Shown piece after piece: positions 1 through 64,000 of a DNA stretch of 64,000 nt. Source of the DNA: Desulfovibrionaceae bacterium (GTDB taxonomy: Bacteria; Desulfobacterota; Desulfovibrionia; Desulfovibrionales; Desulfovibrionaceae); assembly GCA_028689675.1 (NCBI GenBank), contig JAQVCS010000015.1, positions 1 through 64,000 of the forward strand, given 5' to 3'. The notes under the pieces are model-generated. The model worked only from the letters and a program-made list of their open reading frames with translations, was not told the DNA's origin and did not search any database. A program made the position numbers and the translations under genes. Position 1 is the stretch's first letter. Each line of letters opens with the position of its first letter.

Positions 1-180
1 TCTTATGTTAAAGCAATGGCGTGGGATTGCAACGCGATATGCTAAAAATTCCGCCTCGTTTTTGGCGGCAGTGCATATCAGATGTATTTTTATTTGGGCG
101 TCAATCTCGTGACTACACTATCTAAGGCAATAAGGCATTCAGCTGGCATACCTTGCTTGCCGCAGTTCTCACACCATTCT

Positions 181-228
181 GATAATAGGCGTTCGTCATT
201 ACAAATGATAACAGTGGTACTGTTAGTA
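181..228 (+). repeat. Operator-like repeat, copy 1
   Basis: GATAATAGGCG at 181-191 is followed by AACAGTGGTACTGTTAGTA at 210-228. The latter contains an imperfect palindrome (AACAGT / ACTGTT). The same 11-mer and the exact reverse complement of the 19-mer recur at 455-503. Confidence 0.5.
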
Positions 229-454
229 GGGCATATCTTTTATTAAAATAAATTAACTAATTACTATGAAAGCATATTTTAAATGCGAAAAATTACTGGA
301 GTAGTTGGTTTTATTTTTTAATATTCTTAGATTACTACATAAAGACAAATTATTTATATTCTAATATACTGATTTAATTATAAATATATCGAGTATTTTG
401 TATTTCTATAATGTTATTCTACATGTAACTTTTTTAATTTTGCTTGAATATTCA

Positions 455-503
455 GATAATAGGCGCTATATAATAAAGTCTTGGTACTAACAGTACCACT
501 GTT
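455..503 (+). repeat. Operator-like repeat, copy 2
   Basis: GATAATAGGCG at 455-465 is followed by TACTAACAGTACCACTGTT at 485-503, the exact reverse complement of the 19-mer at 210-228. The two 19-mers form an inverted pair about 256 bp apart, while the 11-mers are direct repeats. They could be sites for a DNA-binding protein or remnants of element ends. Confidence 0.5.
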
Positions 504-533
504 CATGTTACAAGTATCTTTTTTTATAAAAAA

Positions 534-560
534 AGAACTATAATGAGGTATTATAGTTCT
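534..560 (-). terminator. Rho-independent terminator (distal of two)
   Basis: AGAACTATAAT (534-544) and ATTATAGTTCT (550-560) form a perfect 11-bp stem with a 5-nt loop. Read on the minus strand the stem is followed by a run of T, so it acts on transcripts from the two-component operon to the right. Confidence 0.75.
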
Positions 561-563
561 ACC

Positions 564-602
564 AAAAGAGGGCAGCATAGTAACACCATGCTGCCCTCTT
601 TT
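564..602 (-). terminator. Rho-independent terminator of the two-component operon
   Basis: AAAAGAGGGCAGCAT (564-578) and ATGCTGCCCTCTTTT (588-602) form a perfect 15-bp stem with a 9-nt loop, 25 bp past the stop of the response regulator gene. A second terminator follows, so read-through is doubly blocked. Confidence 0.85.
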
Positions 603-627
603 GAGGAATTTTCCAGTAGTTCTGGGC

Positions 628-2034
628 TTATGTTTTATCTTCTGCATTAAGGCGCTTGCTCATTGCGGGCTGAGAAATACCCAGCATTTTTGCCGCAATG
701 GACTGGTTGCCCCCACTTTTAATCATGGCGGCTGTTGTCATGATATTTTTTACGGCAGATAAGGCCAATAAATTATCACGCCCAAGGAAAAAATTAAGCA
801 AATCCTGCTCTGCTGTTTGGCCGCATGCTGTAGGTTCTTGGCGCTTTAGTTCTGAAAAATCTTGTAATTCCAAAGTATTGCTTTTTTTACTCAGCGCATG
901 GGTCAGCATGGCTTGCAGTTCGCGCACATTACCGGGGTAGTTGTATTCTGTCAGGGCAAGCACGGCTTCTGTTGTTATGGCAGGGGTGCTATAGCCATAT
1001 TCGGCAGCTATTTTTTGCAAAAAATAGTGTACAAGCAGGGGGATGTCTTCTTTTCGCTCACGCAGGGGCGGAATTTGGATATGATGTGTTGCCAGCCTAT
1101 AATACAAATCGCGGCGAAATTCTCCTGTTTGCTGGCGGGCATTGATGTCCTGATTGGTGGCCAGCACTATACGCGCCGCCAGCTTTTTGGGGCGGTCACC
1201 CCCCACAGGGTAGTATTCGCCCTCTTGAATAAAGCGCAGCAGCTTTGCCTGAGCATGCAGGCTGAGCTCACCAATTTCATCTAAAAATAACGTGCCATTG
1301 TGTGCTTGTTCCACAAGGCCAGCCCGCGCACCCAAGGCATTGGTATATGCCCCTTTCACATGGCCAAAAAGGGTATCTTCAAGCAAATTGCCCTCAAGGC
1401 TTGCCATGTTCAGGCTAACAAAATGCCCCTCTTTGTGCACCACATTGTGCACGGCATGAGCCACAAGCTCTTTGCCCACACCGCTCTCCCCCGTAATAAG
1501 CACAGGGTAATGCGAAGCAGCAATTGATTCAATATAATGAAATATATTTATCATTTGCGAATTTGCCGTAATAATATTGGCAAAGGCTTCAGGGTGCTGC
1601 AAATCCTGACTTAAAATACTTTGGCTTGTTTTTTCTCTGGCACGTTCTAGTTCGGCAACACGAATGGCATGCTGAATGCCTGTGGCAAGGCGCTCTTCCC
1701 CCCATGTTTTTACATAATAATCAAAAGCACCTTGTTTTATACAGTGCATTGCTGTTTCTGCCGTATTCATGCCCGTAATGATAATAACAAGAATTGCAGG
1801 AAATTGTGCATGTATACTTGCTAAAAGCTGTTCCCCGCTAATATGCGGCATGGTAACATCAAGCAAGACCAGACCAATATCGTGTTTTTCCAATAAAGAA
1901 TGCACTTCGCGGCTGTCAGTACAGGTAAGCACATTGCTTACCGAGGCAGAGCGCATGAGCATGAGCTCTAAAGAGCGCAGCCATGCTGGCTCATCATCGA
2001 CCAGCAAAACAGAAAAGGATGGGTACAGTCTCAT
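628..2034 (-). CDS. Sigma-54-dependent response regulator, NtrC family
   Basis: A 468-residue protein with the full NtrC layout. The receiver domain is residues 5-120 with acidic pocket D13/D14 and phospho-acceptor D59. The AAA+ domain is about 155-390, with Walker A GESGVGKE at 182-189 and Walker B with LDEIG near 251. A Fis-type helix-turn-helix lies at the C-terminus (GGNQSIAAKMLGISQPAMSK). The sigma-54 contact loop, usually GAFTGA, reads GAYTNA at 228-233; Phe to Tyr is common, Gly to Asn less so. Its start overlaps the stop of the upstream kinase gene in an ATGA, so the two are translationally coupled and form a cognate pair. It should activate sigma-54 promoters once phosphorylated. The target genes are not evident; no clear -24/-12 promoter was found nearby. 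Confidence 0.93.
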   Translation of the reverse strand: MRLYPSFSVLLVDDEPAWLRSLELMLMRSASVSNVLTCTDSREVHSLLEKHDIGLVLLDVTMPHISGEQLLASIHAQFPAILVIIITGMNTAETAMHCIKQGAFDYYVKTWGEERLATGIQHAIRVAELERAREKTSQSILSQDLQHPEAFANIITANSQMINIFHYIESIAASHYPVLITGESGVGKELVAHAVHNVVHKEGHFVSLNMASLEGNLLEDTLFGHVKGAYTNALGARAGLVEQAHNGTLFLDEIGELSLHAQAKLLRFIQEGEYYPVGGDRPKKLAARIVLATNQDINARQQTGEFRRDLYYRLATHHIQIPPLRERKEDIPLLVHYFLQKIAAEYGYSTPAITTEAVLALTEYNYPGNVRELQAMLTHALSKKSNTLELQDFSELKRQEPTACGQTAEQDLLNFFLGRDNLLALSAVKNIMTTAAMIKSGGNQSIAAKMLGISQPAMSKRLNAEDKT

Positions 2035-3842
2035 GGCTTTGCCCCCTCTGGCAGTGCCTTACCTGTGCAGGGAAGGGAGACAAGCACGCTTGTGCCTTTG
2101 CCCTGTGCAGAAATAAATGTCATGGTGCCGCCGTGATTTTTAACAATAGTATCACTAATAGAAAGCCCCAGCCCCGTGCCCCCGTGTTCCCGCTTTGTGG
2201 TGAAAAAAGGGTCGCATAACGATGAAATATTTTCAGCAGGCACACCCCTGCCCGTATCGTGCACACTGAAAAGCACACAAGTTCCGTCTGGGGAAAGTGC
2301 TGTTTCAACATGAATTTTCTGTTGTTTATTCTCAAGAGCCTGACAAGCATTAATAAGCAAATTGATAACAACCTGTTCTATTTTTTGCGAGCTGCCTTGT
2401 ATGGGGGGCAGGTTTTGTGCAAGCGTCACATTACAGCAATCGGTACTTTTTTTAATAATGGCATGAACAAGGCGCAATGCTGTTTCAACACTGGTATTTA
2501 TATCAAAAAGATGATTTTTTTCAAGCACATCCTTACGCACAAACTCACGCAAATCATCAACAATAGTGCGTATGCGCTCTGATGCCGACACCGTGTCGTC
2601 AAGCAATTGATCAAGAGTAGCGCGCAAGCGCGACCATGGCATCCCACCCAGTAAAAAATCACCTTCGCTGGCAAACTTTTCTTCCAGCAGGGGGCGAATA
2701 TCGTGCATTGCATGGCGCAGAAAATCAAGATTGAGCAATAGCAAGCCATTGGGATTATTGATTTCATGAGCAACACCAGAGGCAAGCGTGCCTATGGCGG
2801 CCATTTTATCGGCCTGCACCAGTTGCGCTTGGCTTTGTAAAAGGCATTCTTCTGTTTTTTTGCGCTCGGTAACCTCCTGCTCAAGCGCAAGAGTGCGCAT
2901 TTTTACCTGTTTTTTTAGCAAGGCAGACCAGACAATGGCAATAAAAACAGCAAACACAAGGAAAAATAGCGCTGCGAAAAAATATATTTTCAAAGAATGA
3001 AACATTTTTTCAGTCATAATAAAGCGCTTTTCAAGCCATTTATTTTGTATTTTTTCAAATTGCCCAGAGCTTTGCAAGTACGAAAGCCCTTCTTTAAAAA
3101 TTTGTAAGGCCTCAATATTACCTTTTTTAATGGCAAAGGCATATTCAACGGTGAAATTTGTTTCTTTGAGTTGCACAACATTGCTTAATGATTGCTCTTC
3201 AATTATTTTATTGCCTATATATGTTTCCATAATGGCATAGGTATATTTTCCCTGCTCTATATTATACAAAGCCTCTTCAGCTGTGCCAGAAATATTGCAC
3301 AACGATTTTTCTATCTCACTTCTGTGCAGGTCATAATACACACCATCTTTATTCACGCACCATGTTTCGTTACTGGCAAGGCTGTTTCCTTCTGGCAAGG
3401 GGCTGTCTTTACGCGCAAAAACAGAAAAAGAATGCGTGGCATAAGGCTGCGTAAAATTATATTCCTCTCTGTTAGCAGGGGTTTGCACCATGCACAGCAC
3501 CACGTCGGCATCCTGTTGCTGGGCAATTTCCTGCGGGCTGTCCAACCTGCGCGAGGTCAGCACAATACGCACCCCCATAACACGGCTGATGGCATAGGTT
3601 AAATCCATCACATAGCCATCCAATGTGCCGCCTTTGTCCATAAAAGCATAGGGAGCATATGCCCCTATACGCGCAGTAAGATTTTTATTATAAAAAACAT
3701 AAGGGTTTTTTGACAAATCTGATTTATTCCCATAAATGCTGAATAGCCCCAGCACTGCAAGGGCAGAAAAAGCACAAAAAAGTAGAATAACAAGCACAAC
3801 AGGCTTGTTTATTTGATACAATTTATAGCAATACCTTAACAT
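2031..3842 (-). CDS. Sensor histidine kinase with periplasmic SBP_bac_3 sensor domain
   Basis: About 603 residues. A membrane anchor near the N-terminus is followed by a periplasmic amino-acid-binding-type domain (SBP family 3, about residues 48-273), a second membrane segment near 292-315, a short coiled coil, and a HisKA domain with AHEINNPNG (H359). The HATPase_c domain has an N box in NLLINACQAL and G boxes DTGRGVP and GGTGLGLSIS. The open frame runs to a TTG at 3863, but ATG at 3840-3842 has GGAG six bases upstream, so I start there. The SBP domain suggests that it senses a small extracellular solute such as an amino acid or organic acid directly. It signals to the sigma-54 regulator in the same operon. 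It is divergent from the CocE-like gene, with only 47 bp between them. Confidence 0.92.
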   Translation of the reverse strand: MLRYCYKLYQINKPVVLVILLFCAFSALAVLGLFSIYGNKSDLSKNPYVFYNKNLTARIGAYAPYAFMDKGGTLDGYVMDLTYAISRVMGVRIVLTSRRLDSPQEIAQQQDADVVLCMVQTPANREEYNFTQPYATHSFSVFARKDSPLPEGNSLASNETWCVNKDGVYYDLHRSEIEKSLCNISGTAEEALYNIEQGKYTYAIMETYIGNKIIEEQSLSNVVQLKETNFTVEYAFAIKKGNIEALQIFKEGLSYLQSSGQFEKIQNKWLEKRFIMTEKMFHSLKIYFFAALFFLVFAVFIAIVWSALLKKQVKMRTLALEQEVTERKKTEECLLQSQAQLVQADKMAAIGTLASGVAHEINNPNGLLLLNLDFLRHAMHDIRPLLEEKFASEGDFLLGGMPWSRLRATLDQLLDDTVSASERIRTIVDDLREFVRKDVLEKNHLFDINTSVETALRLVHAIIKKSTDCCNVTLAQNLPPIQGSSQKIEQVVINLLINACQALENKQQKIHVETALSPDGTCVLFSVHDTGRGVPAENISSLCDPFFTTKREHGGTGLGLSISDTIVKNHGGTMTFISAQGKGTSVLVSLPCTGKALPEGAKP

Positions 3843-3889
3843 GGGCTTCTCCATATATCGCAAGCACGCGCAGGGGAAAGAGATAAAGT

Positions 3890-5770
3890 ATGGTAAAAAA
3901 ACAGTTCTGCATGCAGCTTAGTCTGTGTACTCTTTTCTTTGTGTATCTTTTGGGGGCTTTTACCTTGGCAGGGGCAAAGCCCCTTGCAGGCATGCCCCCT
4001 ATGCAGCATGGGCAACCCTCTGCCCCTAGCTATACTATGCTGATAGAGCGTGATGTGCAAATTCCCCTGCGGGATGGCACACTGGCCAGTGCCGATATTT
4101 ATCGCCCTCATGCCGAAGGGCGCTTTCCTGTGCTTATTGAAGGCACAGCCTATGACAAACGCTGCTCTACCGACATTCGCATGAGCACACATTCCTTTTT
4201 TGTGCCGCGCGGCTATGTTTTCATTATTTGGAATATTCGCGGGCGTTTTTTGTCTGGCGGCACTTTTTCCATGGAACAGCTGCACGGCAATGACGGCTAT
4301 GATGTTGTGGAATGGGCAGCGCGGCAGGCATGGTCAAGCGGGCGCATAGGCCTTGTGGGCAAATCCTATTCTGGGCAGGTGCTCTATCATACCGCAGCAG
4401 CACAGCCACCGCATCTTGTCTGCGCTATGCCCGCCCTAACCGATACCAATGCATGGCGCTGGTATTATAAAGGCGGGGCAATGGAATATGGCTTTGCCAC
4501 CTATTGGGCAAGCGCCATTTTGGGCTGGGACATGGCTGAAAAAAACCTTACGGGGGCGGCTTTGCAGCAATGGAAAAATTTGCAGGCGCAATACCTTGCC
4601 GACCCGCAGGCCTATGCCACTGTGCTGCCCGCTGCCAGCTTTGCCCCTGCCCGCATTGGCCAGCGCAGCCTTATTGCCACATGGGCAGCTCACCCTGTGG
4701 CCGATGCCTATTGGCAAAAGCTCAGCCCTGCACACTATTTTTCTTCAATACGCATACCCATGCTGCATATTGGCGGCTGGTTTGATATTTTTCAGCAAGG
4801 GGCTTTTGAGGGCTTTGCAGGCATGCAACAGCACGGGGCTTCTGCCTTGGCAAGGCATAATCAAAGGCTGCTCATTGGCCCTTGGCACCACAGCGTGCCC
4901 AGCTACACCCGCACACGCATTGGCTGTGTAGATTATGGCACGGCCTTGCGCCAGCCTTCTCTCAATGATATGCGCCTTGCCTTTGCTGATTATTGGCTAA
5001 AAAATACAAAAACAGCACTGTTTGATGAAAATATGCCCGTGCGTTTTTTTACTATGGGGCGCAATGTATGGCAAACAAGCGCTGCATGGCCATTGCCCCA
5101 TGCGCAAGAACAGCGCTTTTATTTGCACCCCAAACACAGCGGCACCATTGCTTCGCTGAACGACGGCAGCCTTGCAGCCAGCCCCCAAGCAGCGGCGGCA
5201 GCACAAAGCTATGTGGCGCACCCCCTTGAGCCCTTACCCACGCGCGGGGGTGCGGGGCTGCTGCTTTTTGCCTATGGCCCCGATGGCCTGACAGAGTATG
5301 GCCAGCAAGACCAGCACCCTGTAGAAAAGAAAAGCCTTACCTTTACCTCGGCTCCGCTGGAAAAAGATATGGAAATTTCGGGCGCTGTGTGTGCCGAGCT
5401 GTATGCCGCCAGCTCGGCTGTGGATACAGACTGGGTTGTGCGCCTTTCCGATGTGAACCCGCAGGGGCTTTCGCTGAATGTTACCGAAGGCATACAAAGG
5501 GCTCGCTTTCGCACTTCACCCGAGCAGCCCACGCTGCTCACGCCGTATGCGCTGTACCGCTATCGTATTGATATGACAAATACAAGCTATGTATTCAAAG
5601 CGGGGCACAGGCTGCGCCTTACTATCAACAGCAGCTCCTTCCCCCGCTGGAGCAGAAATTTGCAGGTAGCAGATTTTCCTGAACAGGCAAGCACATGGCA
5701 GCGCGCGACAAACAGCATAGCGCTGGATGCGGCGCACCCTTCCTGCCTTCTCTTGCCAGTCATACCCTAG
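3890..5770 (+). CDS. Secreted CocE/NonD-family serine hydrolase (X-Pro dipeptidyl-peptidase S15 fold)
   Basis: 626 residues. An N-terminal signal peptide (hydrophobic core about 9-28) sends it to the periplasm or outside. The alpha/beta hydrolase domain carries GKSYSG at 157-162 with S159 as the likely nucleophile; an Asp (near WFDIFQQ) and a His (GPWHHSVP) complete the triad. The C-terminal third is the jelly-roll domain typical of the CocE/X-Pro family (DTDWVVRLSDVNPQG). Family members hydrolyse esters such as cocaine, acylated amino acids or N-terminal X-Pro dipeptides; the substrate cannot be told from sequence. It lies head to head with the sensor kinase, so regulation by that system is possible but not shown. 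Confidence 0.9.
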   Translation: MVKKQFCMQLSLCTLFFVYLLGAFTLAGAKPLAGMPPMQHGQPSAPSYTMLIERDVQIPLRDGTLASADIYRPHAEGRFPVLIEGTAYDKRCSTDIRMSTHSFFVPRGYVFIIWNIRGRFLSGGTFSMEQLHGNDGYDVVEWAARQAWSSGRIGLVGKSYSGQVLYHTAAAQPPHLVCAMPALTDTNAWRWYYKGGAMEYGFATYWASAILGWDMAEKNLTGAALQQWKNLQAQYLADPQAYATVLPAASFAPARIGQRSLIATWAAHPVADAYWQKLSPAHYFSSIRIPMLHIGGWFDIFQQGAFEGFAGMQQHGASALARHNQRLLIGPWHHSVPSYTRTRIGCVDYGTALRQPSLNDMRLAFADYWLKNTKTALFDENMPVRFFTMGRNVWQTSAAWPLPHAQEQRFYLHPKHSGTIASLNDGSLAASPQAAAAAQSYVAHPLEPLPTRGGAGLLLFAYGPDGLTEYGQQDQHPVEKKSLTFTSAPLEKDMEISGAVCAELYAASSAVDTDWVVRLSDVNPQGLSLNVTEGIQRARFRTSPEQPTLLTPYALYRYRIDMTNTSYVFKAGHRLRLTINSSSFPRWSRNLQVADFPEQASTWQRATNSIALDAAHPSCLLLPVIP

Positions 5771-5807
5771 CGGGTTAGCCACCTGCCCTCAAGAGCATGA
5801 CTGGCAA
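5753..5807. other. Inverted repeat between convergent genes
   Basis: TTGCCAGTCAT (5753-5763, overlapping the end of the hydrolase gene) and ATGACTGGCAA (5797-5807) form a perfect 11-bp stem around a 33-nt loop. Position suggests a role in ending both convergent transcripts, but no strong T-tract follows on either strand. Confidence 0.4.
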
Positions 5808-5830
5808 AGAAAGAAAACCTTACAGCCGCG

Positions 5831-7087
5831 CTAGTGCACCTGACCAAGCAGTTTTTTACAGCGCACGTCGGCAAGCACTAATAAAATGGTAGAAAGAATA
5901 CACAGCAGGGAACAAGCAATCCATGCTGCTTCATACGTTCCTGAAAAATCATACACAGCAGCCACTACAGGCGCGCCCAAAGCCCCGCCTGCCATGACGG
6001 CAAAGTTAATAAAGCCATATATTTCGCCATAATACTTAGAGCCAAAGGTAGCGGCAGTAACCACAGGCGGGGTAACCGTGCCGCTGCATATGCCAATGGA
6101 ATAAAAAATAGCCATCACCCACATAAGCGTGGTGGAATGGGTAATAAGCAGCATGGCCAGCGCAATGGCAAAAAAGCCCATTACATAAATTGTGCCCAGC
6201 TTGGGGCCAATTTTATCATATACCCAGCCCAAGGAAATTTTAGCAGGCGTCAAGAGCAGCAGGAAGAAGGAAATAATCATGGCGCAGAAGCCCTGACCAT
6301 ACGAATCTGTCAGCGAGGCGGCAAGCTGCCCCAATGAACCAAAGCCCACAAGCCCCAAAACAAACATACCAGCCCAATACATCCAGAAAAAAGTGTGCTT
6401 TTTCAATTCCTTTAAGGGCAAACCCTGCTCTGCTGCTGGCTTTGCTGCTGTGGCAGCCGTGCTTTGCGTCTTTTCTTCACTGCCATAAGGGGCAAGCCCC
6501 ATGGCCTCGGGCTTGGGGCGCATCAGGAATAAGGCTACGGGCACTTCCACAACAATCATCACAATACCAAAAATAACAAAAGCGGGGCGCCAGCCCATGG
6601 TTTGGATAATATAGGTTAAAATGGGGCTGATGATTGCGCCACCAATGCCGCTGCCCGCCAAGGCAATGCTAATAGCCGTACCGCGCGACTTTTGAAACCA
6701 ATTGGTAATGATAATAGACAAGGGCAGTACAACAGCCCCACAGGAAAAAATCCCCACCAGTGCTGCGCTAACATATAAATGCCACGAGCTTTGTGCCAAA
6801 GAATAGCTGGCATAAGCAAGCCCCAAGCCAAACACACAGGCGGTAAAAATCAATCTGGTATTTTTTTGCGAAAGCCACTTGCCCATATAGGGCGAAAGCA
6901 GCATGGTAACCACCATAACAACAGTATTACAAATGCCAAAAGCACTGCGGGTAATGCCCATATCTGTTGTAACAGGCACAACAAAAAGGCTAAAGCATGT
7001 TTGCAGCATGGAATGCAGCACAGCCATTAAAATAAAACCGCCAGCAACAACAAACCAGCCATAAAATATTTTTTTTGATGCTTCCAT
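5831..7087 (-). CDS. MFS transporter, OFA-like
   Basis: 418 residues with twelve predicted membrane helices split 6+6 by a charged loop at about 195-225. The N-terminal YGWFVVAGG motif is typical of the oxalate/formate-antiporter-like branch of the major facilitator superfamily, which carries organic anions and small acids. The start at 7087 has a strong GGGGG ribosome site. It follows the amidohydrolase gene by 17 bp on the same strand, so it probably imports the substrate or exports a product of that enzyme. The exact substrate is unknown. Confidence 0.88.
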   Translation of the reverse strand: MEASKKIFYGWFVVAGGFILMAVLHSMLQTCFSLFVVPVTTDMGITRSAFGICNTVVMVVTMLLSPYMGKWLSQKNTRLIFTACVFGLGLAYASYSLAQSSWHLYVSAALVGIFSCGAVVLPLSIIITNWFQKSRGTAISIALAGSGIGGAIISPILTYIIQTMGWRPAFVIFGIVMIVVEVPVALFLMRPKPEAMGLAPYGSEEKTQSTAATAAKPAAEQGLPLKELKKHTFFWMYWAGMFVLGLVGFGSLGQLAASLTDSYGQGFCAMIISFFLLLLTPAKISLGWVYDKIGPKLGTIYVMGFFAIALAMLLITHSTTLMWVMAIFYSIGICSGTVTPPVVTAATFGSKYYGEIYGFINFAVMAGGALGAPVVAAVYDFSGTYEAAWIACSLLCILSTILLVLADVRCKKLLGQVH

Positions 7088-7104
7088 AGTTTTCCCCCTT
7101 TATA

Positions 7105-8334
7105 TTATATGTTTTGCTTATAGATATGCCCATCTTTCATAATGAAAGCGACTTTTTCCATATCTTGAATAGCAACAAAAGGGTCACCCTCTATGGCAAC
7201 AATGTCTGCCAATTTATTCTTTTCAATAGTGCCAATGCTGTTCTGCCATTGTAATAATTCGGCCGCATAGCGCGTGCTGGAAAGCAGCGCATCCTGCACA
7301 GAAATGCCTGCCTGCACCATCAGGGCAAATTCTCCATGCTGCATGCCATGATAGCCCAAGGGCGTGCCGGTATCGGTGCCAAAAACAATGCGTACCCCAG
7401 CGTCATAGGCTTTTTTCACATTTTCCATGTGCTTGGGGGCAAGTGCAGCAGATTTGCCCACAGCATCGGCCGAAACACCATTGGCAGCGCCCTTTTCAGC
7501 CAGTACCTTAAGCACAGTAAAGGTGGGCACAAGGCTCACCCCATTTTTTACCATTAAATCAATACCTTCATCATCAATTGTGGTGCAGTGTTCAATCACC
7601 GTCACCCCTTCGCGCGCAGCAGCCTTAATGCCCTCTGTGCCATGCGCATGGGCAGAAACAACGCGCCCATGCATTTTGCCCACAGCAACGGCAGCACGAA
7701 TTTCTTCATTGCTCATATTTTGCTCACCCACATTCGTGCCCTTGCTCAGCACACCGCCTGTAACCATAATTTTAATTTGGTCAGCGCCCATTTTCAGCAT
7801 AAAGCGTGCGGCTGCCACCACTTCATCGGGGCAATTGGCCACGTTTACGGGCTTGAATGATTGAAAGCCAAAGCGTTCCTGAGTATAGCTGGGTTCAAGG
7901 TGGCCGGCTGTCTGGGTAATGACAAGGCCGCTGGTGAAAATGCGCGACCCTTGTGCAATGCCTGCGTTGATGGCATCGCGTATATTTTGGCAACCTTGGG
8001 CGCTTACATAGCCTTCATCGCGCACCGTGGTAAAACCGCCCATCAAATTGTCTTTTGCATTTTTTAATGCTTTTGCAGCCACAAATTCAACAGGCTGTGT
8101 CATTTCTGAAAGTGCTGGCGTGCCGCAAAAGGCCAAATGCACATGTGCATCAATAAGGCCAGGCATTACAAAGTGCTTGCCAAGGTCAACCACCCGAGCA
8201 TCTTCTGGCATAACAAAGGAAGCTTGCGGCTCTATGGCGGCTATGCGGTTTTCATCAATCAACACAGCCATATTTTTCTTCACACTTCCATCAACAGCAT
8301 CAAACAATGCTCCACAAAGCAATACCTGTAGCAT
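7105..8334 (-). CDS. Metal-dependent amidohydrolase (imidazolonepropionase/prolidase-like)
   Basis: 409 residues from ATG at 8334, preceded by AGGAG at 8341-8346; the frame extends 26 codons further without a ribosome site. It has all the amidohydrolase metal ligands: HVH (H64, H66), a candidate carbamylated K188 in QIKIMVTGG, H229 in SAHAHG, H249 in IEHC and D321 in FGTDTGTP. This set is typical of the binuclear-zinc branch that includes Xaa-Pro and Xaa-Arg dipeptidases and imidazolonepropionase-like enzymes acting on N-acylated or cyclic amino-acid derivatives. It is first in an operon with an MFS transporter and is divergent from the OCD/aldolase/RidA operon, which suggests that it releases an amino acid used by that operon. 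Substrate assignment is inference. Confidence 0.88.
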   Translation of the reverse strand: MLQVLLCGALFDAVDGSVKKNMAVLIDENRIAAIEPQASFVMPEDARVVDLGKHFVMPGLIDAHVHLAFCGTPALSEMTQPVEFVAAKALKNAKDNLMGGFTTVRDEGYVSAQGCQNIRDAINAGIAQGSRIFTSGLVITQTAGHLEPSYTQERFGFQSFKPVNVANCPDEVVAAARFMLKMGADQIKIMVTGGVLSKGTNVGEQNMSNEEIRAAVAVGKMHGRVVSAHAHGTEGIKAAAREGVTVIEHCTTIDDEGIDLMVKNGVSLVPTFTVLKVLAEKGAANGVSADAVGKSAALAPKHMENVKKAYDAGVRIVFGTDTGTPLGYHGMQHGEFALMVQAGISVQDALLSSTRYAAELLQWQNSIGTIEKNKLADIVAIEGDPFVAIQDMEKVAFIMKDGHIYKQNI

Positions 8335-8755
8335 ACAGTTCTCCTTGGGTTGTAGGGCTGCCACACTATTGTGGCAAACAGAATACCCTAGGTATAGCAA
8401 AGAGCATTCCAAGAAATAAGTATTTGTTTTTATTGCCTATGTATAAAATATTCGAGAAGGGGCTTATAACAAAAGCAAAGTTACGGCAGGCAGGCATATG
8501 TCTTTCACAAAAAAAGTACAGTCACTTTGCTGCCTTGGCACTGCTATAACTAAAGTAAAGTGCCTATAACTAAAGTAATAAACAATACCGCGAGCCATAC
8601 GCATACGCTCAAAAAAACACAATAAAGCTATATTTCGTTCTGTTATTCGCTGTTTTAGCTTTTTCTTTGCTGTGCAGCCCTTGCCAGATAGGTACGCTCT
8701 CGCTATTCTTGCTACAGAGCAAAGTTTCTGTTTGCCCACCACCCAAGGAGAGCCT
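8335..8755. promoter_or_regulatory. 421-bp divergent control region of the amino-acid island
   Basis: The region separates two divergent operons and holds several symmetric or repeated sites. TGCCAC-N6-GTGGCA lies at 8359-8376 in the untranslated leader of the amidohydrolase gene. ATACC-N3-GGTAT is at 8383-8395. CTATAACTAAAGTAA occurs twice at exact 20-bp spacing (8544-8578). The rest is AT-rich with no gene. No clear sigma-70 promoter could be chosen on either strand. Confidence 0.5.
8544..8578 (+). repeat. Tandem 15-bp direct repeat, candidate operator
   Basis: CTATAACTAAAGTAA at 8544-8558 and again at 8564-8578. The 20-bp period puts both copies on the same face of the helix, as expected for cooperative regulator binding. 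Confidence 0.55.
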
Positions 8756-9718
8756 ATGTATTTTGTCAGCGAAAGCACAGCACAGCAGGTCGTTAGCATT
8801 CAAGACGCCATTCAAACCATTGAAAGCATGTTTATGGAATATGCCTATGGCGATGCAGAGGTTTTTTCTGTGGCGCAAGGGCATGGCACGGCTGTGGGCA
8901 CTTCGTTCAGCATAAAAAGCGGTTTGCTCATGCGCAGTGAAGCGCTGGGGCTGAAAGTAGGCAGTTACTGGCCAGACAACCGTGCTTTGGGCATGGCCTC
9001 GCATGCCTCCTCCACCCTGTTGCTTGATGCCACTACTGGCTATGCCAAAGCGCTTATTGCCGCCTCTTATTTAACGGGCTTGCGCACCGCGGCTTCGGAT
9101 GCCGTGGCGGTTAAGCATCTTTCGCGTGAAGACAGCCATGTGCTTGCCCTTGTGGGGGCGGGGCATCAGGCTTGGCATGAAGTATGCGCCGTATGCGCCG
9201 TGCGCCCTATTCAGCGCGTGCTGGTGTGCAACCGCAGCCATGGCGCAGCGGCGGCGCTTGCCGAGCGCATACGCAGCACTCTGCGCTGTGAAGCCCTTGT
9301 GCTGCCTGTGGAAGAAGCCCTTGAGCAAGCCGATATTGTGGTGACTGTTACGGCCTCGCAGCAGCCTTTATTTGACGCCTCTCTGGTGCGGGCGGGCACA
9401 CATATTTCTGCCATGGGTGCCGATTCCCCAGGCAAACAGGAACTTGACCCAGCCCTGTTCCGCCGCGCAAGCCTTTTTGCCGATGTGCTGACGCAATCCA
9501 TCAGCATAGGTGAATTTGAAAAAGCCTGCACTGGCGGGCTGATAGAAATTAACGATATTACGCCCTTGGGTGCTGTTCTTACGGGCACAGCAGGCAGAAC
9601 AGAGTATAACCAAATTACCGTGTACGACAGCTCGGGCATGGCCTTGCAGGATATTGCCATTGGCGAGCTTGCCCTGCGCAAAGCACAAGAACAAGGGCTG
9701 GCACAAAGCCTTGCATAA
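8756..9718 (+). CDS. Ornithine cyclodeaminase/mu-crystallin family protein (imine reductase-like)
   Basis: 320 residues from ATG at 8756, just after AAGGAG (8745-8750); 28 upstream codons in frame lack a ribosome site. It has the substrate-binding K67 and R110 (GLRTAASDA) and the NAD(P)-binding loop LVGAGHQA at 132-139, followed by GADSPGKQEL. Family members include ornithine cyclodeaminase, alanine dehydrogenase (archaeal), ketimine reductase and BhcD iminosuccinate reductase. The next gene is a D-threonine-aldolase-fold enzyme, the same family pairing as BhcD/BhcC in the beta-hydroxyaspartate cycle, so an imine reductase is more likely than a cyclodeaminase. The BhcB dehydratase and BhcA aminotransferase are not in the window. 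Confidence 0.85.
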   Translation: MYFVSESTAQQVVSIQDAIQTIESMFMEYAYGDAEVFSVAQGHGTAVGTSFSIKSGLLMRSEALGLKVGSYWPDNRALGMASHASSTLLLDATTGYAKALIAASYLTGLRTAASDAVAVKHLSREDSHVLALVGAGHQAWHEVCAVCAVRPIQRVLVCNRSHGAAAALAERIRSTLRCEALVLPVEEALEQADIVVTVTASQQPLFDASLVRAGTHISAMGADSPGKQELDPALFRRASLFADVLTQSISIGEFEKACTGGLIEINDITPLGAVLTGTAGRTEYNQITVYDSSGMALQDIAIGELALRKAQEQGLAQSLA

Positions 9719-9745
9719 CTCAACCATTCTACTTCAGGAGACAGC

Positions 9746-10852
9746 ATGACCATACAGGAATTAGACACCCCAGCCCTGCTTATTGATGTGCCCACCGTGT
9801 GTGAAAATATACGCTTCATGCAAGACTATGCCACAGCTCAGGGTGTTGCCCTGCGCCCGCACACCAAAACGCACAAAATGCCCGCCATGGCCTTGCTGCA
9901 ACAAGCTGCTGGCGCAAAGGGTATTGCCGTGGCCAAGGTGGGGGAAGCTGAGGTGATGGCCGCCAATGGGCTGAAAGATATTTTTATTGCCAATGAAATT
10001 GTGGGTGAGCATAAATACCGCCGCATTCAGGCTTTGGCCGAAAAAGGCATTGCGCTTTCTTTTGGTTTGGACAGCATTGAACAAGCCGCCCTTATTGAAG
10101 CGGCCTTTGCCCATGCCGCCCTGCCCGCTGTGGTGCTTATTGAAATTGAAGTGGGCGAAGACCGCTCTGGCATTATTGAAGAGGCAGACTTCCTTGCCCT
10201 ACTTGCGTACCTGAAGGGCTGCCCGCACATTCACTTCAAAGGCATTTTCTCGCACGAGGGGCATTCCTATGCAGCCCCCAGCCATGAAGCCTGCGGTGAG
10301 CTTTTTGCCACGAGCCAGCAGCGCACCTTGCGCTTTGCCGAACTGGCGGCGCAGGCAGGCATGCCCTGCCAAACAGTGAGCATAGGCGCTACCCCCTCGC
10401 TGATGCATGGTTTTCCTGTGCTCAAGGGCATTACCGAGCTGCGCCCGGGCACCTATATTTTTATGGATGCTTCGCAGGGCAACCACATGGGCACGCATCA
10501 GCGCTGTGCCGCCACTGTGCTGACCACCGTTATCAGCCGCCCCACAGCAACGCGCGTTATTACCGATGTGGGCGCAAAGGGGCTGACCATGCAAACCCGC
10601 ACGCAAGGCCTGTGTGCAACGCAAGGGTTGGGCATGATTCAAGGCTATAATGTGCCTGTTTCTGCTGTTTTTGACGAGCATGCTATCATTTATAATAAAG
10701 AATTTCGTGATGCTGTGCGCGTGGGGGATAAGGTGCAAATTATTCCCAACCACATTTGCCCCGTGGTAAACCTGTACGAACAGGCCTATTTGGTGGAAAA
10801 TGATACCGTGCTGGAAAGCATACCCGTGCTGTGCCGTGGCAAATTACAATAA
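9746..10852 (+). CDS. D-threonine aldolase / D-serine dehydratase-fold PLP enzyme
   Basis: 368 residues, fold-III PLP enzyme with alanine-racemase N-terminal barrel. RPHTKTHK at 37-44 contains the PLP lysine (probably K41). The C-terminal domain has the metal-site motif PNHICPVVN with His and Cys, as in D-serine dehydratase and metal-dependent D-threonine aldolase. Ribosome site CAGGAG lies 7 bases upstream. Reactions in the family are retro-aldol cleavage of beta-hydroxy amino acids (giving glycine) or dehydration to an enamine and keto acid. It sits 27 bp after the OCD-family gene and 9 bp before a RidA-like gene, so one operon. Its product or substrate is probably shared with those neighbours. 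Confidence 0.86.
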   Translation: MTIQELDTPALLIDVPTVCENIRFMQDYATAQGVALRPHTKTHKMPAMALLQQAAGAKGIAVAKVGEAEVMAANGLKDIFIANEIVGEHKYRRIQALAEKGIALSFGLDSIEQAALIEAAFAHAALPAVVLIEIEVGEDRSGIIEEADFLALLAYLKGCPHIHFKGIFSHEGHSYAAPSHEACGELFATSQQRTLRFAELAAQAGMPCQTVSIGATPSLMHGFPVLKGITELRPGTYIFMDASQGNHMGTHQRCAATVLTTVISRPTATRVITDVGAKGLTMQTRTQGLCATQGLGMIQGYNVPVSAVFDEHAIIYNKEFRDAVRVGDKVQIIPNHICPVVNLYEQAYLVENDTVLESIPVLCRGKLQ

Positions 10853-10861
10853 GGAGGCCGC

Positions 10862-11242
10862 ATGTATTGCATAGAAACAGCAGCTTCCCGTAAGAATCAT
10901 GGGCATTATTCCCCAGCTGTGGCGCACAATGGCCTGCTCTATATTTCTGGGCAGCTTTCTCTTGACCCTGCCACAGGCCTTGTGCCCCAAGGGGGCATTG
11001 TGCCGCAAACACAGCAGGCGCTGGCCAATCTAGAAAGTGTACTTCAGGCCGCGGGTATTACCAGAAAGCACATCATCCAATGCCGTCTCTACACACCAGA
11101 CATGCGCTCTTGGCCTGCAATCAATGCAGAGTATGCTGCCTATTTTGGCCAGCACAAGCCAGCCCGCGCCATTGTACCCACAGGAGAATTGCACTATGGT
11201 TGCCTGTTGGAAATTGAGGCCATAGCCGCACTGACACTATAA
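10862..11242 (+). CDS. RidA/YjgF family protein lacking the catalytic arginine
   Basis: 126 residues covering the whole RidA chorismate-mutase-like fold (LLYISGQLSLDPATG near the N-terminus, LLEIEAIAAL at the end). AAGGAGG lies directly upstream. RidA proteins speed the hydrolysis of reactive enamines and imines released by PLP enzymes, using an Arg (Arg105 in classical RidA) near the C-terminus. Aligning back from LLEIEA, that position here is Glu109, so imine deaminase activity by the classical mechanism is doubtful. It may belong to one of the non-archetypal Rid subfamilies. Its place after a PLP enzyme and an imine-reductase-like gene still points to handling of imine intermediates. Confidence 0.85.
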   Translation: MYCIETAASRKNHGHYSPAVAHNGLLYISGQLSLDPATGLVPQGGIVPQTQQALANLESVLQAAGITRKHIIQCRLYTPDMRSWPAINAEYAAYFGQHKPARAIVPTGELHYGCLLEIEAIAALTL

Positions 11243-11264
11243 ATAGCAAGAACAAAAACATAGA

Positions 11265-11302
11265 GGGGCAGGCGCATACTGTTGCAGGACCTGCCCTTTT
11301 TT
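11265..11302 (+). terminator. Terminator of the OCD-DTA-RidA operon
   Basis: GGGCAGG (11266-11272) pairs with CCTGCCC (11290-11296), followed by six T. It lies about 25 bp past the RidA stop. The rest of 11303-11466 holds no gene. Confidence 0.8.
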
Positions 11303-11466
11303 GTGTTCTTTTTTCTGCATTCACCCTGCAACAAGGCGCAGAAAGAGAGCACGTTCATGCAAACGTCGTTATTTGACAGCAGGCAGAGCTTGCTTAAGCT
11401 TCTTTTGGCTAAGAATTTGCAAGTAAATTTTTGCATAGCCAATGCACATTTTCACTGCGCAAGGCA

Positions 11467-11504
11467 ATAAAAAAAGGGGAAGCCCCCAACTTGGAAGCTT
11501 CCCC
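11467..11504 (-). terminator. Terminator of the HdrD-like operon
   Basis: GGGGAAGC (11476-11483) and GCTTCCCC (11497-11504) form a perfect stem; on the minus strand it is followed by a run of seven T (11469-11475). It lies 22 bp past the stop of the Fe-S gene. Confidence 0.85.
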
Positions 11505-11525
11505 ACGAATGCAGCTACGTTAAGC

Positions 11526-13133
11526 TTATTCTTCTTCGTCACATTCCCAGTGAATGAAACCGGGCTTGACATTTTCCATGCAGTTGACAATCAGTTCAAC
11601 AAGGCCAGCATAGGCAAAGCTGTGCTTGTTGTACATGTCGTTGTGTTCCAGAATTTCGCGAATCTGTCCCTTACAGTTAGAGCAAGGTGCGCAGATATAC
11701 TTTTTGGTTTCTGGGCCCATGCAGTCGGCAAAAGCGGCGCAAATCTGCTGGAACTTTTTACGACCAGAGATGTTGCCACGCCATGCTTCAATGTTGTTAC
11801 GGGTCATAATGGCAAAGCCAGAGCCACCGCCGCAGCAGAAGTTATCCACACCATGATGCGGCATTTCGCGGAACATGGGGGCAATTTTGCGCAGAATTTC
11901 ACGCTGAGGCTCAACAATGCCCATCAGACGCACAATGTTGCAGGGGTCATGCAGGGTTACGGGGAAGTTGTTGCGCGAAGGGTCAAGCTTGAGCTTGCCA
12001 GACATGACAATGTCACGCAGGGTCACATAGCAGCTTTCACGCGGCACCTGATATTCATAAGGAATAACGCGGTCGGCAATAACGGTCAAAGCCTTGTGGG
12101 CATGGCCGCATTCACCAATAACAATTTTCTTCACGCCCAGCTTTTTGGCAGCCTGCATGTGTGCCAAGGCCAAACGAGCGGTTTGGGCATCGTCATAAAA
12201 CACGCCATAGTTCACGCCGTCATAGGCGCAGGCATCGCTGGAAAGCGTCCAAGAAAGGCCAGCTTCGTTAAAGATTAACGAGAAAGCAGCGATGTTTTCA
12301 GGCCAAGCCATAATTTCGCCAGCGTTGTGAATCAGCATGATATCTGCGCCTTCTTTGTCGAAGGGGGTTTCAATGCCAACGCCAGTAATTTCGCTGTAAT
12401 CTTCGTCAATAAACGAGACGTTGTCTTGCACAACATTGGGGGTCATGCCCGTGGAAGAACCAACTTTGAGCTGGTTCATAGTGCCTTTCTGGTGCAATTC
12501 TGGGGGATAAATGCCCATTTCTTGGCTGAAGAGCTTGCGCAGTTCACGAGCCAGCAAACCATTATCTACACCAATGGGGCACACCTGAGCGCAGCGGCGG
12601 CACAGGTTGCAGCGGTAAGAAAGCTCTGCAAGGCGGGCAACCGTCTTCCAGTTCAAATCCATATCGCCATAGCGCCATTTGGCAAGGGGCTCTTTCTTCA
12701 CATACTGCTTGTAAATGCGGCGGAAGATTTCAGAGCGGTAATTGGGGCGGTACATTTCATGCTGACCAGAGCACTCGTACAAGTGACAGGCTTCAGAGCA
12801 GGAATTGCACTGCACGCAGGTGTCCATGCTGGTTTCAAGCATGGGCAGGAAGGTCCAGTTGTTTTCTTTCTTAAAGAGCTTGCGCATACCAGTCAGGAAC
12901 TTGTTGACCAGCTCTTCTTCCTCTTCATGCGTTTTGGGCATGGGGATGTTGAGCACGCACACATCATCAAGAATACAGGCGGTGTTGGCTTTCTGCTCTT
13001 CAGTAAAAGGCTTCCAAGGGAAGGGCTTTTCGTCAATGATGGGCAGCTTGGGCAGGGTATCAATATCAATTGAAACCATCTGACCGTCAACAGTAGAGAC
13101 GTCTGTGATTTTCAAATCTTTGCTTTCAATCAT
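11526..13133 (-). CDS. HdrD/DsrK/TmcB-like membrane-associated Fe-S oxidoreductase
   Basis: 535 residues. Two [4Fe-4S] ferredoxin-type motifs CX2CX2CX3C: C106-C109-C112-C116 and C175-C178-C181-C185. In the C-terminal half there is one intact CCG domain: C398, C433-C434, C481, C484. This is the noncubane [4Fe-4S] site that handles disulfides in HdrD. An earlier CCG-like segment (GECGHAH near 350) is degenerate. The CC-to-CXXC gap (46 residues) is longer than the usual 35-36. Length, single active CCG and cytochrome b partner match DsrK of DsrMKJOP and TmcB of the Tmc complex. The gene order (cytochrome first) is as in dsrMK, but no dsrJOP, tmcA or tmcD is adjacent. It should pass electrons between the quinone pool or periplasmic cytochromes and a cytoplasmic thiol/disulfide partner such as DsrC. 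I leave the symbol blank because the subfamily is not certain. Confidence 0.85.
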   Translation of the reverse strand: MIESKDLKITDVSTVDGQMVSIDIDTLPKLPIIDEKPFPWKPFTEEQKANTACILDDVCVLNIPMPKTHEEEEELVNKFLTGMRKLFKKENNWTFLPMLETSMDTCVQCNSCSEACHLYECSGQHEMYRPNYRSEIFRRIYKQYVKKEPLAKWRYGDMDLNWKTVARLAELSYRCNLCRRCAQVCPIGVDNGLLARELRKLFSQEMGIYPPELHQKGTMNQLKVGSSTGMTPNVVQDNVSFIDEDYSEITGVGIETPFDKEGADIMLIHNAGEIMAWPENIAAFSLIFNEAGLSWTLSSDACAYDGVNYGVFYDDAQTARLALAHMQAAKKLGVKKIVIGECGHAHKALTVIADRVIPYEYQVPRESCYVTLRDIVMSGKLKLDPSRNNFPVTLHDPCNIVRLMGIVEPQREILRKIAPMFREMPHHGVDNFCCGGGSGFAIMTRNNIEAWRGNISGRKKFQQICAAFADCMGPETKKYICAPCSNCKGQIREILEHNDMYNKHSFAYAGLVELIVNCMENVKPGFIHWECDEEE

Positions 13134-13143
13134 GGTGTACTCC

Positions 13144-14076
13144 CTAGTCCTGCTTGGGGGCGGTGGGATTGGTTACAGCCACATCAACCCAAGTCTTATT
13201 GCCGTCGCCGGCGATATGCTCGGCAGACCATGTGGGCTTGTAGCCCAGCATTTCGCCGATCTTTTTCTGGTTTGCTACGCTGTCGTTGGTGGGCGTGTCG
13301 CCCCAACGGATGTCATGATAGTTGAAGTACTTGTAAATCAAGTGAGACATGTTGGTCATGGGAATCCAGACCATCATGATAAAGCCAATAAACATGTGGA
13401 TAGCAAAAGGCGAGCTTACCTGAGCAACAAAGTTGAAGGTAAACAAATTATACATGAAATCGCGGGAAAGGGCAAAGAAAGAAGGCTGTGTTGCCCACGC
13501 GGCAAGGCCAAACAAGGCATACACAACAAAAGCGCCCAAGTTAAAGAAATGCTCGGGGGTGGAATAACGGCGCAAGCCCTTATCGTCCAAACGGCGATAA
13601 ATAAGGCCAATGCCACCGCCCACAATGCCCAGCAGGCCAAGCATGGAAATGGCGTTGATGACATTACCAATAAAAATCACAAAGCCATTGTCATCGGCAA
13701 CGCCAAACATTTTAAGAATGACGGCAAAAAGCACCACAAACATCCCGCCCATCATCATATACAGGCCAAAATGGAAGGGATAGGTGCGGAACCACAAGGG
13801 GCGGTTATGCGTAAAGGTAGCTTCTAAAAAGAGCACTTCCTTGAGCAGGGCAATGAGGTCACCCATGTGGTCAATATGGCGGGGTTTTGTCCACCATTCT
13901 TTTTCATCCATAAAGCTGCCGCCGTAAGCGGCTTTTTTGCCTTCATGCGGCACGGGGTACAGTTCCCAGCGCACATGCAGAGGGCTGGCGGCAAGATAGC
14001 CCCGAACCTTGGTGACGGCAAAGAAAATAAAGCCGAGAATCGCCGCATATGCAGCAAGATAGAACAGGGTTGTCAT
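13144..14076 (-). CDS. NarI/DsrM/TmcC-like cytochrome b membrane subunit
   Basis: 310 residues from ATG at 14076, with GGGAGAG just upstream; ten further codons in frame lack a ribosome site. It has a first hydrophobic helix at about 3-25, a cytoplasmic segment (WELYPVPHEG, WWTKPRHID), and then a group of four or more helices carrying several His that can ligate haem b, as in the gamma subunit of respiratory nitrate reductase. It lies 10 bp before the HdrD-like gene in one operon. Together they form a two-subunit membrane redox module that connects quinones with cytoplasmic Fe-S chemistry. The long region upstream is described separately. Confidence 0.83.
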   Translation of the reverse strand: MTTLFYLAAYAAILGFIFFAVTKVRGYLAASPLHVRWELYPVPHEGKKAAYGGSFMDEKEWWTKPRHIDHMGDLIALLKEVLFLEATFTHNRPLWFRTYPFHFGLYMMMGGMFVVLFAVILKMFGVADDNGFVIFIGNVINAISMLGLLGIVGGGIGLIYRRLDDKGLRRYSTPEHFFNLGAFVVYALFGLAAWATQPSFFALSRDFMYNLFTFNFVAQVSSPFAIHMFIGFIMMVWIPMTNMSHLIYKYFNYHDIRWGDTPTNDSVANQKKIGEMLGYKPTWSAEHIAGDGNKTWVDVAVTNPTAPKQD

Positions 14077-14572
14077 AGTTCTCTCCCATAAATTCGGGGC
14101 ACACATGCACCCCGGGTTGGAAACAAAGGCGCACCCTTGTACCCTTGTTTCTGACCATCAGACGCAACACGGGCAAACAAACCGTGTTGTGCTTTTGTTG
14201 TGAAGCCCGCAGCCAGATGGCAGCTTCTGTGAAAACCACTCCTGCTACCCCAGCGGGGGGCAGGCAGCCTTGAGCCTGTTAAAGTTGTTCCGAGCCAAGC
14301 ATCGGAAGGGGGATTCACAGCGGCACAAAGGGGAGGGTATGGCAACCCTTGCCAGAGCACAGCCAAGCTGCACTGCAACAACCGCATGAATCAGTCAACA
14401 TTCACCCATAAAAACCGTTACTGGAGCACTACGGGCGTGAAAAGGGGCAGCTCGCTGGCACTGAGGATTCCAGCCCCTGCCGCACACGCATAACCGCATG
14501 CCGTGGGCTAAAACCCACAGGGCAACCTGTCCAGTACAACGTTTTTTCCGTGTACAGTTGCGAGTTGTTAGC
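14077..14572 (-). ncRNA. Long, structured 5' leader or small RNA upstream of the DsrMK-like operon
   Basis: About 500 nt separate the start codon from the best promoter. The sequence is clearly more GC-rich than the AT-rich DNA just beyond the promoter, which suggests that it is a functional transcript. Read on the minus strand, several stems are visible: one with GTGGGTTTTAGCCCAC near 14517-14502, one with GGCAG...CTGCC around 14480-14440, one with AACACGG...CCGTGTT around 14188-14163, and one with AACAAGG...CCTTTGTT near 14148-14120. Short frames inside it look random. I recognise no known riboswitch, RNase P, SRP RNA or tmRNA signature. Confidence 0.35.
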
Positions 14573-14578
14573 AAAAAT

Positions 14579-14606
14579 AGAATAAAAAGCAAAGGCGTTT
14601 AGTCAA
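14579..14606 (-). promoter_or_regulatory. Sigma-70-type promoter for the DsrMK-like transcript
   Basis: On the minus strand: TTGACT (14606-14601), 16-bp spacer, TATTCT (14584-14579), in AT-rich DNA. Transcription would start near 14572. Confidence 0.55.
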
Positions 14607-14788
14607 GTTTAATTCAAGTAAAAATAAAAAATTCTGCATTTTCAGGGAATTAAGATATAAAAAAATTTTATCCCTCTCAAGTCCCCAAAAAGCCTGTGCT
14701 TTCAATATACTTAAGGCTCGCAAGACTAAGAGAATACCCCAAATATAAAGAAGACACAACACCTTTAGCCAGCCATCGTGACCCCAAA

Positions 14789-14823
14789 AATAAAAAAGCC
14801 ACACACTTGGGTGCAGCTTTTTG
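14789..14823 (-). terminator. Terminator of the Er-VIT1 gene
   Basis: On the minus strand AAAAAGCTGCAC and GTGTGTGGCTTTTTT form a stem with a T-tract, 19 bp past the stop at 14842. DNA between here and the promoter at 14606 (about 180 bp) is AT-rich and holds nothing recognised. Confidence 0.75.
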
Positions 14824-14841
14824 CATTTATACTACCAAAAG

Positions 14842-15708
14842 TTATACCCCCACTCCCAAATAGCTGTTGGCCAGCCAGCCTATAATAAAGGAAATAAAAG
14901 CAACGCCAAAACTGATGCCGAGCATTTCCAAAAAAGCAGGCTTAAAGGGTTCTTTACGCACCACAGAAACAAAGCCAGTAAAAGCAAAAATAATGCAGGC
15001 CGCAGCGCTCAAGCAGCCAGTAAGGGCAACATAGGGCGAGCTGAAAACAAAATAAGGCAGCAAGAGCAGCGCCACAGTAATCATATAGGCAATACCAGTA
15101 TACACGCTGGCCTTGAGCGGGTGCTTTTCATTGGGGTCTGCTTTTTTAGAAAGATATTCTGAAGCAGCCATGGAAAGGGTGGCGGCAATGCCTGTAATCA
15201 AACCCGCTAGGCCAGCCGTGCGTGTGTCCCCCAGAGCAAGGGTAAAGCCTGCCAGCGCCCCTGTGAGCTCAACAAGGGCATCATTCAAGCCCAACACCAT
15301 AGAGCCTATGTAGCGCAGGCGCTCTTCCACAATCATGCTGCTCAGCTCTTCTTCATGGCGGGCTTCGTCGCGCAAAAAGTCAAGAGCGCGCGGCTCTTCT
15401 TCGGCTAAAAGGCGATATTTTTCTTGCCCCTCTGTTTCGCCAGCCTCAAGAAAATTCACCAGAAAGGTAGCACCAAACAGCGTGCCCAGCACCATAAACA
15501 GGCTTACTTTAAGCCAATTGATTTTAGCTGGCTGTTTGGTATAGGCACCCCAATAATCCCTGTGCAGCATTTCATCGTGGGCTATGCGCTCAAGCACCTG
15601 CCTGTTTGCCCCCTTGCTGCGCCTAGCCATAAAGGCATAAATGCGGGCGTCGGTTGCCTCATCATTTTGCATTGCCCGAATGAGCGCCATTGTCTTTTCA
15701 GTCATCAT
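14842..15708 (-). CDS. Er-VIT1 (MbfA-like) iron transporter: ferritin-like domain plus VIT1/CCC1 domain
   Basis: 288 residues from ATG at 15708 (a second ATG follows at 15705; GGGGGTGG lies upstream). The N-terminal erythrin-type ferritin-like domain has di-iron ligand motifs: NDEATDARIY, DEMLHRDYW (ExxH) and, after a hydrophobic segment, DEARHEEEL (ExxxH). The C-terminal part has the VIT1/CCC1 motifs (VLGLNDALVELTGALAG, SEYLSKK) and about five membrane helices. Such proteins (MbfA) export ferrous iron or manganese from the cytoplasm, the ferritin-like domain acting as iron sensor or collector. It is divergent from feoA across a region with a Fur-like box, which supports an iron role. Confidence 0.88.
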   Translation of the reverse strand: MMTEKTMALIRAMQNDEATDARIYAFMARRSKGANRQVLERIAHDEMLHRDYWGAYTKQPAKINWLKVSLFMVLGTLFGATFLVNFLEAGETEGQEKYRLLAEEEPRALDFLRDEARHEEELSSMIVEERLRYIGSMVLGLNDALVELTGALAGFTLALGDTRTAGLAGLITGIAATLSMAASEYLSKKADPNEKHPLKASVYTGIAYMITVALLLLPYFVFSSPYVALTGCLSAAACIIFAFTGFVSVVRKEPFKPAFLEMLGISFGVAFISFIIGWLANSYLGVGV

Positions 15709-15795
15709 TCCACCCCCTGTCTTTCCTGAACAATTCGGGGCAGGCTTTTGTGCCTGCCCTGTGCAACAAGTGCTGCTAATTTTTTCCTTTGTCAA

Positions 15796-15824
15796 TGTAT
15801 ATTAGCAAGGACTGGAGCAGTAAA
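15796..15824 (-). promoter_or_regulatory. Candidate promoter of the Er-VIT1 gene
   Basis: On the minus strand TTTACT (15824-15819), 17-bp spacer, TATACA (15801-15796). The start would be near 15789, giving a leader of about 80 nt. Confidence 0.5.
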
Positions 15825-15840
15825 AATATGGCTTTAATGA

Positions 15841-15869
15841 TTTACATTGAAAACCATTTTCGCTATACT
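15841..15869 (+). promoter_or_regulatory. Candidate feoA promoter with embedded Fur-like box
   Basis: TTTACA (15841-15846), 17-bp spacer, TATACT (15864-15869). The spacer contains TGAAAACCATTTTCG (15848-15862), which matches 10 of 14 defined positions of the 7-1-7 Fur consensus. Bound Fur would block RNA polymerase. The same box lies 24 bp upstream of the -35 of the divergent Er-VIT1 promoter. Confidence 0.55.
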
Positions 15870-15965
15870 TACTTCCAGTAAAGCACAGAGGCAGGCAAAG
15901 GCCGCAGCCCACGCGCTACATGCCACGTTTTTTGGTCGGCACTGTTTTTTTGAGGGGGTTTCGTT

Positions 15966-16211
15966 ATGCACCAAGTGCAGCTTAGGCAAATGAGTATCAA
16001 TCAATCAGGCATCATTCATGCGGTTAAGGCCTCGGGTGAGCTGGGTCGGCGCATTCGTGATATGGGTCTTGTGCCCGGCACACCAGTCACTATTGTGGGG
16101 CGTGCCCCTTTATTTGACCCCGTTGCCCTGCGCCTGCGCGACTTTACCATGACCCTGCGTAATAACGAAGCTGACCACATTATGGTCAATATTGAAGACC
16201 CTCAACCCTAG
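15966..16211 (+). CDS. feoA: FeoA ferrous iron transport protein (solitary)
   Basis: 81 residues, a single SH3-like FeoA domain (SGELGRRIRDMGLVPGTPV, then VALRLRDFTMTLR). GAGGGGG lies 8 bases before the start. FeoA is a small cytoplasmic partner of the FeoB GTPase permease. No feoB follows within the window; the next gene is tex on the other strand. It may act with a FeoB encoded elsewhere, or as an iron-responsive partner of the neighbouring Er-VIT1 protein. The promoter has a candidate Fur box. Confidence 0.9.
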   Translation: MHQVQLRQMSINQSGIIHAVKASGELGRRIRDMGLVPGTPVTIVGRAPLFDPVALRLRDFTMTLRNNEADHIMVNIEDPQP

Positions 16212-16471
16212 GGCGTGTTCACACCGTGTTCTTTTAGCCGCTAGCAACATCAGCTTCAGCTTTTATTGCAGTCGGGTACAGCAAAAGCACACGCTCCTGC
16301 ATACAAGCTTCGCCTTCCTTGTCAGCGAATAGGATTTCTGTTGTGTTTATCTGCTCCAGAGCAGAAGAACATTGAAAACAGGTAGTTGCTCTGCAAAAAT
16401 TTGCCTGCACATTCCTGATATAGAATAATCCTAGGCGAGCTTTGCCAGCCTTTACACAACAGTGGGCTTGC
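16212..16471. other. Convergent intergenic region with a long imperfect inverted repeat
   Basis: 260 bp between feoA and tex. CCTAGGCGAGC (16430-16440) and GCTTGCCTAGG (16466-16476) pair with one mismatch and the second arm overlaps the tex stop codon. No strong T-tract follows, so its role as terminator is unsure. Nothing else recognised. Confidence 0.45.
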
Positions 16472-18622
16472 CTAGGGGGCGGCGGCCTCGCTTTTCATAC
16501 TTAATGCAATGCGGCGGCGTGGCTTGTCCACCTCCAGCACGCGCACCTGGACTACCTGCCCCGCCCGCACCACGCTGGCGGGGTCTTTTACAAAATGCTC
16601 GGCAAGCTGGCTTATATGCACCAGCCCATCCTGATGCACGCCAATATCCACAAAAGCGCCAAAGGCCGTCACATTGGTTACCACACCGCGCAGCACCATG
16701 CCGCTGTGCACATCCTCCAGCGTGCTGACGCCCTCGGTGTAACTAAACAGGGCAAAAGGGGCGCGCGGGTCACGCCCTGGTTTTTCCAGTTCCTGCATAA
16801 TATCAGTCAGCGAAGGCATGCCCACGCTTGCACTGACATAACGCTCCAGCACCACGCGCGCACGCAGGGCGGCATTATGCATCAAATCACGCACGCTCAC
16901 GCCCAAGTCGGCAGCCATACGCTCCACTATGGCATAGGCTTCGGGGTGCACGGCGCTGGCATCAAGCGGTGTATCCCCACCGCGCACACGCAAAAAACCA
17001 GAACATTGCTCAAAAGCCTTGGCTCCCAAGCGCGGCACACGCAGTAATTGCCTGCGGTTTACAAAAGCCCCCTGCTCGTGACGATAAGCCACAATATTCT
17101 TTGCCAGTACAGCCCCCACGCCAGAAACATAGGTAAGCAATTGCTGGCTTGCTGTGTTTACATCCACACCCACAGCATTCACGCAATGGCTCACCACATC
17201 ATCCAGCGCTTTTTTCAGCTCCCCTTGATGCACATCATGCTGATATTGCCCCACACCAATAGATTTGGGGTCTATTTTCACCAGCTCAGCCAAGGGGTCG
17301 GCAAGGCGGCGGGCTATGGACACTGCCCCGCGGTAGGTTAAATCCAAATCGGGAAATTCCTCGCGCGCCACTTCAGAAGCCGAATACACCGAAGCCCCGC
17401 TTTCATTCACCAAAATAAGCGGCACAGCCTGTGGCCAGCCCGCCAGCCCGCGCAAAAAGGCCTCTGTTTCGCGCCCCGCTGTGCCATTGCCCACGGCCAC
17501 GGCTTCAATGCTATGCTGCGCCAGCATAGCCAGCACCGTTTTACCAGCCTCTTGCCTTGTGGCTTCTGAGCCAGCATGCGGGTTTATTGTGCAGCAGGCC
17601 GCAAGCTTGCCCTCTGCCGTGCAGCAGACCACCTTGCAGCCAGTGCGAAAGCCGGGGTCTATGCCCATAATTGCCTTTGAGCCAAGCGGAGGGGCTAAAA
17701 GCAATTCCTGCACATTCTCGGCAAAAACCTTGATGGCGGCGGCATCGGCACGTTTCTTCAAAAAAGAGCGTAATTCTGTTTCTAAAGCTGGGGCAAGCAA
17801 GCGTGTATAGCTGTCGCGCGCGGCCATGCGCACTTGAGCGGCCGCGGGGCTGCCCCCCTGCGCCACACAATTTTCCAAATAGGCCACAGCACGAGCCTCA
17901 TCTTTGGGGCGCACCTGCACGCGCAGCAACCCCTCTTCTTCTGCCCGCAGGGCTGCCAGCACGCGATGAGAAGGCAGGCTGGCAACTTTTTCTTCAAAGC
18001 TGAAATAATCCTGATATTTTGCCGCTTCCGCTTCTTTGCCCGCTACAGGGCTGCAACGCAGCACACCCTCGCGGGCAAAAGCCACGCGCATACTTTGGCG
18101 CATACTGCGGTTTTCGCTTACTTCTTCAGCTATAATGTCGCGTGCGCCAGCCAGCGCCGCCGCTACATCGGGCACCTGCTGTGCCACAACATAGCGCGCG
18201 GCCTCTGCTTCCACAGTGCCGCCTGCTTTGGCTTTTACCTGTGCCAGCAGCCAGCGCGCCAAAGGTTCAAGGCCTCGTTCTTTTGCCATGACAGCGCGCG
18301 TGCGCCGCTTGGGGCGATAGGGCAAATAGACATCTTCAAGCACAGTCAGGCTGGCGGCCTGCGCCACGGCCTGCGCCAGCGCTGGCGTGAGCAAGTCCCT
18401 CTCGCGCAATGAGGCAAGAATGGCCTCGCGTCTTTTTTCCAGCTCAGCCAGTGCATTGCGTCTGTCGCGCAGGGCTGCCACCACAACTTCGTCAAGGCTG
18501 CCTGTGGCTTCTTTGCGATAGCGGGCAATAAAAGGCACGGTTGCCCCTTCATCCAGCAGGCGGAAGACGGCCTCTACCTGCTTTTGCTGCAACGAAAATT
18601 CCCGCGCAATGCGTGCTGTCAT
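16472..18622 (-). CDS. tex: Tex family RNA-binding transcription accessory protein
   Basis: 716 residues, the usual Tex length. The order is: N-terminal helical Tex domain (VPFIARYRKEATGSLDE), YqgF-type RNase-H-like domain in the middle (IMGIDPGFRTGCKV), helix-hairpin-helix segment (VDVNTASQQLL, LLRVPRLGAKAFEQ), and a C-terminal S1 domain (GMVLRGVVTNVTAFGAFVDI) at about 640-708. Tex binds RNA and RNA polymerase complexes and is linked to transcription termination and toxin expression in other bacteria. It is a monocistronic housekeeping gene here. Confidence 0.95.
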   Translation of the reverse strand: MTARIAREFSLQQKQVEAVFRLLDEGATVPFIARYRKEATGSLDEVVVAALRDRRNALAELEKRREAILASLRERDLLTPALAQAVAQAASLTVLEDVYLPYRPKRRTRAVMAKERGLEPLARWLLAQVKAKAGGTVEAEAARYVVAQQVPDVAAALAGARDIIAEEVSENRSMRQSMRVAFAREGVLRCSPVAGKEAEAAKYQDYFSFEEKVASLPSHRVLAALRAEEEGLLRVQVRPKDEARAVAYLENCVAQGGSPAAAQVRMAARDSYTRLLAPALETELRSFLKKRADAAAIKVFAENVQELLLAPPLGSKAIMGIDPGFRTGCKVVCCTAEGKLAACCTINPHAGSEATRQEAGKTVLAMLAQHSIEAVAVGNGTAGRETEAFLRGLAGWPQAVPLILVNESGASVYSASEVAREEFPDLDLTYRGAVSIARRLADPLAELVKIDPKSIGVGQYQHDVHQGELKKALDDVVSHCVNAVGVDVNTASQQLLTYVSGVGAVLAKNIVAYRHEQGAFVNRRQLLRVPRLGAKAFEQCSGFLRVRGGDTPLDASAVHPEAYAIVERMAADLGVSVRDLMHNAALRARVVLERYVSASVGMPSLTDIMQELEKPGRDPRAPFALFSYTEGVSTLEDVHSGMVLRGVVTNVTAFGAFVDIGVHQDGLVHISQLAEHFVKDPASVVRAGQVVQVRVLEVDKPRRRIALSMKSEAAAP

Positions 18623-18654
18623 GCTTCACCCTTTCTTCTCAAAAAAATACCATA

Positions 18655-18689
18655 AAAAAGGGGGAAGCAGCCACGCTGGCCTTCCCCCC
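18655..18689 (-). terminator. Terminator of the formate-THF ligase gene
   Basis: GGGGGAAG (18660-18667) and CTTCCCCC (18681-18688) form the stem; on the minus strand it is followed by a T-run (18654-18659). It lies about 20 bp past the stop. Confidence 0.85.
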
Positions 18690-18707
18690 CACAATACGCA
18701 GGCAGGC

Positions 18708-20483
18708 TTAGAATACGCCTGTTACCTGCCCTGTTTCTGTATCAACATCCACACGGCGGAAGGCAGGGCGCGAGCCCGTGCCGGGCATAAGCATAATGTC
18801 GCCTGCCACAGGCACCACCAAGCCAGCGCCGCCATACAGCATCATATCGCGCACATACAAGCGCCAGCCCTTGGGCGCACCCTTCAGCATGGGATTATCG
18901 GACAAAGAATACTGTGTTTTTGCCATACAAATGCCCAAAGTATTGGCATCGTCACGCTGCTGAATTTCTGCCATAATTTTTTTGGCCTTGGGGGCAAAAT
19001 CCACCCCATCCGCGCCATAGACCTGCATGGCAATATCGGCAATGCGTTCTTCGATGGGCTTGTTCCAGTCATACAAGGGCTTGAATTCATTCTTATCATT
19101 GCAGGCATCCATAACAGCGTCTGCCAGCTCCAGCGCACCAGCCCCGCCGTGTTCCCAATGGGTGGAAAGGGCAACGCGCGCGCCAGCCTGCTCGCACATG
19201 CGGCGCACGGTGGCAATTTCTTCCTTGGTGTCGGCATGGAAGGCATTAATGCACACCACAGGGGCAATGCCTGCTTTACGAATAATATTGATATGATGCA
19301 GCAAGTTAACGCAGCCTGCCTCCACAAGACCCACATTTTCTGTGCGGTATTCTTCAGGCAGGGGGCGGCCAGCCACGGGCACAGGTGCACCGCCATGGCT
19401 TTTCAGCGCGCGCACTGTGGCCACCAGCACAGACGCATCAGGGGTCAGGCCGCTGTAATGGCACTTTAGGTTCCAGAATTTTTCAAAACCAATGTCAGAA
19501 CCGAAGCCTGATTCCGTCACATGGTAATCAGAAAGCTTCAGCCCCACTTTGTCGGCAATCACCGAGCTTTGCCCCAAAGCAATATTGGCAAAAGGCCCAG
19601 CATGAACAAAAACAGGCTGCCCTTCAATGGTTTGAATAAGGCTGGGCTTGATGGCTTCCACCATCCACGCGGTCATGGCGCCGTCCACTTCTAGGTCGGC
19701 TGTGGTTACGGGGCGGCCGTGCTTATCATAGGCCATAACAATTTTGCCCATGCGCTGGCGCATATCTTTCAAATCGGTACACACAGACAAAATGGACATG
19801 ACTTCTGAAGCCACGGCAATATCAAAACGCGAGCGCATCATAAAGCCGTCATTGCTGCGCCCATCGCCTTCAATACCAATAATAACATTGCGCAAAGCCT
19901 GACAGCAAAAATCCATCACCCAGCCCATGCGCACCGAAGTGGGGTCAATGTTTAGGCGCTTCATGCCCGAAAGCTTTTCCAATTTTTCATCATCATAATT
20001 GCGCTCGTGCTGCATACGCGAGGTAAGCGCCACCATGGCAAGGTTGTGCGCATTGCACACAGCGTTCAAGTCGCCCGTAAAACCAAGAGAATAGGGCGTG
20101 AGCGGAATACATTGCGAAAGCCCGCCACCAGCAGCAGAGCCCTTCACGCCCATGGTGGGGCCGCCCGAAGGCTGGCGAATGGCGGCAGAAACATTTTGCT
20201 GGCGCCGCCCCAAGCCCTGCACAAGCCCGATGGTGGTGGTGGATTTGCCTTCGCCCAAGGGGGTAGGCGTAATGGCGGTGACGTTGACATACTTGCCGTT
20301 GGGGCGGGCTGCCTGCCGCTTGAGCACAGCAGGGGCGTCAATTTTTGCCATGTAATGCCCATAGGGCAATACTTCATCGGGCAAAAGTCCCATTTCCTGC
20401 GCGAGCTGGTCAATTTTTTTCATAGATTGTTCGGCTTCGCGGGCAATTTCCCAGTCAGCATGTTTAGTCGGGTCGAGCGACAT
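18708..20483 (-). CDS. fhs: Formate-tetrahydrofolate ligase
   Basis: 591 residues with the P-loop-like ATP site TPTPLGEGKSTTT at about 72-84 and the family signature VKGSAAGGGLSQ. It makes 10-formyl-THF from formate, ATP and THF, feeding C1 units to purine, fMet and serine synthesis. AAGGAG lies 7 bases before the start. No folD or other C1-pathway gene is adjacent. In sulfate reducers it often acts in assimilation of formate. It has its own terminator. Confidence 0.96.
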   Translation of the reverse strand: MSLDPTKHADWEIAREAEQSMKKIDQLAQEMGLLPDEVLPYGHYMAKIDAPAVLKRQAARPNGKYVNVTAITPTPLGEGKSTTTIGLVQGLGRRQQNVSAAIRQPSGGPTMGVKGSAAGGGLSQCIPLTPYSLGFTGDLNAVCNAHNLAMVALTSRMQHERNYDDEKLEKLSGMKRLNIDPTSVRMGWVMDFCCQALRNVIIGIEGDGRSNDGFMMRSRFDIAVASEVMSILSVCTDLKDMRQRMGKIVMAYDKHGRPVTTADLEVDGAMTAWMVEAIKPSLIQTIEGQPVFVHAGPFANIALGQSSVIADKVGLKLSDYHVTESGFGSDIGFEKFWNLKCHYSGLTPDASVLVATVRALKSHGGAPVPVAGRPLPEEYRTENVGLVEAGCVNLLHHINIIRKAGIAPVVCINAFHADTKEEIATVRRMCEQAGARVALSTHWEHGGAGALELADAVMDACNDKNEFKPLYDWNKPIEERIADIAMQVYGADGVDFAPKAKKIMAEIQQRDDANTLGICMAKTQYSLSDNPMLKGAPKGWRLYVRDMMLYGGAGLVVPVAGDIMLMPGTGSRPAFRRVDVDTETGQVTGVF

Positions 20484-20620
20484 TCAGGCTCTCCTTGATG
20501 AAATAAAGGTGAAGTGGTAGTATGCCCGCAGCGGGGCAAAAAAGTTTTGAGCAATATACGCCAGAGCGTTCTTTCCCGCAAGGAGATTGATAGACGCATG
20601 CTGGAAAAAAAAGAGGAAAT

Positions 20621-21061
20621 ATGCTGTTTTCTGCCCCAAAGAGCACACAAGTGACATTTTTTTTGCAAGCGCACAGCATTGGTGCAGACCTTATGGTCAG
20701 CATTACCGCAGGGCAGGCGCATATTGGCGCTGTGGCGCTGGCCACACCGCGCCCCAGCCTGCGCCAGCAAAAAACCACCAGTGCCGATACCCATGTGCTG
20801 ACCCTGAGCGGACATAAAGAAGACCTGCTCGCGCGCGCGGCAGCCCTAAAGCTGTGCGCAGCCATGGGCGTGCCTGTCTGCCTAAGCTGCGGCATTCACA
20901 TCAGCCATTTCCAGCCACAGCATGAACGAACCATTACTGAGACCGTGCTGGGGCTTGTTGACGACCTGCTTGCCCTGCTGCGCCACAGCACAGCGCAAGA
21001 GCATTATGCCTGCACACGCAGCATCACCCTGCCCATACAGGAGCACCACAGCCATGATTAA
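20621..21061 (+). CDS. LpdD-like (prenylated-flavin chaperone-like) domain protein
   Basis: 146 residues, start supported by GAGGAAAT just upstream. The order of motifs (HSIGADLMVSITAGQAHIGAV, then HVLTLSGHKEDLLARAAA, then GVPVCLSCGIH) matches the PAC4-like LpdD family, small proteins encoded with UbiD-type decarboxylases and proposed to help deliver prenylated FMN. No UbiD or UbiX gene is in the window, so that role is only inferred from family memory. Its stop overlaps the start of the next small gene. Confidence 0.6.
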   Translation: MLFSAPKSTQVTFFLQAHSIGADLMVSITAGQAHIGAVALATPRPSLRQQKTTSADTHVLTLSGHKEDLLARAAALKLCAAMGVPVCLSCGIHISHFQPQHERTITETVLGLVDDLLALLRHSTAQEHYACTRSITLPIQEHHSHD

Positions 21062-21314
21062 CCCCCGCGACCTTGACGAATTCCACACCTATATGACCTC
21101 TGGCGAAATGGAAAAAGATTTTGCCGAAGGCTGCGAGCATGACCGCTTTTACTTGCTGGAATTGCTTGAAAAGCTTATGGACGTGGCAGAAACAGCCGAT
21201 GCCACCGCCACCAAGCTCATCTTCAAGGGGCAGCTTGCGGCGCTGGCTGGCGTAAAAACAATAGAAAGCAAGCCCAGCACGGCAAGCCCTGCTGCCGCAC
21301 CCGACAAAAACTAA
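21054..21314 (+). CDS. Small acidic protein of unknown function
   Basis: 86 residues from ATG at 21054, which overlaps the end of the LpdD-like gene by 8 bp; AGGAG lies about 10 bases upstream. The sequence is acidic and helical (DEFHTYMTSGEMEKDFAEG) with an Ala/Pro/Ser-rich tail. No cysteine pattern or known domain except one lone Cys. The overlap indicates co-translation with its neighbour; I do not recognise the family. Confidence 0.7.
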   Translation: MINPRDLDEFHTYMTSGEMEKDFAEGCEHDRFYLLELLEKLMDVAETADATATKLIFKGQLAALAGVKTIESKPSTASPAAAPDKN

Positions 21315-21317
21315 AGT

Positions 21318-22301
21318 ATGCTGCTGAGCGATGCTTTTTTAGGTGGTTTTACCGCCTGCTTGTGCTGGGCTGTGGCCTTGGCTTTGCTTACTGTCAGCGT
21401 GCAGCGCCTGCGCGCCACACACTGCCCCAGCCCCGCCTTGTTCACCGCTGGCGCAGCGCTGAGCTTTGCCCTGCTGGCGCTGCCTGTGCCTGCTGTGGGC
21501 GTGCCTGCCTTTGTGCATGGCAGCGGAGGGCTGCTGCTGGCGCTTATGCTGGGGCCCTATGCCGCTTTTTGCGCCCTGTGCCTTGCCCTAGCTGGGCACA
21601 GCCTGCTGCTGGGGCATGGCGGCCTGCTGGCTTGGGGGGCACATGCCCTGTGTTTTGGCTTTTTCCCCTGCTTTTTGGTCTATCCCTTTCTCTACAAGCC
21701 TTTGGCTGGCATACAGCCCACAGCCCGCAGCCTTGTCTTGGCAGGTATGGCAGGCGGCATTGCCAGCACGCAATGTGCCGCCCTTACCTTGCCCCTGCTC
21801 TTGTGGGCTTCGGGCACGGCTGGCTTTGCCCTTGCCCCGTTCAGCCTGCTGCTTCAGCCGCTTTTCCTTAATATCGGCATGCTTGAAGGGCTGTTTGCGG
21901 CCTGCGCGGCCTTGCTCTTTGCTGCTTGCTGCCCCGCCCTGCTGCATTTACCAGAGGCAAAAAAGCCGTGCTGGTCAGAACAAAAACTTGCTTGCCTTTT
22001 GCTGGGCATAGCCTGTGTGCTTAGCCTTGGGGTAGCCTTTGCCCCGCAGCAAAAGCCTGCCCTGCTTTGGGCAAGCCTGCACAGCGGCGGGCTGCCTGCC
22101 CAGCCCATGCGTGAGCCGCACAGCAGCATGGCATGGCTGCAAAGCATGAGCAGCAGCCTGCCGCAGCATGTGCACACGCTGTTCCCCGCTGTGCCGCTGC
22201 CCCTTGCCGACCATGCCGTGGCCTTGTGTGCCACCCTTGCCTGTGCATGGCTGTGCGCCCTGCTGCTGCGCCGCCGCACAAAGGCACAGCAAAGCATTTG
22301 A
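21318..22301 (+). CDS. CbiM-like membrane protein lacking the metal-binding N-terminus
   Basis: 327 residues, about eight membrane helices. The segment GSGGLLLALMLGPYAAFCAL followed by HSLLLGHGGLLAWGAHAL aligns with the core of CbiM/NikM, the substrate-binding subunit of cobalt/nickel ECF transporters. The C-terminal part (from about 225) adds two more hydrophobic helices around a soluble loop, like a fused CbiN/PDGLE unit. However, CbiM normally begins MHIPDGxL, with Met1/His2 binding the metal; here it begins MLLSDAFLG with no His. No CbiQ or CbiO gene is adjacent. It may carry another substrate, or be an orphan S-component. It directly follows two small genes in one operon. Confidence 0.65.
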   Translation: MLLSDAFLGGFTACLCWAVALALLTVSVQRLRATHCPSPALFTAGAALSFALLALPVPAVGVPAFVHGSGGLLLALMLGPYAAFCALCLALAGHSLLLGHGGLLAWGAHALCFGFFPCFLVYPFLYKPLAGIQPTARSLVLAGMAGGIASTQCAALTLPLLLWASGTAGFALAPFSLLLQPLFLNIGMLEGLFAACAALLFAACCPALLHLPEAKKPCWSEQKLACLLLGIACVLSLGVAFAPQQKPALLWASLHSGGLPAQPMREPHSSMAWLQSMSSSLPQHVHTLFPAVPLPLADHAVALCATLACAWLCALLLRRRTKAQQSI

Positions 22302-22422
22302 CGCCCCACCCGAAAACATTGTAATAAACAAGGCTCAAGCGGCAAAATACTGGTCTTTTTTGCCTTATGTGTTCACAGCTCAGCCTGCCCCTCAAGGCAG
22401 CCATGATTTTTGGGGAGTATCC

Positions 22423-23361
22423 ATGTCATCCACAGCCCTGCTCTTCCCTGGCCAAGGTTCACAAGAATTTGGTATGGGGCGTTCGCTTGCAGAACAATCT
22501 CATGACGCTATGGCGCTTTGGAAGCGCGCCGAAAGCCTCAGCGGCTTGCCCCTGCGTGAAATTTATTGGGAAGGGGACGAGGCTGCCATGGCCAATACCA
22601 AAGCCCTGCAACCAGCGCTCACCGTAGTCAACCTTGCTTTATGGATGCAGCTTGCCAGCCGCATACAGCCCTGTGCTGCTGCTGGGCACAGCTTGGGGGA
22701 ATTCAGCGCCTTTGCCGCGGCTGGTGCACTGCCCATTGATGATGTGCTGCGCATCACTGCCCTGCGCGGGGCGCTGATGGCTGAAGCTGACCCCCACGGC
22801 GCTGGCGCTATGGCCGCTATTGTCAAGCTGGATGAAAGCACGGTAGAAGATATTGTGCGTCAAAGTCATGAGGCCACAGGGCAAACATTGCTCATTGCCA
22901 ATTACAACACGCCAGCCCAGCTTGTTATCAGCGGTGAAAAAACCGCCGTGGAGCATGCCGCCGCCCTCACCAAAGAAGCCAAGGGGCGCGCTATCATGCT
23001 AAAAGTCAGCGGGGCTTTTCACAGCCCGCTCATGGCAGAAGCAGCCAAAGAGCTCAGCCCCCTGCTGCTCAAGGCGCATTGGAGCAAGCCGCGCTTCCCT
23101 GTCTATTGCAATATTCACGGCAAGCCTGTGGCCGATGCCCACAGCGCCCAGCAGGCCGCTGTGCAGCAAATGACATCCTCGGTGCGCTGGGTGGACACCG
23201 TGCGCGCTATGGCCAAAGCGGGCGCAGCATGCTGGCTTGAGCTTGGCCCCAAGCAGGTGCTGGGCAAAATGGTGCAGCCCTGCCTTGCTGGCCTGCTGCC
23301 CGAAGGCACAAGCCCCACGGTGCTGTGCGCACGCAATGAAGCAGAGCTGGCCGCAGTGTAG
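22423..23361 (+). CDS. fabD: Malonyl-CoA:ACP transacylase FabD
   Basis: 312 residues from ATG at 22423, with GGGGAG upstream; the frame is open further upstream inside the previous gene. Active-site motif GHSLGEF with nucleophile S90, oxyanion loop FPGQGSQ at 8-14, and His in SGAFHSPLM. It loads malonyl groups on acyl carrier protein for fatty acid synthesis. It stands alone rather than in a fab cluster. Confidence 0.95.
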   Translation: MSSTALLFPGQGSQEFGMGRSLAEQSHDAMALWKRAESLSGLPLREIYWEGDEAAMANTKALQPALTVVNLALWMQLASRIQPCAAAGHSLGEFSAFAAAGALPIDDVLRITALRGALMAEADPHGAGAMAAIVKLDESTVEDIVRQSHEATGQTLLIANYNTPAQLVISGEKTAVEHAAALTKEAKGRAIMLKVSGAFHSPLMAEAAKELSPLLLKAHWSKPRFPVYCNIHGKPVADAHSAQQAAVQQMTSSVRWVDTVRAMAKAGAACWLELGPKQVLGKMVQPCLAGLLPEGTSPTVLCARNEAELAAV

Positions 23362-23509
23362 GCGTAAAAAACAGCCTGCGCCGCGCGCGGGATAGCTTTC
23401 TTGATTTTTTCGGCAAAAGGTATATCGTTTTTGCTTTCTTGCTGCGTGTGCGGCAAGGCCTGCACTCTGTTGCCATACTTGCGGTTTCGTCCGCTTTTTT
23501 CGAGGATAT

Positions 23510-25168
23510 ATGCACGCTATTGATCAATTGGAACGCTCACTGAAGAGCATTGTTGCGGATATGGGGCTGGAATGGCCTGCCAAGGCTTCTATTGACGCCC
23601 CCAAAGACAGCAAACACGGCGACCTTGCCGCCAATATTGCTATGATGCTGGCTAAAGAGGCCAAAACAAACCCGCGCGAGCTGGCAAGCCGCATTGCAGC
23701 AGCCTTGCCTGCCGTTGATGCTGCTGTGCAAAGCGTGGAGGTGGCGGGGCCCGGCTTTTTAAATGTGACCTTCACGCCCGATTTCTGGCGGCAAACGGTG
23801 CTGGATATCAATGCTCAGGGCAATGCCTATGGCTCATCCACCATTGGGCAGGGGCGGCGCACCCTTATTGAATATGTTTCTGCCAACCCCACAGGCCCTT
23901 TGCACATTGGGCATGGGCGCGGTGCTGCTGTGGGCGATACCCTCACCCGCTTGATGCGCGCTGCTGGCTTTGACGTTTCCACCGAATATTACATCAATGA
24001 CGCTGGCCGCCAAATGCGCCTGCTGGGGCTTTCGGTGTGGATGCGTGCCAAAGAACTTTCTGGCCAGCCCATCGAAATTCCTACCGACTTTTATCGTGGC
24101 AGCTATATTATTGATATTGCCCGTGAAATGTTGGAAAAAAATCCCAATCTGCTCTCGCTTTCCGAGCAGGAAGGGCAGGATGTTTGCTATGATTATGCCA
24201 TGAAGCAAATTTCCGACGGCATCAAGGCAGACCTGCACGAATTCCGCGTGGGGCATGACCGCTGGTTTTCCGAAAAAAGCCTTGTGGACAGCGGCGCTGT
24301 AAAGGATGCCTTTGCCGCCCTGAAGGCCGCTGGGCATACCTATGAAAAAGACAATGCCCTTTGGTTTGCCACCACACCTTTGGGGGATGACAAAGACCGC
24401 GTGCTGACCAAATCAGACGGCTACCTGACCTATTTTGCCTCCGACATAGCCTATCATCACGATAAATTTGAGCGCGGTTTCGATTATCTTATCGACATCT
24501 GGGGCGCAGACCACCACGGCTATATCCCGCGCATGCGTGCCGCCATTGCCGCCATGGGGCGCAACCCCGAAAAAGATTTTGATGTGGTGCTCATTCAGCT
24601 GGTAAACCTGCTGCAAAATGGCCAGCCCATTAGCATGTCTACCCGTGCAGGCACGTTTGAAACCCTTGCCGATGTGGTAAAAGAAGTGGGTGTGGATGCC
24701 GCGCGCTTTATGTTCCTTTCGCGCAAAAGTGACAGCACTCTTGATTTTGATTTAGAGCTGGTCAAGCAGCGCTCCATGGATAACCCCGTGTATTATGTGC
24801 AATATGCCCATGCGCGCGTGTGCGCTGTGCTGCGCCGTGCTGCCGAACGCGGCATAGCATTGCCCCAAAGCCTCACCATGGCGCACCTACAGGCGCTTGA
24901 CTGCCCCGAAGACATTGCGCTGCTGCGCAAGGCCGCTGCCTTTGCCGACATGCTGGGGCAGGCCGCCCTTTCGCTTTCTGTGCATCATGTAAGCCGTTAT
25001 TTGATGGATTTTGCAGGTATGCTGCATAGTTATTATGCCAAACATCAGGTGCTTCTGCCCGAAGATACACCCCGCACCATAGCCCGCCTTGCCCTGCTGC
25101 AAAGCATGGCACAGGTGGTGCACAATGGCTTGGATATGCTGGGGGTCAGCGCACCGGAGACTATGTAA
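23510..25168 (+). CDS. argS: Arginyl-tRNA synthetase
   Basis: 552 residues, class I synthetase. It has the N-terminal additional domain (about 1-100), the HIGH motif as HIGHGRG near residue 128, a KMSKS-type loop in the form SMSTRAG, and the DALR anticodon-binding domain at the C-terminus (DNPVYYVQYAHARVC and following). It charges tRNA-Arg. Its stop is directly followed by the start of the SPOR gene. Confidence 0.96.
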   Translation: MHAIDQLERSLKSIVADMGLEWPAKASIDAPKDSKHGDLAANIAMMLAKEAKTNPRELASRIAAALPAVDAAVQSVEVAGPGFLNVTFTPDFWRQTVLDINAQGNAYGSSTIGQGRRTLIEYVSANPTGPLHIGHGRGAAVGDTLTRLMRAAGFDVSTEYYINDAGRQMRLLGLSVWMRAKELSGQPIEIPTDFYRGSYIIDIAREMLEKNPNLLSLSEQEGQDVCYDYAMKQISDGIKADLHEFRVGHDRWFSEKSLVDSGAVKDAFAALKAAGHTYEKDNALWFATTPLGDDKDRVLTKSDGYLTYFASDIAYHHDKFERGFDYLIDIWGADHHGYIPRMRAAIAAMGRNPEKDFDVVLIQLVNLLQNGQPISMSTRAGTFETLADVVKEVGVDAARFMFLSRKSDSTLDFDLELVKQRSMDNPVYYVQYAHARVCAVLRRAAERGIALPQSLTMAHLQALDCPEDIALLRKAAAFADMLGQAALSLSVHHVSRYLMDFAGMLHSYYAKHQVLLPEDTPRTIARLALLQSMAQVVHNGLDMLGVSAPETM

Positions 25169-25987
25169 ATGCTGAAAAAACTGTCCTGTACGCTGGGTCG
25201 GTCTGAAAAAGCCCCACAGGGTAACCATTACCTTGCAGGCAAGGCCGCCCCTGCCAGCAAGGGCAGCCCCGTGGGGCGCGGCGGCGAAAGCTGCCCCCCC
25301 CAAGCTGCGCCAGAGGATACAGCACAGAGCCAAGCAGCAGCGGCCGAGCCCGCTCAAAAAAAAGAGAAGAAAAAAACGAGCTGGGTATTTTGCCCCACCT
25401 ATTCGCGCATTATACTCAGCCTTGTGCTCTTTTTGTGCAGCACCTTATGGATTTTTGTCATGGGTTTTTGGATTGGCACAAACCAAAACCCCAACGAAAC
25501 GGTGCAGGCTTTTACTGGCATGAATAAAGAAGAAAAAGCCACCACGCCCAGTGCAGAAGCCACCAAACAGCCCCAAGCCAAGCCAGAAACAAACACCGCG
25601 GCAGAGCCCAAAGCACTGGCAGAAAAAGACAGGGCAAAGCCAGCACAAACAGCACAAGGCAAGGCACAAAACACAGCCAAGGCTGAAAGCCCTGCTAAAA
25701 AAGCAGAAGAAAAAAAGCCAGCAGCACCCAACAGCCCGCAATATAATTATGTCTTTCAGGTGGCTACCTTCAAAGCCACAGAAGAAGACAATGTAGCGGC
25801 CTTGCGTGCAAAGCTTGAAGCCGAAAATTTGCGCGTGCAGGTAAAGGGCAAGCAATTACGCCAAGTGCTGGTGCTGGTGCGCGGCACAGAGGCCGATGCT
25901 GCCAATGTGCATGCCCTGTGTGCCAAATTACGCCTTGGCAAGCCCATGCAGCGCAAGAAAGAATTGATAAAACCCAAGGGAAATTAA
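25169..25987 (+). CDS. SPOR-domain membrane protein
   Basis: 272 residues. A short Ala/Pro-rich cytoplasmic N-terminus is followed by one membrane helix at about 79-103, a long Lys/Ala/Pro-rich periplasmic linker and a C-terminal SPOR domain (about 190-260, starting YVFQVATF). SPOR domains bind denuded glycans in septal peptidoglycan, so a role in cell division or envelope remodelling is likely. It starts right at the argS stop and its own stop overlaps mlaE by one base, so the three are co-transcribed. The low-complexity linker has a different base bias from its neighbours. Confidence 0.85.
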   Translation: MLKKLSCTLGRSEKAPQGNHYLAGKAAPASKGSPVGRGGESCPPQAAPEDTAQSQAAAAEPAQKKEKKKTSWVFCPTYSRIILSLVLFLCSTLWIFVMGFWIGTNQNPNETVQAFTGMNKEEKATTPSAEATKQPQAKPETNTAAEPKALAEKDRAKPAQTAQGKAQNTAKAESPAKKAEEKKPAAPNSPQYNYVFQVATFKATEEDNVAALRAKLEAENLRVQVKGKQLRQVLVLVRGTEADAANVHALCAKLRLGKPMQRKKELIKPKGN

Positions 25988-26784
25988 TGGCATACGCTCC
26001 TACCGCATTTTTGGCGGCACTTGGCAGGCCAGTATTAGAATATATTAACACCGCTGGTGCAATGACGCTTTTTTTGCTCAGCGGTATATATCACATTGGC
26101 ACAAGCCGCAAAATCTGGCAGCGCTCTTTGCAGCAAGTGTATCTTATCGGTTCAAAATCTCTGTTTCTTATTTTGCTCATAGGCATTTTTTGCGGCATGG
26201 TGCTGGGCTTGCAGGGCTATTACACGCTGGTGCAATTTGGCTCGGTGGGCATGCTGGGCTCTGCTGTTTCGCTCACACTTATTCGCGAGCTGGGGCCTGT
26301 GCTTACAGCCATTATGCTTACTGGGCGGGCGGGTTCGTCCATCACCGCAGAAATTGGCGTAATGCGTATTTCTGACCAAATTGACGCTTTAGATGTCATG
26401 GATATTAATTCCATGGCCTATTTGGTCAGCCCGCGCATTGTGGCCTCGCTTATTTCCTTCCCCTTGCTCACGGCCATTTTTGATACTATTGGTATTATTG
26501 GCGGTTACCTCACTGGCGTGCTCATGCTGGGCATTAATCAGGGCGCCTATTTCTTTCGCATTCAAAACAGCGTCACCCTTGTGGATGTTACGGGCGGCTT
26601 TTGGAAATCGCTTGTTTTTGCCCTTATTGTAACCACGGTATGCTGCTTTCAGGGCTATTTCACCCACAAGCGCCGCGACAGTGTGGGGCCTGCCGCCGTA
26701 GGCAATGCCACCACCTCGGCTGTTGTCATTTCATGCATTCTTATTCTGGTGGCAGACTATATTCTGACCTCCTTCTTGCTGTAG
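25987..26784 (+). CDS. mlaE: Phospholipid ABC transporter permease MlaE
   Basis: 265 residues, start overlapping the previous stop (TAATG). It has the MlaE permease fold with about five membrane helices and the family signatures GMVLGLQGYYTL, LIRELGPVLTAIMLTGRAG and DALDVMDINSMAYLVSPR. It forms the inner-membrane channel of the Mla system, which moves phospholipids between inner and outer membrane. Next come the ATPase and the MCE subunit. Confidence 0.93.
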   Translation: MAYAPTAFLAALGRPVLEYINTAGAMTLFLLSGIYHIGTSRKIWQRSLQQVYLIGSKSLFLILLIGIFCGMVLGLQGYYTLVQFGSVGMLGSAVSLTLIRELGPVLTAIMLTGRAGSSITAEIGVMRISDQIDALDVMDINSMAYLVSPRIVASLISFPLLTAIFDTIGIIGGYLTGVLMLGINQGAYFFRIQNSVTLVDVTGGFWKSLVFALIVTTVCCFQGYFTHKRRDSVGPAAVGNATTSAVVISCILILVADYILTSFLL

Positions 26785-26792
26785 GGCTTGCC

Positions 26793-27614
26793 ATGCACAC
26801 TGCTTCATGGGAAATTGCTTTTGAAAATTTAAGCCTTGGCTATGGCGAGCGCACTATTTTGCGCGACATCACCGCCACCCTGCCCGCAGGCAAAATTTCT
26901 GTCATTTTGGGCGGCTCTGGCTGTGGTAAATCTACCTTACTGAAAAATATTATTGGCCTGCACCGCCCGCAGCAGGGCAAAATTTGGGTGGGGGGCAAGG
27001 ATCTTTTTGACTTGCCGCGTGCGGAATACCGCCGCATGCGCCGCCACATGGGCGTGCTTTTTCAAGACGGCGCGCTGCTTGGCGCACTGACCCTTGCGCA
27101 AAATGTTGCCCTGCCCCTTAGCGAGCACACCAGCCTGCCCAAAGAGGTGATACGCAAGGCCGCCTTTGACACTTTGGCACAAGTGGGCTTGCGCGAATTT
27201 GGCGACTATTACCCCAATGAGCTTTCGGGCGGCATGCGCAAACGCGCTGGCCTTGCCCGTGCCATTATTGCCAGCCCCTCTATTTTGCTGTGCGATGAAC
27301 CAACCTCGGGGCTTGACCCTATTACTGCGGCAAAAATGGATAATTTACTGCTGAGCATGAAGGCACATTTTGCCGATATGACCACTGTTGTGGTAAGCCA
27401 CGACATGCAAAGTGTGAAAAAAATTGCCGACTATGTGCTGGTGCTGCGCGATGGGCAGGCTGTTTTTGCAGGAAGCTACCAAAGCCTTGCCACAAGCAAT
27501 GACCCCTATTTGCAGCAATTTCTGCACCGTACTGTTGAGGATGAAGAGCAAAGGCGGCATGAGGAACAAGACCCTCGTGTGCACGCAGCCATACAAGACT
27601 GGCTTGCCAGCTAG
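26793..27614 (+). CDS. mlaF: Phospholipid ABC transporter ATPase MlaF
   Basis: 273 residues from ATG at 26793, 9 bp after mlaE; the frame is open upstream inside mlaE. Walker A GGSGCGKST at 41-49, signature ELSGGMRKR, Walker B ILLCDEPTSGLDP. The GMRKR form of the signature motif is typical of MlaF/MKL ATPases. It drives lipid movement with MlaE and MlaD. MlaB, a STAS subunit found in E. coli, is not encoded here. Confidence 0.94.
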   Translation: MHTASWEIAFENLSLGYGERTILRDITATLPAGKISVILGGSGCGKSTLLKNIIGLHRPQQGKIWVGGKDLFDLPRAEYRRMRRHMGVLFQDGALLGALTLAQNVALPLSEHTSLPKEVIRKAAFDTLAQVGLREFGDYYPNELSGGMRKRAGLARAIIASPSILLCDEPTSGLDPITAAKMDNLLLSMKAHFADMTTVVVSHDMQSVKKIADYVLVLRDGQAVFAGSYQSLATSNDPYLQQFLHRTVEDEEQRRHEEQDPRVHAAIQDWLAS

Positions 27615-27704
27615 CAGGTGCGTAATAACAACCTGCATTTGCTCGTTATTTTCAGGCAGAGCGCTTTTTTGGCCTTGCCTGCCTACATTATTCAAGGAAT
27701 AAGC

Positions 27705-28154
27705 ATGAACACCATGAAAGAAACAGCCGTTGGTTTTTTTGTTTTGCTGGGCATATTGTGCGTTTCCTACCTTGCCATCAAGCTGGGGCGTATGGAATTG
27801 CTTAACGATCAGGGCTACCACCTTGAAGCCAAGTTTACCTCTGTTTCTGGCCTGCGCGTGGGCGCAAATGTGGAAATGGCTGGCGTGCCCGTGGGCAAGG
27901 TGGCCTCTATTGCGCTTGAAAACAGCGAAACAGGCGCACAGGCCGTGCTGGTGCTGCGCTTTGATGCCGACATGAAGCTGACCGATGACACTATTGCCTC
28001 TATCAAAACCAGCGGGCTTATTGGGGACAAATACGTCAGCATTTCGCCCGGCGGCTCTTCTACCCTGCTTGTTTCTGGCGGCACTATTGAAGAAACAGAG
28101 CCCTCACTTGATATAGAATCCCTCATTGGGAAATATGCCTTTGGTGGTGTGTAA
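27705..28154 (+). CDS. mlaD: MCE-domain lipid-binding subunit MlaD
   Basis: 149 residues from ATG at 27705 (AAGGAAT upstream; 90 bp after mlaF). One N-terminal membrane helix, then a single MCE domain starting LEAKFTSVSGLRVGANVEMAGV and ending in SGLIGDKYVSISPGGS. It forms the periplasmic hexameric lipid-binding ring of the Mla transporter. Family length is about 150-180, so complete. Confidence 0.93.
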   Translation: MNTMKETAVGFFVLLGILCVSYLAIKLGRMELLNDQGYHLEAKFTSVSGLRVGANVEMAGVPVGKVASIALENSETGAQAVLVLRFDADMKLTDDTIASIKTSGLIGDKYVSISPGGSSTLLVSGGTIEETEPSLDIESLIGKYAFGGV

Positions 28155-28209
28155 CCTCAACAAGCAGTTGCGCCCTTGAGCAGGCGCAAGCGCAAACCAT
28201 GGAGTGTGC

Positions 28210-28752
28210 ATGAAAAAATACCTGTTCCCCCTGTGTGCCACGTTGCTTTTATGCTTTTCGGCTTTGCCCAGTGCCCAAGCTGCGGTTATTCCCAATGGTA
28301 TTTATATTATACAAATGGCAGGCAGCGATATGACTGTTGCCGCAACCAGTTCTAAAAAAGGTGCACGACTCATTTTGTGGCCGTACCGCCCCACCGCCAC
28401 ATGGGCATTTAAGCATGTGGGCAATGATGAATATGTCATCCGCACCAATGCCACCGTGCTCGATTCTTCAGGCGGCAAGAGCTATAATGGTGTGCCCATC
28501 ATCATTTGGCCGCCTCATGGCAAGGCAAACCAGCGCTGGAAAATTCGCCGCCATGGCGACTATTATTCCCTCACCAATGTGCAAACAGGGCTTGCGCTTG
28601 ACCTCAAAGGCAACCGCCGCGTAAAAAACAATGTTTTTCAAGGTTATACACCGCATTACAGGGATGGGCAGCTCTTTACCATTCTTCCCCCTGGCAGAAA
28701 AAAACCCAGACAGCAGCATAATGATTCGCTGGACAACTTTTTTACCCCATAA
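28210..28752 (+). CDS. Secreted ricin-type beta-trefoil (RICIN) domain protein
   Basis: 180 residues from ATG at 28210 with GGAG five bases upstream. Signal peptide 1-25, cleaved after AQA or similar. The rest is one beta-trefoil lectin-like domain with hydrophobic repeats ending in Trp motifs (ATWAFKHVG, NQRWKIRRHG) and the typical Asp of the sugar-binding repeats (TVLDSSGG, LALDLKGN). A Lys/Arg/Gln-rich tail follows. Such domains bind carbohydrates. It lies just after mlaD and before its own terminator, so it could share the Mla transcript; a role in binding envelope or host glycans is inference. Confidence 0.78.
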   Translation: MKKYLFPLCATLLLCFSALPSAQAAVIPNGIYIIQMAGSDMTVAATSSKKGARLILWPYRPTATWAFKHVGNDEYVIRTNATVLDSSGGKSYNGVPIIIWPPHGKANQRWKIRRHGDYYSLTNVQTGLALDLKGNRRVKNNVFQGYTPHYRDGQLFTILPPGRKKPRQQHNDSLDNFFTP

Positions 28753-28759
28753 AAAAATT

Positions 28760-28806
28760 CAGCCCCAAGCCTGCCCTTGCGCAGCGTGGGGCTGAGCCTT
28801 TTCTTG
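28760..28806 (+). terminator. Terminator after the RICIN gene
   Basis: CAGCCCCA (28760-28767) pairs with TGGGGCTG (28787-28794), followed by CCTTTTCTT. Confidence 0.75.
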
Positions 28807-28883
28807 CTCATTTTTCTCTGCTTTTCCCCTTCCCTGTCTGCCCGCCTTAGCGTATAGACAGGGAAGGAAGTTTATATACGCCA

Positions 28884-29558
28884 ATGGAATATTATCCCCT
28901 TTTTTTAGATATACGCCACTGCCGCTGTCTTGTGGTGGGTGCGGGTGCTGTGGGCTGCCGCAAGCTGGCTGGGCTTTTGGCAGCCAGCCCACTGTCTGTG
29001 CTGGTGCTGGATACCGCCGCCCCTTCAGCACAAGCCCTGCCCCTGCTCAAGCACCCTGCTGTGACCTTTGCCCAGCGCCCTTTTAGCCCGCAAGACCTTG
29101 AAGGCATTACGCTGGCTTTTGCCGCCACAGGCAATGCCGCAGTGAACGCAGGTATCACCACTCTGTGCCGTGAAAAAAATATTTTTTGCAATTGTATTGA
29201 TGCCCCTGCCAGCGGCACGGTTATTGTGCCTGCCAAAGCCAGCAGCGGCAGGCTTACTGCGGCTCTGTCCACAGGTGGGGCAAGCCCTGCCTTGGCGCGG
29301 CTGTGGCGGCAAGAGCTTGAAGTATGGCTGGCGCCACGGGCGGCCATGGCAAGCCTAATGGGACGTCTGCGCCCCCTTGTTCTTGCAATGCAGAACGATA
29401 CAGGGCACAATACACACTTGTTTCGCAGCATAGCGGCTTCCCCTTTGCAGGCAGCGCTTGCCAAGGGCGACCGTGCCGCCTGCGAAGCCTTGCTTTTGCA
29501 ACTGCTGCCGCCTGTTTTGCACAGGCATATTGCGGAGTTATTGCATGACATCACTTGA
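28884..29558 (+). CDS. Precorrin-2 dehydrogenase / sirohydrochlorin ferrochelatase (CysG N-terminal type)
   Basis: 224 residues. The N-terminal Rossmann fold has VVGAGAVGCRKLAGLL; the middle has CNCIDAPASGTVIVPA and the conserved TGGASPALAR loop of the Met8/CysG family. It oxidises precorrin-2 to sirohydrochlorin with NAD and may insert iron. In Desulfovibrio this pathway leads to sirohaem for sulfite reductase and, by the alternative route, to haem. It is followed with overlap by a CcsA-type gene and hemA, a common tetrapyrrole operon. Confidence 0.9.
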   Translation: MEYYPLFLDIRHCRCLVVGAGAVGCRKLAGLLAASPLSVLVLDTAAPSAQALPLLKHPAVTFAQRPFSPQDLEGITLAFAATGNAAVNAGITTLCREKNIFCNCIDAPASGTVIVPAKASSGRLTAALSTGGASPALARLWRQELEVWLAPRAAMASLMGRLRPLVLAMQNDTGHNTHLFRSIAASPLQAALAKGDRAACEALLLQLLPPVLHRHIAELLHDIT

Positions 29559-30372
29559 ATTTTTCACTGTTCTGACCCTTGTGCTCTACACTGCGGGCAC
29601 ATTTTTGGGCATTGGCGGCATGGTGCGCCGCAGCAAAGCTTCTCAAAACGCGGGCACTGCCTGCATGATGCTGGGTTTTGCCGCGCAAACGGCTTCTATG
29701 GCCATGGGCAGCCATGGTTTGCTGCCCGCTGGCTTGAGCTTTGGGGCATATTTACAGCTTATGGCTTGGTTTTTGGTGCTGGGTGGCATGGCTGGCTGGC
29801 TTAAACTGCGTAGTGTCAGCCCGCTTTTTTTCACCTCGCCGCTTGCGCTGATATTTTTCTGCATGGCAGCACCTTTTCAAGAGCAGGCCGTGCGCCTGCC
29901 GCAGCAGCTTGCCGCGCCCTTTTATGCCCTGCACATTGGTGCATTATTCATTGCCATTGGGCTTATGGCCTTGGGCTGCGGCGCGGGGCTACTTTTTATG
30001 CTGCTTGAGCGCACCATAAAGAGCAAGGCGCGTATGAAGGGCTTTTGGCAAGACCTGCCCGCCCTTTCGCTGCTTGATAAAATTAATACCCTTGCGGTCT
30101 ATGCTGGCTTTCCGCTCTATACCTTGGGCATTGTTGCTGGCTATTTATGGGCCAAGCCCGTTTTTGGGGTAACGCTGTCTGCCGACCCCAAAGAGCTCTT
30201 TACCCTTGCTACTTGGGGTTTGTTTGCCACTATTTTTCATAACCGCCTTATTTATGGCTGGAAGGGGCGTAAGCCAGCATTATTTATGATTATCTTGTTT
30301 GCGCTTTCTGTCTTTTCTCTTGTGGTTATCAATTTATTTTTCACCTCTCACCATTCCATCATGCGGCAGTAA
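29545..30372 (+). CDS. Cytochrome c assembly protein, CcsA/HemX type
   Basis: 275 residues from ATG at 29545, overlapping the previous gene by 14 bp; GGAG lies 8 bases upstream. Eight or so membrane helices. The conserved motif LATWGLFATIFHNRLIYGWKGR near the C-terminus is the haem-handling, Trp/His-containing region of the CcsA/HemX family. Beside hemA such proteins (HemX) regulate or stabilise glutamyl-tRNA reductase; they may also take part in cytochrome c maturation. Both readings fit the context. Confidence 0.85.
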   Translation: MTSLEFFTVLTLVLYTAGTFLGIGGMVRRSKASQNAGTACMMLGFAAQTASMAMGSHGLLPAGLSFGAYLQLMAWFLVLGGMAGWLKLRSVSPLFFTSPLALIFFCMAAPFQEQAVRLPQQLAAPFYALHIGALFIAIGLMALGCGAGLLFMLLERTIKSKARMKGFWQDLPALSLLDKINTLAVYAGFPLYTLGIVAGYLWAKPVFGVTLSADPKELFTLATWGLFATIFHNRLIYGWKGRKPALFMIILFALSVFSLVVINLFFTSHHSIMRQ

Positions 30373-30373
30373 T

Positions 30374-31816
30374 ATGGCTTTAGAAGTATATCTTATCGGC
30401 TTAAACCACCGTACGGCTGGTGTGGATATTCGTGAAGGCTTTGCCCTCACGCAATTTTGCACCAAGGAACAATGGCTTTTACCCCCAGAATGCGGCATTG
30501 CAGAAAGCCTTATTCTTTCTACCTGCAATCGCGTTGAAATTCTGGCGGCTGGGGAAGGAGATGTGCCGGGCATTATTATTCGCCACTGGGCAGAGGCGCG
30601 CGGGCACACAGCAGAAGAATTGCAGCACTATGTCTATGTGTATAAGGGCATGGAAGCCGTAAGCCATTTATTTACCGTGGCCTCCAGCTTGGATTCTATG
30701 ATTTTGGGCGAGCCGCAAATTTTGGGGCAGCTCAAAAAGGCCTACCGCAATGCTGTTGCCAGCAATGCCACGGGCACTATTGTGAACAGCTTGCTGCACA
30801 AGGCTTTTTCTGTGGCCAAGCGCGTGCGTACCGAAACAGCCGTGGCCTCCAGCGCTGTTTCTATCAGCTATGCTGCTGTTGAGCTGGCTAAGCGCATTTT
30901 TGGCGATATGCACGAATACAAGGCCATGCTGGTGGGCGCTGGCGAAATGGCAGAGCTGGCCGCTGCCCATTTGCTACAGGCAGGCATCAGCCAGATTTAT
31001 GTTGCCAACCGCACTTTGGAACGCGGGCAAGATTTAGCCAAGCAATTCAATGGGCTTGCCGTGCCTTTTGAACAATTGCTGAAAACGCTTGTGGATGTGG
31101 ATATTGTCATCTCTTCCACTGGCTCTATGGAAACTATCCTGCACGCCCGCGAGCTTAAAGACGTGCTCAAGCAGCGCAAATACCGACCCATGTTTTTTAT
31201 TGATATTGCCGTACCGCGCGACATTGACCCCGATGTGAACGCGCTGGACAATGTCTATTTATACGATATTGACGACCTCAAAGAGGTAGTAGAAGAAAAC
31301 CTTGCTACCCGCCGTGAAGAAGCCGTGAAAGCGAAAGGCATTGTGGCTGAAGAAGTGGAGCATTTTTCCCGCTGGCTACAAAGCTTGGATGCCCAGCCCA
31401 CCATTGTGGATATTATTGAACGCGGTGACCGCATTGCCCACGAAGAATTAGCGCGCACGCTCAAGCGCCTTGGCACGGTAGATGAAGAAACCAAGGAAGC
31501 TCTGCATGTTATGGTGCACGCGCTGGCGCGCAAAATGAACCATGACCCCATCATGTTCCTAAAAAGGGGCACTATGTCGCAGCAAGGCTTTGCCCCGCGC
31601 ATCAATATTGTGCGCCGCATGTTCCGCCTAGACTCGCATCAGGGGGATGTGCCCGAATTTATCGAACAGGATTTGCCGCCAGTGCCGCCTTACGAGCCTT
31701 GTTTGTATGAGGCCACCTGCCCGCACCGCAAAGAAGATGAGCAGGCCTGCACTTCCTGTCCGCACATGACGCCCGCCTCTACGGCAAAGGATTGCCATGC
31801 GTTATTACACCATTGA
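30374..31816 (+). CDS. hemA: Glutamyl-tRNA reductase with Cys-rich C-terminal tail
   Basis: 480 residues from ATG at 30374, two bases after the previous stop. Catalytic C51 lies in STCNRVE; the NADPH domain has MLVGAGEMAELAA, and the dimerisation helices follow. It reduces Glu-tRNA to glutamate-1-semialdehyde, the first step of tetrapyrrole synthesis. Unusual: after the normal end of the family there is an added tail with C443, C449, C459, C462 and C474 (a CX9CX2CX11C pattern in the last four) plus several His, which could hold a metal, Fe-S cluster or haem. The next gene starts inside the end of this one. Confidence 0.95.
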   Translation: MALEVYLIGLNHRTAGVDIREGFALTQFCTKEQWLLPPECGIAESLILSTCNRVEILAAGEGDVPGIIIRHWAEARGHTAEELQHYVYVYKGMEAVSHLFTVASSLDSMILGEPQILGQLKKAYRNAVASNATGTIVNSLLHKAFSVAKRVRTETAVASSAVSISYAAVELAKRIFGDMHEYKAMLVGAGEMAELAAAHLLQAGISQIYVANRTLERGQDLAKQFNGLAVPFEQLLKTLVDVDIVISSTGSMETILHARELKDVLKQRKYRPMFFIDIAVPRDIDPDVNALDNVYLYDIDDLKEVVEENLATRREEAVKAKGIVAEEVEHFSRWLQSLDAQPTIVDIIERGDRIAHEELARTLKRLGTVDEETKEALHVMVHALARKMNHDPIMFLKRGTMSQQGFAPRINIVRRMFRLDSHQGDVPEFIEQDLPPVPPYEPCLYEATCPHRKEDEQACTSCPHMTPASTAKDCHALLHH

Positions 31817-32132
31817 TGAACTGACCAGAACAGACACCAGCAGCCTTAGCAAAAGGCTGGACGATATGGGCTTGCGTTCTGATATTGAGGGGCTGTATTG
31901 GCTGCCCTGCCCGCAGGCCTTGCTTGCCCCAGTGCAGCAAGAGCATACCGCAAGCTGTGGCGCACATGTTATGGCCTTGGAAGTGCTGCCCGACACCCTG
32001 CATTTAGAATTGCTGGTGCGCGCCCGCAATAAAATGCGCTGCGAATGTGTGCAGTATGCCAGCCCTGCTTTGGCACAGCACATGATAGCCTACCTTGATG
32101 CTCTGTTGGAGGAGCTGGGTGTGCACATCTAG
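31797..32132 (+). CDS. Conserved small protein of unknown function downstream of hemA
   Basis: 111 residues, ATG at 31797 overlapping hemA by 20 bp. It is a compact soluble alpha/beta sequence beginning MRYYTIDELTRTD, with HLELLVRARNKMRCEC in the middle and a helical C-terminus. No known motif is recognised. Overlap on both sides (tilS starts within its end) indicates tight translational coupling between haem and tRNA-modification genes. Confidence 0.75.
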   Translation: MRYYTIDELTRTDTSSLSKRLDDMGLRSDIEGLYWLPCPQALLAPVQQEHTASCGAHVMALEVLPDTLHLELLVRARNKMRCECVQYASPALAQHMIAYLDALLEELGVHI

Positions 32133-33276
32133 CGCTTGCCTACCGCCTTGTGCCCAAGCGCTGCCCCCCGTGCCAGCGCTGAGCCAATTTTCTTCAGCAT
32201 CGGCACGGCTTTGCCTGCATGTTGCCCATTTTATGCAAGCACTGCTGCCCCCTGCTGCTAATGCACAGCAAGGGGCACTCTTGCCCTGCCCCCTGATTAT
32301 TGGGCTTTCTGGCGGGGCAGATTCCACAGCCCTGCTCACCCTGCTGCTGGCTCTGCGCCCGCGCCTTGGCTGCACGCTGCATGCTGTGCACATCAACCAC
32401 CAGCTGCGCCCCGAAAGCGAGGCCGAAGCAACCCACGTTGCCGCTTTGTGCCGTGCATGGGGCGTGCCCTGTGAATGCACAGCCCTGCCCATAGCGGAAC
32501 TAGCCGCACAATGGCACATGGGCATAGAAGAAGCTGCCCGCAAAGCACGCTATGCAGCTTTTGCCGCGGCACAGCAGCGCTTGGGGGCAGCATGGCTTTG
32601 CACGGCGCACCATAGCGGTGATTTGGAAGAAGATATTATGCTGCGCCTGCTGCGCGGTGCTGGCTGGCCTGCCCTTGGCGGCATGCCCGCGCTGGATGCA
32701 CAGCGGCGCATTATGCGCCCCCTGCTGCTTACCGAGCCCGCCGCCCTGCGCACCTTGCTGTGCGAGCTGGGCATACCGTGGGTGGAAGATGCCAGCAACC
32801 AAAGCCGCGCCTATAAGCGCAACCGTGTGCGGCACGATGTGCTGCCCCTGCTCAAGCAGGAAAACCCCGCTTTTACCACAGGCATGCGTCAGCTTTGGCA
32901 GCTGGCGGGCATTGATGCCCAGCATTGGCAGCAGGCTTTGGATGCAGCCCTAAAAGCACACCCATGGCAGCTTTGCCTCCATGCCGAGCACAAAGCAAAC
33001 ACCACAGGGCAGCCCTGCCCAGCACACAGCCTGAGCTTGCCGCGCGCCCTGCTGCGCAGCCTTGACCAATCTTTGCGCCTGCGTCTGTATAAACGCGCCT
33101 TACAGCACTTTCCCGCAGCACAGCCAAGGGCACAGACCTTGCTGGCCTTGGATGCCGCATGGGCAGCAGGCCGCGGGGGCACGCTGTTTCAGCTTGGCGG
33201 CGGCATTTGCGCCAGCCTGCGCCAAGGCGCAATTTCTTTTTCTTCCGCTCCGCCTTCCACACCTGCAAAGGAATAA
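32119..33276 (+). CDS. tilS: tRNA(Ile)-lysidine synthetase TilS
   Basis: About 385 residues from GTG at 32119, six bases after GGAGGAG; no closer ATG fits. PP-loop ATPase motif SGGADS at 64-69 and the RNRVRHDVLP motif of TilS. It converts C34 of tRNA-Ile(CAU) to lysidine, which is needed to read AUA. The N-terminal 50 residues before the P-loop are longer than usual, so the true start could be later. It overlaps the preceding small gene by 14 bp. Confidence 0.92.
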   Translation: MCTSSACLPPCAQALPPVPALSQFSSASARLCLHVAHFMQALLPPAANAQQGALLPCPLIIGLSGGADSTALLTLLLALRPRLGCTLHAVHINHQLRPESEAEATHVAALCRAWGVPCECTALPIAELAAQWHMGIEEAARKARYAAFAAAQQRLGAAWLCTAHHSGDLEEDIMLRLLRGAGWPALGGMPALDAQRRIMRPLLLTEPAALRTLLCELGIPWVEDASNQSRAYKRNRVRHDVLPLLKQENPAFTTGMRQLWQLAGIDAQHWQQALDAALKAHPWQLCLHAEHKANTTGQPCPAHSLSLPRALLRSLDQSLRLRLYKRALQHFPAAQPRAQTLLALDAAWAAGRGGTLFQLGGGICASLRQGAISFSSAPPSTPAKE

Positions 33277-33600
33277 TAAAAGAGCACAGCCCGTATCATC
33301 AAGGCTGTGCTTTGTATTCTAGAGCATGATACCTTTAAAAATGCTCGCAAGGTTTCGTAAGCAATCCTTACCACTCAAAGCGCACAGGAGAATGTACTTC
33401 CCCATTATGTGAGCTTTGAAGGTGATTCTTCTCTATCTTGTGAAAAAAATAAACGCAGGGGTAATAAACCGCAGGGTCTGGCTGGTATGGCAAAAAACAA
33501 TATATGCTATCTCTGCGTGCTGTATTAAAAATTTGCACTCATCAGAGTAGCAGGCTTTATGGCATACCCATTGTGTTGCCCTGTAAAAAGCAGCCCCCAG
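33277..33600. other. Convergent intergenic region after tilS and dxs
   Basis: A stem GCACAGCC / GGCTGTGC (33284-33310) followed by TTTGTATT lies just past tilS and probably ends that transcript. The remaining 280 bp is AT-rich and shows no gene or repeat. Confidence 0.55.
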
Positions 33601-35499
33601 TTATTCTTGTGCGGCGCATTCCAGAATGGCCTTAGTCAGGGCATCGGCATCAAGCTGGCATTTGGCTTGCAGTTGTGCCTGTGTGCCGTGCTCAACAAAG
33701 CTGTCTGCCAAGCCCATGCGCTTGATTTTCTGCCCGCACAGCAGCCCCTTGTCAACCCAATGCTCCACCACCGCGCTTGAAAAGCCACCAGCAAGCACGC
33801 CTTCTTCCACAAAAATAATGGCCGAACATGCCTGCACCAGCGCATCAAGCTGCTCTTCGGGCAGGGGTTTGAGCCACACAGGGTCAAACACGCGCACGGC
33901 AAGCCCACATTGTGCTGCCACGCGCTGGGCAGCTTCTTGAGCAGCACTCAGCCTATTGCCCACCGCCACCAGCGCAATATCGCCTTTGTCGCACAGCATG
34001 CGCCCCTGAGCCAGAGGCAGGGTGTGCATGGGCTCTTGCTCTACCCCGCAGGCCGCCCCTCGCGGATAGCGCACAGCACAGGGTGCGCCCAAGTTTACCG
34101 CCGTGGCAAGGCAATGGCGCAGCATATTTTCATCCGCAGGGGCGAGAATGTGCATATTGGGTATGGAGCGCATGTAGGCAATATCAAAAACACCATGATG
34201 CGTTGCCCCATCTTCCCCCACCAGCCCAGCCCTATCCACACAAAAGGTCACGGGCAGGTTTTGCAGGCAAACATCATGCACAATTTGGTCATAAGCGCGC
34301 TGCAAAAAGGTGGAATAAATAGCCACCATGGGGCGGCAGCCGCGGCTGGCAAGCCCTGCGGCAAAGGTTACGGCATGCTGCTCGCAAATGCCCACATCCA
34401 CAAAGCGTTCAGGGCAGGCTTTTTGAAAGGCTTCTGTGCCTGTGCCCTCTGGCATGGCTGCGGTAATGGCAATAATACGCTCATCTTGTGCCGCCAGCGT
34501 GACTAATGTTTTGCCAAAAACCTCGGTAAAGGACGGGGGGCAAGGCTTTTTTGCCACAGGTTTGCCCGTTTTCATATCAAAAGGCCCTAGTCCATGAAAA
34601 TGTGAAGGGTTTTCTTCGGCAGGCAAATAGCCCTTGCCCTTGCGCGTAAGCACATGCAGCAGCACAGGCCCGTCTTCCACATGTTTGGCCATTTCCATAT
34701 GCCGCTTCAGCGCACCCAAATCATGCCCATCCACAGGCCCTAAATAGTTGAAGCGAAAGGCTTCAAACAGCATGCCCGGGGTGAAAAAAGACTTGAAGCT
34801 ATATTCCCCACGCTGGGCATAGGTGGCCAAATCATCGCCAATTCGGGGAATAGAACGCAGTAATTTGAGCACGTCTTTCTTGGTTTGGCGCACCCAGCGG
34901 CGCGAAAGCGTGCGCGAAAGAAAGCGTGATAAAGCCCCTACATTGGGCGAAATGGACATTTCATTGTCGTTCAGCACCACAATAAGGCGGCGGCCTGCAT
35001 GCCCTGCAAGGTTAAGGCCTTCAAGCGCTTCCCCGCCTGTAAGTGAGCCATCGCCAATAACAGCCACCACATTATGGTGCTGCCCAGCCAAATCGCGCGC
35101 CATGGCCATGCCCAGCGCGGCAGAAATAGAGGTGGAAGAATGCCCCACACCAAAATGATCATAACAGCTTTCAGCGCGCCGTGGAAAACCAGAAATGCCG
35201 CCCAAGGTGCGCAGGGTGTCAAATTGCGGGGCGCGCCCAGTGAGCAGCTTCCATGCATAGCTTTGGTGGCCAACATCCCACACCACCTTGTCCACATCCA
35301 TGGCAAAGGTCTGCAACAGGGCAATGGTAAGCTCTACCACACCCAAAGAAGGCGCAAGGTGGCCGCCATTACAGGACACCGTTTCAATAATACGCTGCCG
35401 CACTTCTTCAGCAAGGGCAAGGCTTTGCCCCATGCCCAAGCGGGCAACATCAGCAGGCTGGGCAATGGTATCAAGTAAAGGAGAGGGTGAATGCTGCAT
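33601..35499 (-). CDS. dxs: 1-deoxy-D-xylulose-5-phosphate synthase
   Basis: 632 residues, normal length. The TPP-binding motif GDGSLTGGEALEGLN lies near 150, the DRAGLVGEDGATHHG motif near 420, and the transketolase C-terminal domain follows. It makes DXP from pyruvate and glyceraldehyde-3-phosphate, the entry to the MEP isoprenoid pathway. It is the last gene of the ispG-proS-xseA-xseB-ispA-dxs operon, 27 bp after ispA. Confidence 0.96.
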   Translation of the reverse strand: MQHSPSPLLDTIAQPADVARLGMGQSLALAEEVRQRIIETVSCNGGHLAPSLGVVELTIALLQTFAMDVDKVVWDVGHQSYAWKLLTGRAPQFDTLRTLGGISGFPRRAESCYDHFGVGHSSTSISAALGMAMARDLAGQHHNVVAVIGDGSLTGGEALEGLNLAGHAGRRLIVVLNDNEMSISPNVGALSRFLSRTLSRRWVRQTKKDVLKLLRSIPRIGDDLATYAQRGEYSFKSFFTPGMLFEAFRFNYLGPVDGHDLGALKRHMEMAKHVEDGPVLLHVLTRKGKGYLPAEENPSHFHGLGPFDMKTGKPVAKKPCPPSFTEVFGKTLVTLAAQDERIIAITAAMPEGTGTEAFQKACPERFVDVGICEQHAVTFAAGLASRGCRPMVAIYSTFLQRAYDQIVHDVCLQNLPVTFCVDRAGLVGEDGATHHGVFDIAYMRSIPNMHILAPADENMLRHCLATAVNLGAPCAVRYPRGAACGVEQEPMHTLPLAQGRMLCDKGDIALVAVGNRLSAAQEAAQRVAAQCGLAVRVFDPVWLKPLPEEQLDALVQACSAIIFVEEGVLAGGFSSAVVEHWVDKGLLCGQKIKRMGLADSFVEHGTQAQLQAKCQLDADALTKAILECAAQE

Positions 35500-35526
35500 G
35501 AAAAACTCTTTTACGCTAAGTGCTGT

Positions 35527-36417
35527 TTATGCAGCACGGGTGACCACATAGCGCGCCAGCGCACGCAAAAAATCGGCTTCCTGCCCCTGCATACCCGCAA
35601 GGGCTTGCTCTGCGGCATCGGCATGGGCACAGGCCAGCTCGCGGCTGCGCTCTAGCCCTACCAGTGAGGGATAGGTTGTTTTGCCCTGTTCCACATCACT
35701 GCCCGCTGGCTTGCCCAAGGTGGCGGTGTCTGCGGTAATGTCCAAAATATCATCGGCTATCTGAAAAGCCACGCCCAGTGCCGCGCCATAGGCTTCAATA
35801 GCGGCAATGCGCTCGGCGGGGGCAGAGGCCAGCCTTGCCCCGCTTACACAAGCAGCCCGCAGCAAAGCCCCTGTTTTCAGGCTGTGCATGGTGCGTAAAG
35901 CCTCAAGGTCAACATCACTGCGGCCTTCATAGCTCATATCCAGCACCTGCCCACCCACCATGCCGCCCGAGCCTGCCGCTTGTGCCACTGTGGCCACAGC
36001 GCACAACAGCGCTTCGGCTGGCAGGGGCAGGCTTGTCATAAAGGCAAAGGCATCGGTCAGCAGGGCATCGCCTGCCAAAATGGCTGTGGCTTCGTCAAAA
36101 GCCTTGTGGCATGAAGGCTTGCCGCGCCGCAAATCATCATTATCCATGGCGGGCAAATCATCATGAATCAAGGAATAGGTATGAATCATTTCCAGCGCTG
36201 CGGCAAAAGGTATAACCCGTGCCATATCCAGACCGCACAAAGAGGCGCAGGTCAGGCACAGCACAGGCCGCAGCCTTTTGCCCCCTGCCATCAGGCTGTA
36301 GTTCATAGCCGCCTTCAGCCTTTCGGGCACAGCGGGGTTGGTAATGCAGTGAGAAAGAAAAGCAGTAATATGCACCCCGCGTTCTTGCAACAGGGCTTTC
36401 ATGGCTTGCGGTGTCAT
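35527..36417 (-). CDS. ispA: Polyprenyl (farnesyl) diphosphate synthase
   Basis: 296 residues with both Asp-rich motifs: first in IHDDLPAMDNDDLRRG, second in FQIADDILD. It condenses dimethylallyl and isopentenyl diphosphate to geranyl/farnesyl diphosphate. Start overlaps the xseB stop (TAATG). The xseB-ispA-dxs order is widely conserved. Confidence 0.94.
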   Translation of the reverse strand: MTPQAMKALLQERGVHITAFLSHCITNPAVPERLKAAMNYSLMAGGKRLRPVLCLTCASLCGLDMARVIPFAAALEMIHTYSLIHDDLPAMDNDDLRRGKPSCHKAFDEATAILAGDALLTDAFAFMTSLPLPAEALLCAVATVAQAAGSGGMVGGQVLDMSYEGRSDVDLEALRTMHSLKTGALLRAACVSGARLASAPAERIAAIEAYGAALGVAFQIADDILDITADTATLGKPAGSDVEQGKTTYPSLVGLERSRELACAHADAAEQALAGMQGQEADFLRALARYVVTRAA

Positions 36418-36677
36418 TATGCTTGCTCCTGCGGGTCTGCCCCGCTTTCTTTCCCCCCCGCGCTTTCGTCAAAGGGGACAATGCTTTCATCCTGAAATAA
36501 TTGTAATTCGTGCTGTGCTTCCGCCAGCTTGGCGCGGCAGGCACGGGAACATTCCATGCCCTCTTTATACAGGGCAATGCTTTCTTCTAGGGGCACATTG
36601 CCCGCTTCAAGCAAAGCCACAATTTCTTGCAGGCGCTGCATACGGCTTTCAAAATTATTTGTCTTTGCCCTTGCCAT
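36417..36677 (-). CDS. xseB: Exodeoxyribonuclease VII small subunit
   Basis: 86 residues, family length about 60-80, with the typical helical pair (MQRLQEIVALLEAGNVPLEE then SIALYKEGMECSRAC). A Gly/Asp/Glu-rich tail is added. It forms exonuclease VII with XseA. Its start lies 23 bp inside the end of xseA, so the subunits are translationally coupled. Confidence 0.93.
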   Translation of the reverse strand: MARAKTNNFESRMQRLQEIVALLEAGNVPLEESIALYKEGMECSRACRAKLAEAQHELQLFQDESIVPFDESAGGKESGADPQEQA

Positions 36678-38148
36678 AGTTCCCCTCCGCCGTCTTATTC
36701 AGGCTTGTATGCACGACAACATCCACACTGCCATCATGCAGCAGCACATGCAGGGCATCCCCCACGCGCAAAGCAGCCGCAGAAGATACCATGCCCCCTT
36801 GAGGGCGTGAAAGCAAGGCATAGCCACGCGCCAAGGGGGATAATGGGTCGCATTTTTCCAAGCGCAAAGTGAGCGCTTCGCACAAGCCTGCCGCCTGCTG
36901 TACTGCCCTGCCAAGGGCGCGATGCAGCCTGTGTTCCTGCTGCTGTATGCTCTGCCCGCCAGCAAGGCAGCGCGCGCCCAAGCCTGCCTGCGCCTTAAAT
37001 TCCAAAGCCGCCAAGCGCTCGGCAAGGCGCAAACAGCGCTGTGCGGGCTGCTGCGCTGCCAAAGCGCCAGACCAGCGCGTCAGCAACAGTTGCCTTGTGT
37101 GCACAGCCCCCTGCCCCAGCCTGTGCAGCTGCACTGCCGCTCTTTGGCAGCGTTCAGCCTTGCGTACTAGAGCATGCTGCGGGGAACACCATGCCAGCAA
37201 ATGCGCGGCATGGTCAAGCCGAGCCGCATAGTGCTGCACACGGCTGCCCATGCTGCGGGCAAGGCGGGCTTCCCACTCATCCACACGCTGCACATATTCC
37301 TGCCTAGCCTGCCACAAAAGCTGCGCCGCATGCGAGGGCGTTGCTGCGCGCACATCGGCTGTCATATCGGCTAGGCTTACGTCCACCTCGTGCCCTATGC
37401 CTGCCACAACAGGCAAGGCAGAGTGGAACACGGCCTCGGCCACCACCAGTTCATTAAAAGCCCACAAATCTTCCAGCGAGCCGCCGCCGCGCACCAGCAC
37501 AATGACCTCTGCCCAGCCTTCGGCATTGATGCGCTGTATAGCCGCGGCAATTTCCTGCGCCGCCTTTGCCCCTTGCATGAGGGCTGGATAAATACGCACC
37601 GTGCTGCCCGTGCCGCGCTGGCTGCCCACACGAATAAAGTCGTGAATGGCTGCCCCTGTAGGGGCTGTTACCACAGCCACGCGCTGGGGGTTTGGCGGCA
37701 GGGGGCGCTTGCGTTCCACAGCAAAAAAGCCCCTTGCCTGCAATGCACGCTTGGCGGCTTCAAAGGCGGCGGCAAGCGCACCATGCCCCAGTTCTTGGGC
37801 ATATTCCACCACAAGCTGATACGCCCCGCGCGGCGCATACACAGAAAGCCTACCAGCACAGCACCATTGCCGCCCATTGCACAAGGCTGCGGCGGCTGTG
37901 GGGCGTGCGCCTTCTTCAAACACTTCCCCTGTCAGGGGGTCAAAGGCCTGCTTTTGCTCGTGCTGCTTTTTAAACCACACGCATTGCAGCTGAGCATCGG
38001 CATCTTTCAGCGAAAAATAAATATGCCCCGATGCGGGGCGGGAAAGGTTGCTGACCTCTCCCCGCACCCACACAAAGGCAAAGCGCCCTTCTACCACAGC
38101 CCGCAGTTTTTCTGTGAGCTGGCGTACTGTCAGGACGCTTTCAAGCAT
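36655..38148 (-). CDS. xseA: Exodeoxyribonuclease VII large subunit
   Basis: 497 residues. N-terminal OB-fold (VRGEVSNLSRPASGHIYFSL), central catalytic domain with VVTAPTGAAIHDF and VIVLVRGGGSLEDLWAFN, then a helical coiled-coil and C-terminal segment LARGYALLSR. It digests single-stranded DNA from both ends. The coiled-coil part is unusually rich in Gln, Ala and Cys. Start overlaps the proS stop by one base. Confidence 0.94.
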   Translation of the reverse strand: MLESVLTVRQLTEKLRAVVEGRFAFVWVRGEVSNLSRPASGHIYFSLKDADAQLQCVWFKKQHEQKQAFDPLTGEVFEEGARPTAAAALCNGRQWCCAGRLSVYAPRGAYQLVVEYAQELGHGALAAAFEAAKRALQARGFFAVERKRPLPPNPQRVAVVTAPTGAAIHDFIRVGSQRGTGSTVRIYPALMQGAKAAQEIAAAIQRINAEGWAEVIVLVRGGGSLEDLWAFNELVVAEAVFHSALPVVAGIGHEVDVSLADMTADVRAATPSHAAQLLWQARQEYVQRVDEWEARLARSMGSRVQHYAARLDHAAHLLAWCSPQHALVRKAERCQRAAVQLHRLGQGAVHTRQLLLTRWSGALAAQQPAQRCLRLAERLAALEFKAQAGLGARCLAGGQSIQQQEHRLHRALGRAVQQAAGLCEALTLRLEKCDPLSPLARGYALLSRPQGGMVSSAAALRVGDALHVLLHDGSVDVVVHTSLNKTAEGNYGKGKDK

Positions 38149-39875
38149 TATTCCACAACCCAGTCAGCAAGCACCTGCTGCTGCCATGCCGCAAAAGCTG
38201 AAGCAAAGTCGGCCAAGGGCAATTCGCCCTTTTCACCCGTTTTGCGGTTTTTACATTCCACAATGCCGCGTGCCAGCCCCTTGCCGCCCAGCACCAATTG
38301 CATGGGGCAGCCAATAAGGTCGGCATCTTTGAATTTCACGCCGGGGCGCTCGTCGCGGTCATCCAGCAGCACGCTGAGGCCAGTATCTTGCAGGGCTGCA
38401 TACAAAGCATCGGCCTGCGCGCTGACCTCTTCTTTTTTGGGGTCAAGGTTGAGCAGCACCACGCTAAAAGGCGCAATGCTTGGCGGAAAGATAATGCCGC
38501 CTGCATCATTGTTCTGCTCTATGGCCGAGGCCACCACGCGCGAAACCCCAATGCCATAGCAGCCCATTATCATGGTTTGTTCCTTGCCATTCACATCAAG
38601 ATAGGTGGCTTTCATGGCTTCGCTGTACTTGGTGCCCAGCTTGAAAATATGCCCCACTTCAATGCCCTTGGGCGTTTCAATGCGCCCGCCGCAGCGTGGG
38701 CAGGGGTCTGCTAAGGTAATGGTGCGGAAATCGCCATAGGCGCTTACCTGCACATCGCGCGGCAAAGAAACATGCAGCAAATGCGTGTCGCCCTTGTTCG
38801 CGCCAGTAACGTAATCTGTCGCCCCCTGCAATTCATTATCGGCAAAAATATACTTGACGGCCAAGCCCACAGGCCCAGCAAAGCCCACAGGGGCTTGTGT
38901 CCACGCCTTTACCTGCTCTGGGCTGGCAAGGTTGATCTGCGTGGCGTGCATGTGATTTTTCAGCTTCACATCATTCACTTCACGGTCGCCGCGCACCAAC
39001 ACGGCCACAGCTTCCCCATCCACATCAAAGAGCATGGTTTTAATGAGGCTAGTGGCGGGGACGCCCAATTGCGCGCACACTTCTTCCACCGTATGCGCCG
39101 AAGGGGTGTCTATGGCTTGCCAAGGCGGGCAGGAAGCTGTGCACACTGTGCCCTGCCATGTTACGGCAGCGCGCTCCACATTGGCAGCATACTGGCAGGC
39201 TGTACACGCGGCTATGGTATCTTCACCCGTGTCGGCAAGCACCATAAATTCATGCGAAAAATTGCCGCCAATCGAACCAGAATCAGCTTCAACAGGGCGA
39301 AATTTCAGCCCAAGGCGCGTAAAAATGCGCACATAGGCATCACGCATGGCCTGATAGCTGCTGTCTGCACCCTTGTCATCGGCATCAAAGGAATAGGCAT
39401 CCTTCATAACAAATTCACGCCCGCGCATCAGCCCAAAGCGGGGGCGGCGCTCGTCGCGAAATTTGGATTGCACTTGGTACAGGCGCACGGGCAATTGGCG
39501 GTACGATTTCACCTCACCGCGCACCAAATCGGTAATCACTTCCTCGTGGGTAGGGCCAAGGCAATAGTCGCGCTCGTTGCGGTCTTTAAAGCGCAGCAAT
39601 TCTTTGCCATAAAATTCCCAGCGGCCTGTTTCTTTCCACAAATCGGCAGGCTGCACCATGGGCATGAGCAATTCCTGAAAACCAGCGCGATCCATTTCTT
39701 CGCGCACTACTTTGGCAACATTATTAATAGCCTTCACGCCCAAGGGCAAATAGGTGTACAGGCCGCTGGTCAGCTTGCGCACCATACCAGCACGCACCAG
39801 CAATTTGTGGCTTATCACTTCCGCATCTGCGGGGGATTCTTTCAAAGTGGGGATGTAGGCAGTGCTCCAGCGCAT
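38148..39875 (-). CDS. proS: Prolyl-tRNA synthetase, bacterial type with editing domain
   Basis: 575 residues, class II synthetase. Motif 2 region ([17 protein letters not shown]) and motif 3 (GIGVSRVVA) are present. The YbaK/INS editing domain, which removes Ala from tRNA-Pro, is inserted at about 225-390. The anticodon-binding domain is at the C-terminus. It overlaps ispG and xseA by one base each, so it is embedded in the operon. Confidence 0.96.
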
Positions 39876-40951
39876 CAGTTCTTTCCTTTTTCCTGTAATA
39901 AATGGTTCAATTCTTCCATAAAAGCCGCAAGCAAAGCCTCTTGCCCCTTCACAGAGCGTATGACTTCACCCTTTTTAAAAATAATACCCTTATCGCGCCC
40001 GCCCGCAAGGCCAATATCGGCCTCGCGCGCTTCGCCCGGGCCATTAACCACACAGCCCATAACGGCAACCTTGATGTCGGCCTGCTCATATTTCAGGCTT
40101 TCTTCCACCTGTTTTGCCATGCCAATCAGGTCAATTTCGGTGCGGCCGCAGGTGGGGCAGGAAATAATTTCTGGCCCACGCCGCCGCAAGCCCAGCGCGC
40201 GCAGCAATTCCCACGCTACGGTCAGCTCTTCTTCGGGCGGCTCGGTCAGCGAAACGCGCAGGGTATCGCCAATGCCTTCCCATAAAAGCACCCCCAGCCC
40301 CACAGCCGACTTTACCGCACCGCGCACGCCGCCGCCAGCCTCGGTTATGCCAATGTGCAGGGGGTAATCACACTGGCTGGCAAGCAGGCGGTAGGCGGCT
40401 ATGCATTCCAGCACGGTGGACGACTTGAGGGAAATTTTTGTTTCGTAAAAATCGCGCTTTTCCAGCATGTGCACATGGGCAAGGGCACTTTCCACCATGG
40501 CTTGTGGCGTAGCACCACCATATTTTTTCAGCAAATTTTTTTCAAGCGAACCGCCGTTCACGCCAATGCGTATGGCGGCATGGTGCATTTTTGCGGCGTC
40601 CACTACAGCGTCCACCTGCTTTTCCCCGCCAATATTGCCGGGATTGATGCGCAAGCCCTCAAAGCCACTTTCCACAGCCTTGATTGCCAAGCGGTAATCA
40701 AAATGAATGTCGGCAATCAGCGGCACAGCCACCTGTGCGCGAATAGCTGGCAGGGCGGCTGCGGCCTTGTCGTCGGGCACCGCTATGCGCACAGCTTCAC
40801 AGCCGCGGGCAACCAAACTTTCTATTTGCCCCACTGTGGCCTGCACATCGCGGGTGTCGGTATTGGTCATGCTTTGCACAAGCACGGGGGCATCCCCACC
40901 AATGGGCACAGAGCCAAGGTGAATTTGGCGGCTTTTTCTGCGAATAATCAT
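39875..40951 (-). CDS. ispG: 4-hydroxy-3-methylbut-2-enyl-diphosphate synthase
   Basis: 358 residues, the short two-domain bacterial form. TIM-barrel N-terminus ([18 protein letters not shown]), C-terminal [4Fe-4S] ligands in [12 protein letters not shown] and [11 protein letters not shown]. It reduces MEcPP to HMBPP in the MEP pathway, using ferredoxin or flavodoxin electrons. First gene of the isoprenoid/ProRS operon. Confidence 0.96.
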
Positions 40952-41178
40952 GCTTTTACTTCCTCATGTAAGGACGGCACAAGAGCGCAAGCAGCGCAAG
41001 CCTGCGCTATAACCAATACTGTTTACGCTATTTTATTCGGCAAGCCAAGCCTGCATTCAGGCGTAAAATGCAACAGACAGGCGCTTGCAATGCACAGCGT
41101 TTACGAATACAAGAAGACCTGTCATTATATCATTGTCGTGCGGGAATGGTTGCCCGCACTTTTTTTCAGGAGTTTTCT
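40952..41178 (+). promoter_or_regulatory. Divergent ispG-ychF region and ychF leader
   Basis: 227 bp between divergent genes. Copies of TTTACG/CGTAAA can pair in alternative ways: 41022-41028, 41061-41067 (reverse complement) and 41100-41105. A possible promoter is TTTACG (41100-41105) with CATTAT (41123-41128), spacer 17. A terminator hairpin follows, before the ychF start codon. Confidence 0.45.
41138..41166 (+). terminator. Leader terminator upstream of ychF
   Basis: GTGCGGG (41138-41144) and CCCGCAC (41153-41159) form a perfect stem followed by seven T, ending 12 bp before the ychF ATG and just before its AGGAG. No plus-strand gene lies upstream, so this terminator can only act on the ychF leader itself. 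Confidence 0.7.
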
Positions 41179-42279
41179 ATGGCACTCAGCATCGGCATTG
41201 TCGGGCTGCCCAATGTGGGCAAGTCCACCCTTTTCAACGCCTTAACCAAGGCGCAAAATGCACAAGCCGCCAATTACCCTTTTTGCACTATTGAGCCCAA
41301 CAAGGCCACTGTTGCCGTGCCCGATGAGCGCGTTGACCAGCTTACCGCCAAAGCACAGCCCAAAAAGACCATTTATGCCAGTGTCGATTTTATTGACATT
41401 GCTGGCCTTGTGCGTGGTGCAAGCAAGGGTGAAGGGCTGGGCAATCAATTTCTAGCTAATATTCGCGAATGTGCCGCCATTTTGCACGTTGTACGCTGCT
41501 TTGAAGATGAAAATATCACCCATGTGGATGGCTCGGTTGACCCCTTGCGCGATATTGACACCATTGAAACAGAATTGCTACTGGCCGATATTCAAAGCAC
41601 AGAAAAGCGCGTGGAAAGGCTGCAAAAAATGGCCAAGGGCAGCAAAGATTACAAGGCTGCGGCCGAAAGCATGGCCAGCCTGCTGGCACACCTGAATGAA
41701 GGCAATGCCGCCGCCACTTTTGAGCTGCCCGACAATGAGCTTTTTCTCACCTCATGGCGCGAGCTGGGGCTCATTACTGCCAAGCCCGTTATTTATTGTG
41801 CCAATGTGGATGAAAATGACGTGGCAGAAGGCAATGCTTTTGTCAGGCTGGTGCAGAACCTTGCCACAGAGCGCGGGGCAGGCTTTGCCCTTATTTGCGC
41901 CAAGCTGGAAGAAGAGCTGCAAGGCCTTGGTGATGAAGAACAGAAGGAAATGCTTGCTTCCTACGGCATAACAGAAAGCGGGCTGGTGCGTATTATCCAC
42001 ACAGGCTACGACACCTTGGGGCTGCACAGCTATTTCACCGCTGGCCCCGATGAAGTGCGCGCATGGACAATTCATAAGGGCTGGAAAGCCCCCAAGGCCG
42101 CCAGTGTTATTCACACCGATTTTGAGCGCGGCTTTATTCGTGCCGAAGTGATTTCTTTTGACGACTATATGCGCCACGAAAGCGAGGCCGCTTGCCGCAG
42201 TGCTGGCGTGCTGCGCGTGGAAGGCAAAGAATATGTAGTGCATGATGGCGATGTTATGCACTTTTTATTCAACGTCTAG
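41179..42279 (+). CDS. ychF: Redox-regulated ATPase/GTPase YchF
   Basis: 366 residues from ATG at 41179 (AGGAG upstream). OBG-family G1 motif [12 protein letters not shown] at the N-terminus, [19 protein letters not shown] (G3), coiled-coil insert around 130-200, and C-terminal TGS domain ending [13 protein letters not shown]. YchF/OLA1 binds ATP rather than GTP, associates with ribosomes and responds to oxidative stress. Monocistronic. Confidence 0.95.
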
Positions 42280-42286
42280 GCTGTAC

Positions 42287-42338
42287 AGGCGGCAGAGCTG
42301 TGCCAAAGCTTTTGACATTGACCTGCCGCCTACTTTTG
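42287..42338 (+). terminator. Probable ychF terminator
   Basis: AGGCGGCAG (42287-42295) and CTGCCGCCT (42323-42331) form a perfect 9-bp stem with a long loop, followed by ACTTTTG. Confidence 0.55.
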
Positions 42339-42478
42339 CTGTATTTTGCAGAAGGTGACCTTTGTTTTGCTGTGCTGCATGCGCGGCAAACAACCTTTAT
42401 GCCCAAAGAGTGTAAGGACGCCCCTGAAAGATAATAAGTGACATCTCACTTGATAAAATCGCTGGAAGGAGTTAGCGT

Positions 42479-43105
42479 ATGCGTACTATTGTTTGTTTTA
42501 GTTTGGTCTGCCTCAGCCTGCTGTGCTTGTGCGCGGCACGCCCTGCCCATGCGGCCAACCCAAGCCAAGCTATGGTTACTTTAGAAACCTCAGTAAACCG
42601 CATTTTGGGCGCTATTAAAAACCCCAATTATATCAACCCAGCTACCCGCGCGCCTCTGCGCCAGCAAATTGAAGACGAAGTTTTACATATTTTTGATTTT
42701 TCTGAATTTTCTGCCCGCACTGTGGGCGCTCCGTGGCGCGGCTTTAGCGATAATGAAAAAAAACGCTTCAGCGATGCCTTTGCCAATTTGCTGCTTATTA
42801 CCTATTTAAACAAAATTGATGGCTACAATGGCGAGCAGGTAATCTTTACTGGGGAAAAGGCCTCGTCCGCAGGGGACAGGGTGGAAATTTCTTCCAGTGT
42901 TACCATGAAAGATGGCAAAAAAGTGCCCGTTGCCTATCGCATGATGAAAAAAGACAGCGCATGGCGCGTGTATGACGTGATTATTGAAGGCGTGAGCCTT
43001 GTCAAAACCTACCGCACACAATTTCAAGATATTTTGCACAATGGCAATGCCGATGCGCTTATCCAACGTGTGAATCAAAAAGTAAAGGAATTGCAGGGCG
43101 CATAG
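42479..43105 (+). CDS. mlaC: Periplasmic phospholipid-binding protein MlaC
   Basis: 208 residues with signal peptide (about 1-25, cleaved near AHA). MlaC/Ttg2D family motifs: FDFSEFSARTVGAPWRGFS, FANLLLITYLNKIDGYNG and WRVYDVIIEGVSLVKTYR. It shuttles lipid between MlaA at the outer membrane and MlaFED at the inner membrane. GGAAGGAG precedes the start. It pairs with mlaA downstream and is about 14 kb from mlaEFD. Confidence 0.93.
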   Translation: MRTIVCFSLVCLSLLCLCAARPAHAANPSQAMVTLETSVNRILGAIKNPNYINPATRAPLRQQIEDEVLHIFDFSEFSARTVGAPWRGFSDNEKKRFSDAFANLLLITYLNKIDGYNGEQVIFTGEKASSAGDRVEISSSVTMKDGKKVPVAYRMMKKDSAWRVYDVIIEGVSLVKTYRTQFQDILHNGNADALIQRVNQKVKELQGA

Positions 43106-43163
43106 CCTTGTGGAAAGGGCGCAGCCAAGCCTGCGCCCACGACCTTTAACCCCTTGGAACAGC

Positions 43164-43976
43164 ATGCGCGTTTTTCTTCCCCTCCTTCTTTTGCTGTGCT
43201 GCTTACTGGCTACTGGCTGTAGCACAAATAAACAGCCTAGCCCACAAGAGCAGACGCAGCTTTCTTCCCCCTTGCCCCCCACACCGCCTGTACAAGGGGC
43301 AAATGCAGGGGACAGCGTTATAGACAACAGCCTTGATGACTATGACGAAATGCCCCGCACCGTTATTAGCGACCCGCTTGAGCCATGGAACCGCTTTTGG
43401 TTTGGCTTTAACGACGGCTTTTACACCTATGTTGCAGACCCCATGTACCGTGGCTATGCCTTTATTATGCCGCAGGAATTTCGCAATGGCCTGCACAATT
43501 TCTTTTATAACCTGCTCTTTCCCCTACGCTTTGTAAATAATTTGCTGCAAGGCAGGCCTTTGGAAGCGGGGGTGGAATTTGGGCGCTTTATTGTGAACAC
43601 TACCGTGGGCATAGGCGGCCTTTTTGATGTTACCAAAGACCGCAAAACCATTGTGCCTGTTGACCCTGATGGCGAAGACCTTGGGCAAACGCTGGGGCGC
43701 TGGGGCATAGGGCACGGCATTTATATTGTCTGGCCTTTTCTGGGGCCAAGCTCGGTGAGGGAAACGGTTGGCCTAGTGGGTGATGCCTTTACTGACCCCC
43801 TTGGCTATTACTACAACCCCATCTGGCTGCAACTGGGCATGAGCACAGCCCGCAATTTTAATAATTTAGACAGCGTGCTTGATACCTATAACAGCATGAA
43901 AGAAGCCTCGTTAGACCCTTATGTGGCCGCGCGTGAAGCCTATATAGCGTATCGTAACCGCAGGGTTGAAAAATAA
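43164..43976 (+). CDS. mlaA: Outer-membrane lipoprotein MlaA (VacJ)
   Basis: 270 residues from ATG at 43164. Lipoprotein signal peptide with lipobox LATGC (Cys21). MlaA family motifs DPLEPWNRFWFGFNDGFYTY, GRFIVNTTVGIGGLFDV and LGRWGIGHGIYIVWPFLGPS. It extracts mislocalised phospholipid from the outer leaflet and hands it to MlaC. A Pro/Gln/Thr-rich linker after the lipid anchor is longer than in E. coli. Confidence 0.93.
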   Translation: MRVFLPLLLLLCCLLATGCSTNKQPSPQEQTQLSSPLPPTPPVQGANAGDSVIDNSLDDYDEMPRTVISDPLEPWNRFWFGFNDGFYTYVADPMYRGYAFIMPQEFRNGLHNFFYNLLFPLRFVNNLLQGRPLEAGVEFGRFIVNTTVGIGGLFDVTKDRKTIVPVDPDGEDLGQTLGRWGIGHGIYIVWPFLGPSSVRETVGLVGDAFTDPLGYYYNPIWLQLGMSTARNFNNLDSVLDTYNSMKEASLDPYVAAREAYIAYRNRRVEK

Positions 43977-44090
43977 TAGAGCAGTAACATATGGCATGGC
44001 ACAAAAGCCTGCCAACCAGCCAGCCTGCACCATGCCTGTTGCCCTAAGGGCGCGGTGTGGCGCAGGCTGTTGCGCAGAAAGGATAAGGCT

Positions 44091-44984
44091 ATGAGTGTAT
44101 ATGCTGTTGAACGTATACGTCAGGTGCTGGATTCTCTGGCAAGTGATGCCGTGAAGCCGCTGATATATGCCAACGAAGAAATACAATCCATTGAAAAGCT
44201 CATGCGCGATGATTACAGCCGTGCAGCCTATCAGCGAGAGCTGGTGTTTATGGCGCTTTATCTTGTGGTGGGGGAAAAGGCGCATCTGTTTGCCGATAAT
44301 TTTACCGAGGCAGAGTGGGAAAAGGCTTTGCAGCAGGTAGAGCAGGCATTGCACAACAACAGCCTGCCCCAGCTTGCTACCTATTTTTCTGCCACAAGCT
44401 GGGAATTGCCCTATTTGTATGCCACTACCTTTATCTTGCAGGCCTTTCAATATGGTTCCATTACCGTACGCCCGGGAGATATAGTCATTGACTGCGGTGC
44501 GCGCTTTGGTGAAGCAGCCATTTGGGCAGTGAAGCAAGGTGCACAGGCTGTGTATGCCTTTGAACCGCACCCCAAGGCCTTTGCCTTTTTACAGCAAAAT
44601 GCCCAAAGGTATGGTCAGGGAAAAATTCACCCTATCAATATGCTGCCTGCAGAGCTGCACACCGAGGTGCTCTTTACTGTTGATGATGCCAGTATTGCTG
44701 TGCCCGTTGTCCCCTTGGATGATTGGTGCAAAAAGCAGGGTGTTGCCCCCAATTATGTGAAACTGTATCAGGATGGCAACCTTGTGCAGGCCATTGAGGG
44801 GGCACAGCACATTGTGCAGCAGTACCGCCCCCGCCTCAGCCTGTGCCTGAGCTTTACCACCACCGATATTTGGCGCGCGCCAGCACTGGTGCACAGCTAT
44901 TGTCCAGAATATAGCTTTGCCTGCCGCAAAAATACCGTTATGGGCGATTTTATGCTGTATGCTTCGGCAGAGCCCTTGGCCTAA
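44091..44984 (+). CDS. FkbM-type SAM-dependent methyltransferase-like protein
   Basis: 297 residues from ATG at 44091 (AAGGAT upstream). The first 110 residues are helical and unlike known domains. The second half is a class I methyltransferase fold with VIDCGARFGEAAIWAVKQGA (degenerate motif I), YAFEPHPKAFAFLQQNA, and an FkbM-like end with VPLDDWC and YVKLYQDGNLVQAIEGA. The usual DxGxxxG is DCGARFG, so SAM binding is possible. FkbM enzymes O-methylate sugars or small molecules. Separated from mlaA by 114 bp and followed by a strong terminator. Confidence 0.78.
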   Translation: MSVYAVERIRQVLDSLASDAVKPLIYANEEIQSIEKLMRDDYSRAAYQRELVFMALYLVVGEKAHLFADNFTEAEWEKALQQVEQALHNNSLPQLATYFSATSWELPYLYATTFILQAFQYGSITVRPGDIVIDCGARFGEAAIWAVKQGAQAVYAFEPHPKAFAFLQQNAQRYGQGKIHPINMLPAELHTEVLFTVDDASIAVPVVPLDDWCKKQGVAPNYVKLYQDGNLVQAIEGAQHIVQQYRPRLSLCLSFTTTDIWRAPALVHSYCPEYSFACRKNTVMGDFMLYASAEPLA

Positions 44985-45019
44985 GCCATAGCCAGCCCCG
45001 CACACATGCAAAACACCAA

Positions 45020-45070
45020 AAAAGTCAAAGCCCATGCCGCCATACAGTGGAGGAATGGGCTTTGACTTTT
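45020..45070. terminator. Bidirectional terminator with a perfect 16-bp stem
   Basis: AAAAGTCAAAGCCCAT (45020-45035) and ATGGGCTTTGACTTTT (45055-45070) with a 19-nt loop. The outer A/T ends give T-tracts on both strands. It separates the FkbM-like gene from the convergent trmJ gene. The 190 bp between it and the trmJ stop shows nothing else. Confidence 0.85.
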
Positions 45071-45263
45071 GCTCACAGGCTGCGGCAAAAAATAGGCGTA
45101 AACGCAAAAGGCTGCGCTGTCTGTATAGAGCAGATTAGCATTAAAATTATATAGTTACCAATGAAAGACAAGTTCACTTCGGATCGTAACACGGCACATA
45201 AATTACGCTTATGCCGCGCATCTGCTTCTACAGATACCAGAGCGCTTTCAAAACAACATTGCT

Positions 45264-46013
45264 CTACTTGAGCGAAAGCTTGTGCTTTATCTGGCGGCAC
45301 ACGCCCATAAGGGCATCGTATTCATGACGCCGCAGCGCGGCTCTGCCTAAAAAACGCCGCCACGGCATGAAAAAATAGTCGCTGTTTTCGCCATGCAAAA
45401 AGCCTATGTCCAGAAGCAATTCTTTTATGCTTTGGCTCAGGCGTTCCTGCTCACCTGTGTTAATGCGTTTTTCTGTGGCAGGAATGACAGCAGGCGTGGC
45501 ACGCTGGCGCGCCTCTTTTTCATATTGGCGCACAGTTTTAGAAAACTCATACAGCAAAATCAGCACAGACTGCGCCACATTCAGCGAAGAAGCGTCCACA
45601 GTGGGAATAGTGACCATGCGCTGGCACAGCTCGATTTCCTGATTCAACAGCCCTCGGTCTTCAGGGCCAAAGACAAGAGATATTTTTTCACCGCCAGCCA
45701 GCAGAGGGGCAAGCTCATGCGCCATGCCCTCGGGGCTGGCAATTTCACGCCGCCAGCCGCCTGTGCGCGCTGTTGTGCCAATAGCAAGCACACTGTCGGC
45801 AAGGGCTTCTTCAAGCGTTTCCACCACGCGCAGGCTTTCCAGCAGGGGCTGCCCCTTGGCCGTGGCCAAAGGGTAGGCCTTTTCTTTATCCCACCACTCT
45901 GGGGCAACCAGCACAAGCTGGCGGCAGCCCATATTGGCGCAAGCACGCGCTGCCATGCCTATATTTTCTGGAAAGCGCGTTTTGACTAGGACAATTTGCA
46001 TTTGTTCCAACAT
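45264..46013 (-). CDS. trmJ: tRNA (cytidine/uridine-2'-O-)-methyltransferase TrmJ-like
   Basis: 249 residues from ATG at 46013, preceded by GATGAGG; a TTG at 46034 is also in frame but lacks a ribosome site. SpoU/SPOUT trefoil-knot motifs: VKTRFPENIGMAARACANMG (motif 1), LVFGPEDRGLLNQEIELC (motif 2) and IPTVDASSLNVAQSVLILLYE (motif 3). The C-terminal extension is the TrmJ type. It 2'-O-methylates position 32 of some tRNAs. Confidence 0.88.
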   Translation of the reverse strand: MLEQMQIVLVKTRFPENIGMAARACANMGCRQLVLVAPEWWDKEKAYPLATAKGQPLLESLRVVETLEEALADSVLAIGTTARTGGWRREIASPEGMAHELAPLLAGGEKISLVFGPEDRGLLNQEIELCQRMVTIPTVDASSLNVAQSVLILLYEFSKTVRQYEKEARQRATPAVIPATEKRINTGEQERLSQSIKELLLDIGFLHGENSDYFFMPWRRFLGRAALRRHEYDALMGVCRQIKHKLSLK

Positions 46014-46270
46014 GAAAACCTCATCAGTAAGCAATCATACAGGTACACAGGCGCACAAAGCTGTGTGCCTAGAAAAAACCTGCGGGAATAGCACAAGAGC
46101 TGTGCCCTAGTACACAGGCGCAGGCAGCCCTGCCCTATGCCCGCAAAAAACTGCGGGCGCCCAAAGGCACAAGGTGTGCCCAAGCCCACAGCACCGATGG
46201 GACAGGTACAAAGCTATGCCCCTGTGCAGCCTATGCTCAAAAGCACTTGAAGCGCGCAAGCAGCCCTGCC
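46014..46270. repeat. Repeat-rich intergenic region upstream of trmJ
   Basis: The 19-mer GCAGCCCTGCCCTATGCCC occurs at 46124-46142 and again at 46260-46278, where it overlaps the stop of the DUF456 gene. GCCCGCA / TGCGGGC (46139-46158) forms a stem next to the first copy. Several shorter GTGCC and CAGGC variants surround it. No gene seen. Confidence 0.5.
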
Positions 46271-46915
46271 CTATGCCCAAAAAGTGCCTGCGGCCAAGAC
46301 CATTTTTGCACTTTCTGGCGCAGGGGCAGGGGCAGGGTTTTGCGGCAGGGGCTGCATGGGCGGCAGGGGCACATGCAAGCCCATTTCAGGCCAAATAGCG
46401 TGTGCCGTAAGCGCCACCATAGCAATGCCCACGCCACATTTGCACACTGTGCCCAAAAAACGCCCCATCATTGCCCCAAAGGCTGCATCGGCAGCGGCGC
46501 GCAGGGGGCGGCCTTTGGCCATTTCCATCACAAAACAGCCCAGCCATGCCCCAGCCAGCGCGCCCAGCAAGGCACCCAGCCCAAAAAACAGGGGTGCAAA
46601 CAGCACAGCCCCCACAATAGCGCCAATCATGCCCGCCACAGTGCCCGAAGAGGAAGAGCCATAGCGCTTTGCCTTGAGCACCTGCACGCCCATTTCAAGC
46701 GCTTCCCCCAACAGGGCAAGCCCCACAAAGAGCACCCAAAAAAGCACATCCAGCGCGGCAGCTTCGGGGGCAAAATAATGCCACAACACCACCAGCCCCA
46801 GCACAAGCCAGTTGGCAGGCAGGCCAAAAACGTTGAGCAACACCAAAAAGCCCAAAAAGCTTACAAAAGCACCTGTCAGCATTTCTGCCAAGGGCAGGGG
46901 TATTATTTCAATCAT
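46271..46915 (-). CDS. DUF456 family membrane protein
   Basis: 214 residues with about five membrane helices, Gly/Ala-rich (GMIGAIVGAVLFAPLFFGLG) as in the DUF456 family, and a Pro/Ala-rich tail. Function unknown in all organisms. GAGGAAGC precedes the start. It is the last gene of a three-gene minus-strand operon with phenylacetate-CoA ligase and DUF1786, 22 bp after the ligase. Confidence 0.82.
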   Translation of the reverse strand: MIEIIPLPLAEMLTGAFVSFLGFLVLLNVFGLPANWLVLGLVVLWHYFAPEAAALDVLFWVLFVGLALLGEALEMGVQVLKAKRYGSSSSGTVAGMIGAIVGAVLFAPLFFGLGALLGALAGAWLGCFVMEMAKGRPLRAAADAAFGAMMGRFLGTVCKCGVGIAMVALTAHAIWPEMGLHVPLPPMQPLPQNPAPAPAPESAKMVLAAGTFWA

Positions 46916-46937
46916 GCTTCCTCGGGGGGCACAGCTT

Positions 46938-48236
46938 TTATTTTTTTACGCGCAAATCCTGCACGCGCACGGCCTTACCTTCTGACTTTGGCAGGGTATT
47001 GGCCTGCACAAAATCAATATGCGGTGTTACCAGAATTTCATCACGCAGGCGCCCAGCAATTTTCTTTTGCAGGCCTTGCAGCACGCGCATATCTTCCACA
47101 AAACATTCATCGCGAATTTCAACCTTAACCGTCAGCACATCGCTCAGGCCGTCATTTTCAAGCACAATAAGGTAGTTCTGCCCCACTTCCTTAAACATCA
47201 TAAGCACTTGCTCAATCTGCATGGGGTAAATATTCACACCCTTCACAATAAGCATATCGTCAGAGCGCCCCAAAATGCGGTCAATACGGCGGTGCATACG
47301 CCCGCAGCTGCATTCACCGGGGATAATGCGCGTAAGGTCGCGGGTGCGGTAGCGTATAATGGGCATGCCCTCACGGCGCAAGGTGGTAAGCACCAGCTCG
47401 CCAATTTCCCCATCGGGCAGGCGCTCACCCGTGGCGGGGTCAATAATTTCCATTAAATACGCATCTTCCCATAAGTGCAGGCCATTTTGCTGCTGGCATT
47501 CAAAGGCCACACCCGGGCCGTTCATTTCAGAAAGGCCATAGGAATTGTAGGCCTTCATATGGAAAAGTTCTTCAATGCGCTGGCGAAATTCTTCGGTGTA
47601 CGGCTCGGCGCCCACCACGGCAATGCGCAGGGGGAATTGGGCTGGGTCTTCACCCATGGCGCGCAATTTTTCCCCTAAAATCAGGGCATACGAGGGTAAA
47701 ATGTGCGCTACTGTGGTGTTAAAATCTTTCACCAGCTTAATTTGCCGCAAAGAATTGCCTGCACCTGCGGGTATGGTCATGCAGCCAAGGCGCTCTGCCC
47801 CATAATGAATACCCAAACCGCCAGTAAACAGGCCATAGCCAGACATATTCTGGAATACATCTTCGCGGCGTACCCCCACCATAAAGAGGCAGCGTGCCAT
47901 TAAATCTGCCCACGAGTTCAAGTCATTTTGTGTGTAGCAAATGGCTGTGGGTGTGCCTGTGGTGCCGCTTGAACAGTGCATACGCACAATATCGGCATTG
48001 GGCACGCACAGCATGCCTGTGGGGTATTGCGAGCGCAGGTCATCCTTAGTGGTAAAGGGCAGCTTTTGCACATCATCGGGGCTGTGAATGCTTTCGGGGC
48101 TAATGCCAGCCGCGGCAAAGCGTTCTTTATATAAGGGGCTTTTGCTTGCCTGCCCTATGGTTGCCCGCAAACGCGCTGTTTGACATTGGGCAATGGCTTC
48201 CCTATCCCACAATTCTGCTTTATCATACACTTCCAT
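46938..48236 (-). CDS. paaK: Phenylacetate-CoA ligase (PaaK family)
   Basis: 432 residues, ANL adenylating superfamily. The AMP-binding loop SSGTTGTPTA is near 92-101, with YRTRDLTRI and GRSDDMLIVKGVNIYP further on, and the C-terminal domain ends LPKSEGKAVRV. It activates aryl acids (phenylacetate, indoleacetate or other) to CoA thioesters. In anaerobes such ligases often work after indolepyruvate oxidoreductases in aromatic amino-acid breakdown, but no iorAB is adjacent. Substrate is inferred. Confidence 0.9.
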   Translation of the reverse strand: MEVYDKAELWDREAIAQCQTARLRATIGQASKSPLYKERFAAAGISPESIHSPDDVQKLPFTTKDDLRSQYPTGMLCVPNADIVRMHCSSGTTGTPTAICYTQNDLNSWADLMARCLFMVGVRREDVFQNMSGYGLFTGGLGIHYGAERLGCMTIPAGAGNSLRQIKLVKDFNTTVAHILPSYALILGEKLRAMGEDPAQFPLRIAVVGAEPYTEEFRQRIEELFHMKAYNSYGLSEMNGPGVAFECQQQNGLHLWEDAYLMEIIDPATGERLPDGEIGELVLTTLRREGMPIIRYRTRDLTRIIPGECSCGRMHRRIDRILGRSDDMLIVKGVNIYPMQIEQVLMMFKEVGQNYLIVLENDGLSDVLTVKVEIRDECFVEDMRVLQGLQKKIAGRLRDEILVTPHIDFVQANTLPKSEGKAVRVQDLRVKK

Positions 48237-48260
48237 AGTTGAGCCCTTTTACACGAAGAA

Positions 48261-49319
48261 TTAAGAAGAAAAACGCTGCGCCATGCCATGCAGCAAGCCA
48301 TAGCAGCCTGCCAGCATCATATTGCCGCATGGGGCTATATATTGCCCCTGCCCTGCCAAAAATGCCCTTTGCGGCCCTAAAATATAGGTGGGCACAAAGC
48401 CGCCTGCCTCTTCTGAATAGGGGGCAAAGGCTGTGCCATGCCCGCCTGTTGCCCGCACCTGCTCATCGGGCAGCCATTGCAGACGAAATTCTTTTAAATC
48501 GGCAAGATATTCCTCTTGCGTGCGCATGCCTGTATGATGCTCAAAAATGCCGCGCACCCCGCCATGATACAGCAGCATGGCCACAATATGCCCATTGCCC
48601 ACATTGATGACGCTCACCCCCTGACGGTAGGAACGGTCTGCCACCTCGGGCATGGAAAGCGCCCCCAGCACAGCGGCTGTTGCGCTGTCGGCCACAGCGC
48701 CGCCTGTGTACGCCTGCAAAGCGGCAAGGCGGGTAAGGTTTTCTGGCACAGCGCCCTCATATATCCACTGGGCAGGGTCAGCAGAATGCTCCAGCAAAGC
48801 CCGCCATGTGTGCATACGCGCCATGCGGTTGCTTTCTTGGCAATAGCCATGATCTTGAGCGCAGGCAGCCACCATGGCAGGCTGCGGCAGCCCAAGCTGG
48901 CGCAAGAGGGTAGACCAAAATTCTGGTGAATAATCGGCCAAAAATACCCCCACGCTATCGCAGGGGCACTGTTCGGTCAATTCTATGCCCATGCTGGTGA
49001 CCACAGCGGGGTTGTCGTGCACAGCGCGTGAAGCGGCCAAGGTGCTGCTTACGCGCAGGCCTGCCTGCATGTGTGCCTTGAGTGCACGGCCAAAGCCGCC
49101 GCCCATATTGCCGCCATACAGCCAAATGTGCTTGCCTGCGGCTGTCAGCGCCGCCACACGCTGTGCCACAAGCCGCGCGGGCGAAGGCAGCACCAATTGT
49201 GCCCAGTTTTCTGGCTCGAGCCCCGGGCTGGCAAGCAGCACATCCTGCGTGCCGCTGCCAATATCAAGGCAAAGAATAGAGCCCTTTTGCTCCAAGAGCC
49301 TTTTTACTGCTGTATTCAT
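48261..49319 (-). CDS. DUF1786 protein (ASKHA-like ATPase of unknown function)
   Basis: 352 residues from ATG at 49319 (GGGGAG upstream); 13 extra codons in frame lack a ribosome site. The N-terminus ILCLDIGSGTQDVLLA is an actin/hexokinase-type phosphate-1 loop, and SVINVGNGHIVAMLLYHGGV resembles phosphate 2. This is the DUF1786 family found in methanogens and sulfate reducers, sometimes labelled pyruvate formate-lyase activating-like without proof. It heads the operon with PaaK and DUF456. Function unknown. Confidence 0.8.
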   Translation of the reverse strand: MNTAVKRLLEQKGSILCLDIGSGTQDVLLASPGLEPENWAQLVLPSPARLVAQRVAALTAAGKHIWLYGGNMGGGFGRALKAHMQAGLRVSSTLAASRAVHDNPAVVTSMGIELTEQCPCDSVGVFLADYSPEFWSTLLRQLGLPQPAMVAACAQDHGYCQESNRMARMHTWRALLEHSADPAQWIYEGAVPENLTRLAALQAYTGGAVADSATAAVLGALSMPEVADRSYRQGVSVINVGNGHIVAMLLYHGGVRGIFEHHTGMRTQEEYLADLKEFRLQWLPDEQVRATGGHGTAFAPYSEEAGGFVPTYILGPQRAFLAGQGQYIAPCGNMMLAGCYGLLHGMAQRFSS

Positions 49320-49433
49320 ATTTCTCCCCTTGTGCATTGGGGCGAACTTTACCTGCATATGGCGGCAAGTGCAAGCCGCACTTGTCCTGTTCCTGTTTTG
49401 CGCGTACAGTGCTCAAAAAATTTGGAGGCCTCC

Positions 49434-49856
49434 ATGATTGATAACAAAGCCACATGGGAACAAGTACAAATAATGCTGCAGGCATGGCAGCAAGACCCCA
49501 TGAATATGAAGCAAACCTTTATTGACTATGCAGAATGGCTGGCCGCGCAGGAAGGCGTGAGGCTGGAATATAAAGCGCGCCCCGGCGTGAGCTATTCTTT
49601 GCGCGCCACGCATGCAAACCAGAGCACGCGCCCGCTTTTTGTGCTGGTGGATATTGTGGATGATGAACCCGAAGCCCGCTGGCTTTCTGTATGCTTTTAT
49701 GCAGACATGGTGAATGACCCCGAAGAACTGGGAGATTTTGTTCCGCAAGGGCTTATGGGCGAAGATGCCTGCTGCCTGAACTTAGATGAAGACAATAATG
49801 ACCTGCGTGCCTATGTACGCGCCCGCATTGAAGAAGCTGCGGCGGCTGCCCGCTAG
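49434..49856 (+). CDS. Conserved small acidic protein of unknown function
   Basis: 140 residues from ATG at 49434, right after GGAGG; a longer open frame upstream overlaps the divergent DUF1786 gene and is not used. The protein is acidic, without signal peptide or membrane helix, and contains PLFVLVDIVDDEPEARWLSV and a two-Cys DACCLNLDED segment. It looks like a soluble single-domain protein with an alpha/beta core. It is 2 bp before a DnaQ-like exonuclease gene, so probably co-translated. Confidence 0.75.
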   Translation: MIDNKATWEQVQIMLQAWQQDPMNMKQTFIDYAEWLAAQEGVRLEYKARPGVSYSLRATHANQSTRPLFVLVDIVDDEPEARWLSVCFYADMVNDPEELGDFVPQGLMGEDACCLNLDEDNNDLRAYVRARIEEAAAAAR

Positions 49857-49858
49857 TT

Positions 49859-50434
49859 ATGAGCAGCCATGCCTTACCTGACGGGGCTGGCAGCACGCTG
49901 CACAGCCCCCTGTTGCCCTTGAGCGCCGTGGCTCTTGATTTTGAAACAGCCCACTATGATGCCAACAGTGCCTGCTCCCTTGGTCTGGCCAAAATTGAAA
50001 ATGCGCACATTACCCAAACATGGTATCACCTCATTCGCCCACCCAAGCCGCAGGTGCTCTTTACAGAAATTCATGGGCTCACATGGCCTATGCTAAAAGA
50101 TCAGCCCACCTTTGCAGAATTGTGGCCAGAAATTGCCCAGTTTATTGCTGGGGCAGACTATTTTATTGCCCACAATGCCGCCTTTGATAAAAGAGTGCTC
50201 TACGCCAGCTGCAAGGCGGCGGGCATAGAAAGCCCGCGCACCCCATTTTGCTGCACCTTGCAGGGGGCGCGCAAGAACCTGCCCTTGGCTTCACGCAAGC
50301 TGAATGTGGTGTGCAACTATTATGGCATTGCGCTTGATCACCACAATGCGGCTTCCGATGCCCATGCCGCCGCAGCCATTTTTTTGCGTTTGCAAAAGGC
50401 TGGCATACCGCTGAAAGATTTACGCATTCGCTAA
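49859..50434 (+). CDS. DnaQ-family (DEDD) 3'-5' exonuclease
   Basis: 191 residues. Exo I motif VALDFETAH (catalytic D and E), Exo II around HNAAFDKRVL, Exo III HNAASDAHAAA, with the His/Asp spacing of the DEDDh group. It resembles the epsilon-like exonucleases that stand alone and act on DNA or RNA ends. The ribosome site is weak because the start lies directly after the previous stop; coupling is likely. A terminator follows. Confidence 0.88.
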   Translation: MSSHALPDGAGSTLHSPLLPLSAVALDFETAHYDANSACSLGLAKIENAHITQTWYHLIRPPKPQVLFTEIHGLTWPMLKDQPTFAELWPEIAQFIAGADYFIAHNAAFDKRVLYASCKAAGIESPRTPFCCTLQGARKNLPLASRKLNVVCNYYGIALDHHNAASDAHAAAAIFLRLQKAGIPLKDLRIR

Positions 50435-50479
50435 ACCTAGCCCACAGTACCCAAGCAAGGCTGCGGGGCAGAGCCTGTG

Positions 50480-50511
50480 GGCTGGCCTCAACCGCAGGCC
50501 AGCCCTGTTTT
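50480..50511 (+). terminator. Terminator after the exonuclease gene
   Basis: GGCTGGCCT (50480-50488) and AGGCCAGCC (50496-50504), then CTGTTTTAC. An alternative stem AGCCCACAG (50439-50447) / CTGTGGGCT (50475-50483) overlaps it, so the two are mutually exclusive. Confidence 0.75.
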
Positions 50512-50626
50512 ACTTAAGCAACATACTTTTCCCCTGCGCCCTTGCCCAGCCCTTTAGCTGTGCCCCCCGCCTTTTTTGCCATGCCTGTGCCCTGACTTTT
50601 GACCTTCACTCTTGCCATACTTTTTC

Positions 50627-50655
50627 TTGACAGCACTGCCCTCTGCTCGTATCAC
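50627..50655 (+). promoter_or_regulatory. Promoter of the YhhQ/radical SAM operon
   Basis: TTGACA (50627-50632), 17-bp spacer, TATCAC (50650-50655), about 50 bp before the start codon. A GCCTGC/GCAGGC stem lies in the leader. I looked for a preQ1 riboswitch and did not find a convincing one. Confidence 0.5.
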
Positions 50656-50704
50656 CACAGCCTGCCTGCACTATGCAGGCTCACCTCAACACAAAGGAAG
50701 AGTT

Positions 50705-51385
50705 ATGCTTCATCAGGTTTCGGAAAACCCTGTAAAAAACCGCGATCCCTACTGTATGCCCCTTGTTGTCATTGCCGCTTTGCTGGTGACCATGTACATC
50801 ACCGCCAATATTATGGCGGTCAAGCTTATCAGTGTTGGTGGGCTGACCTTTTTTGATGCTGGCACCATCACCTTTCCTTTTGCCTATATGCTGGGCGATG
50901 TGCTCACTGAAGTGTGGGGCTATAAAACTGCCCGCAAGGTTATTGTGCTGACCTTTTTCTGCAATATCATCTTAGTGGTGAGCACGGCTATTGGGCTGTA
51001 TTTGCCCTCGCCCGAATACACAGCCGAAACCACCGCCGCCTATGCACAAATTTTTAGCTATGTGCCACGTATTGTAGCGGCTTCGCTTGCAGGTTTTTTG
51101 CTGGGCGAGCTTTCCAATGCATGGGTTATGGAGCGCATAAAAATAGCTACCAAGGGGCGGCATTTGTGGCTGCGCGCCATTGGCAGCTCTATGGTTGGCT
51201 ATATTTTTGATACTGTTTTGTTCGTTCTCATTGCTTTTGCGGGCACAGCCCCATGGCAAGACCTGCTAACTATGATGGCCTTCCAATATATTGCTAAAGT
51301 GTTACTTGAAGGAATAGGCGCAACCCCCCTCACCTATCTTGTGGTGGGCTGGCTTAAAAAACACCTGCCGCAGGGGCAGCTATGA
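50705..51385 (+). CDS. yhhQ: Queuosine precursor transporter, YhhQ (VUT) family
   Basis: 226 residues from ATG at 50705 (AAAGGAAGAG upstream). Six or so membrane helices with family motifs: ITANIMAVKLISVGGLTFFD, AGTITFPFAYMLGDVLTEVWG, and FLLGELSNAWVMERIK. E. coli YhhQ imports preQ0 and preQ1; homologues in other bacteria import queuine itself. The next gene, overlapping by 4 bp (ATGA), is a radical SAM protein, so the pair looks like a queuosine-salvage cassette. Confidence 0.9.
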   Translation: MLHQVSENPVKNRDPYCMPLVVIAALLVTMYITANIMAVKLISVGGLTFFDAGTITFPFAYMLGDVLTEVWGYKTARKVIVLTFFCNIILVVSTAIGLYLPSPEYTAETTAAYAQIFSYVPRIVAASLAGFLLGELSNAWVMERIKIATKGRHLWLRAIGSSMVGYIFDTVLFVLIAFAGTAPWQDLLTMMAFQYIAKVLLEGIGATPLTYLVVGWLKKHLPQGQL

Positions 51386-52074
51386 GCACGCTGTGCCGCT
51401 ATGCCCGCATCACCAGCGTGATGCCGCGAGAATTTGTGCTGCTTCAGGGCAAGGGCTGCGTGTGGCGGCAATGCACTTTTTGCGACTATCATCAGGATGT
51501 GAGCGCACAGCCCTATGCGGTGAATGCCCCTGTGCTGGCACAAGTAACGGGGGAATTTGGCGTGCTGGATATCATCAATTCGGGCTCTGCTTTAGAGCTG
51601 GATGAACAAAGCCTTGAGCACATAGCGCGCGTGGTACAGCAAAAACACATCCACACCCTGTGGTTTGAAGCACATTACCTGTACCGCCACGAGCTTGCGG
51701 CCTTTACCCAGCGCTTTGCTCCTGCCAAAGTCAACTTTCGTTGCGGGGTGGAAAGCTTCAACCCGCAGCTGCGCACAGCATGGCGCAAGGGTATAGGCGC
51801 ACAGGTGCAGCCGCAGGATATTGCCCGCTATTTTCAGGGTGTGTGCCTGCTGGCCTGTGTGCAGGGGCAAAGCCAAGACGATATTGTGCACGATATTAAT
51901 ACTGCCTGTGCCTTATTTGACTATGCCAGCGTTAATGTTTTTTGTAATAACAGCACTGCAGTGCAGCGTGACGCAAGCCTGCATAGCTGGTTTATGCATG
52001 AGCTCTACCCCAGCATACAAACACGCCCCAAGCTGGAAATTTTATGTAATAATACCGACTTGGGCGTGGGCTAA
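51382..52074 (+). CDS. Radical SAM protein, candidate QueL-like queuine lyase
   Basis: 230 residues, shorter than most radical SAM enzymes. The cluster motif is C26-X4-C31-X2-C34 (GCVWRQCTFCDYH), one residue longer than the classic CX3CX2C. Later segments INSGSALEL, VNFRCGVESFNPQLRTAWRKG and ASVNVFCNN fit a partial TIM barrel. Known background: a radical SAM subgroup (QueL, from Clostridioides difficile and other gut bacteria) converts queuine to preQ1 for salvage. Gene overlap with a YhhQ transporter makes that role the best guess. Neither TGT nor QueA is in the window. The subfamily assignment is inference. Confidence 0.6.
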   Translation: MSTLCRYARITSVMPREFVLLQGKGCVWRQCTFCDYHQDVSAQPYAVNAPVLAQVTGEFGVLDIINSGSALELDEQSLEHIARVVQQKHIHTLWFEAHYLYRHELAAFTQRFAPAKVNFRCGVESFNPQLRTAWRKGIGAQVQPQDIARYFQGVCLLACVQGQSQDDIVHDINTACALFDYASVNVFCNNSTAVQRDASLHSWFMHELYPSIQTRPKLEILCNNTDLGVG

Positions 52075-52108
52075 GCGCCAATTCAGCAAACAGACAAACA
52101 CAGACAGC

Positions 52109-52144
52109 AAAAAACCGCCGCAGCGTACACTGTGGCGGTTTTTT
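52109..52144. terminator. Bidirectional terminator between convergent genes
   Basis: AAAAAACCGCC (52109-52119) and GGCGGTTTTTT (52134-52144) form an 11-bp perfect stem with T-tracts on both strands. Confidence 0.9.
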
Positions 52145-52163
52145 ATTATTGTATGGCTAAAAC

Positions 52164-52688
52164 TTATTGAGGCAGGTTATCTAAAGCATCGCCCACGGTC
52201 TTGGCGCCATTTTTAGCACAATAGGTGCCCAAGTGCGTGCCCAGCTTCTTCATCCATTCTTCATTCAGCACGGTATTTTCGCTTTTGGCGCTCAAATAAC
52301 CGTCAATCCACATCAGCATGGGGCCTATGCCAGACTGGTCAGCCAAGAAGTCTTTGCAGGTAATTTTAAGCATATCTTGGCCGCCGCTCACTTCGGTTTC
52401 GGGCATGGCGTCAGCAGCTTCCATCAGCGTCTTGTTGGGGTTGGCAGCACAGAATTTGCCAATGTGTGTGCCCAATTGATCTACCCACTGGGAATTCATC
52501 ATGGTGTTATCGCTCATGCCGCCCATGTAGCCATCGATCCACAAAACGAGCATGCCTGTGGATTCAGCAGAGCCCTTCAGCAGTTCAGAGCATTTAACCT
52601 TAGCAACGTCGGTATCTTCTGCCTGAGCAGCAAAAGGAGCAGTGCACAGCGCAGCAACAGCAAGAAGAGCAAAAAACATCTTTTTCAT
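52164..52688 (-). CDS. Periplasmic protein with two tandem HdeA-like domains
   Basis: 174 residues, signal peptide 1-23 (AQA cleavage). Two homologous units follow: residues 31-95 with C33...W50-IDGY...C80, and 109-172 with C111...W127-IDGY...C157. Each has one Cys pair about 46 residues apart that can form the disulfide of HdeA, and the shared words WIDGY and LGTHxGxxCA. HdeA/HdeB are small acid-activated periplasmic chaperones; a fused tandem is unusual. GAGG lies upstream of the start. It is followed by the bidirectional terminator. Confidence 0.8.
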   Translation of the reverse strand: MKKMFFALLAVAALCTAPFAAQAEDTDVAKVKCSELLKGSAESTGMLVLWIDGYMGGMSDNTMMNSQWVDQLGTHIGKFCAANPNKTLMEAADAMPETEVSGGQDMLKITCKDFLADQSGIGPMLMWIDGYLSAKSENTVLNEEWMKKLGTHLGTYCAKNGAKTVGDALDNLPQ

Positions 52689-52838
52689 TATAAGCCTCGG
52701 CCTCTGTTACAGGTTTTTTTACATATACCCAAAAACGCGTCCTCTTTCACAAAATATTAGAGGAAAACTTTAAAAAAGACAAGCGATAGAAATCTGCTTT
52801 ATACTTTTTATTTCTATTAGCAATGGGAACAATACCCT

Positions 52839-54485
52839 TTACTTACCAAAAGAACATTTGGGATAAGTGCACACACGGCAGCCAAGGCAATAGCCGCCCT
52901 CGCCCATGCGTGCCAATTCGGCACGGCATATTTCTCTGTTTGCCAATAAGCGCGGCAAGACAAGATCAAGAAAGGTTGTTTTAAAATATAAAGCACAGGC
53001 AGGCACGCCCAGTACCTGCATATCTCCGTCAGCCGCGGGCATACGCCCCAGCAGGCTCATCGTGCCCGGCAGCACGGGCATGCCGTGCACAACATCGCTT
53101 AGGCCAGCCTCCTGCAAAGCCTGCCGCGTTACATCGTCGGGGTCTACAGAAAGCCCGCCTGTGGTAATGAGCAAGTCTGCCCCAGCGGCGCGTATTTCTG
53201 CCACAGCCTGCGCAATGGCGGCTTTATCGTCGGGGGCAATGCTGGCCTTGACTACGGTGCAGCCAAAGGCCGCCACCTTGGCCGTGATGACAGGAATAAA
53301 CTTATCTTCAATAATCCCCTGAAACACTTCTGTGCCTGTAACCAAAATGCCCACCTTTGCTGCGCGCAAAGGCAGCACGCGCAACAGCGGGCTTGTGCCC
53401 AGCACGCGCAAAGCTTCGCCCAGCCCAGCGCGCGACAAATATAAAGGAATGGCGCGTGTGCCCGCCAGCTTTGCCCCTTCGCGCACCAGCGTGGCATCGT
53501 GCCGTGCGGCGGCCATGACATCGGGCACAAGGTTAAACTGCTCCAGCTTGGCGTAATCAAGGCAAAAGAGGCCGTCGCAGGCGGCAATAAAATCAATTTT
53601 ACCCTCATGCGGCGGCAGGGCATAGCGCACCCCTTCACCAGCCATACGGTGGGCAAAAAGCTCGGCCACCTCATTTTCGTGCACATAGTCTGCCGTGCCT
53701 GTGGGGCTTTCTTCGCGCACAGCCACATGAAAGCGCCCCATTTGCTGTAAACGGCAAATATCACTTACCCGAATGCGCTGCCCAGCGCTGAACTCTGCCC
53801 CTTTGAATTGCCCCGGCACAATGCGCGTCATATCGTGGGCAACCTGCTTGCCCACAGCCTGCTCTACAGGCAGCACCGTGAGTGCCTCATGCGGCGATGG
53901 GGCTTTGAGCACGCGCCCAGCCACCACATAGGGCGCTTCCCCCTGACAGCCGCGGCACACGGGGCCATCGTGCGCGGGGTAGGCCTCGTGGCACACGGGG
54001 CAAATGGCAATGGCAGCCATGTGCTTGTGCCCAATAAAACGGCGCTTTATGCTTATGGGCGCAACAGAGCAAATGCTGTCGCCCGCAGCACAAATTTGTT
54101 CCAGCAGAGCCTTTTCATCCTGCTCATGCTTGGGCTTGAGCTTGAGAAACCAGCCTTTAATTTCGGGAAAGGCCTCCAGAGCCTCGGTCTTGATGCTGAC
54201 ACGCACCCCTTGGCCTGTGTGTTTATCATAAAGCGAAAGGGCATAGCGCCCCAAGTTGATGACGCGCATCCACTGGTTGCCCGTGCTGCACAGGGTGAGC
54301 AATTGCACAGCATCGGGCAGGCATTTGCTGGTTTCCACCGTTGCCTCAAACAACGTGCCCTCGGGCAAGTGCCGCTTGGCAAGCTCGACCATATAGCCAC
54401 CAATAAGCAGGCCGGGGGCGGCATAGCTATGAAAATTTTCTGCAAGCTGTTTGAATTCTTCAAATGTATATGCACCAATATTCAT
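52839..54485 (-). CDS. FmdE-MoeA-type molybdopterin-binding fusion protein
   Basis: About 548 residues from ATG at 54485 (AAGGA five bases upstream; an ATG at 54491 overlaps the ribosome site). The N-terminal FmdE domain (about 1-200: APGLLIGGYMVELAKRHL, NQWMRVINLGRYALSLYD) ends with a zinc-ribbon CPVCHEAY...CRGC. The middle and C-terminal parts hold a MoeA-like molybdopterin-binding (MoCF) domain with LVTGTEVFQG, LLITTGGLSVDPDD and GVPACALYFKTT. A Cys-rich end follows (C533, C536, C539, C544), a possible Fe-S or zinc site. FmdE is linked to formylmethanofuran dehydrogenase in methanogens; here the fusion probably inserts or protects molybdenum/tungsten cofactor for formate dehydrogenase-like enzymes. 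Confidence 0.85.
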   Translation of the reverse strand: MNIGAYTFEEFKQLAENFHSYAAPGLLIGGYMVELAKRHLPEGTLFEATVETSKCLPDAVQLLTLCSTGNQWMRVINLGRYALSLYDKHTGQGVRVSIKTEALEAFPEIKGWFLKLKPKHEQDEKALLEQICAAGDSICSVAPISIKRRFIGHKHMAAIAICPVCHEAYPAHDGPVCRGCQGEAPYVVAGRVLKAPSPHEALTVLPVEQAVGKQVAHDMTRIVPGQFKGAEFSAGQRIRVSDICRLQQMGRFHVAVREESPTGTADYVHENEVAELFAHRMAGEGVRYALPPHEGKIDFIAACDGLFCLDYAKLEQFNLVPDVMAAARHDATLVREGAKLAGTRAIPLYLSRAGLGEALRVLGTSPLLRVLPLRAAKVGILVTGTEVFQGIIEDKFIPVITAKVAAFGCTVVKASIAPDDKAAIAQAVAEIRAAGADLLITTGGLSVDPDDVTRQALQEAGLSDVVHGMPVLPGTMSLLGRMPAADGDMQVLGVPACALYFKTTFLDLVLPRLLANREICRAELARMGEGGYCLGCRVCTYPKCSFGK

Positions 54486-54776
54486 ATTCATCCTTATTGC
54501 GCCCCAAAAAGGCGACAGGTTTATAGCAAAAGGCTGTGTGCATGCTCTTGTGTTCCCGAGAGGGAAAGGCGTATGCCCTGCCACAATATGGCAAAAAACT
54601 ATGCCCGCTGTGCGCGGCAAGCCCTTGCTACAAAATGGAGCGTTTGCTGAAGTATTCCCACAACATACAAGGGAAAAACCTGCAAAAGCCAGCCATCAAC
54701 ACAAAGGAGAGGCTTAACAAAGCACCCTGCTAACACAAAGGGCAAGGTCTGCCAAAGAAGCCTTTCGACTCCAAGG
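54486..54776. other. Intergenic region between YcaO and FmdE-MoeA genes
   Basis: 291 bp. AGCCTT (54759-54764) and AAGGCT (54773-54778) make a weak stem just past the ycaO-type stop. The FmdE-MoeA leader shows no recognisable molybdenum-cofactor riboswitch. TATAAA occurs on the minus strand near 54521 but without a good -35. Confidence 0.45.
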
Positions 54777-56495
54777 CTATAGCGCAGCCAAAGCGCGGCT
54801 GGCAAATTCCAGCGTGGGGTCTATGGCCAGCGCCGCCTGTAAATGATGCCGCGCGGCCTCGTTTTTGCCCAAATGGCTATAGCACAAACCAAGGTTGGCT
54901 ATGTCCATCACAGAACCCTTGTCGATTTTCAGCACGGCTTCAAAGACCTGCGCGGCCTCGGCATAGCGCTGCATTTTAAACAGCGCAACGCCGTTCAGGT
55001 TGCCATATTCCTTCATTTCAGGGCACAGGGCAAAGGCCTGTTCAAGCAAGGGCTGAGCCTGCGCCCACTGTTCTTGCAATGTATAGGTATAGCCGGCATA
55101 AAAAAATGCCAAAGCCTGTGCTTCTTCTTCGGGCTGCACAGGGGCAGCACGCAAAAAGCACGCGCGCGCATTGTCAAATTCTTCTGCACGCAAGGCAAGC
55201 ATACCTTCAAAAAAGGGAATAAAATGCCCTTGCGGATAACATGCCGCAAGCACAGCTAAACCAGCCTGTGCGGCATCGGCATTGGCCTCTTCTGTCAGCT
55301 TACGCCCCACAAAAAGCCCCACACTTTGGTTTTTATCCCGCTCGCGAAAGGCCATGCCGGGGATGATGGTATAATGTGCGGGAATTTCCAGCATAGGGTG
55401 CGTGGTTTGCACGGCATAGGTGCTGTAGCCCTGCGCCTCCAGCCCTGCCACCACGGCCAGCAATTCCTGACAAATATCGTTGCTTTCTACGCTGGGCAGG
55501 CTGCTCAGGGGCAGGCTTTCCCCACACAGCAGCCACTGAATGTCTTCAAGCTGCTGGAATTTGGGCAGGCCAGACGCTTCATAACAAGCGGAAGTGCAAA
55601 AATCGCCGCCCAATTGCGCCACTTCGGTTACCGCGCGTATGGCGGCCTTAGCTGGAGTGGCAGCCGTGCCCGCGGTAAAGACAATTTCTGAGCGCTCGGG
55701 AAAGGTGCTTTCATCCCAAGCTACCGCGCCCACGGTGGGGGCAGGCATGCCGCACGAAAAATCTTTCAGCACAATGTGCAAGCCCTGCGCGGTGAATTTA
55801 TGCAGCAAATCACACAAAACAGGGTCGGCAATACTGGCAGGGTCAATGGTAGGCACTGCGGGGCGGGCACGGTCTATTAAACAGCAGGTGTGCCGCTCTA
55901 ACAATTCACACACGCCTTGCAGTAAGGATTCTTCTTGCGTATTGCCAGCCGAAGTGCCGTTAAATTCACTGAGCAGCTTAAACCAGTCAAGCGGCAGCCA
56001 TGTTCGCTTGCCCGTGCCAAGGCAGGTAGCGGGGTAAAAATGCCAGCGCACCAAATCCATCGCCTGACGGGCTTTTTCCAGCGGCAAAGCGTCATTCACC
56101 GACTTGGTAATTTCAGCCAAGGGCAACAGTTCCTTGCCAAAGCGGGCTTCGGCTTCGCTCCATGTGGCGTACACCATGTCGGGCATACTTTCCCAAAAGC
56201 TGAAAAAGGCATAGCGTTCCATCAGCTCCATCATGGCCGAGGCGCGAGCCTGCTCGGCAGAAGAGCCTTTGCCCATTTGCTTGCGCGTGGGCATAATGCG
56301 GCGGGCGTCTTTGCCGCACACACTTAAATATACGGGTATGCCCAAACGCCCCACATCCACACGGCGCACGGTGGCCAGCACATCCAAGCCCGAGGCCGCC
56401 AGCTTTGCTTGCACTCTTTGGCTTGTTTCTTCGGGGCTTATGGCTTTGTCTAGGTCTTGCGTATACTGTTTGGGGCAGGCTTGTAAGCGTATCAT
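54777..56495 (-). CDS. YcaO cyclodehydratase-family protein with C-terminal TPR domain
   Basis: 572 residues. The YcaO ATP-grasp-like domain spans about 1-400, with the Mg-ATP glutamates in SSAEQARASAMMELMERYAF and NTQEESLLQGVCELLERH. No C-terminal Pro-rich PxPxP is present. Instead residues 430-572 form three or four TPR repeats (LAFFYAGYTYTLQEQWAQA, NLNGVALFKMQRYAEAAQVF, ANLGLCYSHLGKNEAARHHL), as in E. coli-type YcaO. YcaO enzymes activate amide backbones with ATP (azoline or thioamide formation) or assist RimO. Start overlaps the methyltransferase stop (ATGA), so the pair is coupled. No precursor peptide or dehydrogenase gene is adjacent. Target unknown. Confidence 0.88.
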   Translation of the reverse strand: MIRLQACPKQYTQDLDKAISPEETSQRVQAKLAASGLDVLATVRRVDVGRLGIPVYLSVCGKDARRIMPTRKQMGKGSSAEQARASAMMELMERYAFFSFWESMPDMVYATWSEAEARFGKELLPLAEITKSVNDALPLEKARQAMDLVRWHFYPATCLGTGKRTWLPLDWFKLLSEFNGTSAGNTQEESLLQGVCELLERHTCCLIDRARPAVPTIDPASIADPVLCDLLHKFTAQGLHIVLKDFSCGMPAPTVGAVAWDESTFPERSEIVFTAGTAATPAKAAIRAVTEVAQLGGDFCTSACYEASGLPKFQQLEDIQWLLCGESLPLSSLPSVESNDICQELLAVVAGLEAQGYSTYAVQTTHPMLEIPAHYTIIPGMAFRERDKNQSVGLFVGRKLTEEANADAAQAGLAVLAACYPQGHFIPFFEGMLALRAEEFDNARACFLRAAPVQPEEEAQALAFFYAGYTYTLQEQWAQAQPLLEQAFALCPEMKEYGNLNGVALFKMQRYAEAAQVFEAVLKIDKGSVMDIANLGLCYSHLGKNEAARHHLQAALAIDPTLEFASRALAAL

Positions 56496-57202
56496 GCGTG
56501 GCGCTCCAGAATGTGAATTTCATACATACGGCGTTGTTCTCCATTTTCGGCATCGCAAGAGCGCACCCCCACATGCCCCGAAGTGACGGCATATTTTTTT
56601 TCTGCCAACTTTACAAAATGGGGCTTGCGCCTTACCCAATCGGTGCACAGCACAGCCTTGCCCCCAGCAGCGAGGTGGCGATCAATAAATTTGAGCAAGG
56701 GGCGGTGCAGTTCGTCTAAATACAGCATTTCTGAAGCGGCAATAATATCAAATTTTTCAGGTAATTGTGCTGTGCTGATATCGATATGGCGCACATCCAT
56801 GTGCTTTTCCAGCCCATTGCGCACAATATTGGCTTTGGCAAAAAACAAGGCATCGGGCACAATATCACTGACTGTCACATGGGCAAAGCCATAGCGCGCA
56901 GCAATGCAGCCTGTAACGCCACAGCCCGCCCCCACCTCTAGCAGCGCTTTGCCCTGCGGCTCAAACTTGCGCAAAAAACGCCCCAGCACAAAAGAGGCTG
57001 GCCACACTTTTGCCCACAAAGGTAAATCTTTTAGGGGGTTATGAATGCTTTTGCTGGCAATGAGCGTATCTAAATGCGCCTGCATATTATTGATGCCCAG
57101 CACCTGCAAAGGCAGGCCATCCACATCAAGGGGCTCAAAGCCCACATCAAAGCGTTCCCCTGCCTGCGCGAGCAAGGCATCTAATGATTCCTGTATAGCC
57201 AT
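56492..57202 (-). CDS. Class I SAM-dependent methyltransferase paired with YcaO
   Basis: 236 residues. SAM-binding motif I LLEVGAGCGVTGCIAA, motif II VTVSDIVPDALFFAKAN, then IIAASEMLYLDE. The layout is like the family-16 (METTL21/lysine) and NNMT-like protein methyltransferases (LWAKVWPASFVLGRFL before motif I). It is translated just before YcaO with overlapping stop/start, so both probably act on one substrate, possibly a protein. It is divergent from prmA. Confidence 0.87.
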   Translation of the reverse strand: MAIQESLDALLAQAGERFDVGFEPLDVDGLPLQVLGINNMQAHLDTLIASKSIHNPLKDLPLWAKVWPASFVLGRFLRKFEPQGKALLEVGAGCGVTGCIAARYGFAHVTVSDIVPDALFFAKANIVRNGLEKHMDVRHIDISTAQLPEKFDIIAASEMLYLDELHRPLLKFIDRHLAAGGKAVLCTDWVRRKPHFVKLAEKKYAVTSGHVGVRSCDAENGEQRRMYEIHILERHA

Positions 57203-57368
57203 ATTTTTTCCTGTATTCGCTTACTGTTAAAAGACAAAGCATTGCGCCCACGGCATTTTTACGGACTTTGCCCTTGTTGGCAACCTTTTTTAGCACGCTT
57301 TCCTTGCTGCCTATGCAGCTTGTGAGCAAAGACTTGACACAAAGCCCCTGCACGGCTAGGCCTTGGGA

Positions 57369-58208
57369 ATGGAAAAACTTATACGCATTGATATTATCGC
57401 GGCAGAGGATATGGTTGAAATAATAAGCGGCGCTCTGGCTCTTTACAGCTCGTATGGCTGGGAAGAAGAAAGTTTGCCCACGGGGGAAACACGTTTTCGT
57501 GTGCATTGCGAAAATGCAGAGTATATGGACGCCCTTATGCATGGCTTAGAACCCTATGCAGCACAGGTGCACATTGAGCGCACAGAAATTGACAAACAAG
57601 ATTGGACCAGCGCATGGCGCGAATTTTTTACGCCTGTGGTGTGCGGGCACTTTGTGGTGCTGCCCCCGTGGCGCAAAGACGACGCTGGCGAAAATAAGGC
57701 CATTGTGATTGAACCCAAATCGGCCTTTGGCACGGGGCATCATGCCACCACGGCGCTGTGCCTGAGTGTGATTTCCCGCCTTATTCTTCAGGGGCGCGTG
57801 GCTAAGGGGCAGCGCTTTTTAGATTTGGGCACAGGCTCTGGCGTGCTTTCTTTGGGCTGCTGCCTTGAGGGCATGCACGGCATTGCCACCGATATTGATC
57901 TGCTGGCTGTGGAAAATGCCCAAGAAAACCGCGACCTCAACAATATAGAAGGGCTGGAAATTCTGCTGGGCAGCACTGAAGTGGTGCGCGGCCAGCACTT
58001 TGACCTTGTAGTGGCTAATATTCTTGCCCGCCCGCTTATTGAGCTGGCCACTGACCTTGTTGCCCTCAAGGGCGAGCATGGCGCATTGGTGCTTTCTGGC
58101 CTGCTTGATGTGCAGGCAAACAGCGTGGTTGAGGCGTATACAGCCCTTGGCCTGCCCCAGCCCGAGCGTGTGCTTGATGGCGAATGGTGCGCCCTTATTT
58201 GGGCTTAA
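57369..58208 (+). CDS. prmA: Ribosomal protein L11 methyltransferase PrmA
   Basis: 279 residues from ATG at 57369 (a TTG two codons earlier is less likely; the ribosome site is weak in either case). The N-terminal L11-binding region is followed by IEPKSAFGTGHHATTALCL (PrmA signature), FLDLGTGSGVLSL (SAM motif I) and DLVVANILARPL (catalytic NxxP-like motif). It trimethylates L11 at several positions. It is the last protein gene of the core chromosome before the tRNA cluster. Confidence 0.93.
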   Translation: MEKLIRIDIIAAEDMVEIISGALALYSSYGWEEESLPTGETRFRVHCENAEYMDALMHGLEPYAAQVHIERTEIDKQDWTSAWREFFTPVVCGHFVVLPPWRKDDAGENKAIVIEPKSAFGTGHHATTALCLSVISRLILQGRVAKGQRFLDLGTGSGVLSLGCCLEGMHGIATDIDLLAVENAQENRDLNNIEGLEILLGSTEVVRGQHFDLVVANILARPLIELATDLVALKGEHGALVLSGLLDVQANSVVEAYTALGLPQPERVLDGEWCALIWA

Positions 58209-58310
58209 ACCTGCGCCGTTAACAAAGCAATTTCGTTATGAAAAAAGACAGGCTTTGCACTGCTTCACAACGCGTGGTATAAAAAAATTTAAAAAAAATC
58301 ACATTTTTTG

Positions 58311-58339
58311 TTGACTAATTTCAGAGAGGTGCGTATACC
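58311..58339 (+). promoter_or_regulatory. Promoter of the tRNA cluster
   Basis: TTGACT (58311-58316), 17-bp spacer, TATACC (58334-58339), 14 bp before the first tRNA. An AT-rich, UP-element-like stretch lies just upstream. Confidence 0.7.
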
Positions 58340-58352
58340 TCTTCCTCGTTGA

Positions 58353-58428
<76 letters not shown>

Positions 58429-58441
58429 CATGTTGACTGAT

Positions 58442-58516
<75 letters not shown>

Positions 58517-58560
58517 TCAAATCAACAAAGCATGGGTGCTGTCGTATTTTCGCTGCATAA

Positions 58561-58635
<75 letters not shown>

Positions 58636-58650
58636 CTTATGCTCTTTCCT

Positions 58651-58725
58651 GCGGGAATAACTCAGCGGTAGAGTGTTAGCTTCCCAAGCTGAAGGTCGCG
58701 GGTTCAAATCCCGTTTCCCGCTCCA
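58651..58725 (+). tRNA. tRNA-Gly (CCC)
   Basis: Acceptor arms GCGGGAA / TTCCCGC, anticodon CCC in the loop CTTCCCAAG, T arm as in the Gly-GCC genes, encoded CCA. It is the last tRNA before the prophage. Confidence 0.96.
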
Positions 58726-58733
58726 AAAAAATC

Positions 58734-58768
58734 AAGCCCTTACGATAATCAGTAAGGGCTTTTTTATT
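58734..58768 (+). terminator. Terminator of the tRNA operon
   Basis: AAGCCCTTAC (58734-58743) and GTAAGGGCTT (58752-58761) followed by a run of T. Confidence 0.92.
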
Positions 58769-59003
58769 TTCATAGCTAACTTTTAGCTAACACAGCGCAA
58801 AAAACATACAATCCCCCCTCCCCCAGAACATTTTCGCAACCTCACGAAAATGTCCCCCCCCTTGTACCCCCCCAAGTTTTCGCCCTCATGCTTAAAGAGC
58901 GTATCGAGCACCTATTCCCTCGGCTCATCCCATTTTTTCGTAAACTGTAAGGCATGACAATAAGTTAGCGGAACACTTGGCACTGATTTACACAATACTT
59001 GGC
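58769..59003. other. Candidate prophage end between tRNA cluster and mom
   Basis: No gene. It holds several repeats: TAGCTAAC twice (58773-58780, 58784-58791), with GTTAGC inverted at 58964-58969; a perfect 9-bp inverted repeat ACATTTTCG / CGAAAATGT (58828-58853) between C-rich runs; and ACTTGGCAC twice at 22-bp spacing (58975-58983, 58997-59005). Such repeats fit recombinase or transposase sites at a phage end. The exact border cannot be fixed without the other end. Confidence 0.5.
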
Positions 59004-59033
59004 ACAAAAAAGGCAGGTTTTTCCCCTGCCTTT
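59004..59033 (-). terminator. Terminator after mom
   Basis: AAAGGCAGG (59009-59017) and CCTGCCTTT (59025-59033); T-run on the minus strand. 20 bp past the stop of the Mom-like gene. Confidence 0.85.
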
Positions 59034-59053
59034 CATTTTTTTAACGCAGTAAA

Positions 59054-59779
59054 TTATCCTTGTTTCGGGTATGGCTGGATGGGCATTCGCAGGCGTTTTT
59101 TCCAGTCTGTTTTTATAAAGTAGATATAGCGGAACTGCCGTAGGATTTGCTTTTCGGCGCGGGCTATTTCTGCTCGTAGTTTTATGCCACGCTGTCCTCC
59201 TTTCTTGTGTGCATCGAGCAGCATTTTATGGTACACTTCCCCATCCAGCACATAGAATGCCGTTTTATGGCTGCCAATATAGAGGAAATTCGCCGCCTGA
59301 TAGACGACTCCAAGACCGCCACAGCGTTCATCGGCAAAAGATTGTATCCACGCCACCGTGGGGCAGACTCTTTTTATATATTTAATGGCATAGCTTATGG
59401 CACGACTTTCGCTATTTCTCGGTGCGTCATCGGACAGCCACATACGATTCAGCTCCATATACTGCCCCTGCGCCGTATCCGCTACAACTTTTCCAGCACG
59501 AGCGGGGTTCAGGGCATAGCCAAATTGTAAGACACCTTCAAAAGCCCCTTCTCGGAATACCCCAAGATGCAGATAGCTATTGTTGACGACACGCTTTGAA
59601 TAATGATGAGCAATAATAATGCTTCGGGCTACCTTGCACGGTATTTGTGCCACATAGAAATGACGGCATCCAAAGCCCTGCGCCCCAGACGCGCCCATAA
59701 TATATTCCGCATGAATACCACTAGGCGGCAGATAATCACTAAGAGTTGGTGGATGGTATGCTTTGCGCTGGGCAGGCAT
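59054..59779 (-). CDS. mom: Mom-like phage DNA modification protein
   Basis: 241 residues, similar in length to phage Mu Mom. The GNAT-like fold contains IIAHHYSKRVVNNSYLHLGV (H58, H59, Y60), FEGVLQFGYALNP, ELNRMWLSDDAPRNSESRAIS, and SFADERCGGLGVVYQAANFL. Mom converts adenine to N6-carbamoylmethyladenine (momylation), which protects phage DNA from many restriction enzymes. The start lies 41 bp inside the end of the Com-like gene and has no clear ribosome site, as expected if translation depends on Com. It is the last gene of the phage, as in Mu. No GATC sites were seen just upstream, so the Dam control known from Mu is probably absent. Confidence 0.82.
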   Translation of the reverse strand: MPAQRKAYHPPTLSDYLPPSGIHAEYIMGASGAQGFGCRHFYVAQIPCKVARSIIIAHHYSKRVVNNSYLHLGVFREGAFEGVLQFGYALNPARAGKVVADTAQGQYMELNRMWLSDDAPRNSESRAISYAIKYIKRVCPTVAWIQSFADERCGGLGVVYQAANFLYIGSHKTAFYVLDGEVYHKMLLDAHKKGGQRGIKLRAEIARAEKQILRQFRYIYFIKTDWKKRLRMPIQPYPKQG

Positions 59780-59942
59780 GGTAATCCATGGCTGGTGCTC
59801 TCTGGCTCGCGATGTCGGGGCTTGCAGTCCTCACTATTGTGTATGCCCCACAACGGGGACACTTAAATTCTATGTGCCGTGCTTCGCCCTTGGCGAGCAG
59901 CCTGTGGCAATGTGTGCAACGAATTTCGGTCAGATTCTCCAT
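59739..59942 (-). CDS. com: Com-like zinc-ribbon translational activator of mom
   Basis: 67 residues from ATG at 59942; the frame extends upstream without a good start. Two CX2C pairs (C9-C12 in RCTHCHRLL, C28-C31 in KCPRCG) form the zinc ribbon of the Com family, which Mu uses to melt the mom mRNA and expose its ribosome site. The end of the gene overlaps the mom start by 41 bp, the same arrangement as in Mu. The upstream 190 bp contains a perfect hairpin. Confidence 0.8.
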   Translation of the reverse strand: MENLTEIRCTHCHRLLAKGEARHIEFKCPRCGAYTIVRTASPDIASQRAPAMDYHACPAQSIPSTNS

Positions 59943-60129
59943 GATGTTAAATATTCCTTCTTGCGCCCCGCGCCCCCGCCTGATACATAATTTGCGCTCA
60001 AACCAGAGCAAACACAGGCGGAAACTTTGCATAGCAAACCCTTGCTATGTGAGGCCGTGTGCGGCGCTTTCTCACCGCATCGGTGGGGGCGGTGCTAACG
60101 CCCCTGCCACTGTCAAAAATCACTTCTCG
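59943..60129 (-). promoter_or_regulatory. Leader of the com-mom transcript
   Basis: Contains a perfect 8-bp stem CATAGCAA (60030-60037) / TTGCTATG (60042-60049) and a second stem GGGGCG / CGCCCC (60086-60104) that may end the tail transcript. A weak promoter with TATGTA around 59987 is possible on the minus strand. Could be the control region of com-mom. Confidence 0.4.
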
Positions 60130-60495
60130 CTATACGTCAAAACTAACCGCTATAGCCTGCACATTCCCCACACTGCCAGCCGCATTCACAGCCTCTTCCA
60201 GCTCTTTTTTGCGTGCTGCCAGCTTGGTGCGAATGAAGGCAAGCCCTTCGGGGTCATCAGCGGTGAAGTCGGCCACGGCAAGGGCGGCGGCAAGATTGTC
60301 TTTGCCCTCGGGCGCAACGACGTAGGCAAGCACGCTGTCGTAGGCGGCGGCAATTTCCGTCAGCTTGTCTGCCTGCACTTCGGCTAGCATTGGTGGGGGC
60401 AGTGTTGTCTTCCATTCTTCATAGGTTGTATAATAGCCTTGAGGCTGCTGTTCCCATACTTCAGGGTTGCCCGTGGGGGAAAAATAAATAGGCAT
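60130..60495 (-). CDS. Small tail-fibre-associated phage protein
   Basis: 121 residues from ATG at 60495; a longer frame upstream overlaps the fibre gene. N-terminal MPIYFSPTGNPEVWEQQ, then a helical Ala/Lys/Glu-rich rest. Proteins of this shape directly after tail-fibre genes (DUF4376-like or tail-fibre-assembly-like) are common in siphophages and act in fibre folding or attachment. Assignment is from position and composition. Confidence 0.6.
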   Translation of the reverse strand: MPIYFSPTGNPEVWEQQPQGYYTTYEEWKTTLPPPMLAEVQADKLTEIAAAYDSVLAYVVAPEGKDNLAAALAVADFTADDPEGLAFIRTKLAARKKELEEAVNAAGSVGNVQAIAVSFDV

Positions 60496-60505
60496 AGTTA
60501 GTCCT

Positions 60506-61456
60506 TTAGATATATATGAATATACAGATTCCAGATGCGCCTCTACCGCCGCCACCACCGCTACTAGCCCCACCGTAATCAATCCCGCCAGCCCCACCGC
60601 CGCCAATCACTATTGAATAATCAACTCCTTTTTCAACTTTCACAATTTTATTTACAAGCCTACCAGATCCACCACCACCGCCACCTTTGCCGCTACTGCT
60701 ACTACTGCCGCCACCGCCACCGCCACCGCCAGCAGCTAAACCAACACCAGCAGAGCCGCCAGCAGCACCATAACCGTATCCAGAAGCTCCACCAGTAGCA
60801 GTGCTAACTGGAGATTCTGTAATATTACTGACAAATGTAGCACCATTACCTCCAGTATAGCCACCACTCCCCCCGTTTACATCCCCAGAACCGCCACCGC
60901 CTGGTGAACCACTGTAGGCAGCTCCGCCGCCGCCCCCACCGACTGCTCTTTCATTAAAGGCAGTCGTATCACCTCCGTTTCCGCCAGGGTTGCCATTATA
61001 CCCATTCCCATACCCACGCCCACCGCCACCACCGCCACTTACGAGAGTAATGTAAAGAAATCCCGTTCTAGGCGCTGTCCAAGTTTGTGACGTCTTAATA
61101 ATAATCTGTTCACTGTCGCCAGTATTTGCTGCTATAACATCCAGTATCTGCTTAGGGCTGACATATTTTTCCGTATCTGTCCCCGCGCTTGCCTCGGCAT
61201 CGGTAGCCCGCTGTACTAGCCCCGCTTTTTCTGTGCTGGCAAGGTCTGGCATTGACCCTACCTCTTTCCACGCCAGCGGGCTCACCCCCACCAGCATCCA
61301 CAAGCTATTGTCATCAAGCTGGCGAAACAGCTTGCCCACATCAGCCGCGCTGACATTAGTTGCCGCTTCCCTTGCGGCGCTATCGGCATACACATATGCA
61401 TAGGGCACATGAATGGCATCCACGCCAGTTAAACCAGAATGCTGCACTATAGGCAT
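60506..61456 (-). CDS. Phage tail fibre/adhesin with glycine-rich tip
   Basis: 316 residues. Residues 1-130 resemble the part of tail fibres that joins the tail (LVQRATDAEASAGTDTEKYV, a widespread phage fibre word). From about 135 to the end there are poly-Gly loops (GGGGGG runs separated by Tyr, Asn, Ser) ending in a hydrophobic strand GICIFIYI, as in gp38-like adhesins, where the Gly-rich strands form the receptor-binding tip. The DNA has tandem 6-bp repeats that can change length in frame. GGAG precedes the start. It follows the J-like protein by 18 bp. Confidence 0.78.
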   Translation of the reverse strand: MPIVQHSGLTGVDAIHVPYAYVYADSAAREAATNVSAADVGKLFRQLDDNSLWMLVGVSPLAWKEVGSMPDLASTEKAGLVQRATDAEASAGTDTEKYVSPKQILDVIAANTGDSEQIIIKTSQTWTAPRTGFLYITLVSGGGGGGRGYGNGYNGNPGGNGGDTTAFNERAVGGGGGGAAYSGSPGGGGSGDVNGGSGGYTGGNGATFVSNITESPVSTATGGASGYGYGAAGGSAGVGLAAGGGGGGGGSSSSSGKGGGGGGSGRLVNKIVKVEKGVDYSIVIGGGGAGGIDYGGASSGGGGGRGASGICIFIYI

Positions 61457-61474
61457 ACAAAACTCCTTTTATAG

Positions 61475-64000
61475 TTACAGTACGGCTTGCAGGCTTTGTT
61501 CCTGCCCGTCTTGGGTTACCACCACAGGGCTTTCGCCCACATACACATCAAAAATAACGCCGCTGCCTATATCAAGGCGGTAATCCACATCAACCACCAT
61601 GCCCTCTTGGGCATTAGCACCTTCTGTCACAGAAAAGCGGTAAATATAGCCCACACTCAAATTACGCACTACAAAGGCTGGGTTGCTGGTGCTGCCCGCA
61701 AAAGTCCAGCCAGTATCTACGCCTAAGCGCCGCCAAAACACGCGCCAGCCCAAAGCATAGCCGCGCCATGAAAGCGATATGACTTTCTTCTGCAAAGCGT
61801 CTTCCTGCACATCCAGCACAGCAGCGGTTAAGCCTGCCACGCTTGGCCACGAGCCAGCGCCATCAGTGCTTGGCTGCCCACCCTCATCGGCATAGACGGC
61901 TTCGTCATATTCCAAGCCAGTGAGCTGCACTTTAAGGTCGCTGGTTTGTGTGAGGCTTTGCACCCTGTACCAACGCACAGTGCGCTTGACCACGCCCACA
62001 GCGGCAGAAACGTCCTTGGCGGGCACGGCAAGCAGGGGCGCGGCAAGGTTCAGGCTGTCTGTTTCTGTTGCCTTTTCCACAGCAAGCAAGGGCATACGCT
62101 CCACCAGCGGCTCTTTGGTGCGCACGTCCATCTGGTCGCTGTGCCGCAGCACCAGCTCATAGCCCACGCCTGCTTCTAAAAGCACGGGGCGGTTAAGGCG
62201 TACCGAGGTTTTTGTTGCTTCCAGCACCAGCCCGCTTTGCGTGTTCAGCAGCATATCTGCCGCAAGCTGGAATACCTTTCCGCGCCGCAAATGCGGCCCC
62301 AGTGCCTGCCAGGCTAATGTAAGCTGCACAATGCGCGTCAAATATTGGTTGCAGCGGTTCAGGTATTTGCCCGCATTGATGGCTGTTGCCTCATCCCTGC
62401 ACGGGTATAAAGTAATAGAGCTCACCACGGGCGGGCGGTCTTTATCTCTAAAGAAGGTGTCACCAGGCGCAAAAACGCTCGTTTTACCACGCTTGGCATC
62501 AAAATAGGTTATTTCAAAGCCGTCTGCTCTATCTTCAAGCGCTGGGTAGGTAATGCCCAGCGAGCCTTTTTCAATATCGGCAGAGGTAGCCAAAAAAGCA
62601 GCGTCTGGGTACTCTTGCGGGCGGTCACTCACGCACACAAGCTGTGTGCCCATTCTGTCCACAGTGCAGCGCCCAAGCTGTCCCCAATAGCCAGCAAAGG
62701 TTTCAAAAGTCATGGCGGCATCAATGTACAGCCCGCCTTGTATCTTCTTTTTGTCACACCACTCGGCGGCAAGGGCAAAACTTTCAGCATCAATATTTTT
62801 CGTCTGCTCACCCACGCCGTAGCGATTTGCCAAGGCCATTTCCATAATTGCCCAAGCAGGGTTCGACAAAGGGCGCGCTGCCCATGTGCCGCTGGCATCG
62901 GGCAGCATGGCTGTCATGCGCTTAACACTGCACTTGATGGTGGGCGCACCACCAGAAAGGCTTTCGGTGGGCAAGGCCTTGATAGCCAGCAGAGCACAAT
63001 GGGGCAGCCTAAAATCATCTTCAATAATTTCATGGTAATACTCCCACGTTACGTCAGACATATAGCGCGTGCCTGTGGGTGGGCTGCCCTGCATACGCCC
63101 GCGCACTTCATAACTGCGCTCACCATTACGGCTTACACGCGCCTCATCATATTTCATTACAGCAGAGCGCTTGGCATCGCTTAGGCTCAAGGTCATGAGC
63201 GGCTGCCACGCGTTTTCCCCCTCCAGCCTGTATTCAAATTCTGCCGTCACAGTAATGGGGTCTAAGCCACCGCCGTCATTGGCATAATAGAGCCCCTGTA
63301 AAGCATTGATGCCCAAACCTATGCGGCTAATCCCCGTGCCAGCAAAAAGCATAGTGTGCCAGCCCTCATCATCATCTTTTTTTGCCTTGAGCTTCACGCC
63401 CACGCCATATTCTTGGGGTAGGTCAGCAAATTCTGGTATCACTTCTTGGTCTGCTGTGCCTAGACGCGTGGTAAGCTCTATGCCCGCATAATTGCGCACA
63501 GGGTTGTCATTCACCAGCACATCATAAATTTCATCAACCTGCCCTTCGGCAACAAGATAGAGGGCATTGTAATACTGCTTTTCCCCGTCCGTCTTGATAT
63601 AGGAGCACAGGCGCACAGGCGTGATTTTTTGGCAATCGCCTTGCACAATGGGGATAACGCCGCCTTGCTCGGAAGGGTTGCTTTGTGCAGACCAGCGGTA
63701 GGTGGGGCTTTCGTCCAGCGCATTGCTGCCCAAGCCAAAACCAGAGCCAAGCGAAGGCTTAACGGGCGGAAAGGCAACGCTCATCAGCAGCGAGCCACCA
63801 ATCATCACGGCAGCACCAGCCAAATAGCCAGCCGTTGAGCCTAAGCCAAGCGAGGTCATGCCCGCAACGGCAATGCCACCCGTACCGCCCACATACCACG
63901 TTGCCACGGCAGCCAGTATAACAAGTGCCACTGAAGCGATAATGTGCAAAGGGTTCGAGCCTCCGCCCCCACCACCGCCCCCGCCAGCGGGCACAATGCG
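61475..64000 (-). CDS. Phage tail-tip protein J / TipJ-like (partial, N-terminus beyond window)
   Basis: At least 841 codons, open to the right edge; the GTG at 63994 is not supported as a start, so the N-terminal part is probably cut off. After a Gly-rich segment it has two hydrophobic stretches (HIIASVALVILAAVATWYV and AVMIGGSLLMSVAFPPVKPS), then the soluble J-type central part (YRWSAQSNPSEQGGVIPIVQ, NPAWAIMEMALANRYGVG, ITYFDAKRG), and fibronectin-III-like modules near the C-terminus. It resembles lambda gpJ, the host-specificity tip of siphophage tails. It indicates a siphovirus-type prophage, possibly a transposable one of the B3/D3112 kind, since com-mom lies at its end. Confidence 0.85.
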   Translation of the reverse strand, partial: RIVPAGGGGGGGGGSNPLHIIASVALVILAAVATWYVGGTGGIAVAGMTSLGLGSTAGYLAGAAVMIGGSLLMSVAFPPVKPSLGSGFGLGSNALDESPTYRWSAQSNPSEQGGVIPIVQGDCQKITPVRLCSYIKTDGEKQYYNALYLVAEGQVDEIYDVLVNDNPVRNYAGIELTTRLGTADQEVIPEFADLPQEYGVGVKLKAKKDDDEGWHTMLFAGTGISRIGLGINALQGLYYANDGGGLDPITVTAEFEYRLEGENAWQPLMTLSLSDAKRSAVMKYDEARVSRNGERSYEVRGRMQGSPPTGTRYMSDVTWEYYHEIIEDDFRLPHCALLAIKALPTESLSGGAPTIKCSVKRMTAMLPDASGTWAARPLSNPAWAIMEMALANRYGVGEQTKNIDAESFALAAEWCDKKKIQGGLYIDAAMTFETFAGYWGQLGRCTVDRMGTQLVCVSDRPQEYPDAAFLATSADIEKGSLGITYPALEDRADGFEITYFDAKRGKTSVFAPGDTFFRDKDRPPVVSSITLYPCRDEATAINAGKYLNRCNQYLTRIVQLTLAWQALGPHLRRGKVFQLAADMLLNTQSGLVLEATKTSVRLNRPVLLEAGVGYELVLRHSDQMDVRTKEPLVERMPLLAVEKATETDSLNLAAPLLAVPAKDVSAAVGVVKRTVRWYRVQSLTQTSDLKVQLTGLEYDEAVYADEGGQPSTDGAGSWPSVAGLTAAVLDVQEDALQKKVISLSWRGYALGWRVFWRRLGVDTGWTFAGSTSNPAFVVRNLSVGYIYRFSVTEGANAQEGMVVDVDYRLDIGSGVIFDVYVGESPVVVTQDGQEQSLQAVL

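Follow-up and report, generated by a model that had tools for sequence, protein, structure and literature searches.

How does Com, a small zinc-ribbon protein, open the start of the mom gene, and is its means of doing so shared beyond bacteriophage Mu? In Mu, Com recognises the motif CC(N)2-3GAG in a hairpin loop, as defined by SELEX and EMSA, and the hairpin concerned sits just upstream of another that hides the mom start; how Com opens that start is unsettled (PMC6483171). The question is raised anew by a 64,000-nt stretch of Desulfovibrionaceae DNA (hereafter the window), in which com (59739..59942, minus strand, 67 aa) and mom (59054..59779, minus strand, 241 aa) overlap by 41 bp (59739..59779), exactly as the original prediction for this DNA had it. 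We consider it very likely that the two genes form a prophage-borne cassette in which Com, bound to a hairpin within its own gene, exposes the mom start, and in which Mom modifies the progeny DNA.

As to the proteins themselves, the profile searches proposed with the original prediction were run and returned significant matches for both in Pfam and PHROG. Com, a translational regulator with two Cys pairs (CX2C...CX2C), matches Zn_ribbon_Com (PF10122; 2e-16, 59.6 bits against a cut-off of 22.9) and PHROG 6417, likewise a translational regulator (9e-15), and its four zinc-binding Cys residues are invariant in the alignment; the 3' third of its gene is predicted to encode the RNA target as well. 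Mom, by homology a DNA-modification enzyme, matches PF25680 (1.3e-83, 280 bits against a cut-off of 27.1), PHROG 1384 (Mom-like) and, at about 57% identity, the solved Mu Mom (PDB 8bv8, named methylcarbamoylase; 4.6e-72); no Mom model was matched in NCBIfam. An alignment of 88 Mom homologues has 54 columns conserved in at least 95% of the sequences, and the window's Mom keeps every one of them. These comparisons confirm the predicted zinc-ribbon and Mom-like genes as a genuine and, to judge from their sequences, apparently intact Com-Mom pair, and family identity leads us to infer that this Mom would modify DNA and make the phage DNA resistant to restriction. The claim that mom lacks a visible ribosome site held only in part: there is no strong site, but a weak GGA lies 5 nt upstream of the start (...GCCATGGATTACC-ATG). 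Just 3' of mom stands a bidirectional intrinsic terminator (59009..59033, minus strand), found on the plus strand; on the minus strand its palindrome is followed by TTTTTTG.

The pair constitutes the last phage genes of a prophage integrated in tRNA-Gly(ccc). Its position at the prophage end, which had been foreseen, is borne out by attL (58678..58730), a 53-bp repeat of the 3' end of the tRNA gene; an exact copy on contig C11 (33236-33288) adjoins a tyrosine integrase, and genes for RecT and exonuclease VIII lie deeper inside. The siphovirus-type tail genes that had also been foreseen upstream are there, as a lambda-J-type tail tip gene (61475..63994, minus strand, in part; PHROG 31, 4e-91), which runs on past 64000 and is a 950-aa ORF in a longer contig stretch, and other tail genes precede com. 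J-type tail genes, att repeat and tyrosine integrase, the marks of a prophage that were looked for, are thus all present. Capsid and terminase genes were not located on contig C4, because C4 ends at 67466 in tape-measure-like sequence; C4 and C11 presumably belong to one prophage. The nearest relatives of its Mom are found in Desulfovibrionaceae (D. piger, 74% identical), and the phage collection searched contained no close DNA relative.

By protein content, the Com and Mom of the window are a new member of an already known pair. The original prediction had set the lambda-J-type surroundings apart from Mu's contractile tail. Com-mom outside Mu's contractile group is not new: the pair already exists in JD024 and PAN70, whose full-length Mom relatives are about 59% identical, and 209 phage records encode a relative of Mom. 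Com, for its part, has been annotated or can be recognised beside methylase genes of B3, UMP151, KS5, AP3, Mana, Bise and TJ1. The com gene of JD024, at 5.8-6.05 kb, upstream of mom and overlapping it, is unannotated in the public record. JD024 (Casadabanvirus) belongs to the D3112 group, with its non-contractile tails; D3112-group phages are transposable and, unlike them, the window phage integrates at tRNA-Gly. What, then, does the locus add? The new part of this wider system appears to be an RNA architecture shared by its members, together with a leader upstream of com.

The family comparison covered about 110 loci, 45 distinct com-mom loci among them. In 44 of these 45, the DNA coding the C-terminal tail of Com contains a hairpin NNGC[C-NN(N)-GA]GCNN, mostly at a constant spacing from the final Cys (at L010 the copy that qualifies is the upstream one, H1, rather than H2), and the loop of H2 agrees with the known motif of Com. 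Many non-Mu loci carry the second, upstream copy H1, which has four pairs and a five-base loop, and the same two hairpins also precede Dam-type, N4/N6 and C5 DNA methylases. Across 26 loci with mom, Dam-type, N4/N6 and C5 effectors, the window excluded, H1 and H2 are 97.6% paired, as against at most 48.5% for slid controls; double changes occur at eight of the eight pairs, and double-changed cells number 32 against 8 upon shuffling, counts that include related sequences and are not independent events. The compensatory changes are diverse, comprising GC, CG, AU and UA pairs, and no described RNA in Rfam matched H1 or H2 even at permissive thresholds. Throughout the family, the H2 place is thus taken by a covarying hairpin that carries the motif known for Com from experiment. 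Some loci depart from the common pattern: four alphaproteobacterial ones (L018, L019, L069 and L101) encode a variant Com with CxC instead of CX2C at the first two Cys, and in L141 and L142 a Com-like gene with a hairpin GCCG[CATGA]CGGC is followed by one for a small, hydrophobic protein, which does not look like an enzyme of DNA modification and, by eye only, is possibly conjugation-pilus-like.

How might a bound Com free the start? Over 32 loci, the mean cost of opening the ribosome site is 12.7 kcal/mol, and in 22 of them the cost exceeds that of the locus's own shuffles (p<=0.05). In 14 of the 32 (e.g. L011, L017, L081 and L107), H2 formation significantly lowers this cost, because the stem that blocks the site there is made of bases belonging to H2; the extreme case is L167, where AGGC[CGAGA]GCCT competes with GAGAGCCTC...GAGGCTCTC-ATG. 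For such competing loci the folding model gives a simple physical reading, namely that Com would hold H2 and the start would be freed. Mu-type loci and the window have, next to H2, a separate start hairpin, and there the action of Com must be of another kind, as has been proposed for Mu.

In the window, the predicted Com-binding hairpin H2 (59795..59808, minus strand) reads GAGC[CAGAGA]GCAC; it has CC-AGA-GAG and a single A.A mismatch in its stem, and its position is, by alignment, homologous to H2 in 44 of 45 com-mom loci. A covariance model from which the window was withheld still ranks this place above all others in the 64 kb (31.4 bits, E 3.3e-10), a score in which Com homology and RNA conservation are partly entangled. 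Among the 45 com-mom loci, the window is the sole one without a perfect H2 stem. The H1 position (59818..59830, minus strand), placed by alignment and a leave-one-out model, is degenerate, as GGAC[UGCAA]GCCC contains an A.C mismatch and has lost the GA of the loop. The folding of the overlap suggested with the original prediction put the mom AUG in the 3' arm of a predicted translation-inhibition hairpin, CAUGG-AUUA-CCAUG (59773..59793, minus strand; MFE fold), but did not find it unusually stable: its opening cost of 8.1 kcal/mol is not above shuffles (p 0.21). This start hairpin does not compete with H2. The motif and the hairpin over the start together support the earlier view that Com-dependent translation is the likely control of mom, and the window's Com would accordingly be expected to bind this RNA and raise mom translation. 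The RNA of the window is a good member of the Com-hairpin family, but how strongly it regulates is uncertain.

A further structure, overlooked by the original prediction along with the architecture shared with com-methylase loci, is a 187-nt non-coding leader between the last tail gene and com (59943..60129, minus strand; model match 60053-60112), containing hairpins A and B. In 22 loci, A and B are 90.4% paired (slid controls at most 53.5%) with 48 double-changed cells against 12.6 upon shuffling, and in many loci an outer stem, P1, closes both, with matching changes; six distinct P1 stems pair with themselves at about 6.5 of 7 positions and at 5.2 when cross-paired, a modest covariation support for P1. 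In the predicted fold of the window, the 3' strand of P1 pairs instead with a CAGGCGG copy located downstream, and leaders end in a conserved UA(G/U)CAGG(C) to which this 3' strand of the outer stem could base-pair; a two-state fold is a possible, if speculative, reading of this alternative pairing. Taken whole, the window leader is not exceptional in RNAfold against shuffles (z -1.3), and the support for a leader RNA is comparative: a profile built without the window finds its leader at 2.6e-5 (nhmmer), as the only match in the window. Rfam yielded no match to the leader, even at permissive thresholds.

Where else does this leader occur? Model R2 gave 16 matches in 59 related genomes, several of them in the training set; outside it, five lie directly upstream of D12 methylase genes, com being absent at four of these (L160, L164, L168 and L169), and one upstream of mom, while two weak matches (L171 and L172) stand beside no modification gene. 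For L159, L166 and L170 the effector was named from a sequence motif or from similarity instead of Pfam, and that of L161 (ParB-like plus methyltransferase) is below Pfam cut-offs; R1 matches at other places in relatives, where weak (E above about 1e-7), were mostly put down to chance. Among another 27 com loci, drawn from viral contigs, 16 have the leader where it would be expected, and the gene behind it, if it could be classified, is mom or of N4/N6 or C5 type. R2 does not reach Pseudomonas-type leaders or the Com-less leaders of sphingomonads. In the latter, mom genes without com (L068, L074, L077, L100, L102, L106 and L111) have a conserved multi-hairpin leader of their own upstream, for example CCGGGCTGCAACCCGG followed by ACCGACGAGCCTTAGCACCTCGTC, which neither Rfam nor R2 matches. 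On balance, the leader probably represents a class of phage regulatory RNA that has not been described before, built as a multi-hairpin junction and reserved for DNA-modification genes (mom, D12, N4/N6 and C5, with or without com), which, with the portable Com hairpin, would make up a common control module before chemically unrelated enzymes.

Set against its relatives, the cassette shares with that of Mu both protein families, the com-mom overlap (50 nt in Mu from a GUG start, 41 in the window from an AUG start), a Com motif just upstream and a separate start hairpin; it differs in the siphovirus-type tail, the tRNA integration, the mismatched H2 stem and the 187-nt structured leader, in place of which Mu has a GATC-containing upstream region. 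JD024 and PAN70 have com overlapping mom and both H1 and H2, as here, JD024 with a stronger ribosome site (GAGG). The D. piger prophage with the 74% identical Mom (L087) has the com overlap, the same leader type and a tRNA nearby on the same side, but its H2 stem is perfect and its ribosome site reads GGAGG. The com-methyltransferase cassettes of B3, UMP151, KS5, AP3, Mana and Desulfovibrionaceae prophages resemble the window in a Com that has the same H1/H2 hairpins and overlaps or abuts the downstream modification gene, although their effector is a Dam-type D12, N4/N6 or C5 DNA methylase rather than Mom.

The missing GATC sites deserve a separate comment. The 230 nt upstream of com indeed contain none, and hence no GATC cluster upstream of the operon of the kind on which Mu's Dam/OxyR switch depends, from which a control unlike Mu's had been deduced. 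The argument for a different transcriptional switch was rejected after a window-wide test: since GATC is depleted across the whole 64 kb (19 against 87 expected, 0.29 of the Markov expectation), its local absence carries little information. Better evidence for a control upstream of com unlike that of Mu comes from the leader, which is a different one; a consensus promoter scan gave nothing above chance. Across window positions 1-64000, the palindromes GATC (0.29 of expected) and CCGG (0.15) are strongly avoided and GGCC (0.55) less so, suggesting restriction pressure in the host lineage.

Could the hairpins merely mirror amino-acid conservation in the C-terminal tail of Com? That tail does have recurrent motifs (SP..GHRAS, ERPRAS and EHPTEKHCGK), but when the tails were recoded synonymously 1000 times, the hairpin appeared in a mean of 3.6 and a maximum of 10 loci, against the 44 of 45 observed; compensatory changes touch all eight pairs, and in L134 and L167 the hairpin is located after the com stop codon. 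Amino-acid conservation as the sole cause is already contradicted by recoding and covariation, and we regard this explanation as very improbable. It is less far-fetched, though still unlikely, that the cassette is decaying here, its proteins intact and its RNA target starting to lose dependence on Com. The lost H1 loop, the one mismatch in each stem and the weak ribosome site would fit such a course; both ORFs, however, are open, the strongly conserved Mom residues are kept without exception, and two com-methylase loci, L131 and L208, likewise have A.A at the third pair of the stem, a mismatch that may thus be a tolerated variant.

A somewhat stronger competitor, if a doubtful one, holds that the leader RNA is the main control, transcriptional or translational, and Com a secondary layer. 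In its favour, most of the non-Mu cassettes examined have the conserved leader ahead of com, and it immediately precedes dam genes that have no com, whereas Mu works without a leader, and the action of Com is established there (PMC6483171).

We therefore favour exposure of the mom start by Com, which might proceed as follows. Upon induction, late transcripts that come from the tail operon or start at a promoter close by would run through the structured leader into com and mom. With the mom start in a hairpin and its ribosome site weak, little Mom would be made at first; Com, translated first, would bind the hairpin that lies inside the 3' end of com, immediately ahead of the mom start, and expose that start, and Mom would then modify adenines of the progeny DNA, giving resistance to host restriction. 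What does this mean for the wider family? The comparison provides a testable answer to the question, standing since Mu, of how Com opens the mom start. The sequence for the dispensable tail of Com also encodes its hairpin, which many phages build from the very bases that otherwise block the start, one RNA switch being reused before several unrelated families of DNA-modification enzymes, and a second, undescribed RNA, the leader, travels with DNA-modification genes. Both RNAs may serve as search models for phage anti-restriction genes.
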